Shown here: positions 1 to 35,895 of the stretch, in pieces
How the letters are laid out: each line of letters opens with the position of its first letter
Position numbering within the stretch: the first letter of the stretch is position 1
DNA from: Desulfobulbaceae bacterium
GTDB taxonomy: Bacteria > Desulfobacterota > Desulfobulbia > Desulfobulbales > Desulfocapsaceae
Reading direction: 5' to 3'
NCBI GenBank assembly: GCA_011391225.1
Contig: JAABQY010000006.1
Coordinates: forward strand, 1-35,895
DNA: 35,895 bases
The notes under the pieces: generated by a model
Database searches by the model: none
What the model saw: only the letters and a program-made list of their open reading frames with translations
What the model was told of the DNA's origin: nothing
Made by a program: the position numbers and the translations under genes

Positions 1-11
1 AAGGAGCAATA

Positions 12-1172
12 ATGAAAAAACTCGTCATAGGGCTTTGTGCCCTTGGGCTGACACTGCCAACCCTTTGTTTTTCTGCCGATCCAGTAAAAATCGGCATGAT
101 AACGACCCTTTCAACAAAAGCCGGATATTTAGGTGAAGAGATTCGCGACGGCTTCAAACTTGCAATGGATCAGGAAGGTGGAAAATTAGGCGGCGTTGGT
201 ATCGAACTCCTTGTCGAGGACGATGACGCCAAACCGGAAAAAGGCAAACAAATTGCCGAAAGGTTCGCCCAAAAAGACGGGGTAAAGATCATGACCGGCA
301 TCGTCTTCTCCAATGTGGCCATGGCCGTGGTGCCAAAAATCATTAAAGAGAACGTCCTCTATCTCAGTGCCAACGCTGGCCCCTCCGACCTTGCCGGGAG
401 TGGTTGCGATCCCAATTATTTCAGCGTTTCCTACCAAAACGACAATCTCGACGAAGTGGTTGGCCAATATGTGGCAGAGGTCGGCCATAAAAATGTTTAT
501 CTGCTGGCTCCCAACTATCCGGCCGGCAAAGACCACCTCGCCGGTTTCAAACGATATTTCAAGGGCAACATCGCCGGCGAGGTGTATACCAAGCTGGATC
601 AGGCGGATTATGCTCCGGAAATCGCCACTATCCGTGACGCCAAACCTGAGGCTGTGTTCTTTTTCCTGCCAGGCGGCATGGGTATCAATTTTCTCAAGCA
701 ATATGCTCAGGCAGGACTGAACAAAACCATTCCAATCTATGGCCCGGCATTTTCTTTTGACGAGCGTATTTTAGGCGCCGTCGGTGACGCCGCACTTGGG
801 GTGAAAAATGGCTCGCAGTGGACGCACGATCTTGATTTCCCCGCCAATCGCCAGTTTGTCGCAGCCTACCGCAAGGCCTACAACCGAACCCCGACTCTTT
901 ATGCCGCCCAAGGTTATGACACCGCCAGACTTATTGGTTCCGCCCTCAAGGCAACCGGTGGCAAAACCGACCTGGCGGCTCTTCGAACAGCAGTAAAAAG
1001 GGCAGATTTTGCCTCAGTTCGCGGTAATTTTTCCTTCGGCAACAACCAGCACCCCATCCAGGATATTTATATCCGGGAAGTGATTCAGACTGAAACCGGT
1101 TTCACCAACAAAACGGTCAAGAAGGTCTTTACCAATCATGTCGATGCCTACGCCAAAGAATGCAAGATGTGA
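12..1172 (+). CDS. livK: ABC transporter periplasmic substrate-binding protein (LivK/Peripla_BP_6 type)
   Basis: This is the periplasmic ligand-binding component of a branched-chain amino acid type (HAAT family) ABC importer. The first 22 residues form a signal peptide (MKK, hydrophobic core, then FSA before DPVKIG). The mature part starts with the family's typical strand VKIGMITTLS and has the two-lobe class I periplasmic binding fold over about 360 residues, the usual length. The start at 12 is set by an AAGGAG Shine-Dalgarno five bases upstream. The permease and ATPase genes follow on the same strand, separated by a strong terminator-like hairpin, an arrangement that would give more binding protein than membrane components. 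The exact ligand cannot be read from sequence. Family members also take amides, aromatic acids or urea, although the neighbouring leu/ilv genes make branched-chain amino acids plausible. Confidence 0.9.
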   Translation: MKKLVIGLCALGLTLPTLCFSADPVKIGMITTLSTKAGYLGEEIRDGFKLAMDQEGGKLGGVGIELLVEDDDAKPEKGKQIAERFAQKDGVKIMTGIVFSNVAMAVVPKIIKENVLYLSANAGPSDLAGSGCDPNYFSVSYQNDNLDEVVGQYVAEVGHKNVYLLAPNYPAGKDHLAGFKRYFKGNIAGEVYTKLDQADYAPEIATIRDAKPEAVFFFLPGGMGINFLKQYAQAGLNKTIPIYGPAFSFDERILGAVGDAALGVKNGSQWTHDLDFPANRQFVAAYRKAYNRTPTLYAAQGYDTARLIGSALKATGGKTDLAALRTAVKRADFASVRGNFSFGNNQHPIQDIYIREVIQTETGFTNKTVKKVFTNHVDAYAKECKM

Positions 1173-1226
1173 GAGGTTTGGGTTAGGGGACTTTCCAGCA
1201 CTATATAGAAAAGATGTAAAGGTTAA

Positions 1227-1253
1227 GGGGGGCTTTAAAAAGCCCCCGTTTTT
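1227..1253 (+). terminator. Terminator/attenuator hairpin between livK and livH
   Basis: An 8-bp perfect stem, GGGGGCTT (1228-1235) with AAGCCCCC (1240-1247), closes a TAAA loop and is followed by GTTTTT (1248-1253). The livH start codon begins at the very next base. It is probably a partial terminator that lowers permease expression relative to the binding protein. It must be read through, or bypassed by another promoter, because no other promoter is evident for livH. Confidence 0.8.
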
Positions 1254-2168
1254 ATGCTCCTGGTAATCGAACAGTTTCTTAACGGCCTGCAACTGGGGAT
1301 CACCCTGTTTCTGATGTCAGCCGGCTTGACCCTGGTGTTCGGGATCATGCAGGTTATTAATCTGGCGCATGGCTCCTTTTATATGATTGGGGCCTATGTT
1401 GGGGCAACGGTTGCCGCTTATACCGGGTCTTTTCTCCTTGCCGTCCTTGCAGCCGTTGGCGCTGCTGCCGGCGTCGGCTGCATTGTCGAAATGCTCGTCC
1501 TTCGCCACCTGTACGCAAGACAACATCTCGACCAGGTTTTGGCGACTTTCGGCTTGATCATGTTTTTCAATGAACTGATCCGTATTGTCTGGGGCCGACA
1601 GCCAGTCTTTATGAACGTACCGGGTGCTCTGTCCCAAAGCATTCAATTGCTGCCGGGCCTTCACTACCCGACCTATCGCCTGGCGGTCATCGGTATCGGT
1701 CTCCTGGTCGCCCTTCTTTTATGGCTGATGTTTGCAAAAACCAGGATCGGCATGCAGATCCGTGCCGGCTCCAGCAACCGGGAAATGGTTGGTGCCCTCG
1801 GCGTCAATATCAATCTGCTCTACACCCTGGTCTTTGGCTTGGGCGCGCTGCTGGCCGGCCTTGCCGGGGTCATGGCCGGACCGATTCTTTCGGTCGAGCC
1901 GGGGATGGGCGAGAGTATTCTTATTCTCACCTTCGTCGTCATCGTCATCGGCGGCATCGGGTCGGTCCGGGGGGCTGTTGCCGGAGCTCTTCTTGTTGGC
2001 ATGGTCGACACCCTCGGCCGTGCCTTTCTGCCGTCCATCCTCCGAACAATTCTCGCGGCAGCAACGGCAGACAGTGTCGCCGCATCACTTTCCTCCATGG
2101 CCATTTACATCCTTATGGCGGCCATCCTCGTCTGGAAACCCCGGGGCCTTTTCCCGGCGCACGGGTAA
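1254..2168 (+). CDS. livH: Branched-chain amino acid ABC transporter permease LivH
   Basis: This is the first inner-membrane permease subunit of the importer, 304 residues and almost entirely hydrophobic with about eight membrane segments. The N-terminus has the LivH pattern: FLNGLQLGITLFLMSAGLTL, then a VINLAHG-x-FYMIGAYVG segment. The cytoplasmic loop that contacts the ATPases lies around residues 165-185 (TRIGMQIRAGSSN, GALGVNI). The ATG at 1254 fits family N-termini, but no normal Shine-Dalgarno precedes it; the six bases before it are the tail of a terminator hairpin. A purine run (AAGG, 1225-1228) would come within about six bases of the ATG only if the hairpin folds, so initiation may be structure-dependent. 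livM follows six bases later. Confidence 0.92.
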   Translation: MLLVIEQFLNGLQLGITLFLMSAGLTLVFGIMQVINLAHGSFYMIGAYVGATVAAYTGSFLLAVLAAVGAAAGVGCIVEMLVLRHLYARQHLDQVLATFGLIMFFNELIRIVWGRQPVFMNVPGALSQSIQLLPGLHYPTYRLAVIGIGLLVALLLWLMFAKTRIGMQIRAGSSNREMVGALGVNINLLYTLVFGLGALLAGLAGVMAGPILSVEPGMGESILILTFVVIVIGGIGSVRGAVAGALLVGMVDTLGRAFLPSILRTILAAATADSVAASLSSMAIYILMAAILVWKPRGLFPAHG

Positions 2169-2174
2169 TTGTCA

Positions 2175-3158
2175 ATGACCAGAAAACAGATAACCATAGG
2201 TTGCGGGGCGATTATTCTTATTCTTTTGCCGCCTGCTGCACTGCTCAGCGGCAACCCCTATCTGATTTCCCTCACCAGTCGCATCATTATTTATGCTCTC
2301 GCCGCCGCAAGCCTTGATCTCTTACTCGGCTATGGTGCCATGATCAGTCTTGGTCATGCTGCATTTGTCGGAGTTGGCGCCTATACCATTGCAATCCTGC
2401 ACTTCCACAGTGCAGGCGCCGAACCACTTTTCTCCTGGCCGTTTCTTTTTGCCGGCAGCAACAACGCTCTGCTCACCCTGCCGCTGGCGACGCTGTCGGC
2501 CTCTTTTGCGGCACTTATTATCGGCGGGCTCAGCCTGCGAACGACCGGCATGCACTTTATTATGATCACCCTGGCCTTTGCCCAGATGCTTTACTACTTT
2601 TTTATCTCCCTTGAGAAATATGGCGGAGATGACGGACTGTCACTTGCCACGAGAAACAGCCTGGTTGGACTTAATCTCGGCAACAGCAGCCACTTCTATT
2701 ATCTTTGCCTGGCGGCCCTTTTTGTTTTTCTCATTTTAGCGCATAGGCTGGTCAATTCACGGTTCGGCCTTGTTGTCCGGGGGGCCGGTAACAACGATAG
2801 GCGGATTAAAGGCTTAGGTATTCATTCCTACCGTTACAAGCTCGTCACCTTCGTGATTGCCGGTGGCAGCGCCGGACTGGCAGGTGCCCTGCTTGCCAAC
2901 CAGACGGAGTTCGTCTCACCCGGTCTTATGCACTGGACCCTTTCCGGCGAACTGATGGTCATGGTCCTCCTCGGAGGCCTCGGAACATTATTCGGGCCTG
3001 TCCTCGGCGCGACTGTTTTCCTCGCGCTCGAAACAACACTGGCCATGTATACCGAACACTGGATGATTTATATGGGGCCTTTTCTGGTCCTCACCGTCAT
3101 TTTTGCAAAACGCGGACTTTTTGGCTTTCTCGCCGGGGACAAGGGGAAAAATGGCTGA
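2175..3158 (+). CDS. livM: Branched-chain amino acid ABC transporter permease LivM
   Basis: This is the second permease subunit, about 327 residues with some nine or ten hydrophobic segments. The conserved LivM regions are visible: LLGYGAMISLGHAAFVGVGAY near residues 50-70, the coupling-loop region with VRGAGNNDRRIKGLGI around 205-220, and VMVLLGGLGTLFGPVLGA near 265-280. The ATG at 2175 is preferred over an in-frame TTG at 2169 that directly abuts the livH stop; neither has a strong ribosome binding site, so translation is probably coupled to livH. The 3' end overlaps livG by eight bases. It should pair with LivH to form the membrane channel. Confidence 0.92.
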   Translation: MTRKQITIGCGAIILILLPPAALLSGNPYLISLTSRIIIYALAAASLDLLLGYGAMISLGHAAFVGVGAYTIAILHFHSAGAEPLFSWPFLFAGSNNALLTLPLATLSASFAALIIGGLSLRTTGMHFIMITLAFAQMLYYFFISLEKYGGDDGLSLATRNSLVGLNLGNSSHFYYLCLAALFVFLILAHRLVNSRFGLVVRGAGNNDRRIKGLGIHSYRYKLVTFVIAGGSAGLAGALLANQTEFVSPGLMHWTLSGELMVMVLLGGLGTLFGPVLGATVFLALETTLAMYTEHWMIYMGPFLVLTVIFAKRGLFGFLAGDKGKNG

Positions 3159-3900
3159 TATCCTGCTCAAAGTAAGTGGCTTACATAAATCGTTTGGAGC
3201 ACTTCTGGCCACCAACAATTTTTCGCTTACTCTTACCCGGGGCCATATCCATGCACTTATTGGTCCAAACGGTGCCGGTAAGACCACAGTGGTCAATCAG
3301 CTGAGCGGTGATATGCCGGTCGATAGTGGGACCATTCAATTCCATGGCCGCGACATCACCCGGTTAAAATCCTATCAGCGGGCCCGACTGGGTATTGCCA
3401 GATCCTTTCAAATCACCCACATCTTCGAAAACCTCACCGTCGCCGAGAACATGGGGCTTGCCATCTGCACAGGTCTTGGTCATAATTTCCGGTTCTGGCG
3501 CAACTGGCAAAACGCGGCAGCAATCAAAAATGAACTGCCCCTTGCCCTGGAACGAGTCGATCTCCTGCATCGCGCCGAACTCTCCGCCCGCCACCTCTCG
3601 CACGGCGAGAAGCGTCAACTCGAGGTCGGAATGGCGCTTATCGGCAAGCCGGAACTGCTGATTCTCGACGAACCAATGGCCGGTCTCGGCCCAGGCGGCA
3701 CTGTCGAACTCGCCAAACTCATAAAAAAACAGAAAGGCCAGGTCACTATATTGCTCGTCGAACACGATATGGATGTGGTCTTCTCCCTTGCCGACCGGGT
3801 GACGGTCCTGGTCTACGGGGAAAACGTCGCGACCGGCACGCCGGATGAAATCAGGCACAATTCTGTTGTCCGTAAGGCTTATCTGGGAGAAGGTGAGTAA
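3151..3900 (+). CDS. livG: Branched-chain amino acid ABC transporter ATPase LivG
   Basis: This is one of the two ATP-binding subunits. Walker A is GPNGAGKTT at residues 38-46, the ABC signature is LSHGEKRQLEV, Walker B is LLILDEPMAGL, and the H-loop histidine lies in VEHDMDVV. The length of 249 residues is normal for LivG. The start at 3151 is chosen because the protein then begins MADILLKVSGL as in the family and has an AAGGGG ribosome binding site. The longer open frame to 3103 would add residues translated from within livM. The gene overlaps livM by eight bases and ends one base into livF, so the four downstream liv genes form a tightly coupled operon. Confidence 0.94.
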   Translation: MADILLKVSGLHKSFGALLATNNFSLTLTRGHIHALIGPNGAGKTTVVNQLSGDMPVDSGTIQFHGRDITRLKSYQRARLGIARSFQITHIFENLTVAENMGLAICTGLGHNFRFWRNWQNAAAIKNELPLALERVDLLHRAELSARHLSHGEKRQLEVGMALIGKPELLILDEPMAGLGPGGTVELAKLIKKQKGQVTILLVEHDMDVVFSLADRVTVLVYGENVATGTPDEIRHNSVVRKAYLGEGE

Positions 3901-4607
3901 TGCTTGTCGTTGAAGAAATCCAGACCTGCTACGGAGAAAGCCAGGCACTGTTCGGCGTCTCCCTGCTGGTCGAAGATGCCGAGGTGATCACCCTGCTTGG
4001 CCGCAATGGCATGGGAAAGAGCACGACCATCCGCTCTATCCTCGGACTCAGCCCCGTTCGCACCGGCCGAATCAGCTACCTGGGGCAAAGGATAGAGGCG
4101 CTGCAAAGTTATCAAATTGCCCGCCTGGGCATTGGCCTTGTGCCGGAAGGAAGACAGATTTTCCCTAATCTCACCGTGCGGGAAAACCTCATCGCCACCG
4201 CCGCCAACACGCGCAAAGCGCCACAACCCTTCGGCCTTTCAGCTATCCTCGAGATCTTCCCAAGACTTTCCGAACGGCTGAGCCATTACGGCAACGAGCT
4301 TTCCGGGGGGGAACAGCAGATGCTGGCGATAGGCCGGGCCCTGATGATCAATCCCGGCCTTCTCATCCTTGATGAAGCGACCGAAGGGCTGGCCCCCCTG
4401 ATCCGCCAGGAAATTTGGCGCGCCTTGACTCTTTTAAAAAATAGGGGGTTATCGATTCTCATCATCGACAAAAACCTCGAGGCCCTGATGACAATCGCCA
4501 AGCGTCATTATATCATGGAAAAGGGCCGAATCGTCTGGGCCGGTACCACCACGGAATTACGAGACATGCCGGAACTGAAATCGCGTTATCTGGGGGTCGA
4601 TTGCTGA
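3900..4607 (+). CDS. livF: Branched-chain amino acid ABC transporter ATPase LivF
   Basis: This is the second ATPase subunit, 235 residues, the usual LivF length. Walker A is GRNGMGKST (34-42), the signature is LSGGEQQMLAIGRAL, and Walker B is LLILDEATEGLAP, the LivF form. The start codon overlaps the last base of the livG stop (TAATG). The usual H-loop histidine position reads IIIDKNLEALM, so lysine-asparagine occupies a site that is often EQN or EHN in LivF proteins; this is normal for the subfamily. The next gene starts nine bases downstream but encodes an unrelated function. Confidence 0.94.
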   Translation: MLVVEEIQTCYGESQALFGVSLLVEDAEVITLLGRNGMGKSTTIRSILGLSPVRTGRISYLGQRIEALQSYQIARLGIGLVPEGRQIFPNLTVRENLIATAANTRKAPQPFGLSAILEIFPRLSERLSHYGNELSGGEQQMLAIGRALMINPGLLILDEATEGLAPLIRQEIWRALTLLKNRGLSILIIDKNLEALMTIAKRHYIMEKGRIVWAGTTTELRDMPELKSRYLGVDC

Positions 4608-4616
4608 CGTGTAACT

Positions 4617-6044
4617 ATGAAAAGCCCAAGATCTAGAGCCACGTTCACCCACCGTTCCATCTACCCTTGTTCAGCGGCAGAACTCTACGCCTGGCATAGC
4701 CGAACCGGAGCGCTGGAGAGGCTCCTGCCACCCTGGGAGAAAACCACTGTCCTCTCAAAAAACGGCGGCATTGAACCGGGTGGACAGGTTCTCCTGAAGA
4801 TGCATCTTGGCCCCTTTCCCTTTCACTACCATGGGCGCCACCTCGAAAATATTCCCGGCAGGATGTTTCGCGACGTCCAGGAAAAAGGCCCCTTTGCCCA
4901 TTGGTCGCACAGCCACTTTTTCGAAGATACCCCGGAAGGTGCACAACTCACCGACATGGTGGACTACTCCCTGCCGGGTCATGACCTTGTCCCTGAACGA
5001 ATTAAAAATTTTGTGACAGGAAACCTGAAGAGAATGTTTCACTACCGGGAAACCGTCCTTCGAGAAGATATCCTCCTGCACAATCGTTGCAGCAGGCGCT
5101 CCTTGCGGCTCCTGGTGAGCGGGGCAAGCGGAGTGCTCGGCCGGGACCTGCTTCCTCTTCTGACCACGGGTGGGCACCAGGTCTTCACTCTGGTGCGTCG
5201 CACAGCTGATAAGGCCAAAGGCGAAATCTTTTGGGATCCTGAAAAGAGTATCCTAAACGAGAGTGATCTCCCGGAACTCGACGGAATCATCCATCTGGCA
5301 GGAGAGTATATTGGCATGTCCCGCTGGAGTGAAGACAAGAAGCGGCGGGTTCTAGACAGCCGGGTGAATGGCACCGAACTGCTGGTGCGGACGCTTGCCG
5401 AAAGAAGCAAGCCACCGGAGGTTTTTCTCTCTGCCTCGGCTGTGGGCTACTACGGTGATTGCGGAGATACAATCACCAGCGAAACAGCCCCCCCCGGCAC
5501 GGGTTTTATGTCAGAGGTCTGTAGCCGCTGGGAACATGCGGCACAACTTGCCGGCGATGCCGGCATCCGCACCGTTTTTTTACGTCTTGGCGTTGGTTTG
5601 ACCCCGAGAGGTGGTGCACTCAGGCGCATTTTTGCCGCCTCGCCCTGTGGCTATATCAGGCGTTTCGGCACGGGCAAACAATTTATCAGCTGGATCAGCG
5701 CTGACGACATGATCTCGGCCATGCTCCATGCCCTGACCTGTACCTCCCTGAGCGGTCCCCTGAACATAGCAGCACCGGAGCCGACCACCAATCTTCAGTT
5801 CATGGAGACGCTGGCCCGGATCACCGGTCGGCCCCTTCTCTGTCCCCTGCCCGCCAGGCTGCTGCAGATGATGTATGGACAGATGGCCCGAGAAATATTA
5901 CTTTCCAGCTGTCGTGTTGCGACCAAGAAGCTTCAGGATTCAGGCTTTCATTTCCGCCACCCCAGCCTGGAAAAGACCCTGGAAGCACTTCTTGGCAAAG
6001 AGCTCGAAACATACGATACAATGCAGAGGATTGAGAAACCATGA
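4617..6044 (+). CDS. SRPBCC-domain / TIGR01777 epimerase (SDR39U1-like) fusion protein
   Basis: This is a two-domain protein of 475 residues. Residues about 8-150 form a START/SRPBCC-type ligand-binding domain (THRSIYPCSAAELYAWHSR, GPFPFHYHGRH, GPFAHWSHSHFF). Residues about 163-470 form an extended short-chain dehydrogenase of the TIGR01777 family, with the nucleotide motif GASGVLG (169-175), HLAGEYIG, SASAVGYYGDCGD, and a C-terminal DUF1731 segment (IAAPEPTTN, HPSLEKTLEALL). Stand-alone TIGR01777 proteins are about 300 residues; SRPBCC fusions are known in several phyla. The substrate is unknown; a hydrophobic or isoprenoid-like ligand is only a guess from the SRPBCC fold. The stop overlaps the following membrane-protein gene (ATGA), which suggests the two products work together. 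Confidence 0.88.
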   Translation: MKSPRSRATFTHRSIYPCSAAELYAWHSRTGALERLLPPWEKTTVLSKNGGIEPGGQVLLKMHLGPFPFHYHGRHLENIPGRMFRDVQEKGPFAHWSHSHFFEDTPEGAQLTDMVDYSLPGHDLVPERIKNFVTGNLKRMFHYRETVLREDILLHNRCSRRSLRLLVSGASGVLGRDLLPLLTTGGHQVFTLVRRTADKAKGEIFWDPEKSILNESDLPELDGIIHLAGEYIGMSRWSEDKKRRVLDSRVNGTELLVRTLAERSKPPEVFLSASAVGYYGDCGDTITSETAPPGTGFMSEVCSRWEHAAQLAGDAGIRTVFLRLGVGLTPRGGALRRIFAASPCGYIRRFGTGKQFISWISADDMISAMLHALTCTSLSGPLNIAAPEPTTNLQFMETLARITGRPLLCPLPARLLQMMYGQMAREILLSSCRVATKKLQDSGFHFRHPSLEKTLEALLGKELETYDTMQRIEKP

Positions 6045-7174
6045 GTCGGCAGTTCAAGATAACATTGTGGACCATCATGACTGCAGCCATGACCTGTGGT
6101 TTTCTTCACCATCTTGTCGCCCCGAATGTAATGAACTTTGAGCGGCTGCACATCTTTCTTTTCAACTTGTGCGGCGGTGGTACACTGCTCATCTATTTCA
6201 CCGAAGGCCAACCACACTTAAGCATCAGGGGCCGCATCTTTCTCCTTCTGGCCCTCGCCTTTGCCCTCTGTGCCTTTCTCAAGTGGTATACTGCGACTTT
6301 AGTGATTCCTCTGCTGCTGTCGATAGTTATCGAGAGCGTCCGGGTCCGTAATTTCGGCAGATGTTTTCCCGTCAGCCTTTTTTCCGCCGGGGAAAGCACC
6401 TCAAGAAAATTTCATCAGGCATCCCTGCTCTGTTTGTCCTTGGGCCTGATGATCTCAAGCCTTGCCATCTATAACAGCGAATTTGCTCATTGGTTCATCC
6501 TCAAAAAATTCAAACTTGACACCTTCTTTCTAGGTTTTTCTTTTCCCATTTCACTGATCAGCATGGCGGTAATCTTCTCCCTCATGAGAAAACAGGCCAA
6601 GCCGCCCATCGTCTTTCTCAAAGAGCTGTCATTCTGGATCATCAATCTTGGGGTCATCATTTTCTTTTTATTCATCCTCGCCAACTGGTTCATACCCCAG
6701 GTGGTAATTGCGACAATTCTCTTCCTGACCGTGGCACTCGTCCTCTTTCTTTACTGGCAACAAGGACTACAATCGCAGCAGAAGGCCTTTCTCACCTCCG
6801 GCATCCTCTTTCTCTTGGTTACTTCGGTAACCGGGATTCTTTATATCCTGCTAGCCTTTTCCGCAACCTATGACCCGGAAAAAAGCTTGCCCCTCCTGCG
6901 CATGCACGCTTTCACCGCCCTGTATGGCTGGAACCTCAGTGGTCTTGCGGTGATTAGCCGGCGTGGTGATTTCCCCATACAGCTCCATTCACAACAAGTT
7001 ATCTTGTTACATTGGCTGACCGTCTTCATCCTCTGTCCTTTAGGCTATTTCTACCCTTTTGCGGCAATTTTTGCAGTGCTCTGTTATGGTCGACTCCTCT
7101 ATCTTCTGCTCTTCAGTCAAGGACTGGTCGATCCCGGTGTCATTTCCGCCAAGGCAAGGGTTTTACCGGGATAA
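6041..7174 (+). CDS. Polytopic membrane protein of unknown function, coupled to the epimerase
   Basis: This 377-residue protein is almost wholly hydrophobic, with roughly ten to twelve predicted membrane segments and short, partly basic loops. I do not recognise a named family with confidence. Charged or polar residues inside membrane segments include HH near residue 23, RLH near 36, and RMH followed by YGWNLSG near 285-300, a pattern somewhat like the R-x-H-G segment of YndJ-like proteins (weak, from memory). Such buried histidines could bind a cofactor. The start ATG overlaps the epimerase stop by four bases, so the two are translationally coupled. The gene converges on leuA, with 63 bases between the stops and no clear terminator. 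Confidence 0.8.
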   Translation: MSRQFKITLWTIMTAAMTCGFLHHLVAPNVMNFERLHIFLFNLCGGGTLLIYFTEGQPHLSIRGRIFLLLALAFALCAFLKWYTATLVIPLLLSIVIESVRVRNFGRCFPVSLFSAGESTSRKFHQASLLCLSLGLMISSLAIYNSEFAHWFILKKFKLDTFFLGFSFPISLISMAVIFSLMRKQAKPPIVFLKELSFWIINLGVIIFFLFILANWFIPQVVIATILFLTVALVLFLYWQQGLQSQQKAFLTSGILFLLVTSVTGILYILLAFSATYDPEKSLPLLRMHAFTALYGWNLSGLAVISRRGDFPIQLHSQQVILLHWLTVFILCPLGYFYPFAAIFAVLCYGRLLYLLLFSQGLVDPGVISAKARVLPG

Positions 7175-7237
7175 GAGCAGCAGCGCTGTAAAATCCTACA
7201 TTTTTCTAAACAGTTAGGTTAATTTCAGCCTTGCTCT

Positions 7238-8914
7238 TTACAGTCGGTTTAAACTACTCAGTACGGCTTTAATAGAAGCAATAATGATATCAGTATCAAC
7301 TCCCGCCCCCCAACTTACTTTGCCATCAGGGCTTTCGAGCTCAATGTATGCAGCCGCCTTGGCACTTGACCCACCATTTAAAGCATGTTCGTCATAACTG
7401 CTCAACTTGAATTCTCCGGTTACACCCGTTTTCATTGCAGCACAAAACGCATCGAGAGGTCCGTTGCCGGAAGCTGCTACGGTCACCTCTTGCCCATTCA
7501 CCAAGAGTGTGGCCTCAACGGCCGCATGTGATGCTTCATCATTGGCACTGACATGGCGTTTAACAACATTGAATGCCTTAAGTTCGTAGGGAGTTCTAAC
7601 AGTAAGATACTCTTTTTCAAAGGTTTTATATATCTCGCTGTGGAGCAGTGCTCGCCCTTCTCGGTCGGTAACACCTTGAATGATTTTACCGAACTCAGGG
7701 TGCATAGCTTTTGGCATGCGAAAGCCAAATTCTTTTTCCATCACGTAGGCAACCCCACCTTTTCCAGATTGGCTATTAATTCGAATAATTGATTCATAGG
7801 TGCGACCCACATCCGAAGGATCAATCGGCAAATATGGCACTTCCCACAAACCCGATCCAGCCGAGTCATAGGCATGCATTCCTTTATGTATTGCGTCCTG
7901 ATGGGAGCCGGAAAAGGCCGTGTAAACAAGTTCTCCGGCATAGGGGTGACGAGGATGCACGGGCAAATCACATACCCGCTCATACACCTCGACTAACCTA
8001 TTGATATCGTGGAGATTGAGTCCCGGATCGACCCCTTGGCAAAACATATTGAGGGCAAGTGTCACGATATCGACATTTCCGGTCCTTTCACCATTACCAA
8101 ACAAAGTACCTTCGACACGTTCACCACCGGCGAGAAGCGCTAACTCAGTTGCAGCAACCGCACAGCCTCTGTCATTGTGGGCATGGAGACTGATGATTGC
8201 TGATTGCCTTTCGGCCATATGGGAACAAAACCACTCAATTTGATCAGCATAAACGTTCGGAGAGGCCATTTCCACCGTTGCCGGAAGATTGATAATAATT
8301 TTGTTCTGTGGTGTGGGCTCGAGGATGTCCATGACCGCTTCACATATCTCTAGGGCAAATTCCAGCTCAGTGCCGGTGAAACTCTCAGGGGAATATTCAT
8401 AACGAAATACCGTCTCCGGGTACTTCAGTTCTTCATCCTTCAAAAGTTTTGCTCCCTCCACCGCAAGCATAACAATTTCTTTTCGGCCCATTTTAAAAAC
8501 CGTCTTCCGTTGCAAGGTCGAGGTGGAATTATACAAATGAATGATTGCCCTTTTAGCCCCGGCGACAGAGGCATAGGTCTTGGTAATCAAATGATCTCGC
8601 GCCTGGGTCAAAACTTGGATCCAGACGTTTTCAGGGATCAGTTTCTGGTCAATAAGAACCCTGGTAAAATCGTACTCTACCTGGGCGGCAGAAGGAAAAC
8701 CAACCTCAATCTCGGGGAATCCGAGATCGGTCAGGAGATGAAACATTTCCAGCTTTCTCTCAAGGCTCATCGGTTGAACCAATGCCTGATTGCCATCACG
8801 TAAATCAACACTGCACCAGGTGGGAGCTTTTACAAGAGTTTTGCTAGGCCATTGTCTATTCGTCAGATTAACCGGCGGATATGGCCGGTATTTTTGCACT
8901 AATTCAGGATTCAT
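7238..8914 (-). CDS. leuA: 2-isopropylmalate synthase (LeuA type 2)
   Basis: LeuA condenses acetyl-CoA with 2-oxoisovalerate in the first committed step of leucine synthesis. The 558-residue protein belongs to the longer LeuA2 form found in actinobacteria and yeast as well as in some proteobacteria. The TIM barrel carries DLRDGNQ (37-43), metal-binding HAHND (244-248) and GNGERTGN (273-280). The C-terminal portion, from about residue 430, is the leucine-sensing allosteric domain (VAASGNGPLDAF, GGSSAKAAAYIEL). The start is fixed by AAGGAG eight bases upstream of the ATG. Upstream lies a leader ORF plus terminator that together look like a transcription attenuator, so expression should respond to leucyl-tRNA charging as well as to feedback inhibition. 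It is divergent from ilvBN. Confidence 0.96.
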   Translation of the reverse strand: MNPELVQKYRPYPPVNLTNRQWPSKTLVKAPTWCSVDLRDGNQALVQPMSLERKLEMFHLLTDLGFPEIEVGFPSAAQVEYDFTRVLIDQKLIPENVWIQVLTQARDHLITKTYASVAGAKRAIIHLYNSTSTLQRKTVFKMGRKEIVMLAVEGAKLLKDEELKYPETVFRYEYSPESFTGTELEFALEICEAVMDILEPTPQNKIIINLPATVEMASPNVYADQIEWFCSHMAERQSAIISLHAHNDRGCAVAATELALLAGGERVEGTLFGNGERTGNVDIVTLALNMFCQGVDPGLNLHDINRLVEVYERVCDLPVHPRHPYAGELVYTAFSGSHQDAIHKGMHAYDSAGSGLWEVPYLPIDPSDVGRTYESIIRINSQSGKGGVAYVMEKEFGFRMPKAMHPEFGKIIQGVTDREGRALLHSEIYKTFEKEYLTVRTPYELKAFNVVKRHVSANDEASHAAVEATLLVNGQEVTVAASGNGPLDAFCAAMKTGVTGEFKLSSYDEHALNGGSSAKAAAYIELESPDGKVSWGAGVDTDIIIASIKAVLSSLNRL

Positions 8915-8944
8915 TTGTTCTCCTTGCTGAAAAAATCAATACTC

Positions 8945-8975
8945 AAAAAAAAAGCCACGGTTTTTCAACCGTGGC
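8945..8975 (-). terminator. leuA leader attenuator terminator
   Basis: On the minus strand a perfect 9-bp stem, GCCACGGTT with AACCGTGGC (plus-strand 8954-8975), closes a GAAA tetraloop and is followed by nine T residues (plus-strand A run 8945-8953). It lies between the leader ORF and leuA, about 30 bases before the leuA start codon. It therefore terminates leuA transcription unless disrupted. The 5' arm is complementary over eight bases to a segment of the leader ORF (9025-9032), which provides the competing antiterminator. Confidence 0.88.
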
Positions 8976-9006
8976 CTTGTTGGTAACAGAGTTTTTTTAC
9001 AGCAAA

Positions 9007-9096
9007 CTACAACCCCTCCATATCGGCCACGGGATTAACCGGCGGATAACCTAATAGGAACGTAAGCAGCGAGTTTGCGATGACCATGTTTTTCAT
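9007..9096 (-). CDS. Putative leu leader peptide (29 residues)
   Basis: This short ORF starts at ATG 9096 and stops at TAG 9007, between the leuA promoter candidate and the attenuator terminator. The peptide begins MKNMVIANSLLTFLLGY and has leucines at positions 10, 11, 14, 15 and 29. The leucine codons are CTG, CTT, CTA, TTA and TTG, including CTA and TTA, which are typically slow. Codons 21-24 contain CCGTGGCC, complementary to the 5' arm of the terminator. A ribosome stalled at codons 10-15 would leave this segment free to form an antiterminator. No strong Shine-Dalgarno is visible (CTCTAAAC precedes the ATG), which is the main weakness. This is inferred from architecture rather than homology. 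Confidence 0.68.
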   Translation of the reverse strand: MKNMVIANSLLTFLLGYPPVNPVADMEGL

Positions 9097-9127
9097 GTTT
9101 AGAGTAACGGGATAAAAATCTAGATGA

Positions 9128-9157
9128 AGCTTACACGTCTCGATCTGTTGTTGTCAA
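9128..9157 (-). promoter_or_regulatory. Candidate leuA promoter
   Basis: On the minus strand a perfect -35 box TTGACA (plus-strand 9152-9157) is followed after 18 bases by TAAGCT (9128-9133), a weak -10 box. Predicted transcription would begin near 9120, about 25 bases ahead of the leader ORF. Its position is right for driving an attenuated leader. Confidence 0.5.
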
Positions 9158-9316
9158 GCGGGTTTTCGAAATGGTCACACAAACCTGACCATAACCTTAA
9201 CCATTGATCTACAAACATTGAAAATCTTTCTCTATTGTACAGAACTGATTAAGGAAAAAGGTGGAATCCTTTTAAAAGTTTTTTTCGTACTGCGAAACCA
9301 GGCTATCCTTTGACCG

Positions 9317-9345
9317 TTGACAGATGTGGTGTTCACATATATATT
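9317..9345 (+). promoter_or_regulatory. ilvBN promoter (sigma-70 type)
   Basis: TTGACA (9317-9322) and TATATT (9340-9345) are separated by exactly 17 bases, close to the sigma-70 consensus. Transcription should begin near 9352 and leave an untranslated leader of about 80 bases before ilvB. No terminator or leucine/valine-rich leader ORF was seen in that leader, unlike leuA. The rest of the 8915-9430 intergenic region (about 9158-9316) showed no further structure that I could identify. Confidence 0.72.
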
Positions 9346-9430
9346 TCTAGTTCGTCTAAAATATACAGGCTTTTCAAGATGTTCTTCAACTTGTCCCGAA
9401 CAGTTTCAACTTTTACAAGGGAATGGATTC

Positions 9431-11134
9431 ATGGGAAAAATTACTGGATCCCAGGCAGTTGTCAGGTGTCTTCAGGAAGAGGGCGTGAAAACAATATTCG
9501 GATATCCTGGAGGTGCCGTTCTTGACCTTTTTGATGCTTTGATGGATTCCGACATAACAAACGTTCTTGTCCGTCATGAACAGGGGGCTGTGCATGCCGC
9601 AGATGGCTTTGCCAGAGTCACCGGTGAAGTTGGTGTTGCTCTGCTGACCTCCGGGCCAGGTGCCACAAATGGTGTTACCGGTATTGCCACTGCCCACATG
9701 GATTCAATTCCTCTGGTTATTCTCACCGGGCAGGTGCCCCGCCCCTTGATCGGTAATGATGCCTTCCAGGAAGTTGATATTGTCGGCATAACCCGACCGT
9801 GCACCAAACACAACTACCTGGTGAGTAACGTCGATGATCTGGTTTCAACACTGCGAGAAGCGTTCCACATTGCCCGTACAGGCAGGCCCGGACCAGTCCT
9901 TGTCGACCTGCCAAAGGATTTGATCGCCACCAAACTCACTTACCCGGAAAAAACGCCGATCCATTTATCATGCTACCAGCCGACATTCAACCCCCATCCG
10001 GTGCAGATTGAGAAGGCTTGCCGACGCATTATGAGGGCAACAAGACCGGTTCTTTATGTTGGTGGTGGAGTCATTTTGTCGAACTCCAGCAAGGAACTCA
10101 CGGAACTCGCCGAAAAGCTCAGCATCCCGGTTACCATGACACTCATGGGTTTAGGCGCCTACCCCGGCAGCCAAAAACTGTGCATGGGAATGCTCGGAAT
10201 GCATGGTACCTATACCGCCAATATGGCCGTTGCCGAAAGTGATCTTCTCATTGCCGTCGGTGCTCGCTTTGATGACCGAGTCACCGGCAAACTTGCCGAT
10301 TTTGCTACAAATGCAGAGATAATTCATGTCGATATCGACCCCACCTCCATCAGTAAAAATGTGAGGGTTGATATTCCCATTGTCGCCGATTGCAAGAATG
10401 CTCTGACCGCCATGAACAAGTGGTTTGATGCTGAATCAAACTTCAAACAAACTGAGCAAGCTGGACGTTTGCAACCTTGGCTCGCCCTGATCAGCGAGTG
10501 GACCGCGAAACACCCCCTGGCCTATAAAGATAATAATGATAGTATTATCAAACCTCAATACGTAATTGAGATGCTGCACCAGCTTACCGGTGGCCAAGCG
10601 ATAATAACGACCGAGGTCGGCCAAAACCAAATGTGGGCGGCCCAGTTTCACAAATTCGATTACCCGCGTCACTTTGTAACCTCCGGAGGATTGGGCACCA
10701 TGGGATTCGGACTCCCTGCAGCAATAGGCGCCCAAATGGCTTTTCCCGATCGCACCGTCATTGATATTGCCGGAGATGGTTCAATTCAAATGAATATCCA
10801 GGAACTGGCCACCGCCAAACAATATAGCTGCCCGGTAAAAATTGCCATTCTTAATAACGGCTATCTAGGTATGGTGCGCCAATGGCAAGAACTGTTTTAT
10901 AACAAGCGATATGCCTCGACAATTATGGATGTTGTCCCTGATTTCGTCGATCTTGCCAAGGCCTATGGCGCTGTAGGTCTCAGAGCCACGACAAAAAGCG
11001 AGGTTGAACCGGTTATCCGGGAAGCACTGGCCACCAACAATATTGTTATCATGGATTTCAAAATTGAGCGAGAAGAAGGGGTGTACCCGATGGTTCCAGC
11101 CGGTAAAGCAACCACTGAAATGCTGCTTGTATAA
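9431..11134 (+). CDS. ilvB: Acetolactate synthase large (catalytic) subunit
   Basis: This enzyme condenses pyruvate with pyruvate or 2-oxobutyrate, the common first step of valine, leucine and isoleucine synthesis, using TPP, Mg and FAD. The 567-residue protein has the N-terminal PYR domain with catalytic glutamate E50 (VRHEQGAVHAADG), the central FAD-binding domain, and a C-terminal TPP domain with GDGSIQMNIQELATA and ILNNGYLGMVRQWQ. The start at 9431 is chosen because MGKITGSQAVVRCL matches family N-termini and AAGGGA lies upstream. The open frame reaches back to 9317, but that would start inside the promoter. ilvN follows after 95 bases. Confidence 0.96.
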   Translation: MGKITGSQAVVRCLQEEGVKTIFGYPGGAVLDLFDALMDSDITNVLVRHEQGAVHAADGFARVTGEVGVALLTSGPGATNGVTGIATAHMDSIPLVILTGQVPRPLIGNDAFQEVDIVGITRPCTKHNYLVSNVDDLVSTLREAFHIARTGRPGPVLVDLPKDLIATKLTYPEKTPIHLSCYQPTFNPHPVQIEKACRRIMRATRPVLYVGGGVILSNSSKELTELAEKLSIPVTMTLMGLGAYPGSQKLCMGMLGMHGTYTANMAVAESDLLIAVGARFDDRVTGKLADFATNAEIIHVDIDPTSISKNVRVDIPIVADCKNALTAMNKWFDAESNFKQTEQAGRLQPWLALISEWTAKHPLAYKDNNDSIIKPQYVIEMLHQLTGGQAIITTEVGQNQMWAAQFHKFDYPRHFVTSGGLGTMGFGLPAAIGAQMAFPDRTVIDIAGDGSIQMNIQELATAKQYSCPVKIAILNNGYLGMVRQWQELFYNKRYASTIMDVVPDFVDLAKAYGAVGLRATTKSEVEPVIREALATNNIVIMDFKIEREEGVYPMVPAGKATTEMLLV

Positions 11135-11229
11135 AAGACAAGGTGCAAAGTATAAAAATTTTTTAAACTTTTTTTGAGTGTCCGTCTTTCCTGAATACAT
11201 GCTGCACTCACATAACCAGGATCATCCAG

Positions 11230-11715
11230 ATGAAACATACCATTTCTGTGCTTCTCCAGAATAAACCGGGAGTGCTTTCCCGAGTTACCGGGCTTTTTAG
11301 CGGTCGGGGCTTCAATATCGAGAGTCTCTGTGTTGCCGAAACCCTCGATCCAAATGTTTCTTGCCTCACAGTGGTTTCCCGGGGAGATGAAGCAATCATT
11401 GAACAGATCACCAAACAGCTCAATAAGCTCATTGATGTCATAAAAGTTACTGAAATCAATGACAAGGAATACGTTGAAAGGGAAATGATTCTGCTTCGTG
11501 TAAAGGCTGAAGCCGCAACCCGCGCAGAAGTCCTGCGCGTTGTTGACATTTTTCGAGGCAAAGTAGTTGATGTAAGTGCTAAAAGTTACGCGATAGAACT
11601 TACCGGTTCGGCGTCAAAAATACAGGCTGTGATTGACATTCTCAGGCCAATCGGTATCAAGGAAATTGTTCGAACAGGAATAATAGCCATGTCACGGGCG
11701 ACTAAAACCAAATAG
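11230..11715 (+). CDS. ilvN: Acetolactate synthase small (regulatory) subunit
   Basis: IlvN/IlvH-type regulatory subunit of 161 residues. An N-terminal ACT domain (residues 3-75: HTISVLLQNKPGVLSRVTGLF, GRGFNIESLCVAET) binds valine. A C-terminal ACT-like domain (about 80-158: EREMILLRVKA, GKVVDVSAKSYAIELTG, IKEIVRTGIIAMSR) completes the two-domain form that stimulates IlvB and confers feedback inhibition. It lies directly downstream of ilvB on the same strand and is followed 32 bases later by psd, so the operon probably continues. Confidence 0.95.
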   Translation: MKHTISVLLQNKPGVLSRVTGLFSGRGFNIESLCVAETLDPNVSCLTVVSRGDEAIIEQITKQLNKLIDVIKVTEINDKEYVEREMILLRVKAEAATRAEVLRVVDIFRGKVVDVSAKSYAIELTGSASKIQAVIDILRPIGIKEIVRTGIIAMSRATKTK

Positions 11716-11747
11716 TAGTTTTAATAAGACAGGTTAATAAATCTCCT

Positions 11748-12392
11748 ATGTTAACACAACAAGTGCCGATTGCCAAAGAAGGGTACCCTTTCATATTTGT
11801 ACTCGCCTTCGCCACCCTTCTTGCGGCTATTTTGGCAATGAAAGTCACTAGCGGTTTCTTGCTGGTAGCCACCATTTTTGTCCTTTGTTTTTTCAGAGAC
11901 CCTGAACGTCTGGGACCTGACCGAGCTGACGCCTTGGTTTCCCCTGCCGATGGCAAGGTCATTCTCATCGAACGAGTCAATGACAGCAGGTTTACCGGAG
12001 AAGACGTCCAGAAGATATCTATTTTCATGAATGTCTTCAATGTCCATGTCAACAGGATTCCCTACAGCGGCAAAGTCGAGAAAATTCTTTACAAACCGGG
12101 GAAATTTTATTCTGCCGACAGCCGACAGGGCGGGCTGCAAAACGAATACTGCGCCAGCATCATAACAACACCCTCAGGAAAAAAAATCGCCTTCGTACAA
12201 ATTGCCGGACTTATCGCCAGAAGAATTATTTGTTGGCTTGAGGAAGGTGATGCAGTGACCAGAGGGAAACGGTTCGGACTTATACGCTTCGGCTCAAGGG
12301 TCGATCTTTACCTTCCCCTTGGAACTGAACTTGCTGTAAACCTTGGTCAAAAAGTTCGAGCCGGAGAGACTATATTGGGGTACCTCAACTAG
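11748..12392 (+). CDS. psd: Phosphatidylserine decarboxylase proenzyme (short PSD-A type)
   Basis: This enzyme makes phosphatidylethanolamine by decarboxylating phosphatidylserine. It is the short PSD-A class (214 residues). A membrane hairpin spans about residues 14-47, followed by the conserved FFRDPER (48-54), SPADGKV (65-71) and FMNVFNVHVNR (93-103). The self-cleavage site is Gly182-Ser183 (RFGSRVDLYLP), where serine becomes the pyruvoyl cofactor. In many Desulfobacterota and other bacteria psd follows ilvN and is paired with pssA; here no pssA follows. The link to branched-chain amino acid genes is positional. Confidence 0.93.
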   Translation: MLTQQVPIAKEGYPFIFVLAFATLLAAILAMKVTSGFLLVATIFVLCFFRDPERLGPDRADALVSPADGKVILIERVNDSRFTGEDVQKISIFMNVFNVHVNRIPYSGKVEKILYKPGKFYSADSRQGGLQNEYCASIITTPSGKKIAFVQIAGLIARRIICWLEEGDAVTRGKRFGLIRFGSRVDLYLPLGTELAVNLGQKVRAGETILGYLN

Positions 12393-12467
12393 ACTCATTG
12401 ACTTCTCCGTACCCCAGCTCCTTGGCAATCTATTCAAGGCCAACCCTTTTCTCGGTTTCGTAAATTT

Positions 12468-13070
12468 TTGAGAATTATCAGTGGGATAGCAAAAGGTCGA
12501 AAACTCTTTACACCTCCGCTTCATGACAAGAGTATACGGCCAACCTCTGATAGGGCACGTGAAGCCTTGTTCAGTATCCTTGGCAAATCCGTCCAAGGAG
12601 CAAAAGTCCTTGATCTTTTTGCTGGCACAGGGGCCATGGGACTCGAAGCCTTTAGCCGGGAGGCAGGGTTTGTCGTTTTTATTGACAACAACCGCATAGC
12701 TCTTGACCTCATAAAAAGAAATATCGGCCTTTGTCTCTCAGGGTATACAGGCAGTTGCGGACTTCAAGTCATCCAGCATGATTTGACCAAGGTCATGCCC
12801 CGCATTTTTTTTCCCCCAAACAGCCAAACAGTTTTCGACCTCATCTTTGTTGATCCTCCGTATGGCAAAAATATTTCTCTGTCTGTACTGATTTCTCTCA
12901 ACAAAAGTACTCTTCTCGCCGAAAATGGCATGCTCATTGTTGAAGAAAGGTTTAATATGACTCTCCCCAATGAACTGTCTCACCTCTGTATTTTTGACAA
13001 ACGCGTCTATGGCGAGTGTGGTTTCTGGTTCTATAAACCGTCCTGTTACTTGGAAGGCTCAAGAGATTGA
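12468..13070 (+). CDS. rsmD: 16S rRNA (guanine966-N2)-methyltransferase RsmD
   Basis: RsmD methylates G966 in 16S rRNA with S-adenosylmethionine. The 200-residue protein starts with the family sequence MRIISGIAKGRKL, has the SAM-binding motif LDLFAGTGAMGLEA (48-61) and the catalytic motif FVDPPYGK (127-134). The start is a TTG codon at 12468, supported by the family N-terminus, but no ribosome binding site is visible. rsmD followed by coaD is a very common gene pair, and the same order is seen here. Confidence 0.93.
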   Translation: MRIISGIAKGRKLFTPPLHDKSIRPTSDRAREALFSILGKSVQGAKVLDLFAGTGAMGLEAFSREAGFVVFIDNNRIALDLIKRNIGLCLSGYTGSCGLQVIQHDLTKVMPRIFFPPNSQTVFDLIFVDPPYGKNISLSVLISLNKSTLLAENGMLIVEERFNMTLPNELSHLCIFDKRVYGECGFWFYKPSCYLEGSRD

Positions 13071-13111
13071 CAAGACCAAACGACATCATCGATATACAAT
13101 AAGTAAATGAA

Positions 13112-13621
13112 ATGACAAACGACAATTCCATCCAACCTTCGATTGCAGTGTACCCAGGGACCTTTGATCCCATAACCATGGGTCATGTTGATATCATAAA
13201 TCGTGCCCTGAACCTGTTTGACAAGGTCATAGTCGCTGTAGCTGTCAATTCAGCAAAAGACCCGGTCTTTTCTCTGACAGAACGCATTAAAATGATTGAA
13301 GATTCTTTCGAAGACCGAGAACGTATTCAGGTGAGTTCCGTGAACGGCCTCCTCGTCGATTATGCATATCGGCAAAATGCCAGAGCTATTGTCCGGGGCA
13401 TTCGCGCGGTATCGGACTTTGACTACGAATTCCAGCTGGCACTCATGAACAGAAAACTTCAGCGGGAGGTTGAATCGGTTTTTCTCATGCCGGGATTCCG
13501 TTGGATATATATCAGTTCATCAATAATCAAGGATGCCGCTCGAAATGGCGGTAATGTAAGCGACTTGGTGCCCCCGCACGTCAATGAGATGCTGAAAAAG
13601 AAATTTTCACCTAGAGAATAA
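13112..13621 (+). CDS. coaD: Phosphopantetheine adenylyltransferase
   Basis: CoaD transfers AMP to 4'-phosphopantetheine, the penultimate step of coenzyme A synthesis. The 169-residue protein shows the nucleotidyltransferase motif GTFDPITMGH (16-25), RGIRAVSDFDYEFQLALMNR (95-114) and the second nucleotide-binding motif ISSSIIKD (134-141). The N-terminus has about nine extra residues before IAVYPGTFDP. It follows rsmD by 41 bases and is closed by a strong hairpin. Confidence 0.96.
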   Translation: MTNDNSIQPSIAVYPGTFDPITMGHVDIINRALNLFDKVIVAVAVNSAKDPVFSLTERIKMIEDSFEDRERIQVSSVNGLLVDYAYRQNARAIVRGIRAVSDFDYEFQLALMNRKLQREVESVFLMPGFRWIYISSSIIKDAARNGGNVSDLVPPHVNEMLKKKFSPRE

Positions 13622-13640
13622 TCGACCTCTTACCACACAA

Positions 13641-13678
13641 AAAAAGGGTCATCTCCCACTAAGGGAGATGACCCTTTT
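13641..13678. terminator. Bidirectional intrinsic terminator
   Basis: A 15-bp stem, AAAGGGTCATCTCCC (13643-13657) with GGGAGATGACCCTTT, closes loop ACTAA and is flanked by A-run and T-run on opposite sides. It lies between the convergent coaD and the large acidic protein gene, and can terminate both. Confidence 0.93.
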
Positions 13679-13705
13679 AAAACAGCCACCTTTTTGAAAC
13701 TATTC

Positions 13706-16700
13706 TTACTCCTTCTTTAATTCCCTTCTCAGTTCTGCTATCTCCATCTGCAAGGTTTGCCGCAACGCGGCAATTTCATTTTTCAGATCATCCGCGAAGG
13801 CCATCCACATTTGCTCCCTATCTTCGTCCTCTGGCGTTTCCTTTTTGAATGCAATTTCCTCTTTAAAACCTGGGTCTATTGCAGTCCTTCCTGTCCTTTC
13901 ATCTATGGAGTCAATAGAATAAAGTATGTCATCTGGTGTGGATTCTTCATAACGTTCCAAAAGATCGTCAAAGTCTCTTTGAGCATCCGACTGAGAATCA
14001 CCCTCTTTCTCGGTCCGTACCGGATCAACGAAAGTTAACTGATCGCCCTTTCTTACCGCCTGTCGCGAAAGCATCCCCTGCTGCCATTCCAAAACTTTCA
14101 GTGTTTCACAAAGCAACATTTCCTGGTTGCCGTGCGGATCATCATCTTTCAGATGCGACATCGCTTGACAAATCGAAACAAGAAGCCCAAATGCCTCTGC
14201 GCTGGATTCGTATCGATAGCTGTCAATATGCTGGGTTATGGTCGATAACAGTTGCAGGAAAGTTTTTTCTAGCGGTTTGTTCGTCCATTGCTGGCGAAGG
14301 GCGTTTATACCCTGGAGCAATCCCATAATAATTGGTTCGCTGAGTTCAATTTTCAAAGAGTGAATGCAAGTAAGCAAATCACTAAACGGTTCCAGGTTTT
14401 TCTGTTCTTCTGTAACAATATTGCCAACTGCCCATTCTTTGACAATTCCTTGCTCGGTAAACTCTGTCAATCCTAGCGAAGTATGGTCTTCTTCAGCCCC
14501 AATCAACATTCCAGTATCCGGCAACTCTCTTTCAGCGCCGACTTCCTGATCGACCGCAACCGATTGTTCAATGTCTTCTTTAAAGAGTTCAAAAACCACC
14601 TCATCTTCGTCAAGATGAGTATCAGTAAAGAGAGCACTCACTGCTATTTCGGCGGTTTCCTCTTCTCTGTTCTCAAGGCTTACAGCGGACGGTTGCTCAT
14701 TATCATCTTCCTCACGATCCTTCTCAGCATCGTAAAATGCTTCTACGTTGCCCGAAATTTCCAAGGGAGTTTCCTCTTCTTTTTCGTCTGTGAGGTCAGT
14801 CTCAAGGCCGTCAAAAAGAGCGTCAGCTTCAGAACCATATTTACTGCTCTGCTCAAGGTCGCTATCCGTAAAGAAGGGGCTCAGGGTATCTTCCTCTCCT
14901 TGATCGTCGGTGAGTTCTATTGTCGCCGGTTTGATTTCACTGTCGTCTACCACCTGAACCAACTCAAATTCCTCCTTTTCGGCAAGAGGTGGTTGCATGT
15001 CAGCTACCAGCCTGGAGTCTAAATCAACCGCTGCAAACAAGGGCTCTTCCTCTTTGCTATCCTCCTTCAGCCAATCTTCAAAACCGATCAGTTCTTTATC
15101 ATTTGCTTCTTCCTTATTTGCATCAATAACTGGATCTGCATTTAAAAGCTTTCCGGAGCTGGGATCAGCAGGAGTGGCGTCATGATCAAAAAATAAACCA
15201 TCTATAGTACCAACAATTTCTTCAGTGACACTGCTGGAAGTTGGTGCTCGGTCTAGGATGGTTGCACTAAAGAGGCTCTCCTCGTCCATAGCTGCAAGAG
15301 CAGGAGCCAATTCCTCCCCCTCCATCGGCAGGGACAACTCATCTGCATCGTCATCGGCATCAGTCTCAACATCTACCCCCTGCAAGGCCTTTGCTCGATT
15401 TATATCAATGTTTTTTTCCTGAAACTCAGGAAGCTCTCGACCATCAATAGGGAATAGTTCCTCAACTGTCCCAACAATTGCATCTTCTTTAAAAATCAGC
15501 TCGTTTGGCATTGCCACCGCCTCTTCCAACGAGTCTGGGGCAGCTACGAGTCCGACCGTCTCGTCGTCAGCATGGGCCGTCTCCGCTTCAAATCCAAGAG
15601 ATGAAAAACTATCTTTTGCAGTTACATCTTTTGCATAGTTCAGCTCTTCCTCATCATCATCACCGTCTACGTCAACACCCTTAAGAGCCAAATTCCGTTC
15701 TACAGAAACAATCGCGGCATCTTCTGTGAAAAAAATATCTTCAGGAATTTCCTCTAAAATTTCCTGTTTTTCAGCAATTTCTTCGGCGACCAGCTGGCTT
15801 GATTCCTTTTCTCCGAAGAAATCTTCGATATGAGAGGCTACACCGCCGGAATCTTTCAATCCCAGGGCCAACAGCTCTCTTTCAGCCTGGAAGCCTATCT
15901 GTTCTTCTTCCGAAACATCTGCCAAGGCTGGCGAAATCTCGTTTGCGGTATTTGACGCACCATATTCCTCTAATTCTTCATCATCATCTTTCTTGACGAT
16001 CGCATCGGACGAGATTGTCGCACCGAGCAGAGCTTTGAAGGAATTGAATTGTTCAACCGCCGGAAAAAGAATAGCCTTCTCCTCTTCCAGACTCATTGTC
16101 TTCTCTGCGATTTTTTCAAGGCTGTTACAGAAAAGCTGCATAACTTTGAATGCATCTGGGTGGGCATTGCTTTTCTTCAACTTTATATAAGCGGCAAGGG
16201 TTCCAATACCCTGTAGAAGAATCAGTTTAGGTCGGCTTTCTGAAAATTTTTCCTCAAGCCGAAATACCTCCCGGCGCAAATCATTCAAGTCCTGATCGGT
16301 GATCTCCCAATCTATACCGAGCACAATAGCCTTGAGATTCAGCAGCTCATCTTCTCCGGAGGCTTCATTTTTAATCTTCGCAACTTGCGGTCTTTTAAGC
16401 TCCCGGCTGACTTCAGAGGAAGATTTAACTTTGATCTGACGTTTGAGGTTCTCAAATTTCTTTACGTCTTCGAAGAGGATTTCTTTCTTTTGTTCTTCGG
16501 AAAGGTCCTGAGAGGAAACTATTTTTTCAAGATTATAATAAAACGTGAGCAGCAGCTTGATAGCGTTGGGGTGAGAATCAGCTTTATTCTGGTAAATATA
16601 TTTACTGATTTTCTCCAGTGCCTGGACATATATGAGATTAACTGTTTCCTCTGCCCAGATGCCCCTAAGATCGAGCAACTCCTCGTTGAATTGAAGCAAG

Positions 16701-16882
16701 ACCTCATCGGTAATCTCCCAATCTATCGACAAAACCAAGCTCTTCAGTCGGCTGATGGGTGATTCATCATCGGTTGTGAACTCAAAGAGATCATCCGCAT
16801 CAGTATAATATGACTCATTATACTCATCATTACTAAGAGTTAAATCATCATCATATTGGTTTTCGGTAGACTGTTTCACCAC
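13706..16882 (-). CDS. Large acidic protein with three helical domain copies and C-terminal coiled coil, MglA/roadblock-associated
   Basis: I do not recognise this 1058-residue cytoplasmic protein as a named family. Residues about 44-150 and 181-286 are clear copies of one domain: both have VL-x-IDWEIT near the start, HP-x-A in the middle, NLEKI/SLEKI, and ILF-x-x-V-x-x-F near the end. A third, diverged copy lies at about 831-938 (HSLKIELSEPIIMGLL to CETLKVLEW). Between them is about 540 residues of acidic, low-complexity sequence with smaller internal repeats such as ALKGVDVDGDDDEE and ALQGVDVETDADDDADE. The last 30 residues form a heptad-like coiled coil (LKNEIAALRQTLQMEIAEL). There is no signal peptide or membrane segment. 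It starts at tandem GTG codons ten bases after the MglA-like gene, so it is probably the partner or scaffold of that GTPase. Confidence 0.85.
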   Translation of the reverse strand: MVKQSTENQYDDDLTLSNDEYNESYYTDADDLFEFTTDDESPISRLKSLVLSIDWEITDEVLLQFNEELLDLRGIWAEETVNLIYVQALEKISKYIYQNKADSHPNAIKLLLTFYYNLEKIVSSQDLSEEQKKEILFEDVKKFENLKRQIKVKSSSEVSRELKRPQVAKIKNEASGEDELLNLKAIVLGIDWEITDQDLNDLRREVFRLEEKFSESRPKLILLQGIGTLAAYIKLKKSNAHPDAFKVMQLFCNSLEKIAEKTMSLEEEKAILFPAVEQFNSFKALLGATISSDAIVKKDDDEELEEYGASNTANEISPALADVSEEEQIGFQAERELLALGLKDSGGVASHIEDFFGEKESSQLVAEEIAEKQEILEEIPEDIFFTEDAAIVSVERNLALKGVDVDGDDDEEELNYAKDVTAKDSFSSLGFEAETAHADDETVGLVAAPDSLEEAVAMPNELIFKEDAIVGTVEELFPIDGRELPEFQEKNIDINRAKALQGVDVETDADDDADELSLPMEGEELAPALAAMDEESLFSATILDRAPTSSSVTEEIVGTIDGLFFDHDATPADPSSGKLLNADPVIDANKEEANDKELIGFEDWLKEDSKEEEPLFAAVDLDSRLVADMQPPLAEKEEFELVQVVDDSEIKPATIELTDDQGEEDTLSPFFTDSDLEQSSKYGSEADALFDGLETDLTDEKEEETPLEISGNVEAFYDAEKDREEDDNEQPSAVSLENREEETAEIAVSALFTDTHLDEDEVVFELFKEDIEQSVAVDQEVGAERELPDTGMLIGAEEDHTSLGLTEFTEQGIVKEWAVGNIVTEEQKNLEPFSDLLTCIHSLKIELSEPIIMGLLQGINALRQQWTNKPLEKTFLQLLSTITQHIDSYRYESSAEAFGLLVSICQAMSHLKDDDPHGNQEMLLCETLKVLEWQQGMLSRQAVRKGDQLTFVDPVRTEKEGDSQSDAQRDFDDLLERYEESTPDDILYSIDSIDERTGRTAIDPGFKEEIAFKKETPEDEDREQMWMAFADDLKNEIAALRQTLQMEIAELRRELKKE

Positions 16883-16891
16883 AGTTTCTCT

Positions 16892-17497
16892 CTAGAGTAA
16901 TTTTTTCTGGATTGAAATGACCGATGAAGAAATAATTTTCTTCAGTGTCGCGGCAACATTGTACCCAGTAATAGCACTTGCCTCAAAGTAGGGGACTTTC
17001 AGTCTGCTATTGAGATCCTTTTCCAACACCATTGTCGGAAGGATGGGGATACCATGCTCCTTGAGATCAACCTTATTATATTGCATTACCAGTGGGATTC
17101 TAAAGATACTCTCCTTGTACGACTGGAGATTCTCATGAAGTTGATTCAAAGATCGGATATTTTTCTCTCGCTGTTTTTCCATGGCATCAGCAACAAAGAC
17201 AATACCATCTACACCTCTCAAAACAAGTTTTCTGGTGGCGTTATATTTCACCTGACCAGGTACGGTATACAGCTGAATTTTGATGTCATAGCCTTTAATC
17301 TGCCCCATGTCAAACGGTAAGAAGTCAAAAAACAGCGTCCTATCCCCGTGAGTTTTTAGACTGACCATTTCAGAGGCGATTTGTTTACTATACGTTCGAT
17401 TAATGTACTCCAGGTTGGTGGTTTTTCCACACCGGCCTGGTCCGTAGTACACAATTTTTACCTGAACTATCTTGTCTTTTAAATTGATAAAACTCAA
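16892..17497 (-). CDS. MglA-like Ras-family GTPase
   Basis: MglA is a bacterial small GTPase that sets cell polarity and switches gliding or twitching direction. The 201-residue protein has the P-loop GPGRCGKTT (19-27), switch II TVPGQ (78-82), the specificity motif NKVDL (141-145) and EASAITG near 172-178. Arg53 and Gln82 are present, corresponding to the intrinsic arginine finger and glutamine used in Myxococcus MglA hydrolysis. The start is TTG 17497, supported by AGGGAG seven bases upstream and the family opening MSFIN. It sits between the roadblock gene and the large acidic protein gene, consistent with a regulator-GTPase-effector module. Confidence 0.92.
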   Translation of the reverse strand: MSFINLKDKIVQVKIVYYGPGRCGKTTNLEYINRTYSKQIASEMVSLKTHGDRTLFFDFLPFDMGQIKGYDIKIQLYTVPGQVKYNATRKLVLRGVDGIVFVADAMEKQREKNIRSLNQLHENLQSYKESIFRIPLVMQYNKVDLKEHGIPILPTMVLEKDLNSRLKVPYFEASAITGYNVAATLKKIISSSVISIQKKLL

Positions 17498-17582
17498 CGT
17501 TCTACTCCCTGTTGATGATCACTACAGACACTTGTGATTTTCTCATCATGCCGGAGGGCCGAAGCAAAAAAGCCCGACGCTC

Positions 17583-17981
17583 TTATTTCCTATCCCAAAC
17601 CTTTCTTATTTTTTCTATAACATCAACAACATTAAGACGAAGAAAACCAAGGGATATATCGCGACCGAACATGGAGATGAGAAGCAGCTCGTCATCAATT
17701 TTACTAAAATGAATGTTTGATTCCTGACCTTTATGAAACAGCAGAGAAAATTCCTGCTCACCGACAAGCTTGGCCATGGCATCGACTGTCGCAAAATTAC
17801 CTGCCGCCAAAGCAGCAAAGGAATAGACATCATATTTGCTTTCACCGTTATCCTTGGCGGTAATAATATTGCCAGCCATATCGATGATTATAACGCAATC
17901 AACACCAAGTTTTATCAACTTCTCTGCCAAAATTCGATCTATTTGCTCGAGTTGTTCTTGACTGACAATCCCATAATTCAT
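17583..17981 (-). CDS. Roadblock/LC7 domain protein (MglB-like)
   Basis: This 132-residue protein is a single roadblock/LC7 fold: an N-terminal helix (QEQLEQIDRILAEKLIKLG), strands CVIIIDMAGNIIT, a helix with FAALAAGNFATVDAMAKLVG (55-74), and strands FSLLFHKG, NIHFSKIDDELLLISMFG. The family includes MglB, the GTPase-activating protein and polarity partner of MglA, and the gene is immediately upstream of the MglA-like gene (85 bases). The ribosome binding site GAGG precedes the ATG. I infer a GAP or scaffold role for the neighbouring GTPase. It could instead belong to the broader family of dimeric roadblock proteins without GAP activity. Confidence 0.88.
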   Translation of the reverse strand: MNYGIVSQEQLEQIDRILAEKLIKLGVDCVIIIDMAGNIITAKDNGESKYDVYSFAALAAGNFATVDAMAKLVGEQEFSLLFHKGQESNIHFSKIDDELLLISMFGRDISLGFLRLNVVDVIEKIRKVWDRK

Positions 17982-18394
17982 GCCACAAACCTCATCGTAA
18001 ATGTTGGTTGCTGGTAGTAGCTGGTACTATGGGGATATCACATTATCATCCCACTGCTGCTACCTAACTTATTTAAATAAATACATAATAAAGAATTGTC
18101 GACATTTCCAAACAACCGTCTAGGGGAAATGGCTTCATACTCTTGGGCCGGAAAAACTAACAAGATATCAATTATCAAAAAACCTAGTGATGATCCAATC
18201 AGATATCACTTCACGTACTATACGATAGTTTTTTGGCTATATGAAGACTTATTTTTAGTTTTTATAACAAATTCATCCCGCTATCTCGGTTGAGAGAAAA
18301 AAATTGGCCTTTTGAGAAGAAAACTTCGCCGATTTTTCTTTGCTGCCAGGGAAAGGAAATTGCCATATCCAACCATTTCTGCTAAGGATTGGTG
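17982..18394. other. Divergent intergenic region (roadblock / tatD)
   Basis: This AT-rich, gene-free stretch of 413 bases separates the roadblock gene (-) from tatD (+). It must hold promoters for both, but I could not choose convincing -35/-10 pairs. A near-duplicate of GGTAGTAGCTGGTA-type sequence occurs near 18012-18027. No hairpin terminator, RNA gene or conserved short ORF was identified. Confidence 0.4.
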
Positions 18395-19228
18395 ATGGCA
18401 AACAAAGCAGCAATTGATAAAACTTGGACATCTGACCTCGACCGCAACGTGCTCATCGACACTCACTGTCACCTGGACATGTCCGACTATATAATAGATC
18501 TTGACAATGTCCTTGTACGAGCGTTCTCGCATCACATCAAGAGAATTATCTCCATCGGCATAGACCTCGTAAGCTCAAAAAACGCTATTGAACTTGCCCG
18601 CAAACACCAGCATATTGCCGCTACTATCGGTATACATCCCCATGAGGTAGACCTACTCAGTGAGGACGCTTACCTTGATTTAGAAAAAATCTACCTGGAC
18701 CATCCCACACATATTGTCGGATTTGGTGAGATCGGCCTAGATTATTACAAAAAATATTCAGATCCGGCAAAACAACGCCACCATTTCCGCAAACAACTGG
18801 ACATGGCGCGTGAGTTCAAGCTTCCGGTTATTATTCACAACCGTGATGCTAATGATGATATTTTAAAAATTCTTCGTCAAGCTCAACCTTTGGATCACGG
18901 GGGTGTCATGCATTGTTTTTCCGGTGATTATTCTTACGCCAGTAAGATTCTCGATCTTGGCATGCTCATTTCAATTCCTGGAATCGTCACATTCAAAAAT
19001 AGCATTATACTGCAGGAAGTGGCAAGGAAGATTCCCCTTACCTCAATGGTGTTGGAAACAGACGGGCCTTTTTTAGCCCCGCAACCATTCCGTGGAAAAA
19101 GGAACGAACCCGCTTATCTGATACATACAGCCAGGAAAATAGCCGAGCTTCGTCAAATTGATGTAAATCTTGTGGCCACACAAACAACTACCAATGCGGA
19201 AAACCTCTTTTCCTTTACCGACCAATAG
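18395..19228 (+). CDS. tatD: TatD family metal-dependent hydrolase (deoxyribonuclease-like)
   Basis: TatD proteins are cytoplasmic metal-dependent nucleases of the amidohydrolase superfamily. The metal-binding residues appear in THCHLD (23-28), GEIGLDYY near 115-122, IIHNRD near 148-153, MHCFSGDY near 172-179 and ETDGPFL near 225-231, all complete. The 277-residue length is normal except for about 20 extra N-terminal residues before VLIDTHCHLD. The ATG at 18395 is chosen because AAGGA lies six bases upstream; in-frame TTG and GTG codons just before it are less likely, and a GTG nearer the motif is possible. yggS follows after six bases. Confidence 0.93.
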   Translation: MANKAAIDKTWTSDLDRNVLIDTHCHLDMSDYIIDLDNVLVRAFSHHIKRIISIGIDLVSSKNAIELARKHQHIAATIGIHPHEVDLLSEDAYLDLEKIYLDHPTHIVGFGEIGLDYYKKYSDPAKQRHHFRKQLDMAREFKLPVIIHNRDANDDILKILRQAQPLDHGGVMHCFSGDYSYASKILDLGMLISIPGIVTFKNSIILQEVARKIPLTSMVLETDGPFLAPQPFRGKRNEPAYLIHTARKIAELRQIDVNLVATQTTTNAENLFSFTDQ

Positions 19229-19234
19229 GTTCTA

Positions 19235-19921
19235 ATGATTGCACAAAACATTCAAATAATCAAAAAAAAGATCTCCGAAGCCGCACAAAAAGCCGAAAGA
19301 CAGCCGCAGGATATCAAATTGGTAGCAGTGTCGAAACACTTCTCGGCGGACTCAATTCGCGAAGCCTTTGCCGCCGGTCAAATTATTTTTGGTGAAAACT
19401 ATATTCAGGAAGTCCAGACCAAGAAAGAACTTGTACCAGCGGAGGCGGTTTTTCACTTTATTGGCCATCTACAGAGTAATAAGGCCAAAATCGCGGCCGA
19501 GACATGCGACATGATTGAAACATTGGACAGCTTTAAACTTGGAAAAGCTCTAAATAGCCAGCTAGAAAACCTGAATAAAAGCTTGGACATACTCATCCAG
19601 ATCAATATCGCCAACGATCCGCAAAAATCTGGTGTCACAGCAAATGATGCCGAAAAATTACTTATAGAAATAAATGAATTAACGAGGTTAAGAGTTTGCG
19701 GCCTGATGACTATGCCGCCTCTAGTCGCTAATCCAGAACTTTCTCGTCTCCACTTTCGAAACCTACGTATCCTGGCTGAGAAGTTTGCATCAAAGAACCT
19801 TTTTCCACATGTGTCCACCCCGGAACTCTCCATGGGAATGTCTGATGATTTTCACATCGCCATCGAAGAGGGTGCAACTATAATCCGTGTAGGTACCGCA
19901 ATTTTTGGTCATCGCCCATAA
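19235..19921 (+). CDS. yggS: YggS family pyridoxal phosphate homeostasis protein
   Basis: This is a PLP-binding protein with an alanine-racemase-like N-terminal barrel fold but no known catalysis; it buffers PLP and amino acid pools. The PLP lysine is K34 in VAVSKH. Other family signatures are FGENYIQE (50-57), HFIGHLQSNK, and the C-terminal phosphate-binding stretch LSMGMSDDFHIAIEEG then IRVGTAIFG. The length of 228 residues is standard. It lies six bases behind tatD and is followed by a bidirectional hairpin, so tatD-yggS form a two-gene unit. Confidence 0.95.
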   Translation: MIAQNIQIIKKKISEAAQKAERQPQDIKLVAVSKHFSADSIREAFAAGQIIFGENYIQEVQTKKELVPAEAVFHFIGHLQSNKAKIAAETCDMIETLDSFKLGKALNSQLENLNKSLDILIQINIANDPQKSGVTANDAEKLLIEINELTRLRVCGLMTMPPLVANPELSRLHFRNLRILAEKFASKNLFPHVSTPELSMGMSDDFHIAIEEGATIIRVGTAIFGHRP

Positions 19922-19957
19922 AAAAAAGGACCTGCCTTTCAGCAGATCCCTTTTTTG
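19922..19957. terminator. Bidirectional terminator between yggS and the PxxKW gene
   Basis: The hairpin GGACCTGC / GCAGATCC has one internal mismatch and is flanked by an A-run before and a T-run after. It separates two convergent genes and can act on both strands. Confidence 0.8.
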
Positions 19958-19978
19958 AAAATATGGGCAACCAGCGAG

Positions 19979-20224
19979 TTATTTTCTTTTCGAAGCCCGC
20001 TTTGCTGCCTTCAAGGGGTTAACCCTAATTTTAACGACACTGATTTCCGGTTTTGCGTGCGTTGCAAAATTGCAAAATCCAAGCTTCCATTTGGCTTGCG
20101 GATTCACATAACTTCGACAAAACTTTGCTGTTTCATTTTCAACAATACGTCCACATCCTTCACATTTATCAATGACAGGCTGAAAACGCCCATCAGCATA
20201 ATTCACAGTCGCCTGACTCTCCAT
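19979..20224 (-). CDS. PxxKW family cysteine-rich protein
   Basis: This small 81-residue protein has the pattern DKCEGCGRIV (residues ~20-29), then FC, then NPQAKWKLGFCN (the PxxKW element), then ATHAKPE and a basic tail ending KAAKRASKRK. The four cysteines, CxxC plus two more, suggest a zinc or iron site. I recognise it as the type called PxxKW cysteine-rich protein, seen mainly in sulfate-reducing Desulfobacterota, with no assigned function. The start at 20224 is chosen because GGAGGA lies seven bases upstream of the ATG; a longer frame to 20362 lacks such a site and its extra sequence looks like promoter DNA. It stands alone, convergent with yggS and divergent from pilC. Confidence 0.85.
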   Translation of the reverse strand: MESQATVNYADGRFQPVIDKCEGCGRIVENETAKFCRSYVNPQAKWKLGFCNFATHAKPEISVVKIRVNPLKAAKRASKRK

Positions 20225-20460
20225 ATATTCTTCCTCCAATCCGTCAAACTCTTTCTGATGCTTCCATCGCTGCACCAGGGAAACAGCCGTGGCCAACCAC
20301 TGACTGATGATAACAATAAATACTGAACTTCGCTTTATATCAAAAGAACAATTTTGAAACAAGCTTTTTTTCGGCCAACCTCACCGAACCTCATTCTTCT
20401 TTGAAGTTCTTTTATTCCTGGCCGATAAGAAGATTTAAAAGAGTAGCAGAACTCCGAGAC

Positions 20461-20489
20461 TTGTAATAAGAAGAAAATTGATATATAAT
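20461..20489 (+). promoter_or_regulatory. Candidate pilC promoter
   Basis: TTGTAA (20461-20466) and a perfect TATAAT (20484-20489) are 17 bases apart, about 80 bases ahead of the pilC start. An untranslated region then follows that includes a small GAGGC...GCCTC inverted repeat near 20522-20539. Confidence 0.65.
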
Positions 20490-20569
20490 CGATATTACTT
20501 ACTGTTTGAAATGTTTAGATGAGGCTCTCCGGCGCCTCTTGATGCGCTCTCTACAAATTGGAGGCAAAA

Positions 20570-21778
20570 ATGCCTGTTTATGTCTGGAAAGGGAAAAATT
20601 CTGCAGGTGAAAAAAGAAAGGGAGAGGTAGAGGCCCCGGATCAGGCAGGTGCTTTGGCACAGTTAAAACGGTTGCGAATGACCGATCTTGTCATCAAAGA
20701 AAAACCCAAAGACCTTTTCGGAAATATCTCTTTTTTTAAACCGAAAGTGACAGGGAAAGATATTGTCGTTTTTACCCGTCAACTTTCAACTATGATCAAC
20801 GCCGGCCTGCCTCTGGTACAAGGTCTTGAAATACTTGAAAAACAACAGGAGAACCCAACGTTTAAAAAAGCTTTGAGCGAAATTCGCTCTGATGTCGAGG
20901 CAGGATCAACTCTAGCCGATTCGATGCGTAAAAAAACGAAGATTTTCGATAATCTTTTTACCAACATGATCGAGGCAGGAGAAACTGGCGGTATACTTGA
21001 CACCATTCTCACTAGACTTGCCGCTTTCATGGAAAAATCCATGGCCCTGAAAAAGAAAATCAAAGGGGCAATGACCTATCCAACTGTCTGTTTGGCCATT
21101 TCAATTGTGATTCTCATTGTAATTTTGGTATTTGTTGTCCCTGTTTTTAAAACCATGTTTGAGGGATTTGGTCACAGCCTTCCTCTTCCAACGCAAATTG
21201 TTGTAAATTTAAGCAATTTTTTCAAATCTAACTTTGTCTACATCATCATTGCATTTTTCATTTTAGTCATGGCGGTCAAGAAAACCTATGCGACGGAAAA
21301 TGGCCGAATATTCTTCGACAGAACTTTGCTTAAAGCCCCGGTTTTCGGTATACTTCTTCGAAAAGTGGCTGTTTCCAAGTTTACTCGAACCTTAAGCACT
21401 ATGCTTAGCGCGGGTGTGCCGATTTTGGAGGCACTGCAGGTTGTCGCCAGAACTTCTGGAAACAAAGTTATCGAAAAGGCCGTTTTCCGTGTTGGCGACT
21501 CCATCGCCGAAGGGCGACCAATAGCTGAACCCTTAGAAGAAAGTGGCGTTTTTCCCAACATGGTTGTTCAAATGATCAACGTCGGCGAATCAGTTGGAGC
21601 CTTAGACGTCATGCTTGAAAAAATTGCCGATTTCTATGATGATGAAGTTGATCAAGCTGTTGACAATTTAACAGCAATGATTGAACCTTTTATGATGGTC
21701 TTTCTCGGCGGAATGATAGGAGGGATAGTTGTCGCAATGTATCTGCCGATCTTCAAGCTTTCAAGTGTTATGATGTAA
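20570..21778 (+). CDS. pilC: Type II secretion / type IV pilus inner-membrane platform protein PilC (GspF family)
   Basis: PilC is the inner-membrane platform that couples the PilB/PilT ATPases to pilin assembly. The 402-residue protein has two T2SSF domains, about 66-190 (FTRQLSTMINAGLPLVQGLEIL, EAGETGGILDTIL) and 269-392 (FTRTLSTMLSAGVPILEALQVV, NVGESVGALDVMLEKIADFYD), and three membrane segments near 165-190, 215-235 and 375-398. The start is ATG 20570 with GGAGG upstream, giving the family opening MPVYVWKGKN. No pilB, pilT or pilin gene lies beside it, so this copy is an orphan with its own promoter. It could equally belong to a type II secretion or pseudopilus system. Confidence 0.93.
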   Translation: MPVYVWKGKNSAGEKRKGEVEAPDQAGALAQLKRLRMTDLVIKEKPKDLFGNISFFKPKVTGKDIVVFTRQLSTMINAGLPLVQGLEILEKQQENPTFKKALSEIRSDVEAGSTLADSMRKKTKIFDNLFTNMIEAGETGGILDTILTRLAAFMEKSMALKKKIKGAMTYPTVCLAISIVILIVILVFVVPVFKTMFEGFGHSLPLPTQIVVNLSNFFKSNFVYIIIAFFILVMAVKKTYATENGRIFFDRTLLKAPVFGILLRKVAVSKFTRTLSTMLSAGVPILEALQVVARTSGNKVIEKAVFRVGDSIAEGRPIAEPLEESGVFPNMVVQMINVGESVGALDVMLEKIADFYDDEVDQAVDNLTAMIEPFMMVFLGGMIGGIVVAMYLPIFKLSSVMM

Positions 21779-21813
21779 CGAACGGCGTTTCAAATTTAAA
21801 AAAAATTCCATTC

Positions 21814-21828
21814 ATGATTGTGAATCAT
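21814..21828. repeat. Perfect inverted repeat ATGATT-GTG-AATCAT
   Basis: Six-base arms with a three-base spacer lie between pilC and the IHF-like gene, about 75 bases upstream of that gene's candidate promoter. It is operator-like in size, but no regulator can be named. Confidence 0.4.
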
Positions 21829-21900
21829 TTGCAAACTTAATATGATTTTTTTTTAATGATGATTGATTATGTGAAATCTTACTTTTTCTTGGCATTAGAT

Positions 21901-21928
21901 TTGACTTTCTGTTCTGAAAGTATATCAT
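21901..21928 (+). promoter_or_regulatory. Candidate promoter of the IHF-alpha-like gene
   Basis: TTGACT (21901-21906) and TATCAT (21923-21928) are spaced by 16 bases, preceded by A/T-rich tracts that could act as an UP element. The gene starts about 40 bases downstream. Confidence 0.45.
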
Positions 21929-21971
21929 TGGCGGGGGATACTTAACTAATACAGCAAAATCAGGAGGAATT

Positions 21972-22259
21972 ATGACACTTACCAAAGCAGATTTGGTCCA
22001 GCAAGTATATAAAAATCATGAAGGGCTAACGAAGGCCCAGGCAACTGACTCGGTTGAGGCGTTTTTGCGCATCTCAAAAGAATCCCTCATTCACGGCTCT
22101 GATCTTCTCTTGAGTGGCTTCGGAAAATTTAATGTGAAACGCAAAAATGCGCGTAGAGGAAGAAATCCGCAAACTGGAAACGAACTCACCTTAGATGCCA
22201 GACGGGTTGTCACATTTAAGCCATCTGGGATATTACGGGAAAAGATTAACGCTTCCTAG
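21972..22259 (+). CDS. ihfA: HU/IHF family DNA-bending protein (IHF alpha-like)
   Basis: This 95-residue nucleoid protein has the family helix region TLTKADLVQQVYKNHEGLTKAQA and the beta-arm sequence LSGFGKFNVKRKNARRGRNP (47-66), whose Pro66 is the intercalating residue. The R-N-P-Q-T-G sequence and the residues around it favour the IHF alpha subtype over HU, although the distinction by eye is not certain. A consensus AGGAGG ribosome binding site lies just before the ATG, suggesting strong translation. A hairpin 55 bases after the stop probably terminates the transcript. Confidence 0.9.
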   Translation: MTLTKADLVQQVYKNHEGLTKAQATDSVEAFLRISKESLIHGSDLLLSGFGKFNVKRKNARRGRNPQTGNELTLDARRVVTFKPSGILREKINAS

Positions 22260-22313
22260 CGCAGACATTGCTAGCCTAGCTAAAAATTTTTCTTCTTCCT
22301 AAATGATGCTGGT

Positions 22314-22350
22314 TACCCTGATTTTGCCATTGGTATAATCAGGGTATTTT
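22314..22350 (+). terminator. Hairpin after the IHF-like gene
   Basis: A perfect 10-bp inverted repeat, TACCCTGATT (22314-22323) and AATCAGGGTA (22337-22346), encloses a 13-base loop and is followed by TTTT. It is placed as the terminator of the IHF-like gene. The right arm overlaps a TATAAT (22334-22339), so the element may also carry a -10 box for the next gene. Confidence 0.65.
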
Positions 22351-22386
22351 CAAAACCGCAGCCTTTGTCATCATCAAGTGACTGGC

Positions 22387-23355
22387 ATGCTTTCAATAAA
22401 TTTTCCGTGCCGTACAATCCCGTTACGTGCGATCAGATTTTCCAGAGAGTGGAGCCTGCATCCTTGGGATTCGCAAAACATTTCCGACAGTTTGCTGCAA
22501 TCTTTTTATCGCACAGGCATTATCCACAAACCTATTCTCCTTGCTAAGAATGAAGAAAGTTTTGATATTCTTTGCGGTTTCAAGCGACTGGAATTCGCCT
22601 TGTCGACTGCGCAACTGGAAACTGTTGAATGTTTGGTTTTTGCCAAAGACACTTCATCAACGACTCTCCTCGAGACTCTGCTGACCGATCAAAGTCTTTC
22701 GCAGCCCTTATCTCTCGCTGAGAAAGCACGATTCGTCGAGATTTGCTCTCGCTTTCTCAGTCCCCAGGAAATTGTTTTAATCTATTTTGAAAGATTGCAG
22801 TTGAGAAAAAAGCCGGCGACCATAATGGAGTTGCAGACCATCCTGCAGCAAGATCCGATCATAATTACTGAGGTTCATGCCGGTCGACTTCAGGATAAAA
22901 TGGTTGCCGATCTCCTGAGATTGCCTGAAAGTTCAGACCGAATTGCCTTGGCACAACTCTTCCGAGATCTTGCAATGGGCGATGGCAAACAAAAAAGGTT
23001 CTTTTCCCTCATTCGCGATCTCGCCTTTCGACAAAACTCCACCATCTCTGCGTACCTCAAAACCCCAGCAATCTCCGAAATCCTCCAACATCCTGTTTTG
23101 AATGTCCCGCAGAAAATTCAACATCTCAACAATTATCTTCAACACCAGCTGTGCCCAATGTCTTCAAAGGCAGATGAGGAATATGCGCGACAGGTGCGAG
23201 ATTTGCGATTGCCCTCACAATGCGCCCTTTCTCACAGCCCATCATTTGAAAAAGACGACATCACTCTTTCGATCACTTTTAGAAATTTTTCCGATTGTTC
23301 CAGGAAAGTTCCTGAAATCGTTAAGTTACTTTTCGGTAACCGCTATTTGGAATAA
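22387..23355 (+). CDS. ParB N-terminal-like domain protein of unknown role
   Basis: The N-terminal 90 residues resemble the ParB/Spo0J/Srx nucleotidase-like fold: SLLQSFYRTGIIHKPILL, then FDILCGFKRLEFA, then VECLVF. The following region (LSLAEKARFVEICSRFLS) is like the helical linker after ParB boxes. The rest, to residue 322, is helical and not recognised; no typical ParB C-terminal dimer domain or partner ParA was seen. There is no clear ribosome binding site; ATG 22387 is used, and an in-frame GTG at 22378 is possible. The 3' end overlaps the convergent ribD by 13 bases. It is probably a chromosomal, non-partition relative of ParB. Confidence 0.75.
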   Translation: MLSINFPCRTIPLRAIRFSREWSLHPWDSQNISDSLLQSFYRTGIIHKPILLAKNEESFDILCGFKRLEFALSTAQLETVECLVFAKDTSSTTLLETLLTDQSLSQPLSLAEKARFVEICSRFLSPQEIVLIYFERLQLRKKPATIMELQTILQQDPIIITEVHAGRLQDKMVADLLRLPESSDRIALAQLFRDLAMGDGKQKRFFSLIRDLAFRQNSTISAYLKTPAISEILQHPVLNVPQKIQHLNNYLQHQLCPMSSKADEEYARQVRDLRLPSQCALSHSPSFEKDDITLSITFRNFSDCSRKVPEIVKLLFGNRYLE

Positions 23356-24452
23356 GATAAGCGGCCAGAAATCAGCATATCATCTCCGAGCCGTTTATAG
23401 CTAACCGAAACTAATTTCGGAGCGTTTTGCCGATCTTGCACGTGAAGTCCTTCCGCCAAGCTTACCCCCTTGTCACCAGCAAAAAGAGGGGCTTGAAATA
23501 GATTGGCGTAATCGAAGAGTTGCTCATTCAAAAATGCCCCATGCACTTTGGCGCCTCCTTCGACCATAACCGAACTCAGTTCCTCTCCTCCTAGTATTTT
23601 GAGGATATTGCCAAGGTTCAAACCATCACATTTCCGTTCTGAAGGAAAGAGGCGCACTCCCTGAGCTTGAAAATCGGCAATCCTCGATGGCAGTGCATCC
23701 TCGGAATGAAACACCCATGTCGGTGAGGGGGAATCAAGGTGATACACCTTGGCATTGAGCGGTGTCGATAGTTGACTATCGATGATAATCCGCACCGGGT
23801 CTTTTGTCCGACCTTTGGGAAGTCGCGTGGTAAGAGACGGATTATCTATTGCTATGGTTCGCCCCCCAACAAGCACTGCATCGATTTTATCGCGGAGCTT
23901 ATGTGCCTCAAGTACCGATTCATTGCTTGTGATCCAACCACTTCTGCCCTGCTGATAATTCAATCGACCATCAAGACTCATTCCCGCCTTCATTATCACC
24001 CAAGGAAGACCGGTTGTAATGCGCTTGACAAAGGCTACGTTGATTTCTAGGCACTCTTCTTCGAGAACACCACTGGTCATAGCTACCCCACTACTCATCA
24101 GGTACGCAATCCCTGTGCCGTTGACAAGTGGGTTAGGATCTTTCATTCCGACAACGACCCTGGTAACGCCACTCTCGACTATTGCACGGGTGCATGGAGG
24201 AGTTTTGCCTGTATGATTACATGGCTCAAGTGTTACATAGAGAGTTGCCCCGTCAACAGCTTCAGTCGCTTGCATTATCGCAACTATTTCAGCATGCGGT
24301 GTTCCAGCTTTCTTATGATAACCCTTGGCTATAATCCTGTCATTTTTTACTATGACTGCACCCACGCAAGGATTTGGTGATGTCCTCCCCAATCCTTTTC
24401 TGGCTTCCTGCAAGGCCAATCGCATGAAATGAACATCTTCTTTGCTATTCAT
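23343..24452 (-). CDS. ribD: Bifunctional riboflavin biosynthesis deaminase/reductase RibD
   Basis: RibD deaminates and then reduces the pyrimidine intermediate of riboflavin synthesis. The 369-residue protein has the zinc deaminase domain with HAE (53-55), Cys78 and Cys87 in PCNHTGKTPPC (77-87), and a reductase domain beginning near residue 148 with VIMKAGMSLDGRL, ending EGGAKVHGAFL and KRLGDDMLISG. The start is ATG 24452, preceded by GAGGG; a longer frame to 24557 would run back into nrdR. It overlaps nrdR by eight bases and converges with the ParB-like gene. Confidence 0.95.
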   Translation of the reverse strand: MNSKEDVHFMRLALQEARKGLGRTSPNPCVGAVIVKNDRIIAKGYHKKAGTPHAEIVAIMQATEAVDGATLYVTLEPCNHTGKTPPCTRAIVESGVTRVVVGMKDPNPLVNGTGIAYLMSSGVAMTSGVLEEECLEINVAFVKRITTGLPWVIMKAGMSLDGRLNYQQGRSGWITSNESVLEAHKLRDKIDAVLVGGRTIAIDNPSLTTRLPKGRTKDPVRIIIDSQLSTPLNAKVYHLDSPSPTWVFHSEDALPSRIADFQAQGVRLFPSERKCDGLNLGNILKILGGEELSSVMVEGGAKVHGAFLNEQLFDYANLFQAPLFAGDKGVSLAEGLHVQDRQNAPKLVSVSYKRLGDDMLISGRLSYSK

Positions 24453-24912
24453 TTTTCCCTCTGGAATCAAGAAGGGTCTTGAGTTCATCCATAAATTCGT
24501 TGACATCTTTAAATTGTCGATATACCGACGCAAACCGCACATAAGCCACCTCATCAAGGCGCGGCAGTCCCTCCATTACCCATTGGCCGACAACCTGGGA
24601 ATGAATTTCTTTTGCTCCATAATCCTGCAGTTTCCGCTCGATCTCATCGGTGAAATCGTCAATTTTGTCTCGACTAACCGTCCTTTTTTCGCATGCCTTC
24701 TGCAACCCGGCAATAAGCTTGTGTCGATCCCATGGTTCTCTGCGACCGTCCTTTTTTACCAGTACCGGCAACATGACTTCAAGCCGTTCATAGGTTGTAA
24801 ATCGCTGATTGCACGCCAAACACTCCCTTCTCCTTCTGGTAATTGTCGCATCTTTATTAAGACGTGAGTCAATTACCCTGTTATCAAGATGTCCACAATA
24901 CGGGCATTTCAT
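24445..24912 (-). CDS. nrdR: Transcriptional repressor NrdR
   Basis: NrdR represses ribonucleotide reductase genes in response to ATP and dATP. The 155-residue protein has an N-terminal zinc ribbon with Cys3, Cys6, Cys31 and Cys34 (CPYC and CLAC), a basic RRRRE stretch, and an ATP-cone domain over about residues 49-139 (VLVKKDGRREPWDRHKL). The nrdR-ribD pairing is widespread. It is separated from rpiB upstream by 132 bases holding a long hairpin. Confidence 0.96.
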   Translation of the reverse strand: MKCPYCGHLDNRVIDSRLNKDATITRRRRECLACNQRFTTYERLEVMLPVLVKKDGRREPWDRHKLIAGLQKACEKRTVSRDKIDDFTDEIERKLQDYGAKEIHSQVVGQWVMEGLPRLDEVAYVRFASVYRQFKDVNEFMDELKTLLDSRGKNE

Positions 24913-24982
24913 GTGACAACCTCCTTGAGTTTGTGTGCACCTACAAGCAATATCGTATCCTTATGTTATAAAACAATAGAAA

Positions 24983-25024
24983 CAAATAAAGCCGATTTTG
25001 CATCAGCAAAGTCGGCTTTATTTG
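24983..25024. terminator. Long near-perfect hairpin between rpiB and nrdR
   Basis: The arms CAAATAAAGCCGATTTTGC and GCAAAGTCGGCTTTATTTG (19 bp, one G-T pair) close an ATCA tetraloop. It probably terminates the fatty acid operon after rpiB; on the minus strand the sequence after the hairpin is moderately T-rich. It may let only part of transcription continue into nrdR-ribD. Confidence 0.78.
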
Positions 25025-25044
25025 TAAAAAATAGACCCCTATCA

Positions 25045-25497
25045 TCAATCACTAAACTTAAGGATCCTTTCTTGATGCCTCCCCCCGGAAAAGCTCGTCT
25101 CGAGCCATACACGAACCATCTCGACAGCGGTATCGACCTCAAGAACCCTGGCTCCTAAACAAAGAATGTTGGCATTGTTATGCTCTCTACTCATCCTCGC
25201 TGTGAACACATTCGAGCAATTGGCTGCTCTGATACTCCTGTACCGGTTGGCTGCAATAGACATTCCTATTCCTGTTCCGCAGATCAGTATTCCCATCTGA
25301 CACTCACCTTTTAAAATGAGCGACACAGCTTTCTCAGCAAAATCAGGATAATCGACCGAATCAATCGAAAAACAGCCAACATCGGTAATATCATGCCCGT
25401 TCACGTCAAGCCATCTCTTTATCAACTCTTTCATTTCAAAACCACCATGATCAGCAGCAATGACTATCTTCAACCTTCCCTCCGAATTATCTGTCAA
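25045..25497 (-). CDS. rpiB: Ribose 5-phosphate isomerase B
   Basis: RpiB interconverts ribose 5-phosphate and ribulose 5-phosphate. The 150-residue protein has IAADHGGFEMKE (13-24), SVDYPDFA, the catalytic cysteine in LICGTGIGMSIAANR (Cys73) and REHNNANILCLGAR (104-117). Its start overlaps the fabF stop by four bases (ATGA), so it is translationally coupled to fabF. rpiB directly after fabF is a recurrent arrangement in Desulfobacterota. Confidence 0.95.
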   Translation of the reverse strand: MTDNSEGRLKIVIAADHGGFEMKELIKRWLDVNGHDITDVGCFSIDSVDYPDFAEKAVSLILKGECQMGILICGTGIGMSIAANRYRSIRAANCSNVFTARMSREHNNANILCLGARVLEVDTAVEMVRVWLETSFSGGRHQERILKFSD

Positions 25498-26735
25498 TCA
25501 GTGAATCTTTTCATAGCTATCACGGCGTTGGTGCCACCAAATCCGAAAGAATTGGAAAGGGCGGAACGAATAGTCATTTTTCTGGCAACATTTGGCACAT
25601 AATCCAGATCACACTCGGGGCTCGGTTGGGCAAGGTTAATAGTTGGTGGCGCAATCTGTTCATACACACTCAGGGCGGTAAAGACCGCTTCTATGCCTCC
25701 GGCTGCACCTAACATGTGACCCGTCATAGACTTGGTGGAACTGATCGCCAGCTTTTGCGCGTGTTCACCAAAGACCGTCTTAATTGCCTGCGTTTCGCAT
25801 TTATCATTAAGCGGTGTTGAAGTACCATGGGCATTGATATAATCAAAATTATCGGGTGAAATACCCGAATCTTCGAGTGCCATCCGCATCGCCCGCATCC
25901 CACCCTCTCCGTTTTCAGGCGGGGCTGCAATGTGATATGCGTCACTGCTCAAGCCATAACCACATATCTCAGCATAAATTTTTGCCCCCCTGGCAACGGC
26001 ATGGTCAAACTCCTCAAGAACAAGCATCCCAGCACCCTCGGACATGACAAAACCATCCCGATCCATATCAAACGGTCGAGATGCAGCCTTTGGATCCTCG
26101 TTGCGAGTTGAAAGCGCTTTCATTGCAGAAAATCCTGCGACCCCAAGGCCACAAATCACTGCCTCTGTCCCGCCGCTGACAACCACATCACACATCCCAT
26201 ATTTGATGTGGCGGTAGGCTTCACCAATGGCATGAGTACCGGCGGCACAGGCAGTGGTCATACAAAGGTTCGGCCCTTTTGCCTTCAAGGCCATGGAGAT
26301 TTGTCCGGAAGGCATGTTCGGAATTACCATCGGTATAAAAAATGGGGTGATCTTTTTTGGACCCTTTTCTACACATATCTGATGATATTTTTCAATGGTC
26401 GGTAAGCCTCCCATACCACATCCAGTAATGACACCTACTCTCTCACAATTCTCATCGGTTACAATGAGACCGCTGTCTTTCATTGCCATTTGCGCCGCCG
26501 CCAGGCCATATTGCACAAAGAGGTCGAGATGCTTTATCACCTTCTTGTCAAAAAAATCCTCAGCAATAAAGTCTTTCACTTCAGCAGCAATTTTTACTCC
26601 GTAATCACTGGTATCAAAGCGAGTAATGAGATCAACACCACTGATTCCCGAACAGATATTCTGCCAGGTTTTCTCAACTCCGGTACCAAGTGGGGTCACC
26701 AATCCCACGCCTGTAACTACAACCCTTCGCTTCAC
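25494..26735 (-). CDS. fabF: Beta-ketoacyl-ACP synthase II
   Basis: FabF elongates acyl-ACP by condensation with malonyl-ACP. The 413-residue enzyme has the active cysteine Cys163 (TTACAAGTHAIG) and the two catalytic histidines in NAHGTSTPLND and TGHMLGAAGG. The start is GTG 26735, chosen because AAGGAG lies eight bases upstream and the protein then begins MKRRVVVTGVG; an open frame to 26795 has no support. It follows acpP by 86 bases, as in the common acpP-fabF pair. Confidence 0.96.
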   Translation of the reverse strand: MKRRVVVTGVGLVTPLGTGVEKTWQNICSGISGVDLITRFDTSDYGVKIAAEVKDFIAEDFFDKKVIKHLDLFVQYGLAAAQMAMKDSGLIVTDENCERVGVITGCGMGGLPTIEKYHQICVEKGPKKITPFFIPMVIPNMPSGQISMALKAKGPNLCMTTACAAGTHAIGEAYRHIKYGMCDVVVSGGTEAVICGLGVAGFSAMKALSTRNEDPKAASRPFDMDRDGFVMSEGAGMLVLEEFDHAVARGAKIYAEICGYGLSSDAYHIAAPPENGEGGMRAMRMALEDSGISPDNFDYINAHGTSTPLNDKCETQAIKTVFGEHAQKLAISSTKSMTGHMLGAAGGIEAVFTALSVYEQIAPPTINLAQPSPECDLDYVPNVARKMTIRSALSNSFGFGGTNAVIAMKRFTD

Positions 26736-26821
26736 GATAGTTACTCCTTTTCGTTTCTTTTTTACTGGTACACAGTGCAAACGGGGGGCAAACAATTGCT
26801 GCTTTGTGCCATGAGTTAACG

Positions 26822-27052
26822 CTATTTTTTCTTCTTTACATAGTCAATAGCGTCCTGGACCGTGGTAATTCCCTCGGCATCTTCGTCGGGAATCTCTATA
26901 TCAAAGCCTTCTTCCATTGCCATGATCAACTCGACGAGATCAAGGGAGTCGGCACCAAGATCATCAACAAAAGAGGCATTGGGCACAACTTTTTCTTTTT
27001 CGACACTTAATTGCTCAACGATGATATCGATCATTTCCTGTTCGATTGCCAT
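26822..27052 (-). CDS. acpP: Acyl carrier protein
   Basis: This is the 76-residue acidic carrier of growing acyl chains. The phosphopantetheine serine is Ser36 in [10 protein letters not shown], followed by the helix-III pattern [22 protein letters not shown]. The start is ATG 27052, preceded by GGGAG seven bases upstream; an ATG six bases earlier is too close to this site. It lies between fabG and fabF. Confidence 0.96.
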
Positions 27053-27142
27053 TTTCATTCTCCCTTCTGGAAAGTAGACACAATTTTCCCAAACTGTGTG
27101 CATTGTTGTTTTTTGTTAATAAGAATTTTTCCGCTTACCCTG

Positions 27143-27886
27143 TTACATGTACATCCCACCATTTACATGGAGTGTCTGGCCGGTGATATAACGCCCATCA
27201 TCAGAGACCAGATAAGCCACTGCCCCTGCTACATCCTCAACCTTGCCGAAGGAGGCAAGGATAATTTCCTTTTTAATTTGTTCCCGAGCTTCTAGCGAAA
27301 GCAGCTCAGTCATTTCAGTTTCAATATAGCCGGGAGCAACACTGTTGACGGTGATATTGCGGGAAGCATATTCACGGGCCATTGCCTTAGTCAGCCCAAT
27401 CATTCCGGCTTTGGCGGCTGCGTAATTAACCTGTCCGGGATTACCGGCAAAGCCTGAAACCGAAGAAATGTTAACAATCCGTCCCCACTTTTTCTTCATC
27501 ATCTCGCGCGTTGCAGCTTTTGCACATAAAAATGCTCCTTTAAGATTGGTATCAATAACCACATTCCAATCGTCTTCTTTCATCCTGGCCATGAGACCGT
27601 CTCTGGTAATTCCAGCATTATTTACCAAAATATCGACAGACCCCGCCTCGCTGACAATTTTTTTAAAGGTGTTTTGCACAGATGTGCCATCAGCCACATC
27701 GAAGCCGATGATCTCAGCGCGGCCCGCAGCCTGCCGAATTATTGCAGCAGTCTCTTCAGCAGCGGTTGAACGGCTGACGTAATTGACATACACCAAGGCT
27801 CCCATTGAAGCGAGTCGAATGCAAATCGCTCGGCCAATTCCGCGGCTTCCACCGGTCACAACGGCAACTTTTCCTGCGAGGTTCAT
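27143..27886 (-). CDS. fabG: 3-oxoacyl-ACP reductase
   Basis: FabG reduces beta-ketoacyl-ACP with NADPH. The 247-residue short-chain dehydrogenase has TGGSRGIG (11-18), NNAG (89-92), Asn114, and the catalytic Ser142, Tyr155 and Lys159 (NISSVSG, YAAAK). The C-terminal GRYITGQTLHVNGGMYM is typical of FabG. The start codon overlaps the etfA stop by four bases, so a fatty acid synthesis gene is directly coupled to an electron-transfer flavoprotein gene. Confidence 0.95.
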   Translation of the reverse strand: MNLAGKVAVVTGGSRGIGRAICIRLASMGALVYVNYVSRSTAAEETAAIIRQAAGRAEIIGFDVADGTSVQNTFKKIVSEAGSVDILVNNAGITRDGLMARMKEDDWNVVIDTNLKGAFLCAKAATREMMKKKWGRIVNISSVSGFAGNPGQVNYAAAKAGMIGLTKAMAREYASRNITVNSVAPGYIETEMTELLSLEAREQIKKEIILASFGKVEDVAGAVAYLVSDDGRYITGQTLHVNGGMYM

Positions 27887-29076
27887 AGTCTGCGACGCTC
27901 CTCGACTTTGGCAATGAGTTTAGGGATAATTTCGTACAGATCGCCGACCAATCCATAGTCGGCTACATTAAAAATAGTTGCATGTTCGTCCCTGTTAATG
28001 GCGACTATGGTTTCGGCAGACTGCATGCCGGCCACATGTTGCACAGCACCGGAGATTCCACAGGCAATATACAATTTGGGGGCAACTGTCTTTCCCGTCT
28101 GTCCCACTTGATGAGGATAGGGAATCCAACCGGCATCGACCACTGCCCTTGACGCAGACACCTTTGCCCCCAAGGTATCCGCAAGTTTTTTGATGAGTTC
28201 AAATCCCTTTGCAGTTTCAAGCCCACGTCCTCCGGAAACGAGAATATCGGCATCTTGAATATTAACCGTAGACGCTTCGCCAACAACCGACTCTAAAACT
28301 TTCACCCTGCTTGCCAAAAGATCAGCCGGTGGAGTTACGACAACGACTTCCCCTTGGCGCTCAGCATTAAAGTCCAAGGCCTTCATGACCTTCGGCCTTA
28401 CCGTTGCCATCTGGGGTCTTGACGACTCGCAAACAATCGTCGCCATGATATTGCCACCAAAGGCAGGTCGTGTTTGTAAAAGTACGCCATCTTGATCGCG
28501 GATCTCAAGATGAGTGCAGTCAGCGGTAAGACCGGTATTGAGTGTCGTTGCCACCGCTGGAATAAATGAACGACCGATAGCGGTGGCTCCGGCCAATACA
28601 ATCTCCGGACGAAAATGCTGGGCAAGATGGGTAAAGACCGCCGAGTAGCTGTCTTCTCTGAAATCTCGTAAAGCTTCGTGGTCAACTAAAATGACTGTAT
28701 CGGCACCGTGACCAATAAGAAGTTGAGCCGTCTTTTTAGTTTCAAAGCCAAGAAGAATAGCACTCAACTTTACCCCTCTTTTATCGGCAAGTATTCTTCC
28801 AATACCTAAAAGTTCAAGAGAAACCGGCGCAAGCTCTCCTCTTCGATACTCACAGAACACCGAAACGCCAGACCACCCTGATAAATCCACTTGGGCTTTC
28901 CTGCCGCTGACATCAAGGGTAAGAGCACCAACATCACAGCTTTCTACACAGGCACCGCATAAATTGCACAATTCACCAACCACCGCCAAACCGTCCACAA
29001 TTGAGAGTGCTCCAAAAGGACAATTCACAGCACATATCCCACAACCAATGCAAAGCTCTTCACTCACTTTCAACAT
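27883..29076 (-). CDS. etfA: Electron transfer flavoprotein alpha subunit with N-terminal 2[4Fe-4S] ferredoxin domain
   Basis: Residues 1-54 are a bacterial ferredoxin domain with two CxxCxxCxxxC clusters (Cys9, 12, 15, 19 and Cys37, 40, 43, 47). The rest is a complete EtfA of about 340 residues, with the C-terminal FAD-binding domain signature [18 protein letters not shown], then [21 protein letters not shown]. The fusion lets electrons enter or leave the flavoprotein through iron-sulfur clusters, as in ferredoxin-fused ETFs of anaerobes such as those in caffeyl-CoA reductase and lactate dehydrogenase complexes. It is 17 bases downstream of etfB and overlaps fabG. Confidence 0.94.
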
Positions 29077-29093
29077 AGATCCTTCCTGCTCCC

Positions 29094-29873
29094 TTACAGA
29101 TATGGTAACAACTTTTTTACAAGCTGGTCTATCTGCTCATCAAGAGTGCCTGTCAACACTGATCGCTCGCCCCTGGCCGCAGGAGGAAATACATTGACAA
29201 CTTTTGTAGGTGAACCGGGAAGGCCAATGCAGGCCGGGTCAGCTTCAATGGTTTGGGCATTGAACTTGATGATTTCTGCCTTTTTCGCTTTCATTTTCCC
29301 TTTTATCGAGGGAACCCGGGGTTCATTAATATCTTTCACAACCGAAAGCAACGCAGGATACTCTACGGCAACAACGTCAAAGCCATCATCCATCATCCTT
29401 TCGGCAACCAACCCACTCGCAGTCGCCTCACGTATCCTCTGAACACATGTCATGTAGGGAATACCAAGGCGGGTGGCAAGACCAGGACCGACTTGAGCAG
29501 TATCTCCATCAATCGCCTGCTTACCGCACAACACCAAGTGGAAATCACCGATTTTCTTAATGGCATGTTCGAGCGTATAAGCGGTGGCCCAGGTGTCTGC
29601 ACCGGCGAAAGAACGATCGGAAATAAGCACGGCCATGTCAGCACCGCAGCTTATGGCCTGGCGCAGTATCTCTTCTGCCTGAGGAGGTCCCATGGTAATT
29701 ACAACCACTTCACCACCCAACTTTTCCTTCAGGCACACAGCCTCCTCGAGGGCATACTGATCATAGGGATTCATGATCGATTGCACCCCCTCACGCGCCA
29801 ATGTGTTGGTAATCGGATCAAGACGAACATCTTTGGCATCCGGAACCTGTTTAATACATACAATGATCTTCAT
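29094..29873 (-). CDS. etfB: Electron transfer flavoprotein beta subunit
   Basis: This 259-residue protein begins MKIIVCIKQVPD and has NPYDQYALEEAVCLKE (35-50), the nucleotide-binding CGKQAIDGDTAQVGP (116-130) and MTCVQRI. The DGDTAQVGP loop is shared with EtfB proteins of anaerobic, NAD-linked and often electron-bifurcating systems, although sequence alone does not prove bifurcation. It lies between the acyl-CoA dehydrogenase gene and etfA, the usual order of a dehydrogenase/ETF module. Together with EtfA it should exchange electrons with the upstream dehydrogenase. Confidence 0.94.
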   Translation of the reverse strand: MKIIVCIKQVPDAKDVRLDPITNTLAREGVQSIMNPYDQYALEEAVCLKEKLGGEVVVITMGPPQAEEILRQAISCGADMAVLISDRSFAGADTWATAYTLEHAIKKIGDFHLVLCGKQAIDGDTAQVGPGLATRLGIPYMTCVQRIREATASGLVAERMMDDGFDVVAVEYPALLSVVKDINEPRVPSIKGKMKAKKAEIIKFNAQTIEADPACIGLPGSPTKVVNVFPPAARGERSVLTGTLDEQIDQLVKKLLPYL

Positions 29874-29954
29874 TCAAAAACCTGAATTTGTTCGAAGTCT
29901 AACAATTTTCCATTCAAAATACTGCTGATTTTCCTGCAAAACAGGACGATCATA

Positions 29955-31103
29955 TTACGAATATTCTTTATTCAGCTCCTGGCCGATAACATTTCTCTGG
30001 ATCTGATTGGTGCCTTCATAGATCTGGAGGATCTTTGCGTCCCTCATCATCTTCTCGGCAGGGTATTCACACATATAGCCATATCCACCCAGCACCTGAA
30101 CGGCATCGGTGGTAACTTTCATCGCTACATCAGTAGCATATACCTTGCAAATTGACGATGCCTTCGACATATCTTTAGGGTGTTCTTGAATATGTTTGGC
30201 TGCGGCATAGACAAGAGCACGGGCCGATTCAATCCCGATAGCCATGTCGGCGAGCATATGCTGTACCGCCTGGAAGGCAATGATCGGTTTGCCGAACTGG
30301 TTTCTTTGTTTAGCGTATTTCACCGCAACATCAAGGGCACCCTGTGCCAGGCCAACGCCGAGCGCGGCTATTCCCGGACGTGACAGATCGAGGGTCTTCA
30401 TGACCGTAATAAATCCGGTTCCAGGTCGACCTATCATCCGATCTTTGGGAATACGACAATCTTTAAATATGAGCTCAGTAGTGGACGATGCCCTGATGCC
30501 CATTTTCTTTTCCTTTGGTCCACAACTAAAGCCTGGGTCTCCTTCTTCGACCACAAACAATGATGCTCCTCGCGGACCACGACTGCGATCGGTGATCGCC
30601 ACCACCGTATAAATCTGAGCTTCACCGCCGTTGGTGATCCATTGCTTGGTGCCATTGAGAACCCACTCATCACCGTCCAGGACCGCCGTTGTCTGGATAC
30701 CCGAGGCGTCGGAACCGGCATTTGCCTCGGTCAAACCGAAGGCGCCAAATTTTTTGCCGGTGGCCACATCAGGCAGATACTTTGCTTTCATCTCCGGCGA
30801 ACCGGCAAGAATAATTGGATAGACGCCTAGAAAATTTGCCGAAAAGGCAGTTCCGACCCCAATGCACCCACGCCCCAACTGTTCAACCGTCAATACAATA
30901 TCAAAGCAACCTCCGCCAAAACCTCCATATTCCTCAGGAATCGGTACTCCAAAAAGGTCAGCACGCGCCATTTCCTTGAGGATCTGCCGTGGAAACTCAT
31001 GTTTTTCATCAAGCTCGGCGCGATTGGGAATAATTCGTTCATCAGTGATCTGTCGTGCTGTATCGACGATCATCTGTTGTTCTTCCGACAAGAAATAATC
31101 CAT
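29955..31103 (-). CDS. Acyl-CoA dehydrogenase
   Basis: This is a 382-residue FAD enzyme of the short/medium-chain acyl-CoA dehydrogenase class. Visible motifs are AFGLTEANAGSDASG and WITNGG (FAD binding), RNQFGKPI, and the C-terminal QIYEGTNQIQR. The glutamate of that motif (residue about 363) is the catalytic base position of the medium-chain enzyme and is conserved. The start is ATG 31103, which gives the family opening MDYFLSEEQQMI with GGAGA upstream; the open frame to 31166 extends without support. It sits between fabH and etfB. The enzyme may oxidise acyl-CoA, or run in the reductive direction as an enoyl reductase. Confidence 0.93.
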   Translation of the reverse strand: MDYFLSEEQQMIVDTARQITDERIIPNRAELDEKHEFPRQILKEMARADLFGVPIPEEYGGFGGGCFDIVLTVEQLGRGCIGVGTAFSANFLGVYPIILAGSPEMKAKYLPDVATGKKFGAFGLTEANAGSDASGIQTTAVLDGDEWVLNGTKQWITNGGEAQIYTVVAITDRSRGPRGASLFVVEEGDPGFSCGPKEKKMGIRASSTTELIFKDCRIPKDRMIGRPGTGFITVMKTLDLSRPGIAALGVGLAQGALDVAVKYAKQRNQFGKPIIAFQAVQHMLADMAIGIESARALVYAAAKHIQEHPKDMSKASSICKVYATDVAMKVTTDAVQVLGGYGYMCEYPAEKMMRDAKILQIYEGTNQIQRNVIGQELNKEYS

Positions 31104-31173
31104 ACTCTCTATCTCCAGTTTATACCGCAAGGGTATAAGTTTCGTAAGAGCAGACAAGCTGCTCAACTCAGCT

Positions 31174-32148
31174 TTACCACTTAATCAAGGTTGCACCCCA
31201 AGTGAAACCGCCACCAAAGGAACAAAACAACACCGTGTCACCTTCAGCAATCAAGCCATGGCGATTTGCTTCATCAAGAGCGATAGGAATCGAAGCAGCA
31301 GATGTATTACCATACTTGGATACGTTTATAAATACCTTACGCAGTGGTATATCAAGACGATCAATGAGATTATTGAGAATCCGCATATTAGCCTGGTGCG
31401 GAATAACAAAATCTATGGCATTAATATCGATATTTTGCTTCTGCAGAAGTCCGCGTACGGAATCCTCCATCGCTCGCACTGCATGCTTGAAAACCTCGCG
31501 ACCCTCCATTTGAATGTAGGCCCCGCTGTTACCAGCAACAAGAAGATCAGGATTAAGGCTTTCCGGTGCGTGCATATAAAGTAAATCCCAAAGACTGCCA
31601 TCCGACCGGTGATTTGAATCGATAAGTCCGCGCTCGGAATCGGAATGACCCAAAACGGCCGCGCCCGCACCATCGCCAAAGAGGATACAGGTGTTTCTAT
31701 CTTGCCAATTCAAACGACCTGACAGGGTTTCCGCCCCGATCACCAAGATCTTCATGGAATGGTCGGTTCGAATGTATTTATCTGCCAGATCTAATCCATA
31801 CAGAAAGCCTGAGCAGGCGGCATTGAGATCATAAGCAAAGGCATTTTCAGCCCCCAGTTCACTCTGTACGAAACATGCACTGGACGGCATCAGCATGTGC
31901 GAGCTAATGGTTCCGACAACAATCAGCCCCAACTCCTTAGCAGACACTCCGGCTGCTGCCAAAGCCTTTTTTGCGGCATTGGTAGCCAACTGATACGTCT
32001 GTTCGCCTCGGCCTCCGATATGCCGGCTTTCTATGCCTGTTCTGCTCCTGATCCACTCAGCACTTGTATCAACAATGGTTTCAAGTTCAAGGTTGGTGAG
32101 GATCCTCTCCGGAAGACAAGATCCGGTGCCTAGTACAACTGTTCCCAT
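31174..32148 (-). CDS. fabH: Beta-ketoacyl-ACP synthase III
   Basis: FabH starts fatty acid synthesis by condensing acetyl-CoA or a branched acyl-CoA with malonyl-ACP. The 324-residue protein has the catalytic triad Cys112 (NAACSGFLYGLD), His251 (IPHQANMRI) and Asn281 (YGNTSAAS). The start ATG shares one base with the plsX stop. The neighbouring acyl-CoA dehydrogenase starts 70 bases after its stop. Confidence 0.96.
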   Translation of the reverse strand: MGTVVLGTGSCLPERILTNLELETIVDTSAEWIRSRTGIESRHIGGRGEQTYQLATNAAKKALAAAGVSAKELGLIVVGTISSHMLMPSSACFVQSELGAENAFAYDLNAACSGFLYGLDLADKYIRTDHSMKILVIGAETLSGRLNWQDRNTCILFGDGAGAAVLGHSDSERGLIDSNHRSDGSLWDLLYMHAPESLNPDLLVAGNSGAYIQMEGREVFKHAVRAMEDSVRGLLQKQNIDINAIDFVIPHQANMRILNNLIDRLDIPLRKVFINVSKYGNTSAASIPIALDEANRHGLIAEGDTVLFCSFGGGFTWGATLIKW

Positions 32149-33167
32149 CAGTTCTCCAGTTCTACAACATTCTTACTGGCAGCAAGACTTTCGAGAATAT
32201 CCTGGTTAATATTTCGTTTGACCATTTTTGCTGCTTCGAGAATAGCATTTTTAATAGCTTGTGAACTTGACTTGCCGTGGCAGATTATCCCAACTCCGTC
32301 AATACCAAGCAGCGGTGCCCCGCCATACTCCGCATAATCAACCCGTTTTCTAAAGGATTTAAAGGCATGTCTGGCGAGGAAATAGCCAATTTTTGCGGAA
32401 AAAGATTTCAGGATCTCATCGCGCAACATGAGCATGGCAGCTTCTGCCAACCCTTCACTGACCTTCAAGCAAATGTTGCCGACAAAACCGTCACAAACTA
32501 TGACATCGACATTGCCTTGAAAGACATCACGGCCTTCGACGTTACCGATAAAATTCAAAGAACTCTGTCCCAAGAGAGGATATGTCTCTTTTATCAGACT
32601 GTTTCCCTTGCCTGTCTCTTCACCTATGGTTAAGAGCCCTACCCGCGGATGGGGGATATCTATAATTCTTGATAAGGCCGAAGCCATAATCGCAAACTGA
32701 AGAAGATGCTGTGGTCGGCAATCAACATTGGCGCCGATATCCATAAGCACTACCGGCTTTTTCAGAGTTGGAAAGATGGATGCGATCCCGGGGCGGGATA
32801 TCGAACCGAGGCGACCTAGTTTACGCATCGCTGCAGCCATAGTCGCACCGGAATTCCCTGCACTCACTGCGGCGTCAGCTTCTCCACGACGGACCAAATC
32901 GAAAGCGACCACCACCGAAGCATCTTTCTTTTTTCGCACTGCTTCGACAGGATGCTCATTCATTTCAATGACTTGGGAAGAATGAACAATCTTAATCAAC
33001 TCTGCAGTCTTTCTGTCAGGGGCGAGAGTACGCAGATGCTTTTGCAGAAGACTTTCGTCTCCGACCAAACTTACACCAAAGCCCGTCTGTTCAACGGCCA
33101 GCAGTGCCCCGGCAATCAATTCCTCATGGCCATGGTCCCCTGCCATGGCATCCAGGGCTATTTGCAC
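32148..33167 (-). CDS. plsX: Phosphate acyltransferase PlsX
   Basis: PlsX converts acyl-ACP to acyl-phosphate for phospholipid synthesis. The 339-residue protein has the family sequences IALDAMAGDHGHEELI near the start, AGNSGATMAAAMRKLGRL near 103-120, LMDIGANVDCRP near 137-148 and VCDGFVGNICLKVSEGLAE near 205-225. It follows rpmF by nine bases and overlaps fabH by one base, the very common rpmF-plsX-fabH order. Confidence 0.95.
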   Translation of the reverse strand: MQIALDAMAGDHGHEELIAGALLAVEQTGFGVSLVGDESLLQKHLRTLAPDRKTAELIKIVHSSQVIEMNEHPVEAVRKKKDASVVVAFDLVRRGEADAAVSAGNSGATMAAAMRKLGRLGSISRPGIASIFPTLKKPVVLMDIGANVDCRPQHLLQFAIMASALSRIIDIPHPRVGLLTIGEETGKGNSLIKETYPLLGQSSLNFIGNVEGRDVFQGNVDVIVCDGFVGNICLKVSEGLAEAAMLMLRDEILKSFSAKIGYFLARHAFKSFRKRVDYAEYGGAPLLGIDGVGIICHGKSSSQAIKNAILEAAKMVKRNINQDILESLAASKNVVELEN

Positions 33168-33176
33168 AACTTTCTC

Positions 33177-33365
33177 CTAGGCTACTTCGGTGTCGAGAAC
33201 AAAAACTGTCCTTCCCTTATATTTGCCACAGCTGCTGCACAACCGATGCGGCTCTTTCGGCTCACCGCAATCACTGCAAAGTGAAAGGCCGGGTGCAGTC
33301 AGGGCATCATGGGAACGTCGAAGTCTGGTGCGGGAATGTGAATGTCGTCTTTTAGGTAAAGCCAT
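33177..33365 (-). CDS. rpmF: Ribosomal protein L32 (zinc-binding form)
   Basis: This 62-residue protein opens MALPKRRHSHSRTRLRRSHD as in bacterial L32 and carries four zinc-ligand cysteines, Cys30, Cys33, Cys43 and Cys46. It is therefore the zinc-requiring C+ version. The start is ATG 33365, preceded by GGAGG. It lies between yceD and plsX. Confidence 0.96.
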   Translation of the reverse strand: MALPKRRHSHSRTRLRRSHDALTAPGLSLCSDCGEPKEPHRLCSSCGKYKGRTVFVLDTEVA

Positions 33366-33511
33366 TGTATCCTCCAAAACAGGTATGTATCATACCATTG
33401 AAAAGTTTTTTTAGTCCCTTGCAAATACTATTCGCATGTTTTTTCATGATTTTTTCGTAAAGAAATGTATACGCCTCGAGAAGGCACTGAAAAGATTTCC
33501 GTTTATTCGGG

Positions 33512-34027
33512 TTATTGCTTTTTTAATTTTTTAAGAACAGCAAAGGGCGAATGACTTGTATCCGGTTTGCAGCGACAGAGTTCATTGTTTAAAACCTGCC
33601 CGCAACCGGCACAAATGCCCCGGCAATCCTCTCTGCATAAATTCTTTAGTGGAACAGCTAAGAACGCCTGTTCTCGCAATATTTCATCCACTTCTATAAT
33701 CGGCTCATTGAGATAATGCATAAGAGCGTCTTCGTCACTGCATTCCAGGTCAACCAAGCCCAGAGAGTCCTCCTCTCTGGTTGTGGCCAGATAGACAAAC
33801 TCACTCAGCAGGTTCGTTTCATATGCTTCGCCACACCTGTCACATACAAGGTTACATCTGCCTAGGATTTCCCCTTTAATAATTACCGTTTCCCGGTCTT
33901 GTCGAGAAACCGAGATGGTGGCTGTTGCAGCAACGACTGAAAAATCCAGAGTAGAAGGAAACCAATGGCTGTCGGCGATGGAATACCGGTCGGTTTTTCC
34001 GGTAATTTCTTCGAAAAGCAATCTCAT
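33512..34027 (-). CDS. yceD: YceD family (DUF177) protein
   Basis: This 171-residue YceD/DUF177 protein is encoded next to rpmF as in most bacteria. The core has GEILGRCNLVCDRCGEAYE (Cys58, Cys62, Cys65) and the C-terminal cysteine cluster CREDCRGICAGCGQVLN plus CRC, likely metal-binding. Family members have been linked to 23S rRNA accumulation and large-subunit assembly, mainly in plants and E. coli. A 134-base gap with no clear terminator separates it from rpmF. A 197-base gap upstream, where I found no convincing promoter, is the likely control region of the operon. Confidence 0.92.
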   Translation of the reverse strand: MRLLFEEITGKTDRYSIADSHWFPSTLDFSVVAATATISVSRQDRETVIIKGEILGRCNLVCDRCGEAYETNLLSEFVYLATTREEDSLGLVDLECSDEDALMHYLNEPIIEVDEILREQAFLAVPLKNLCREDCRGICAGCGQVLNNELCRCKPDTSHSPFAVLKKLKKQ

Positions 34028-34224
34028 AACTCAAACAAACAATCGAAATCCACAACTGGCATAAAAATAAAAGAAAGGAAAAATAAACAATTTCTCCAAG
34101 ATTGGCTAGAGAAAAGATGAAGATGAAGAGAAAATCTGGTCGGAGGAATACAGAAAAGCGACCATTGCCATCAAGTCCAAGAAGAAAAGACTGCTCATGA
34201 AATGTTTTTTCATCTCACATCATT

Positions 34225-34674
34225 TCACAACACATGAGCGAGACGTTCAGAGCTTTTCTGCAATCTCAAAGCAAGCCTTCCCATCAACCATGTGAGCACT
34301 TTAACGGCAAGAGAAGGATTATCTGTGATAATAGAGTAGAACTCTTGCCGCGTCAACATCAGCAGCCGCGAATCTGCAACAGCTGTAAGCATTGCACCTC
34401 GGAACTGGGCATCGAGCAGACCACTTTCACCGACAGGCGCGCCGGGATCGAGCAGGGCGACCACCTGCATACGATCTCCAAAGCCGGTGTGTTTTTGCAC
34501 GGCTATTCTGCCGACAACCAGCACATATAGACAATCGGCCAGATCTTTTGCTGTATAGAGTACACTCCCGGTTTTGATCTCGGTAAATTCCATGGCGCTT
34601 AATAAAGCCAAGGCGTCCGCTTTATCGAGAAACGGAAAGCACTCTTCGTGCAGCTGGGAACTGTATTCCACCAT
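34225..34674 (-). CDS. Stand-alone cyclic nucleotide-binding (Crp-like) domain protein
   Basis: This 149-residue protein consists of one cNMP-binding beta-roll (about residues 12-115) followed by a C helix (NPSLAVKVLTWLMGRLALRLQK). The phosphate-binding cassette region reads GAPVGESGLLDAQFRGAM (78-95), with Glu83 and Arg92 at the expected positions, though the exact cassette spacing is not classical. There is no helix-turn-helix, so it is not a CRP/FNR regulator by itself; it probably acts by protein contact. It starts seven bases after mlaC, suggesting a role in the Mla-type envelope system. Some such domains sense no nucleotide. Confidence 0.85.
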   Translation of the reverse strand: MVEYSSQLHEECFPFLDKADALALLSAMEFTEIKTGSVLYTAKDLADCLYVLVVGRIAVQKHTGFGDRMQVVALLDPGAPVGESGLLDAQFRGAMLTAVADSRLLMLTRQEFYSIITDNPSLAVKVLTWLMGRLALRLQKSSERLAHVL

Positions 34675-34681
34675 GATCTGC

Positions 34682-35293
34682 TTATTTCAACTCCGTGGAA
34701 AATGAACTGATCTTTTCTTCCATTACCTTGACGAGTCCTTCATACTTATCCTTTCGCAGGATGGCCTTAAACTGCTCCTGATAGTTTCTCACCAGGCTGA
34801 CCCCCTCAATGTTGATATCGTACACCATCCATCCCGTATCGCTTATTCTCATAATGTAATGGATAGGAATTTTCACCCCGGCATTGTCCAAAAGGACCGA
34901 CACCTGCCCTCTGTCCTCTTTGACAATCTCTCCCACATATTCAATAGTCTGATCGGAATACCCCTCAAGTTTTCCGATATAGACATTTTCCAAGAGTTTG
35001 GTCATGAGCGTGGTGAAATTGTCGCGTTCCTTATCGCTGATATCTTGCCAGGTCTTGCCGAGAACTCGTTTTGACATCTCACGAAAATCAAAGCCATGCT
35101 TAATTATCGACATGATTTTCTCGCGTCTCTTCGTGCGATGTTCATCGCCCTTCAAACTGGTATCTGCCAAAACGTCAGTCAAGCCCTGAAGAACGGGTCG
35201 CAAATCAGTGGTTGGCCCCTTTTCGGTCGCCTGCAAGCCACTGGCAAGGGCGACTATCAGCACCAATAGGACAATAAATGAATTCTTCAACAT
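34682..35293 (-). CDS. mlaC: MlaC-like phospholipid-binding protein of an Mla/Ttg2 ABC system
   Basis: MlaC (Ttg2D) proteins carry phospholipid across the periplasm between the outer-membrane and inner-membrane parts of the Mla pathway. The 203-residue protein has a signal peptide (MLKNSFIVLLVLIVALASG, cut near QA) and the family regions FREMSKRVLGKTW, NFTTLMTKLLENVYIGKL, and the C-terminal GWMVYDINIEGVSLVRNYQEQF. ATG 35293 is used because it makes a proper signal peptide; a TTG upstream at 35335 or 35341 is possible, and no good ribosome binding site precedes 35293. Confidence 0.92.
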   Translation of the reverse strand: MLKNSFIVLLVLIVALASGLQATEKGPTTDLRPVLQGLTDVLADTSLKGDEHRTKRREKIMSIIKHGFDFREMSKRVLGKTWQDISDKERDNFTTLMTKLLENVYIGKLEGYSDQTIEYVGEIVKEDRGQVSVLLDNAGVKIPIHYIMRISDTGWMVYDINIEGVSLVRNYQEQFKAILRKDKYEGLVKVMEEKISSFSTELK

Positions 35294-35347
35294 GGCAATA
35301 TACACAGGTGGTCTTTTATCATTTACAACCCCCAAAACCAACGCCCT

Positions 35348-35797
35348 TTACTTGGCGCTGCCGAAGGCGAATTTACTTATGAGTGATTCAATATCAACAG
35401 AAGACTCGGTTTCCTTTATAATTTCTCCTGGACTAAACTTTTTCTCATCGCCGCCGAGGTTTAACTGGATAAATTTGTCACCAATTATACCTTGGGACTT
35501 GACCGAAGCAATCGAATCAATAGGGATTTTCAAGGATTTTTCAATGCGAAGCGAAAGCAAGGCTGCCTCCGTTTTACTCAAGGTAATCTCGGCAACCTCC
35601 CCGACAGTGACCCCGGCAACCTGTACCGAGGCACCTTTTTTAATACCGGCGACATTATCGAATTCAGCCTTAAGAACATAGGTACTTCCCTGACGAAGGA
35701 AAGGTACCTCTCCCAACTGCAGTGCCAGATAAACAAAAGCCCCAAACCCGATAAGTATGAATAACCCGACTGCAAACTCTAATGTATTTTGTTTCAT
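35348..35797 (-). CDS. mlaD: MlaD-like MCE domain protein
   Basis: MlaD is the single-span inner-membrane MCE protein that forms a hexameric ring above the MlaFE transporter. The 149-residue protein has one membrane segment (about 7-27, EFAVGLFILIGFGAFVYLALQ) followed by the MCE domain (VLKAEFDNVAGIKKGASVQV, GVTVGEVAEI, GIIGDKFIQL). The start ATG overlaps the mlaF stop (ATGA), preceded by GGTGGAAAA. The C-terminal extension after the MCE domain is short. Confidence 0.93.
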   Translation of the reverse strand: MKQNTLEFAVGLFILIGFGAFVYLALQLGEVPFLRQGSTYVLKAEFDNVAGIKKGASVQVAGVTVGEVAEITLSKTEAALLSLRIEKSLKIPIDSIASVKSQGIIGDKFIQLNLGGDEKKFSPGEIIKETESSVDIESLISKFAFGSAK

Positions 35798-35895
35798 TTT
35801 TCCACCAGGTGACTTTGATAGATGTCTCCCATCGTCATTTTCACAAACTCTTCTATATGCGGTTTCTCCGACCATTGAATTTCTTCAGGACTGCC
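35794..35895 (-). CDS. mlaF: MlaF-like ABC ATPase, C-terminal end (partial at window edge)
   Basis: The last 33 codons of a gene entering from the right edge read GSPEEIQWSEKPHIEEF and end HLVEK before TGA, which overlaps the mlaD start. G-[ST]-P-E-E-I followed by a short helix is typical of the C-terminus of ABC ATPases. The position directly before mlaD and mlaC identifies it as MlaF-like. The missing upstream part should contain the Walker motifs, with an MlaE permease gene nearby. Confidence 0.78.
   Translation of the reverse strand, partial: GSPEEIQWSEKPHIEEFVKMTMGDIYQSHLVEK

Follow-up and report, generated by a model that had tools for sequence, protein, structure and literature searches.

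A ribosome-mediated leucine attenuator predicted upstream of leuA in Desulfobulbales

Mutations in the Salmonella leu attenuator are reported to show that its CUA codons set the sensitivity of the system, which is lost when CUA is changed to CUG (PMC1183508). The actinobacterial LEU element relies on a pseudoknot, with its Leu codons paired to the Shine-Dalgarno sequence of leuA, and it has no classical terminator-based scheme (PMC1262725). For the ilv-leu operon of Staphylococcus aureus, a leucine-rich leader peptide is reported to control branched-chain synthesis by transcription attenuation (PMC5794164). Here we analyze a leader upstream of leuA in a Desulfobulbales MAG, and we are highly confident that it is a ribosome-mediated transcription attenuator that couples leuA expression to charged leucyl-tRNA. 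The design of a leucine attenuator is classic; in this case it is conserved across two families of sulfur-cycling bacteria and is apparently uncatalogued. We found no description of the Desulfobulbales element in the open literature or in Rfam, and an earlier mention elsewhere, for example in comparative surveys of attenuation, is possible.

Layout of the leuA leader

The element lies on the minus strand of the window (the whole 35,895-nt stretch of DNA that was analyzed), upstream of a single leuA of the LeuA2 or "leuA_yeast" type (Table 1; all attenuator coordinates are window positions). A sequence-only reading had placed a promoter, a short ORF, a terminator and an antiterminator at 8945-9157, and when we re-read the sequence every one of these elements was found in its place, base for base. 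This includes the hairpin with its GAAA loop and nine Ts, the exact complementarity of CCGTGGCC to GGCCACGG, and the leucines at ORF codons 10, 11, 14 and 15 (CTG CTT CTA TTA). The proposed length of the leader peptide did not survive comparison. The ATG at 9096, which would give 29 residues, is missing from the nearest relatives, where L003 and L005 have CTG instead, and the second ATG, at 9087, is common to most relatives, so that the leader most likely has 26 codons. Counted from this conserved start, the leucines are codons 7, 8, 11 and 12.

Table 1. Features of the leuA leader and its neighborhood, in window positions
Feature	Position	Strand	Basis or remark
-35 box TTGACA of the leader promoter	9152..9157	-	sequence
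Probable -10 region TGTAAG, weak match	9130..9135	-	position conserved in relatives
29-codon ORF of the sequence-only reading, MKNMVIANSLLTFLLGYPPVNPVADMEGL then stop	9096-9007	-	sequence
Leader ORF from the conserved start, MVIANSLLTFLLGYPPVNPVADMEGL then stop, 26 codons	9007..9087	-	start codon position shared by most relatives
First control Leu pair CTG CTT	9064..9069	-	sequence; -60/-57 from the stop is Leu-rich in relatives
Second control Leu pair CTA TTA	9052..9057	-	-48/-45 from the stop codon; most conserved Leu positions
Strand 2 (antiterminator) CCGTGGCC	9025..9032	-	-23..-16 from the stop codon
Purine-rich 3' end of ORF and stop, GGAGGGGTTGTAGTTTGC	9002..9019	-	pairs with Leu-codon strand 1, e.g. 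GCAAACT 9072-9078 (folds)
Intrinsic terminator hairpin, 12 bp, GAAA loop	8951..8978	-	sequence, fold
Strand 3 = terminator 5' arm, GGCCACGG	8969..8976	-	pairs with strand 2 as well
Terminator 3' arm CCGTGGC	8954-8960	-	sequence
U tract, nine T	8945..8953	-	first three overlap the hairpin foot
leuA Shine-Dalgarno AAGGAG	8920-8925	-	sequence
leuA ATG	8914	-	sequence
leuA, 2-isopropylmalate synthase, 558 aa	7238..8914	-	TIGR00970 (leuA_yeast) above cut-off
ilvB and ilvN, divergent from leuA	9317-11134 and 11230-11715	+	

The TTGACA box of the leader promoter is exact upstream of 74 of the 77 leaders examined (for L003, the best-scoring match was taken, which is a second, closer TTGACA). When the relatives are aligned at this box, G-T-T-T-A-(T or C)-T is common at the same distance and marks the -10 region; a -10 consensus was also tried, and proved constant in position and poor in match. 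On the other strand, a strong sigma-70-like promoter (TTGACA-17-TATATT, 9317-9345) is directed at ilvB, so the intergenic stretch between leuA and ilvB probably carries both promoters. Terminator-like sites are more frequent than in shuffled sequences, with four observed against 0.7 +/- 0.9, and the one on the correct strand has 12 pairs.

Conservation and coding signature of the leader

We collected the DNA upstream of leuA from relatives and searched it mechanically for short Leu-rich ORFs with a terminator downstream. Both were present in nearly every locus of sufficient length, and 74 leaders were kept for analysis; the named relatives all belong to the Desulfobulbales (BRH_c16a, Desulforhopalus, Desulfoprunum, Desulfofustis and Desulfocapsa). 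Since these loci are related, the counts that follow are not counts of independent events. A Leu-rich ORF of 22-29 codons, mostly 26, together with an intrinsic terminator is found in 74 of 74 leaders, with two to eight leucines within the richest ten residues. The leader ORF, its frame and its leucine codons, whose conservation the sequence-only reading had proposed to check upstream of related leuA genes, are thus all conserved, and this conservation puts a chance origin of the element out of question.

The position of the antiterminator strand relative to the reading frame is equally informative. A CCGTGGC-like strand-2 motif lies inside the ORF in 71 of the 74 leaders, and its codon phase is identical in all 71: in 58 it begins exactly at -23 from the stop, and in the others it is shifted by whole codons. 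The distance from stop to terminator, by comparison, ranges from 20 to 38 with every phase seen. Leucine codons are most frequent at -48 and -45 from the stop, and between -54 and -49 the first and second codon positions of the relatives are mostly C and T while the third is free. CTA is enriched, making up 177 of 486 leader Leu codons (36%) versus 3.3% in the window genes and 1.6% in the leuA genes that served as reference (P-values for this comparison are indicative only, as the sequences are related), and at least one CTA occurs in 71 of 74 leaders.

These patterns bear on whether the leader is translated at all. The terminator could be constitutive, or controlled by a protein or by Rho, within an untranslated leader, in which case the ORF would be incidental and the terminator would set a low level of leuA. 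It would fit this explanation that a Shine-Dalgarno sequence at the start of the 74 leaders scores no better than in shuffled sequence (leuA itself has a good one), so that translation of the leader may be inefficient. That strand 2 keeps one phase in all 71 leaders with a recognizable motif, while the spacing after the stop is free, argues against it, and the CTN periodicity and the enrichment of CTA at fixed positions need translation. We therefore regard an untranslated leader as highly improbable.

Alternative pairings and ribosome position

Pairing was assessed on an alignment of 58 leaders (A1). The terminator (3:4) is paired in 93.5% of cells, with 35 double-changed cells, and this signal is lost when the strands are slid against each other. 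The antiterminator (2:3) is paired in 86% in register versus at most 58% when slid by one to three columns. Column pair 42:117 is C-G, U-A or U-G in all 58 sequences and is never broken, and column pair 44:115 is U-G, C-G or U-A in 54 of 58. Compensatory changes in the two pairings had been suggested as a check, and both pairings are indeed kept through changes, with covariation in 2:3 limited to one column. As the double changes in 2:3 fall mainly in this column and mostly in one genus (g7), covariation taken alone is modest; a genus-level permutation of strand 3, used as a covariation test, did not reach significance, since strands 2 and 3 hardly vary. The stronger argument for 2:3 is the conservation of its sequence together with its phase and position. 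Antiterminator and terminator are mutually exclusive, as strand 3 is common to both, and both are conserved. The parts of the element, their frame and geometry, and both alternative pairings are read from the sequence and from comparison among relatives.

A site upstream of leuA with a terminator and alternative structures would also suit a leucine-binding riboswitch or a tRNA-binding T-box leader. Such a leader is exceedingly improbable here: no Rfam family matches at the gathering score, the matches at E<=10 include no T-box or amino-acid riboswitch, and there is no conserved aptamer-like core, as columns that belong neither to the Leu codons nor to strand 2, the purine strand or the terminator are free. 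It would, moreover, leave the Leu codons and the frame unexplained.

To relate ribosome position to folding, we masked a footprint reaching 14 nt upstream and 15 nt downstream of the P codon's first base, which assumes a ribosome of standard size, and moved it along each of the 74 leaders on a transcript ending just past strand 3. In this model the mean number of 2:3 base pairs is 8.2-8.7 while the A site is anywhere from -60 to -42, drops to 5.3 at -36, and is about 0 at -30 to -6. Without a ribosome the leaders average 5.1 pairs, and 71 of 74 gain pairs when the ribosome stalls at -48. The leader of the window has 3.7 pairs without a ribosome, 8.9 when stalled at CTA and 0.4 with the ribosome at the stop. 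Under the same model E. coli leuL, used as a positive control, rises from 0.0 pairs to 4.4-6.2 when the ribosome stalls at any of three CTA codons, and has 1.0 with the ribosome at the stop; its fourth CTA, at -48, gives 0.7. By this modeling, the Leu codons of the Desulfobulbales leaders are placed exactly where stalling favors the antiterminator. In some leaders (g5, L099) the model still makes 2:3 when the transcript is naked or the ribosome is at the stop, so regulation may be leaky there.

We propose that attenuation proceeds as follows. Transcription would start about 30-40 nt upstream of the leader ORF, and a ribosome would trail RNA polymerase through the ORF. With ample leucine, it would pass the Leu codons, cover strand 2 (CCGUGGC) and finish at the stop; strand 1, which holds the Leu codons, would close on the 3' part of the ORF, leaving strand 3 free for strand 4, and the resulting 3:4 terminator would halt transcription ahead of leuA. 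Under a shortage of charged tRNA-Leu, in particular of the isoacceptor that reads CUA, the ribosome would stall on the Leu codons some 45-60 nt before the stop and block strand 1, whereupon 2:3 would pair, no terminator would form and leuA would be transcribed. Promoter activity, leader translation, termination and the response to leucine are all predicted from the sequence features, and the chain from stalling to read-through is one that we model and infer. The conserved ORF, its frame, its Leu codons and the two pairings together support the interpretation as ribosome-mediated attenuation that was first drawn from the window's letters.

A third pairing, 1:2, is an addition to that interpretation. 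In folds of the pre-terminator transcript, strand 2 of the 74 leaders pairs upstream with a mean probability of 0.60, and the Leu-codon strand commonly pairs with the purine-rich 3' end of the ORF; in several genera the predicted 1:2 pairing is CUAC:GUGG/GUAG beside strand 2. We found no single consensus register for this helix, because the Leu codons, rich in pyrimidines, can pair with the purine-rich 3' end in several, and we thus claim 1:2 as a tendency of the modeled folds. A run of Leu codons ahead of leuA, together with their pairing to a GGAG-rich strand, also brings to mind translational control as in the LEU element of Actinobacteria, where the partner of the Leu codons is the Shine-Dalgarno sequence of leuA (PMC1262725). 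Here the GGAG-rich strand is part of the leader ORF and does not lie at leuA, and a U-tract terminator intervenes in 74 of 74 leaders, which makes this form of control extremely unlikely.

The same region explains why the C-terminal half of the leader had seemed more constrained than a plain leader would need. The constraint is at the nucleotide level, where strand 2 and the purine-rich strand account for it; in the peptide, YPPVN is not conserved. Within PPVNPVADMEGL, the codons of PVAD hold strand 2, and the codons of MEGL plus the stop hold the purine strand; this segment is constrained as RNA. We also observed that TATCCGCCGGTTAATC (16 bases encoding YPPVN) is identical, and in the same frame, in the leader ORF (9033-9048) and at the start of leuA (8866-8881), both on the minus strand. 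This identity could suggest that the C-terminal half has a function of its own, for example that of a nascent YPPVN peptide acting with LeuA or the ribosome. We consider such a function very unlikely, as the longest run shared between leader and leuA start is 11 nt in the nearest relative (L003) and at most 10 nt in all others, the residues are not conserved, and RNA pairing explains the constrained part. Recent short gene conversion or coincidence is a possible source of the identity.

Distribution and comparison with known attenuators

We built a covariance model of the leader and ran it on the window's own genome and on 258 genomes of the class. In its own genome the model finds one copy, and the leuA copy is the only convincing one; 400 nt upstream of trpE of the same genome contained no comparable leader. 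In the 258 class genomes there are 136 full-length copies, mainly in two families (f1 and f12), and two genomes of another family (f5) that carry the element also have a leuA of the same type. Desulfoprunum benzoelyticum DSM 28570, a relative in culture, carries the element. Genes of this leuA type are rare in the phylum, with 13 genomes among 395 sampled. Copies lie within 600 nt upstream of leuA in 127 of the 136 cases. In at least four of the other nine, leuA is cut by the contig end: in three genomes (G030, G107 and G193) the leuA start adjoins the leader by tblastn, and in G005 leuA itself begins at the contig end. The median distance from the end of the terminator to the leuA start is 47 nt in the class survey. 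At one locus (L022, in G034) two large, MITE-like inverted repeats are inserted between the attenuator terminator and leuA. Outside the order, one genome (G559, locus L161) has TTGACA, a Leu-rich ORF and a terminator with GGCCACGG.

Several other leaders came to light in the course of this survey. In another family of the order, a model match (L154/L138; G226:C44:107332-107460, plus strand; E=1.8e-5) has the leader MNTLNLLTTKCALAIGLWSIWRCIAVAQGGFR, ending in a stop, in which strand 2 keeps its position and Trp codons stand at -45 and -36. It precedes two SAM-methyltransferase-like genes, not leuA, and may represent this attenuator design fitted with a different control codon. Leu-rich short ORFs that differ in sequence also precede more distant leuA2 genes in Opitutales and Clostridia. 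In two Opitutales MAGs (L040 and L041) the Leu-rich short ORF before leuA2 (for example MTSNRRTLLLPGLVLIPLL, then stop) is surrounded by a long pairing (CAGTAACCG...CGGTTACTG); no obvious U-tract terminator was seen upstream of leuA2, and this leader is possibly a translational attenuator. Two Clostridia MAGs (L042 and L046) have a short leader before leuA2 (MKYTSIETLNNLLLS, then stop) as well as a terminator (GCTGGGTCAC...GTGACTCAGC) that runs into seven T, which together look like an independent leucine attenuator. In Opitutia (L044 and L045), a short leader ending in CGACTTATCTAG before leuA2 has an adjacent GCACGAT...ATCGTGC inverted repeat, an arrangement reminiscent of the actinobacterial LEU element.

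Our findings extend classical leucine attenuation to Desulfobulbales, in two families, and in a single instance to another family of the phylum; the comparative support is unusually firm. More than 100 natural variants with fixed phase and spacing form a data set for asking how an attenuator is jointly constrained by the ribosome footprint, the choice of rare codons and RNA pairing. Genome annotators, in turn, gain a model for a short gene and a regulatory RNA that would otherwise be missed.

Among described systems, the actinobacterial LEU element shares with ours a leader peptide with a run of Leu codons before leuA; the Desulfobulbales element differs from it in its U-tract terminator and intra-ORF antiterminator, and lacks the defining features of LEU elements. 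The S. aureus ilv-leu leader differs in phylum, operon and sequence, and is set beside ours by description only. Most similar is E. coli leuL. Its leader is of similar length (28 aa) and likewise uses rare CTA control codons, which, read directly, lie at -57 to -48 from the stop, a placement that resembles that of the Desulfobulbales leaders. Its strand 2 (GCGCGG) is within the ORF at -31 to -26, 3' of the control codons as in Desulfobulbales, and a CUAC strand pairing beside strand 2 is common to both. In both, a U-tract terminator lies about 20-30 nt past the stop (that of leuL begins 24 nt downstream of the stop's first base).

The two leaders nevertheless differ in sequence, with GGCCRCGG in the Desulfobulbales terminator versus CCCGCGC in leuL, and the Desulfobulbales leader, unlike leuL, has no Shine-Dalgarno sequence. 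The gene contexts differ as well: the Desulfobulbales element precedes one leuA of the LeuA2/leuA_yeast type, divergent from ilvBN, whereas leuL controls leuABCD. Matches to Rfam at E<=10 are at chance level and include no leu leader, and the leader peptide has no match in Pfam, so the element is not filed as a member of the enterobacterial leu leader families. It is conceivable, though we hold this view only tentatively and at slightly less than even weight, that the leaders of Desulfobulbales and the leuL of enterobacteria arose independently and converged on one layout, with CTA control codons some 45-57 nt ahead of the stop, strand 2 within the ORF and CUAC pairing next to strand 2. On that reading, the different types of leuA behind the leaders would suggest a layout that is dictated rather than inherited, set by the ribosome footprint and the timing of RNA polymerase.
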